Source: Gammaproteobacteria bacterium | GTDB lineage: Bacteria > Pseudomonadota > Gammaproteobacteria > GRL18 | DNA: 10,516 nucleotides | Assembly (NCBI GenBank): GCA_030632625.1 | Contig: DAOVUK010000058.1 | Coordinates: 1-10,516, forward strand | Direction: 5' to 3' | In this document: positions 1 to 10,516 of the stretch, one piece after another | How positions within the stretch are numbered: position 1 is the stretch's first letter | Layout of the letters: every line of letters begins with the position of its first letter | The notes under the pieces: generated by a model | The model's input: the letters and a program-made list of their open reading frames with translations, nothing else | Databases searched by the model: none | Told to the model about the DNA's origin: nothing | Translations under genes and position numbers: made by a program

Positions 1-3
1 ACT

Positions 4-72
4 TGTAGGGGCGAATTCATTCGCCTGGATATGAGTCTACAATCTCGCAAGGCGAATGAATTCGCCCCTACA
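4..72. repeat. REP doublet (REPIN-like foldback element), family 1
   Basis: Positions 4-25 and 51-72 are perfect 22-bp inverted repeats around a 25-nt spacer. Each arm is also a small palindrome: GGCGAAT, a 2-nt loop, then ATTCGCC (10-25 and 51-66). GTAG (5-8) stands at the outer foot of the left arm and its complement CTAC (68-71) at the outer foot of the right arm. A hairpin with GTAG at its foot, doubled in inverted orientation, is the known layout of REP sequences mobilised by REP-associated tyrosine transposases (RAYT). No transposase is visible here. The rest of 73-283 holds no gene I can support. Confidence 0.75.
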
Positions 73-283
73 TATGATAGGCATTCTTTAAAGAACATGA
101 ATGTAAAGTGTAAAGCAGTTTGGTCAGTTCAAGCTATGCGATAAGTGTCAGAAAAATTTACAAAAATGCTTAATGGATAAAGTGCGTATAAAGTAAAGTT
201 TCATAAAATCAACACGTTTTAATTTATGGTGTGATTTTTGCATGTATTATTTTAATCGGTAAATTAATTAGGGTATAATTCTC

Positions 284-952
284 ATGTCTGAGAACAAAAA
301 AATTACAGTGAATGGCGATGAATTAAATCATCATTCTGATTCATCTGCAGATGAAAAGCGTCGACAAATCCTCAAGGGTTCTTTAGCAGTCCCTCCGGTA
401 GTTATGAGCATCATGGGTAAACCGGCCTTTGGTGGGCATCCACAATGTGGTTTGTCAGGACAATTGTCGGGTAATCTCTCAGACGCTGATGTCGTATGCG
501 GTGGTGAGGGTTGTACACCTGGCTACTATAAAAATCACCGTGCCGATCTTGGGGCCTGGCATCAAGATTTACAACCAGACCTGCTGTATTCCAATGTGTT
601 TGGCATTGATCCTTTTCCAGGTAAAACCCTGGGGCAGGTCATTGGTTATTGCGGAGAGGAACAAGTGGGAGTCGATGATTGTAATCAGAGTCTATTGGGG
701 GCATGCACACCTACATCAGCTTGTGAAAATTTATTTGTCCAGCTGGGGTTTCATTCAGTTGCCGCATTGCAAAACGCAGCTCTTGCCAATGTCAGTTATG
801 ACCTGACTGTGGTAGAAGTGGTGCAGCAAACATATAACGCCTATTACTCTGGGGATAAAAATACGATCGATACCTTCAAAACCGATCTTGATGACTTCAA
901 TAATCAAGGTTGTCCTATGGATGGTGGGAATATAAATTGTAATAAAAAATAA
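284..952 (+). CDS. Tat-like exported Cys-rich protein with CTPGYYKNH domain; candidate HPr-rel-A substrate
   Basis: 222 residues. Residues 1-25 are polar and acidic with two His and several Ser. A Tat-like motif follows (KRRQILKG, 25-32), then a short hydrophobic stretch to about 44 and a plausible cleavage region near PAFG (47-50). The mature part has nine Cys (55, 72, 77, 123, 133, 141, 147, 210, 219), suggesting disulfides outside the cytoplasm. From 76 on it carries a motif I recognise from many secreted bacterial proteins: CTPGYYKNH (usually CTPGYWKNH), an FG segment, a later AALQNAA helix and a closing GCP. The function of that domain is not known to me. The gene heads a cassette of PqqD-like chaperone, HprK-like kinase and nucleotidyltransferase, so I infer it is the protein they act on. 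The ATG at 284 follows AGGG at 270-273, a weak ribosome site 10 nt away. Sec export or lipid anchoring are not excluded. Confidence 0.85.
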   Translation: MSENKKITVNGDELNHHSDSSADEKRRQILKGSLAVPPVVMSIMGKPAFGGHPQCGLSGQLSGNLSDADVVCGGEGCTPGYYKNHRADLGAWHQDLQPDLLYSNVFGIDPFPGKTLGQVIGYCGEEQVGVDDCNQSLLGACTPTSACENLFVQLGFHSVAALQNAALANVSYDLTVVEVVQQTYNAYYSGDKNTIDTFKTDLDDFNNQGCPMDGGNINCNKK

Positions 953-953
953 C

Positions 954-968
954 GATAAGCAAATTATC
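954..968 (+). other. Short hairpin between substrate-like gene and pqqD-like gene
   Basis: GATAA (954-958) and TTATC (964-968) can pair around a 5-nt loop. The hairpin fills almost the whole 19-nt gap before the ATG at 972. It is AT-rich and weak and has no following T run, so it is not a classical terminator. It could at most affect translation of the next gene. Confidence 0.25.
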
Positions 969-971
969 ATT

Positions 972-1271
972 ATGAAAAACAGGCCATGGACAACTGATAG
1001 TCGATTCCCCATTTTATGGTCTCAGTGGGATAAAGGCAGAGAAAATGAAAGTTCTGTCATTTACCACATGGGCACAGGTGATACGCACCAGCTGGATGTT
1101 TTGTCTGCTATGATTTTGCAAATTGTTGAATCTGGACCTGTAAGCACAAATGAGCTTGCCAGGCGCTTATCGACACAAAGTGGCCTGGATGCGGATGACG
1201 ACTTTTATCTTTATATTGAGAATACACTTTCCCGATTTCAACAGTTAAATTTAATAAGCCATGCAGTATGA
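972..1271 (+). CDS. HPr-rel-A system PqqD-like peptide chaperone
   Basis: 99 residues, a normal size for a stand-alone PqqD-like domain. PqqD relatives are small winged-helix proteins that bind leader peptides and present them to modifying enzymes (the RiPP recognition element fold). The protein has the features of the HPr-rel-A branch: an early Trp (W6), a second Trp region (16-19), the block GTGDTHQLD (34-42), a helix with ILQIVE, a second short helix (NELARRL, 59-65) and a C-terminal helix ending in LNLIS. It lies 19 nt after the exported protein and 7 nt before the HprK-like kinase. I infer it binds the N-terminal leader of the 284-952 product, although its partner cannot be read from sequence. 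No Shine-Dalgarno is evident. Confidence 0.85.
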   Translation: MKNRPWTTDSRFPILWSQWDKGRENESSVIYHMGTGDTHQLDVLSAMILQIVESGPVSTNELARRLSTQSGLDADDDFYLYIENTLSRFQQLNLISHAV

Positions 1272-1282
1272 TTTTTAAGTGA
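1268..1282 (+). promoter_or_regulatory. Four-codon minicistron bridging the pqqD-like stop and the kinase start
   Basis: The stop of the PqqD-like gene (TGA, 1269-1271) overlaps an ATG at 1268. That ATG opens a frame of four codons ending in TGA at 1280-1282, which in turn overlaps the GTG start of the kinase (1279-1281). Ribosomes could thus be handed from one gene to the next by two stop/start overlaps. This is a reading of the sequence only; chance is possible because such short frames are common. Confidence 0.3.
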
Positions 1283-2184
1283 TAATTTCTTCCTTACCTT
1301 TTAAACAATTCAAAGATCGTGTTTCGAGCAGTGGTATATCTTTTCGAGTCGGTCCTTTTAGTGTAAATGTTCGCTCTTCTATTGATACTGTCATCAGCGG
1401 AATTTATCTGCTCTATAGTAATTACCACATACTGGATGATGATTTTATTGACTTCTGGATTCATCTTCAACAGCCAAAAAACTTACGGCGTTGGTACAGG
1501 CCGCAAGTCGTATTCAATTTGGATGGGTTTCAGCCTTTTAAACCACTGCCTCTGTCACAGGCGTTTGCTTTTTTTGAATGGGGCTTAAATTGGGCCGTTG
1601 CCAAGCACGCTAATCGTTATCTGCTCCTTCATTCCGCTGTTCTGGAAAAAAATAACCGGGCACTTATTTTGCCTGCGCCTCCGGGCTCAGGCAAAAGCAC
1701 GCTTTGTGCCGCCTTGTCTTTAAGTGGCTGGCGTTTATTGACGGATGAAATGGCCTTGACTCAATTATCGGATGGTATGATACGACCCTTAGCCAGACCT
1801 GTCAGTTTAAAAAATGAATCCATCAATATTATCAGGGCGTTTTCTAAAGAGGCAGTTATTGGCAATATAGCCAAAGATACCACTAAGGGGGATGTTGCTC
1901 ATTTAAAAGCGGATAAGCAGGCGGTGAGTGATCAGTCTTGTCCTGCGCCGCAATGGCTTGTTTCGCCTGTATATACCCCTGAGGCTAAAGCTGTCCTGGA
2001 GCCTATGGATAAAGCAGAAATGTTTATGCATACTGTCAATAATTGTTTCAATTATAATGTACTTGGTCCAGATGCGTTTCATGCGACCACACGTTTAGTT
2101 GAGCAGTGTGATTGTTATCATTTTAGCTATAGCCAGCTGGATGATGCAATAGGACTATTTGATAAGTTAGCATTTGAGTCATAA
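1279..2184 (+). CDS. HprK-related kinase A
   Basis: 301 residues, related to the C-terminal kinase domain of HPr kinase/phosphorylase. Visible family features in order: a start region with FRVGPFSVNVRS (22-33) and a YSNYH block, RPQVVFNLDGF (74-84), EWGLNW (100-105), a conserved His (LLLHSAV, 116-122), the Walker A loop APPGSGKST (133-141), then GWRLLTDEMAL (150-160) in the place of the acidic Walker B-like motif of HprK, KGDVAHLK (203-210) and a PQWLVSP block. The start is a GTG; an in-frame TAA sits directly before it, so no longer frame exists, and the N-terminus fits the family. Relatives of HprK phosphorylate the C-terminal Ser of some lasso peptides, so a Ser/Thr kinase acting on a peptide or exported protein is a reasonable inference; the true substrate is unknown. 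Confidence 0.9.
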   Translation: MIISSLPFKQFKDRVSSSGISFRVGPFSVNVRSSIDTVISGIYLLYSNYHILDDDFIDFWIHLQQPKNLRRWYRPQVVFNLDGFQPFKPLPLSQAFAFFEWGLNWAVAKHANRYLLLHSAVLEKNNRALILPAPPGSGKSTLCAALSLSGWRLLTDEMALTQLSDGMIRPLARPVSLKNESINIIRAFSKEAVIGNIAKDTTKGDVAHLKADKQAVSDQSCPAPQWLVSPVYTPEAKAVLEPMDKAEMFMHTVNNCFNYNVLGPDAFHATTRLVEQCDCYHFSYSQLDDAIGLFDKLAFES

Positions 2185-2187
2185 TTG

Positions 2188-3258
2188 ATGAATAGGCAGA
2201 ATCGTATTATTCAAGTGGTTAAAAATCCGGAGATTGTCAAAACATATGATCTTCGTGCTTTTGATCTGTTAAAACGTCAGGCACAGGCAGCTGATCTGCT
2301 TGCATATCTTCAATTCCTATTTGAGCAGCATGACCTATTGGCGGAGTTACCGGATAAGTTTCTGGAACACATGGAAACGGCCAGATATTATGCCAATGCT
2401 CAACACCGTGCAGTTTTGTGGGAAGTTGACAGAATTGAAAAGGCACTTAGTTCATGTGATATCCCTGTCATTTTTTTAAAAGGGGCTGCCTACCAGTTAT
2501 CTCAGATACCCTTTTCCAAAACTCGCATCTTTTCTGATATTGATATACTGGTACCTAAACAGAAGTTGGAAAGTGTAGAAAACGCTCTATCTCGTAATGG
2601 CTGGTCAATGGGGAAGGTGAGTGCGTATGATCAAAGATATTATCGACAGTGGATGCATGAAATACCACCCATGCGGCACTTAAGACGTAATACTGTTATT
2701 GATGTGCATCATACCATCTTGCCGGAAACTTCCAGACTGCACCCTGATCCCGGCCAGTTAATGTCTGAATCTGTAAAAGTCCCTGATTGGGATAATGTGT
2801 TTGTATTGGCACCTGTGGATATGGTTTTGCATAGCGCAACGCATCTTTTGCATGAAGGCGAATTTCATCATGCTTTGCGGGATTTGGTCGATCTTCATGA
2901 AATGATAAAATTCTTTTCCACAGAATCAATATTCTGGCAGCAATTGTATGAACGCGCAAAGCAACAGCAACTGTTAAGGCCTCTTTACTATGCTATCCTG
3001 TTTATAAATAAGCTGTTTGGTACATCTATTCCTCAGTGGTTTATGCAAAAGATAGAAAAAAGCAGAGCTATATTTCCTATTAACAGCATAATGACTGAAT
3101 TATTTCTAATAGCGAGTACTTCGATTCATGACAGTTGTACTTTGCCGGGTAATACTCTTGCTAGCTGGCTATTGTATATAAGAGGGCATTATTTACGCAT
3201 GCCTTTATATTTGCTTGTACCACATTTGCTTAGAAAAAGTTTTGTTTCTGAAAAATAG
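2188..3258 (+). CDS. Nucleotidyltransferase family protein (PF14907-like) of the HPr-rel-A cassette
   Basis: 356 residues from the ATG at 2188; a TTG at 2185 directly before it is possible but less likely. The start comes 3 nt after the kinase stop, which indicates co-translation. The N-terminal third is helical. The catalytic part follows: IFLKG (95-99), then FSDIDILV (115-122), the paired acidic residues expected for metal binding in the polymerase-beta nucleotidyltransferase fold, and later VIDVHH, a third conserved block. The C-terminal third is helical with hydrophobic stretches. This family is often found next to HprK-like kinases and PqqD-like chaperones, including in some peptide-modifying gene clusters. 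I infer transfer of a nucleotide or nucleotide-derived group to the substrate, perhaps onto a phosphorylated residue; the donor and acceptor cannot be read from sequence. Confidence 0.85.
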   Translation: MNRQNRIIQVVKNPEIVKTYDLRAFDLLKRQAQAADLLAYLQFLFEQHDLLAELPDKFLEHMETARYYANAQHRAVLWEVDRIEKALSSCDIPVIFLKGAAYQLSQIPFSKTRIFSDIDILVPKQKLESVENALSRNGWSMGKVSAYDQRYYRQWMHEIPPMRHLRRNTVIDVHHTILPETSRLHPDPGQLMSESVKVPDWDNVFVLAPVDMVLHSATHLLHEGEFHHALRDLVDLHEMIKFFSTESIFWQQLYERAKQQQLLRPLYYAILFINKLFGTSIPQWFMQKIEKSRAIFPINSIMTELFLIASTSIHDSCTLPGNTLASWLLYIRGHYLRMPLYLLVPHLLRKSFVSEK

Positions 3259-3275
3259 ATGCGTTATGCGATAAA

Positions 3276-4073
3276 ATGAAGAATCTCCTTATTATTTGTT
3301 ACTTAATTTTTAGCCTGATTGGTTTCTCCAATGGTGTAAGGGCTATTCCACTAAACGATTTACCTCATGATAATGAGTTATCTCTGCAGGCTTCTGACTT
3401 TAATATGTTGTTAGATCAGACTCCATCTAAAAAGCAATTGTTCTTATCAGTGAAAGAAACTGAGAAGAATGATAGTTTGCTGAGGTACTCATCAGTATCA
3501 GCAAGTTCTTTGAAAAAAAAACAGGTAATATTGAAAGATGAAGAACTGACATCAGGTGATGAAACTGATTTTTATCTATTTGAACAGGAAGAACTGGATG
3601 CACAGAAACCCGGCCTGGAGCTATATCAGACATTGGCTCCAATGCTGTCACCCGAATTGAAAAAAGATGCAAAAAAAATCTGGGCAGAAACTGCTGATTT
3701 TAGAGAGGCCATTGATTTTTCTACGAAAGATTCTGACTCAAAAGAGTTGATTTTACAACAATCATCAAAAGAAATGACCTTGCTTAAAGGCAAAACATTA
3801 GAAGAGCTATCCAATAAAAATCTACCTCCTGCTCTTTATGATAAGAAAGAACCTGATAAAGCGATGGTCAGGGAATTATTTGATGGTATATATGATTTAC
3901 TCAAAAATGCGTTTCTTATTATTGCCGGTATTTTGATTTTAGGGAAAACAATCAGTTTTATTGTAAAAAAAATCATTGCAGGCAGGGAGAGACGAAAAAA
4001 GAGGCAAGCCAGAAGGCATAGTAAAAGACATAGTAAAAGACATAGAAAAAAACGTCGGCGCACTTATGCCTGA
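3276..4073 (+). CDS. Unrecognised exported protein with C-terminal membrane helix and Arg/Lys-rich tail
   Basis: 265 residues; I recognise no family. Residues 1-23 form a good Sec signal peptide (hydrophobic core from L4 to about G16, likely cut after VRA). Residues 24-200 are polar, acidic and Ser/Lys/Glu-rich with predicted helices and no Cys after the signal. One membrane helix spans about 211-230 (AFLIIAGILIL). The last 35 residues are almost all Lys, Arg and His, with two HSKR repeats and a closing RRRTYA. Signal peptide, C-terminal helix and basic tail resemble sorting signals of the PEP-CTERM kind, but there is no PEP motif at the expected place (KKEPDK at 190-195 is the nearest) and the tail is much longer. 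By the positive-inside rule the tail should stay in the cytoplasm. It starts 17 nt after the nucleotidyltransferase gene, so it probably belongs to the same operon. Confidence 0.75.
   Translation: MKNLLIICYLIFSLIGFSNGVRAIPLNDLPHDNELSLQASDFNMLLDQTPSKKQLFLSVKETEKNDSLLRYSSVSASSLKKKQVILKDEELTSGDETDFYLFEQEELDAQKPGLELYQTLAPMLSPELKKDAKKIWAETADFREAIDFSTKDSDSKELILQQSSKEMTLLKGKTLEELSNKNLPPALYDKKEPDKAMVRELFDGIYDLLKNAFLIIAGILILGKTISFIVKKIIAGRERRKKRQARRHSKRHSKRHRKKRRRTYA
4017..4052 (+). repeat. 12-bp tandem repeat, about three units, inside the basic tail codons
   Basis: CATAGTAAAAGA occurs twice in a row (4017-4028, 4029-4040), followed by a diverged copy (4041-4052). Each perfect unit is four codons and encodes His-Ser-Lys-Arg, so gain or loss of a unit keeps the reading frame and changes only the length of the tail. 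Confidence 0.85.
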
Positions 4074-4109
4074 TTTAAATTGAACAGATATCAGGGCTTT
4101 TATAGAAAG

Positions 4110-4133
4110 CTATGTAAGGACTGTCTTACTTAG
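4110..4133 (+). other. Imperfect hairpin downstream of the cassette
   Basis: CTATGTAAG (4110-4118) pairs with CTTACTTAG (4125-4133) except for one T-T mismatch, with a 6-nt loop. It lies 37 nt after the stop of the basic-tail gene. It lacks a GC-rich stem and a following T run, so a terminator role is weak. The remaining gap up to 4298 shows no further gene or convincing promoter. Confidence 0.25.
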
Positions 4134-4298
4134 TGCGATCAATTTACCAATTTGCGTCATCTGAAATTGAATATATCCAGAAATTACTCTAGAATTAGTT
4201 TATTGATAGGCTTAATGACTGATGTTATCAGGTATGTTAGTAATCACAGAAAACTTAATCTTTTATTTTTTTGAACCCCATTGATGTATCAAACTAGT

Positions 4299-5486
4299 AT
4301 GTATAAAGAATATTATAAATTAAGAGACAATCCTTTTCAGATGACGCCTGATCCGCGTATCTTTTTTGCCAGTAAAGGGCATAAAAGAGCACTTTCTTAT
4401 CTTCAATATGGTTTGAGTCAGGGGGAGGGATTTATTGTAGTTACGGGTGATATAGGTACTGGTAAAACAACGATCGTAAAAAATCTTATCGCCGGTCTTG
4501 ATCATCAGACCTATATTGCTAAACAGCTGGTCACGACCCATCTGGGCGAGCATGATTTGATGGAAATGATTTGTGAATCCTTTGAATTGATTTCCAGAGG
4601 GCTTACCAAGGCCGCTTTATTGAATCAGTTTAAAGCATTTTTAAATTCGGCCCATAAACTGGGACGGCGTGTCGTTCTGGTTGTGGATGAAGTACAGAAC
4701 CTGCCTACTAAGACGGTTGAAGAACTCAGAATGCTGTCTAATTTTCAAATCGATAATAAGCCTCTGATTCAAAGTTTTCTCGTTGGTCAGAAAGAATTTA
4801 TTACTACCTTACAAGATAGTTCGATGGAGCAGCTGCGCCAGCGTGTTATTGCTTCCTGCCATTTAGGCCCCCTGAAAGAACATGAAACAAACCTTTACGT
4901 AAATTACCGTTTAAAAGCGGCTGGCTGGGCAGGAGGCCCTTTATTTGACGATGCCGCGTTGAAATTGGTGCATAAGCTGACGGAAGGTGTGCCTAGAAGA
5001 ATTAATGTGTTTTGTGACCGGATTTTGTTGTTTGGATATCTTGAAGAAATCAGCTTTTTTACAATAGAGCACATTCAAACCGTTGCAGATGAATTGGCAG
5101 AGGAGATCACCAGCCCGCTTAAATTGCATGAAGAGAAAGAGGCAACACAGATTTTAAGGCAGGTACCGCCGAATAATATTAATCGCACTGCCAAACAACC
5201 TGCGGCAGCAGGTATGAATGGTCAGGTACTGCCAATGGCAACTTCTGCGGATGCGTCTCACCCGAAAGTCGAGGAACTGAAAAAAAAGAATGTCAGTGCT
5301 GCAAATATAACCGGGTTAACTGAAACAAAAATAAGTCAATGTAAACCGGTAGAAAAAAAAGTCATTTCTGTAAATCCAGTATTATCTTCTGATTTTGTGG
5401 ATATTGAGGATACGATTAAGGATTTTGAAAGCCGGGTTGAAAAAGAAATTGAGTCATTTAAAAAATCACTGGACAAAAAGTTTTAA
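4299..5486 (+). CDS. XrtA/PEP-CTERM locus-type putative secretion ATPase (ExeA-like AAA)
   Basis: 395 residues from the ATG at 4299. An in-frame ATG at 4284 (and a TTG at 4281) would add a few residues, but this family usually begins MYxxxYxL, as MYKEYYKLRDNPF does here. The AAA ATPase core shows PDPRIFF (17-23), the Walker A loop GDIGTGKT (50-57), Walker B VVLVVDEVQNL (125-135), a GQKEF block (163-167), LRQRV (179-183) and the GVPRRIN sensor-2 motif (230-236). Relatives sit in exopolysaccharide loci that encode exosortase and PEP-CTERM proteins and are thought to power or regulate polymer export; the exact role is not established. The C-terminal 120 residues are low-complexity with a final charged helix (from about 365), less conserved in the family. 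Neither an exosortase nor PEP-CTERM proteins are seen in this window; downstream are nucleotide-sugar genes. Confidence 0.88.
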   Translation: MYKEYYKLRDNPFQMTPDPRIFFASKGHKRALSYLQYGLSQGEGFIVVTGDIGTGKTTIVKNLIAGLDHQTYIAKQLVTTHLGEHDLMEMICESFELISRGLTKAALLNQFKAFLNSAHKLGRRVVLVVDEVQNLPTKTVEELRMLSNFQIDNKPLIQSFLVGQKEFITTLQDSSMEQLRQRVIASCHLGPLKEHETNLYVNYRLKAAGWAGGPLFDDAALKLVHKLTEGVPRRINVFCDRILLFGYLEEISFFTIEHIQTVADELAEEITSPLKLHEEKEATQILRQVPPNNINRTAKQPAAAGMNGQVLPMATSADASHPKVEELKKKNVSAANITGLTETKISQCKPVEKKVISVNPVLSSDFVDIEDTIKDFESRVEKEIESFKKSLDKKF

Positions 5487-5662
5487 ACGGCACCTTCTTC
5501 TTTATCCTTAAAGCTTTTTTCCAATTACTATCTCCCACTGTTTCCGTCTCTGGCAAAGCATTAAATGATATCAATATAATGTTTTGCGTCTTTGGCCTGT
5601 GTGCTGAAGATGTGAATTACAATGCAATGCAATACCTTAGTATAAATAATTAGGAATAATTA

Positions 5663-6940
5663 ATGTTAACTTTAGAAAATACAAAATTAGCGATTATTGG
5701 TTTAGGTTATGTTGGCTTGCCTTTAGCTGTAGAATTTGGTAAAAAAATGCCTGTTGTGGGTTTTGATATTAATGAGCCACGGGTGAATGAATTGATGTCA
5801 GGAATTGACAGTACCTTAGAAGCCAGTGCTGAAGAGTTAAAAGAAGCGGTACAGTTGCAATACTCCTTTTCTGTTGATGTTCTTAAAGCTTGCAATGTTT
5901 ATGTGGTGACTGTGCCAACGCCCATCGATAAGAATAAAAATCCTGATTTAACCCCTCTGATTAAGGCCAGCGCTATGTTGGGCACGGTTATTTCAAAGGG
6001 TGATGTGATCATTTATGAGTCCACTGTTTATCCGGGTGCCACTGAGGAAGTGTGTATCCCTGAAGTTGAAAAAACATCAGGTTTGACGTTTAACCAGGAT
6101 TTTTATGCAGGTTACAGCCCGGAGCGAATTAATCCTGGTGATAAAGAACACCGTGTGACTAATATTTTAAAAGTCACTTCCGGCTCAACACCTGAAATAG
6201 CGGATTATGTGGATAGCCTGTATCAAAGTGTTATTACGGCAGGAACACATAAAGCCAGCAGTTTAAAAGTCGCTGAAGCTGCAAAAGTCATCGAAAATAC
6301 GCAAAGAGACGTTAATATCGCCCTGATTAATGAACTTTCTCTTATCTTTAATCGCTTAGGTATTGATACCGAAGAAGTGCTTAAAGCGGCTGGAACAAAG
6401 TGGAATTTTTTGCCGTTTCGTCCCGGTCTTGTCGGTGGTCACTGTATTGGTGTTGATCCCTATTATTTGACCCATAAAGCGCAGGAAATTGGTTACAATC
6501 CTGAAATGATCCTTGCGGGTCGGAGACTGAATGACAATATGGGACCCTATGTGGTTTCTGAAGTTGTTAAGCTGATGCTGAAAAAACGTATTCATATTGC
6601 TGAAGCGAATGTGTTAATCCTGGGATTGACCTTTAAAGAAAATTGTCCCGATTTGAGAAATACTCGTGTTGTTGATATGGTTGAGGAGCTGAATCAATAT
6701 GGTGCGAATATTGATGTTTATGATCCCTGGGTTGATAAAACCGAAGCTCAGCATGAATACAATATAACACCCATTGACGCGCCCAAAGACGGTCAATATG
6801 ATGCTATTATTCTGGCTGTTTCTCACGATGAGTTTAAAAAGATGGGGGCCGCCGCTATTCATAAACTAGGCAAAGAAAAGCATGTAGTCTATGATATCAA
6901 GTATCTGCTAAAAGCAGATGAGGTTGATGGTCGTTTATAA
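5663..6940 (+). CDS. tviB: UDP-N-acetyl-hexosamine 6-dehydrogenase (TviB/WbpO family)
   Basis: 425 residues, the usual length of TviB. It oxidises C6 of UDP-GlcNAc or UDP-GalNAc to the uronic acid in two NAD-dependent steps in the cytoplasm. Seen: the nucleotide-binding loop GLGYVGLP (13-20), VPTPID (84-89), YESTVYPG (118-125), YSPERINPG (151-159), the [11 protein letters not shown] block (206-216), the catalytic Cys261 in [11 protein letters not shown] and the C-terminal domain motif [14 protein letters not shown]. The match to Pseudomonas WbpO is very close along the whole length. AGGA at 5652-5655 is a good ribosome site 7 nt before the ATG. With the 4-epimerase at 7502 it would make UDP-N-acetylgalactosaminuronic acid for a capsule, O antigen or exopolysaccharide. 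The order of the two reactions differs between known systems and is not settled by sequence. Confidence 0.95.
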
Positions 6941-6950
6941 TTTCAAAAAA

Positions 6951-7058
6951 TGTTGGGCTTCGCAGGCTCAGCACCAACCTACGCCCAAAGGAAGTGCCCT
7001 TGGGGTACGAAAACATAAGCGTGACTGTAGGTTGGCGCTGAGCCTGCGAAGCCCAACA
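6951..7058. repeat. REP doublet (foldback element), family 2, GTAG facing inward
   Basis: Positions 6951-6982 and 7027-7058 are 32-bp inverted repeats with a single mismatch, around a 44-nt spacer. In the right arm GTAG (7027-7030) is followed by an own hairpin: GTTGG (7031-7035) with CCAAC (7053-7057), and GCT (7037-7039) with AGC (7050-7052). The left arm is the mirror copy, ending in CTAC (6979-6982). The spacer has an extra hairpin (6984-6991 with 6997-7004, one mismatch). The arms are close to those at 9864-9947 but point the other way. It starts 11 nt after the dehydrogenase stop. On the minus strand a T run follows it, so it could end transcription coming from the right. Confidence 0.85.
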
Positions 7059-7093
7059 AAAAAGCTATCTTAATTCTCAAATAATATGGATAA

Positions 7094-7489
<396 letters not shown>

Positions 7490-7501
7490 AATTAAAATTT
7501 G

Positions 7502-8545
7502 ATGACAATACAAAAAATGAATACATACGAACAAATATTAACGCAACTCAATGAAAACCCCAAAACATGGCTAATCACCGGTGTGGCAGGTTTCATCGGC
7601 TCAAACCTGTTAGAAACTTTACTGGTAAATAATCAAAAAGTAGTTGGCCTGGATAATTTTTCGACCGGACATCAACACAATTTTGATCAGGTTCAAGCCA
7701 TTGTGTCGTCTGAACAATGGGACAATTTCACCTTTATTGAGGGTGATATTCGTGACCTTAAAACCTGTGAATCAGCCTGTAATGGCGTTGATTTTGTTTT
7801 ACATCAGGCAGCATTAGGTTCAGTGCCGCGTTCTATTGAAGATCCGATCACCACCAATGAAAATAATATTTCCGGCTATTTAAATATGCTGGTGGCGGCA
7901 AAAAATGCCAAAGTTTCCCGTTTTGTGTATGCCGCATCAAGCTCGACTTATGGGGATCATCCTGATTTACCCAAGGTTGAAGATAAAATTGGCAGCCCTT
8001 TGTCGCCCTATGCCGTAACAAAAGTCGTCAATGAACTGTATGCTGATGTTTTTGCCAGGACTTATGGTTTTAAAGCAATTGGTCTGCGCTATTTTAATAT
8101 TTTTGGTCAACGTCAGGATCCCAACGGTGCTTATGCGGCGGTGATCCCCAAATGGGTGGCCAGTATTATGGCAAATGAAACGGTATATATTAACGGTGAT
8201 GGTGAAACCAGTCGGGATTTTTGTTATATAGAAAATGTGATGCAGATGAATATTCTTGCTGCAACCAGCGAAAATGAGGAGGCGGCTAATCAGGTTTATA
8301 ATGTGGCCCTGAATCACCGCACAACATTGACTGAATTATTTCATTTTATTCAAGATAAACTTAAAGCAAGACTGCCGGAACTTAAAGAAACGGAACTGCT
8401 TTACCGGGATTTTCGCGCAGGTGACGTTCGACATTCTCAGGCCGATATTAGTAAAGCACAAACTCTTCTGGGTTATGAGCCGAGTCATGTGATCGATGAG
8501 GGTCTTGAAGAAGCAATGGACTGGTATGTTAATGATTTAAAGTAA
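7502..8545 (+). CDS. wbpP: UDP-GlcNAc/GalNAc (uronate) 4-epimerase, WbpP/TviC family
   Basis: 347 residues from the ATG at 7502; an ATG at 7517 (MNTYEQ) fits the family N-terminus about as well, and neither has a clear ribosome site. It is an extended short-chain dehydrogenase/reductase. Seen: the NAD-binding loop TGVAGFIG (26-33), Asp51 after VVGL for the NAD ribose, the active-site segment AASSSTYG (144-151) with Ser, and Tyr170/Lys174 in [29 protein letters not shown] and [14 protein letters not shown] are near-identical to Pseudomonas WbpP. The enzyme interconverts the gluco and galacto forms of UDP-N-acetylhexosamines or their uronates. It forms a pathway unit with the dehydrogenase at 5663, now separated from it by a repeat and a protease gene. 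Confidence 0.95.
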
Positions 8546-8641
8546 TTATAAAAATAAATAAGACTTTTTTTTCAAAAACAAGCTATAGTAAGAGAAAGTA
8601 TATAAAACACAGTTATCCTGAAAAATTATAAGAGGCTAAGA

Positions 8642-8803
8642 ATGCAGCAGGTAACGGGGGATAGAAGGAATTTAAATAAGGCATTTCCTTTAACTGATTG
8701 TGATAAACATCAGGTGGATTGTGAACGACGCTGTGGAAAAGAGCGGCGCAAACATCGTCGAAACTCTGATGTTGCCAGAAATATTATCAATATTATCAAT
8801 TAA
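8642..8803 (+). CDS. Small Cys/Arg-rich protein, unrecognised
   Basis: A 53-residue frame starting at ATG 8642 and preceded by GAGG (8632-8635), one of the best ribosome sites in the window, 6 nt before the start. It has three Cys (20, 27, 31) and a strongly basic middle: ERRCGKERRKHRRN (28-41). Short RRxGKERR-type motifs occur in small proteins and at the ends of signalling proteins, but I cannot assign a function. The last residues (NIINIIN) are coded by a 9-bp tandem repeat. It lies alone in the gap between the epimerase and radical SAM genes. The good ribosome site supports a real gene; the lack of a recognised family and the short length speak against certainty. Confidence 0.45.
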   Translation: MQQVTGDRRNLNKAFPLTDCDKHQVDCERRCGKERRKHRRNSDVARNIINIIN

Positions 8804-8859
8804 GTTGAGCTGCATTGCTGCAGGCCAGATTTTCTGATTGTTTAAAGTGTCAAATTTAT

Positions 8860-8883
8860 TTACAATTAAATTTTTAATTGTAA
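8860..8883. other. Perfect AT-rich palindrome upstream of radical SAM gene
   Basis: TTACAATTAAA (8860-8870) and its complement (8873-8883) are perfect 11-bp inverted repeats with a 2-nt centre. It lies 54 nt before the radical SAM start. It could be an operator for a dimeric regulator or a weak hairpin; a run of eight T begins about 10 nt later. The sequence alone does not decide between these. Confidence 0.35.
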
Positions 8884-8937
8884 GGACTGCTATTTTTTTT
8901 CCCATGTTAACCTTCAAACAGAACAACATCACTCCTT

Positions 8938-9867
8938 ATGTATCTTGATCAGGTCGTCCTGACTTTTGGGCGGGCGATGCGTGAAAAGTATGGTTACAAA
9001 GTTCATAAACTGTCGATCGATGCTCAGTTTACCTGCCCTAACCGGGATGGTACAAAAGGCATTGGCGGATGCACCTTTTGTAATAATACGTCCTTTAGTC
9101 CTAATTCCAGAAAGCCGCCCGCAGTTGATGCTCAAATAGACGCTGGACGGCAGGTTATATTAAAGCGTACCGGTGCTACCCGCTTTCTGGCCTATTTTCA
9201 GGCCTACACCAATACCTATGCTGATATCAGCTATTTAAAATCACTTTATGACAATGCTTTGTCTCATCCTGATGTGATTGGTTTATCCATCGGTACACGA
9301 CCTGATTGCGTGCCTGATGGTGTGTTAAAATTATTGACACAATATCAGCAGCAGGGCTATGAGATCTGGTTAGAACTGGGTCTGCAGTCCAGTTTTGATA
9401 AGACACTGGATAGGGTCAATCGTGGCCATGGTTTTGCTGAGTATCAGGATGCCATACAACGGGCACATCATTATGGTCTGCAGGTTTGTACTCATCTTAT
9501 CGTTGGTTTACCCGGTGAGACCGCTGAGCATAGCCTCACCAGTATGTCCCGGGTATTAGAAACGCAACCTGCAGGCATTAAGATTCATCCCCTGCATATT
9601 GTTAAAGGCACCCAGATTGCACGTCAATGGAAAAGTGGTGATTTTAAAGCGCTCACGATGGATGAATATGTTGATACTGTCGTTGAGATGGTTAATATGG
9701 CACCGGATGATATGATTTTTCATCGCCTGACAGGCACCGCTTCTGAAGATTTATTGTTGGCGCCTGACTGGTGTAGTAAAAAATGGCTGGTGTTGAATGA
9801 AATTACCAGAAGATTAGATAAATCCAACGTTTATCCTCTCAATAAAAAAACGGTCTGTTTTTCGTAG
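8938..9867 (+). CDS. yhcC: TIGR01212-type radical SAM protein (YhcC-like)
   Basis: 309 residues, the same length as E. coli YhcC. The radical SAM cluster Cys are C33, C45 and C48 in FTCPNRDGTKGIGGCTFC, with the C-x11-C-x2-C spacing of this family instead of the classic CxxxCxxC. Further family blocks are HKLSIDAQF, YFQAYTNTYA, IGTRPDC, WLELGLQSS, HLIVGLPGE and HPLHIVKGT. The fold binds a 4Fe-4S cluster and SAM and starts radical chemistry; the physiological substrate of this family is not known to me. No good ribosome site precedes the ATG. The stop TAG (9865-9867) lies in the left end of the repeat at 9864-9947, so the last codons may differ from the ancestral end. The neighbouring kdsC has no clear functional link. 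Confidence 0.92.
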   Translation: MYLDQVVLTFGRAMREKYGYKVHKLSIDAQFTCPNRDGTKGIGGCTFCNNTSFSPNSRKPPAVDAQIDAGRQVILKRTGATRFLAYFQAYTNTYADISYLKSLYDNALSHPDVIGLSIGTRPDCVPDGVLKLLTQYQQQGYEIWLELGLQSSFDKTLDRVNRGHGFAEYQDAIQRAHHYGLQVCTHLIVGLPGETAEHSLTSMSRVLETQPAGIKIHPLHIVKGTQIARQWKSGDFKALTMDEYVDTVVEMVNMAPDDMIFHRLTGTASEDLLLAPDWCSKKWLVLNEITRRLDKSNVYPLNKKTVCFS

Positions 9868-9947
9868 GTTGGCGGTGAGCGTTAGCGAACCCCAACAGAT
9901 GTTTGCCGGTGTTTTTGTTGGGGTTCGCAAGCTCACCGCCAACCTAC
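9864..9947. repeat. REP doublet (REPIN-like foldback element), family 2, GTAG facing outward
   Basis: The left arm (9864-9897) and right arm (9916-9947) are inverted copies, the left being 2 nt longer in its middle, with an 18-nt spacer. GTAG stands at 9864-9867 and CTAC at 9944-9947, at the outer ends. Each arm folds on itself: in the left arm GTTGG pairs with CCAAC, GGT with ACC and GC with GC around GTTA. It shares the GTAGGTTGG start, the TGAGC centre and the CCCAACA end with the element at 6951-7058, which has the opposite orientation. It occupies nearly all of the space between the radical SAM gene and kdsC. Confidence 0.85.
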
Positions 9948-9973
9948 AAGAGCAGATGTAAGATGTTAATATT

Positions 9974-10516
9974 ATGATTAAAAGAAAAGCCCAGCAAATC
10001 AAACTGCTTATTTTTGATGTTGACGGTGTTTTAACCGATGGTATGCTCAGCTATGGCCCTGAAGGTGAATTATTTAAACAATTTAATGTAAAAGATGGCG
10101 TCGGCATTAAATTACTGCAACAGCAGGGGATCAGCGTTGCTGTGATTACGGCCAAAGACTCCGGCCCATTGACACGACGGATGAATGATTTATCCGTTGA
10201 GCATTTTTATCCGGGTTGTAATAATAAGCTGGAGGCGTTTGCCGAATTGCTGGATGTTTTATCGCTGGACAGCGAGCAGGCGGCGTATGTAGGTGATGAT
10301 GTGATTGACCTGCCGGTGATGACCAGAGTTGGTCTGTCGATTGCGGTTCAGGATGCCCATGCGTTTGTTAAAAAGAGCGCTGATTATATTACTATTGCAA
10401 AAGGCGGTCAGGGAGTTGCCCGGGAAGTGGCCGATCTGATCCTCGATGCTCAGTTTGATCTGGATAAGCTTTATGCTCAGATGGCCAGCGGCCAGAAAGG
10501 CAAAATTGTCCAGTAA
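9974..10516 (+). CDS. kdsC: 3-deoxy-D-manno-octulosonate 8-phosphate phosphatase (KdsC)
   Basis: 180 residues, complete; the TAA stop ends on the last base of the window. KdsC releases phosphate from Kdo-8-phosphate, giving free Kdo for lipopolysaccharide, in the cytoplasm. It is a cap-less HAD phosphatase acting as a tetramer. Seen: LLIFDVDGVLTDG (11-23) with nucleophile Asp15 and acid/base Asp17, the Thr of motif II in VITAKDS (57-63), Lys85 in NNKLEAF, GDDVIDLPVM (107-116) with the Mg-binding acidic residues, and GGQGVARE (144-151) near the C-terminus. Motif II reads ITAKDS where most relatives have ITGRxS. Start at ATG 9974; a five-codon frame (ATG 9963, stop TGA 9975-9977) overlaps it. 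No strong ribosome site is present, and the repeat ends 26 nt before the start. Kdo synthesis supports a Gram-negative host. Confidence 0.93.
   Translation: MIKRKAQQIKLLIFDVDGVLTDGMLSYGPEGELFKQFNVKDGVGIKLLQQQGISVAVITAKDSGPLTRRMNDLSVEHFYPGCNNKLEAFAELLDVLSLDSEQAAYVGDDVIDLPVMTRVGLSIAVQDAHAFVKKSADYITIAKGGQGVAREVADLILDAQFDLDKLYAQMASGQKGKIVQ

Follow-up and report, generated by a model that had tools for sequence, protein, structure and literature searches.

A four-gene cassette that points to chemical tagging of a secreted protein by an HprK-related kinase and a nucleotidyltransferase

A set of four genes in a gammaproteobacterial contig suggests a little-studied chemical tagging of a secreted protein. 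The window, which is the whole stretch of 10,516 nucleotides analysed, carries these genes side by side on the forward strand (284-3258): ORF1, a putative secreted protein of 222 aa that bears a leader and is a class A substrate candidate (284..952); PqqD_rel_X, a PqqD-family peptide chaperone of 99 aa (972..1271; TIGR04353, 49.2 bits, cut-off 35); HprK-related kinase A, of 301 aa with a GTG start (1279..2184; TIGR04352, 390 bits, cut-off 200); and NTP_transf_5, a nucleotidyltransferase or NTase (2188..3258; PF14907, 180 bits, cut-off 31.2). We consider it fairly probable that the four genes tailor one substrate, by leader-guided phosphorylation of a Ser, decoration by the NTase and Tat-like export into an exopolysaccharide/biofilm programme. 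Gene linkage, the leader, the motifs, the co-segregation of kinase and substrate, the conserved catalytic residues and the co-occurrence with XrtA were all computed and are given below.

Cassette layout and its recurrence across genomes

The cassette is genuine, and its four-gene set is confirmed in the window: the tight order with gaps of 19, 7 and 3 nt, described in an earlier sequence-only reading, is borne out by the ORF coordinates and the family matches (the 3-nt gap is counted from ATG 2188 of the NTase, for which the mechanical ORF list uses TTG 2185). The gene order is not due to chance, because PqqD and NTase flank the kinase repeatedly in other loci; among the best 80 of at least 532 contig loci, one of which (L034) duplicates the record of L005, PqqD lies 5′ of the kinase in 80/80 and the NTase 3′ in 79/80. 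A companion gene of the window's own bacterial family follows 17 nt 3′ of the NTase (3276..4073, + strand), and ORFs that resemble it by eye trail the NTase in L004, L005, L010 and L011.

HprK-related kinase A was found in 41 of 369 genomes in an even class sample and in 61 of 398 in a phylum sample. The sequence-only reading would have been refuted had no RR-leader gene stood consistently beside such kinases elsewhere, and this check came out in its favour: a leader-profile match lies 5′ of the kinase in 39 of the 40 other carriers of the class sample, the one miss being truncated by a contig end. PqqD is present in 39/40 of these loci and the NTase in 39/40 within the fetched flanks (up to ~6 kb per side), not directly downstream on the same strand in 7/40. 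Profile searches in the phylum sample, for which 40 of the 61 carriers were hand-picked for family spread (the remaining 21 include four already in the set), gave the leader in 33/40 and PqqD in 30/40.

By its family matches the window cassette is a member of the HPr-rel-A system (NCBIfam TIGR04352 plus TIGR04353), its kinase and PqqD both scoring over the curated cut-offs. The enzyme set is not new, because NCBIfam already names the kinase-PqqD pairing 'HPr-rel-A system'. NCBIfam names the kinase and the chaperone, whereas the leader protein of the cassette matches no model: for ORF1 NCBIfam gives nothing at E 0.1 and the Pfam matches all stay below threshold, and nothing in NCBIfam/Pfam was over cut-off for ORF1 or 15 other leader proteins tried. 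The substrate families and their motifs are the part that the NCBIfam/Pfam models searched do not cover. Neither a reaction nor a substrate of HprK-related kinase A was found in the literature searched.

The leader protein and its serine motifs

The leader/signal of ORF1, residues 25-50 (356..433, + strand; KRRQILKGSLAVPPVVMSIMGKPAFG), is conserved in alignments A2 and A3. R27 is invariant and R26 is present in at least 90% of the rows in A3 (48 rows, window included), and RR occurs in 38/38 rows of A2, frequencies that are biased by the RR rule used to select the alignment rows. RR-x-[FLIM] is found in 139 of 143 leader proteins, RR being partly selected for, but TAT models, where they match at all, score below their curated cut-offs (for ORF1, Pfam TAT_signal gives 11.6 bits, cut-off 22.7). 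Export of ORF1 is suggested by R26-R27, by the few hydrophobic residues that form a short stretch and by the common leader in relatives. A lipoprotein reading was rejected: by eye, the distance of the conserved Cys from the likely cleavage site varies among these proteins (0 to ~20 residues), so it is not a lipobox Cys. A reading as a PEP-CTERM protein was also rejected, the C-terminus being NNQGCPMDGGNINCNKK and no PEP-CTERM family matching in NCBIfam or Pfam.

ORF1 is Cys-rich as claimed earlier, with nine Cys, and AlphaFold2 predicts a helical Cys-rich 'CTPGYW' body domain at residues ~70-210 (491..913, + strand), with block-mean pLDDT of 82-97 for residues 71-210. Neither PDB (best E 4.4) nor BFVD (best E 1.2) holds a structure that matches this fold with confidence, and no solved relative of ORF1 was found (best E 0.56).

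Between leader and body lies the candidate target motif C55-x-x-S58-G-x-x-S62-G-N-x-S66 (446..481, + strand), conserved in both alignments: C55, S58 and S62 are invariant and S66 is present in at least 90% of the rows in A3 (48 rows including the window), and all 38 rows of A2 likewise keep the C, S and S without exception. The leader partners of the kinase fall into two classes, the window ORF1 belonging to class A, in which C-x-x-S-G-x-x-S-G-N-x-S stands directly behind the signal, with a Cys-Ser spacing that is not fixed but ranges from one to three residues. In class B, C-[WLF]-x-S-[LFI] stands close to the C-terminus in 39/48 proteins, against a mean of 0.4 in shuffles that, like those used below for sigma54 sites, preserve single-letter composition only. 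The pattern is missing from 9/48 B-side and 15/95 A-side proteins, partly through visible variants and partly through uncertain ORF ends. Motif counts left out L034, L103 (no ORF1 found) and L033, in which the leader is visible but the ORF start is missing under the rule used, and five ORF1s in them were assigned by hand. Loci in which the leader profile found nothing contributed no ORF1. The median length behind the leader is 115 residues in class B and 168 in class A. The earlier proposal that a whole secreted protein of about 220 residues is tailored fits class A, but the substrate need not be of that size, class B members being mostly shorter, down to 74 aa in total.

The kinase tree divides by substrate class A/B with zero crossings. 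Kinases were thinned at ≥80% identity from 176 to 143, and L240 and the short loci L241-L258 (most doubled from L259 onwards) were dropped from the tree and from later counts; 13 'A*' labels of the tree were assigned by eye, and with pattern-only labels (79 A and 40 B rows) the classes still do not cross. None of the 61 longer proteins related to the body domain has the class A motif, which occurs only together with the leader; the 46 leader-size proteins in the same analysis include the window ORF1. A single leader protein was found per genome in 16 genomes with the class A profile, and multiple substrates acting in trans were rejected as none appeared there, both among the matches listed.

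These results bear on whether the kinase and NTase act on something else, be it a lipid, a sugar or another protein, with ORF1 a secreted protein that acts separately and is merely co-transcribed. HprK proper acts on HPr, the tie between kinase and ORF1 is inferential, and some cassettes have XrtA-system genes for sugar transfer nearby, all of which would suit such a target. We nevertheless hold this alternative to be improbable, as PqqD, the leader binder of RiPP systems, is present, the kinase phylogeny follows the substrate class, and leader and motif go together in a single protein per genome.

Kinase, nucleotidyltransferase and the proposed reaction

The kinase carries H118, a Walker A G136-x-GKST and D156-E157, and H118, K139, D156 and E157 are invariant across the 143 kinases. 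Its P-loop fold was found to be of the PEPCK/HprK type. It differs from PEP carboxykinase, to which it is ~10% identical, and from HPr kinase/phosphorylase (HprK/P), in that no HprK family is among its Pfam matches up to E 1; HprK chains are also missing among the 50 VIA-align matches listed. Its D-E aligns to the D-D of HprK. In the NTase, K98-G99, D117-x-D119 and D172 are invariant (alignment A5, 31 rows); a K-G, paired Asp and a third Asp are what an active pol-beta-type nucleotidyltransferase would need. No solved relative of the NTase was found (best E 0.91).

The closest parallel is the tailoring of lasso peptides (paeninodin PadeK/ThcoK, pseudomycoidin PsmK/PsmN), which likewise uses an HprK-type kinase, a PqqD-type (B1) leader binder and an NTase; for class B alone, a Ser near the C-terminus as the likely target is a further likeness. 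The cassette differs in that it would act on a protein whose leader is export-like, that the class A motif sits behind the leader rather than at the C-terminus, and that the fourth catalytic residue is Glu157 in 143/143 kinases, whereas it is Asp in lasso kinases, for which PMC9266682 gives a His-Lys-Asp-Asp catalytic motif. As the earlier reading held, there is neither a lasso cyclase nor a leader (B2) protease among the ten proteins of the 10.5-kb window (NCBIfam and Pfam). A lasso cyclase was also rejected for class B loci, where both of the scanned AsnB-like neighbours belong to the XrtA amidotransferases (TIGR03108) and reach 287 and 251 bits against the lasso cyclase model, cut-off 525.

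We infer the binding partners, reaction, modified site, export route and role of the cassette as follows. First, the N-terminal leader of ORF1 would double as a Tat-like signal, and the PqqD-like protein would grip it and hand the substrate to the kinase step. Second, the HprK-related kinase would phosphorylate the motif Ser, behind the signal in class A and in the C-x-x-S near the C-terminus in class B. Third, the PF14907 NTase would put a group on this phosphate, either a hexose, as in the PsmN precedent, or a nucleotide. Modification would take place in the cytoplasm before export, probably via Tat, and the modified protein would act extracellularly in the sigma54/PrsK-PrsR/XrtA exopolysaccharide-matrix programme. 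Several results speak against this scheme: the Tat scores of the leader below cut-off, Glu as fourth catalytic residue, the proteins that lack the motif pattern, the loci in which leader, PqqD or an adjacent NTase was missed, the carriers with no XrtA and the patchy neighbourhood of XrtA/EPS genes.

PsmN, the single NTase described for such clusters in the reviews consulted, adds hexoses to phosphoserine in vivo, without in vitro test. This precedent makes it rather unlikely, in our view, that the NTase instead transfers a nucleotide (AMP, UMP or CMP) or uses a site of its own to yield a nucleotidylated secreted protein, even though both the name and the sequence of PF14907 mark a nucleotidyltransferase family and the invariant residues fit an active enzyme of the pol-beta type. 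Nucleotidylation, put forward earlier, is kept as one option only; the earlier tailoring-system reading appears to hold in part, its leader check having passed, while the enzyme pairing had already been named and the substrate size applies to one class. A more far-reaching version, which we regard as doubtful, is a phosphoglycosylation machine that would place a sugar-phosphate on the motif Ser in the cytoplasm and, after Tat export, provide a phosphodiester protein-polysaccharide link to XrtA-linked exopolysaccharide in the biofilm or floc matrix.

The joint conservation of Cys and Ser in C-x-x-S in both classes, together with class B partners as short as 74 aa, would also suit phospho-Ser as an intermediate to dehydroalanine and a lanthipeptide-like thioether ring with the Cys three residues away. 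This is very improbable: the Cys-Ser spacing of class A varies, the NTase would have no obvious role in such chemistry and, as a weak point, no lyase is among the annotated recurrent neighbours, a minority of the neighbour clusters. For the favoured phosphorylation and decoration of the motif Ser, two substrate families with short Ser motifs make a named but silent gene set directly testable, as to both the Ser and the group. If true, phospho-tailoring of the lasso type would reach secreted proteins, and the exosortase/PEP-CTERM biofilm system would gain a new modified component.

The XrtA exopolysaccharide context and sigma54-like sites

The cassette co-occurs strongly with the XrtA/PEP-CTERM exopolysaccharide system (PrsK/PrsR, sigma54) and partly shares neighbourhoods with it, although ORF1 lacks a PEP-CTERM tail and neither its leader nor its motif is a PEP-CTERM sorting signal. 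The exosortase XrtA was found in 35/41 carriers and 38/328 non-carriers, with related genomes counted as independent; in 6/41 carriers no XrtA passes the cut-off, and three of these show none even at E 1e-20. In tblastn searches that used eight or nine kinds of XrtA-system protein as queries, XrtA/EPS genes lie beside the cassette in 29/79 similarity-chosen, 21/40 phylum-sample and 7/40 class-sample loci (20/79, 2/40 and 1/40 in an earlier count with three gene kinds). Local EPS linkage was rejected as a defining feature of the cassette because it is patchy, as the class-sample count indicates. In the window, an XrtA/PEP-CTERM system-associated ATPase (4281..5486, + strand; TIGR03015, 347.5 bits, cut-off 324.5) is genomic context outside the cassette.

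A sigma54-like -24/-12 site, TGGTGTGATTTTTGCA, lies 41 nt 5′ of the ORF1 start (227..242, + strand). It agrees with 9/12 positions of the consensus, five equally good sites occur elsewhere in the window, and taken alone it is weak evidence for a sigma54 promoter. Sites of equal quality were found in 100 of 140 ORF1 upstream regions of 400 nt, whereas shuffled sequences gave a mean of 8.0 and random stretches one of 22.3.

The cassette and its recurrence

The window is one complete contig of 10,516 bases from a 3.36-Mb draft genome. The cassette lies in its first part and consists of four genes running in the same direction: the ORF1 leader protein (284-952), which is the candidate substrate, PqqD_rel_X (TIGR04353; 972-1271), HprK-related kinase A (TIGR04352; 1279-2184), and an NTP_transf_5 nucleotidyltransferase, or NTase (PF14907; 2188-3258). 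The coordinates and intergenic gaps given by the sequence-only reading were found correct in an ORF check of the window. A fifth gene (3276-4073) starts 17 nt past the NTase; its product has a Lys/Arg tail and matches no NCBIfam or Pfam family over cut-off. Genes that look similar by eye sit after the NTase in four loci from the window's bacterial family (L004, L005, L010, and L011). An XrtA/PEP-CTERM ATPase (TIGR03015) comes next, followed further along by TviB-like and TviC-like sugar enzymes, of which the TviC-like match is below its cut-off. These Vi-type sugar genes flank a clan AA aspartic protease (7097-7489; TIGR03698, 80 bits). Immediately ahead of the cassette is a perfect inverted repeat of 23 nt (4-26 and 50-72, with a 23-nt loop), which we take to resemble a REP- or MITE-type element.

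When ten kinases were used as queries against GTDB genome contigs, at least 532 loci were confirmed, and among the best 80 of 532, PqqD is ahead of the kinase in all 80 and the NTase after it in 79. In an even sample of 369 genomes from the class, taken to avoid similarity-based choice, 41 carry a kinase match at E 1e-30, a single one apiece. PqqD is present in 39 of the 40 carriers other than the window; the NTase lies inside the fetched stretch (up to about 6 kb on each side) in 39/40, on the same strand and directly downstream in 33, and an upstream match to the leader profile (E up to 10) was found in 39/40. The sole locus lacking a leader match, L187, begins at a contig end. Recurrence of the leader gene beside such kinases elsewhere, as the earlier reading had expected, is thus borne out. 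At phylum level, the kinase occurs in 61 of 398 sampled genomes. At 40 of these 61 loci, chosen by hand, profiles built mostly from cassettes of class A, one of two ORF1-type partner classes, detected the leader at 33 and PqqD at 30. Leader-guided kinase sets may extend past HPr-rel-A, as two more distantly HprK-related sets show by eye: a 106-aa RR-leader ORF precedes kinase and NTase-like ORFs in L015 (499-1838 and 1832-3148), and in L013 an NTase-like ORF is followed by a kinase ORF that is longer, at 391 aa (913-2088), and may include a fused PqqD part.

Partner classes and the kinase tree

Alignment of 87 leader proteins from the 80 loci, the window, and a set of relatives gives a common leader, [S]RR-x-[LF]-x-K-x-x-x-x-A-P-V-x-x-T-L-x-S-R-P-x-x-[AG], as a consensus that is not strict. 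In class A, including the window, the leader is followed by C-x-x-S-G-x-x-S-G-N-x-S and then mostly by a Cys-rich 'CTPGYW' body. C55, S58, S62, and C72 are invariant in a 48-row ORF1 alignment that includes the window, and the motif serines are kept in 84/87, 83/86, and 67/86 in the more diverse 87-row alignment. The motif is tied to the leader and not to the body domain, because among 113 proteins from a body-domain search it occurs in 42 of the 46 with 190-250 aa and in none of the 61 exceeding 250 aa, which are without an ORF1-type leader. One of the four motif-negative proteins of 190-250 aa (P0038) has the leader and a variant motif, and the motif is absent from all six body-domain proteins shorter than 190 aa. 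The body is a Cys-rich helical domain, apparently unnamed, for which structure comparison gave no match; many proteins above 250 aa (within P0039-P0113) begin lipoprotein-like by eye.

At some loci the partner has the same leader type without the body domain or the SGN motif (class B; smallest protein 74 aa). Its typical tail is C-[WLF]-[TAS]-S-[LFI]; in 35/41, the tail Ser is followed by two to nine further residues. A quick IQ-TREE tree built from kinases only (143 rows) is split into an A side and a B side with an SH-aLRT of 92. The class B tail is found in 39/48 B-side proteins, against 0.37 expected from shuffles, and in 0/95 on the A side; the class A N-terminal motif is found in 80/95 A-side and 0/48 B-side proteins. 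The partner classes never cross the split, although 11 rows of the tree, including eight B-side ones, match neither pattern; the window's own bacterial family holds both (B in L006 and L009; A in L004, L005, L010, and the window). We take this co-segregation as the best evidence that the kinase would act on the neighbouring leader protein.

Comparison with lasso peptide tailoring

In pseudomycoidin, the HprK-like PsmK is described as phosphorylating a C-terminal Ser, to which PsmN, an annotated nucleotidyltransferase, attaches one or two hexoses (PMC8498205, PMC9266682), and in lasso clusters the leader is bound by a PqqD-type B1 protein (PMC7533575). Lasso tailoring sets and the cassette both combine an HprK-type kinase, a PqqD type, and an NTase, the last likened to PsmN by kind, and the candidate class B target Ser is similar in position to that of PsmK. 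Neither a lasso cyclase nor a leader protease was found among the ten window proteins searched, in agreement with the sequence-only reading of a tailoring set lacking both. Because of the shared three enzyme kinds and this absence, we file the cassette as an HPr-rel-A system that would function like a lasso tailoring set without being one. The enzyme set is already known by name, as NCBIfam names the kinase and the chaperone; no family over cut-off was obtained for 16 leader proteins tried in NCBIfam, window included, or for 11 tried in Pfam. In a literature search whose coverage leaves out most subscription journals, no paper was found with 'HprK-related kinase' or 'HPr-rel-A', or with 'exosortase' and 'PqqD' together, and titles of papers with both 'PqqD' and 'HPr kinase' concern lasso peptides.

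Association with the XrtA system

XrtA, the exosortase of the PEP-CTERM exopolysaccharide system, is over cut-off in 35/41 kinase carriers versus 38/328 non-carriers of the class sample (Fisher p 1.4e-22, with genomes counted as if unrelated), and at a looser E of 1e-20 in 38/41 versus 74/328. By tblastn, the fetched stretch contains XrtA-system genes at 29/79, 7/40, 21/40, and 5/19 loci of four sets. A sigma54-like site (at least 9 of 12 positions) is present upstream of ORF1 in 100/140 cases. The corresponding counts are 8.0 on average for shuffled sequences, 6 for the reverse strand, and 22.3 on average for random stretches from the same loci; the window's site (227-242) is modest. In Aquincola, a PEP-CTERM gene for floc formation depends on RpoN, and its control by the XrtA-system regulators PrsK/PrsR was judged probable by the authors, with prsK complementation having failed (PMC9850573). 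On the basis of the co-occurrence, the upstream sites, and this RpoN-dependent gene, the cassette is probably part of the matrix programme of XrtA/PEP-CTERM. TIGR03108 XrtA amidotransferases adjoin class B cassettes in L269 (293-2197) and L262 (1898-3805) and reach 287 and 251 bits, respectively, against the model for the lasso cyclase, so that false lasso cluster calls are possible.
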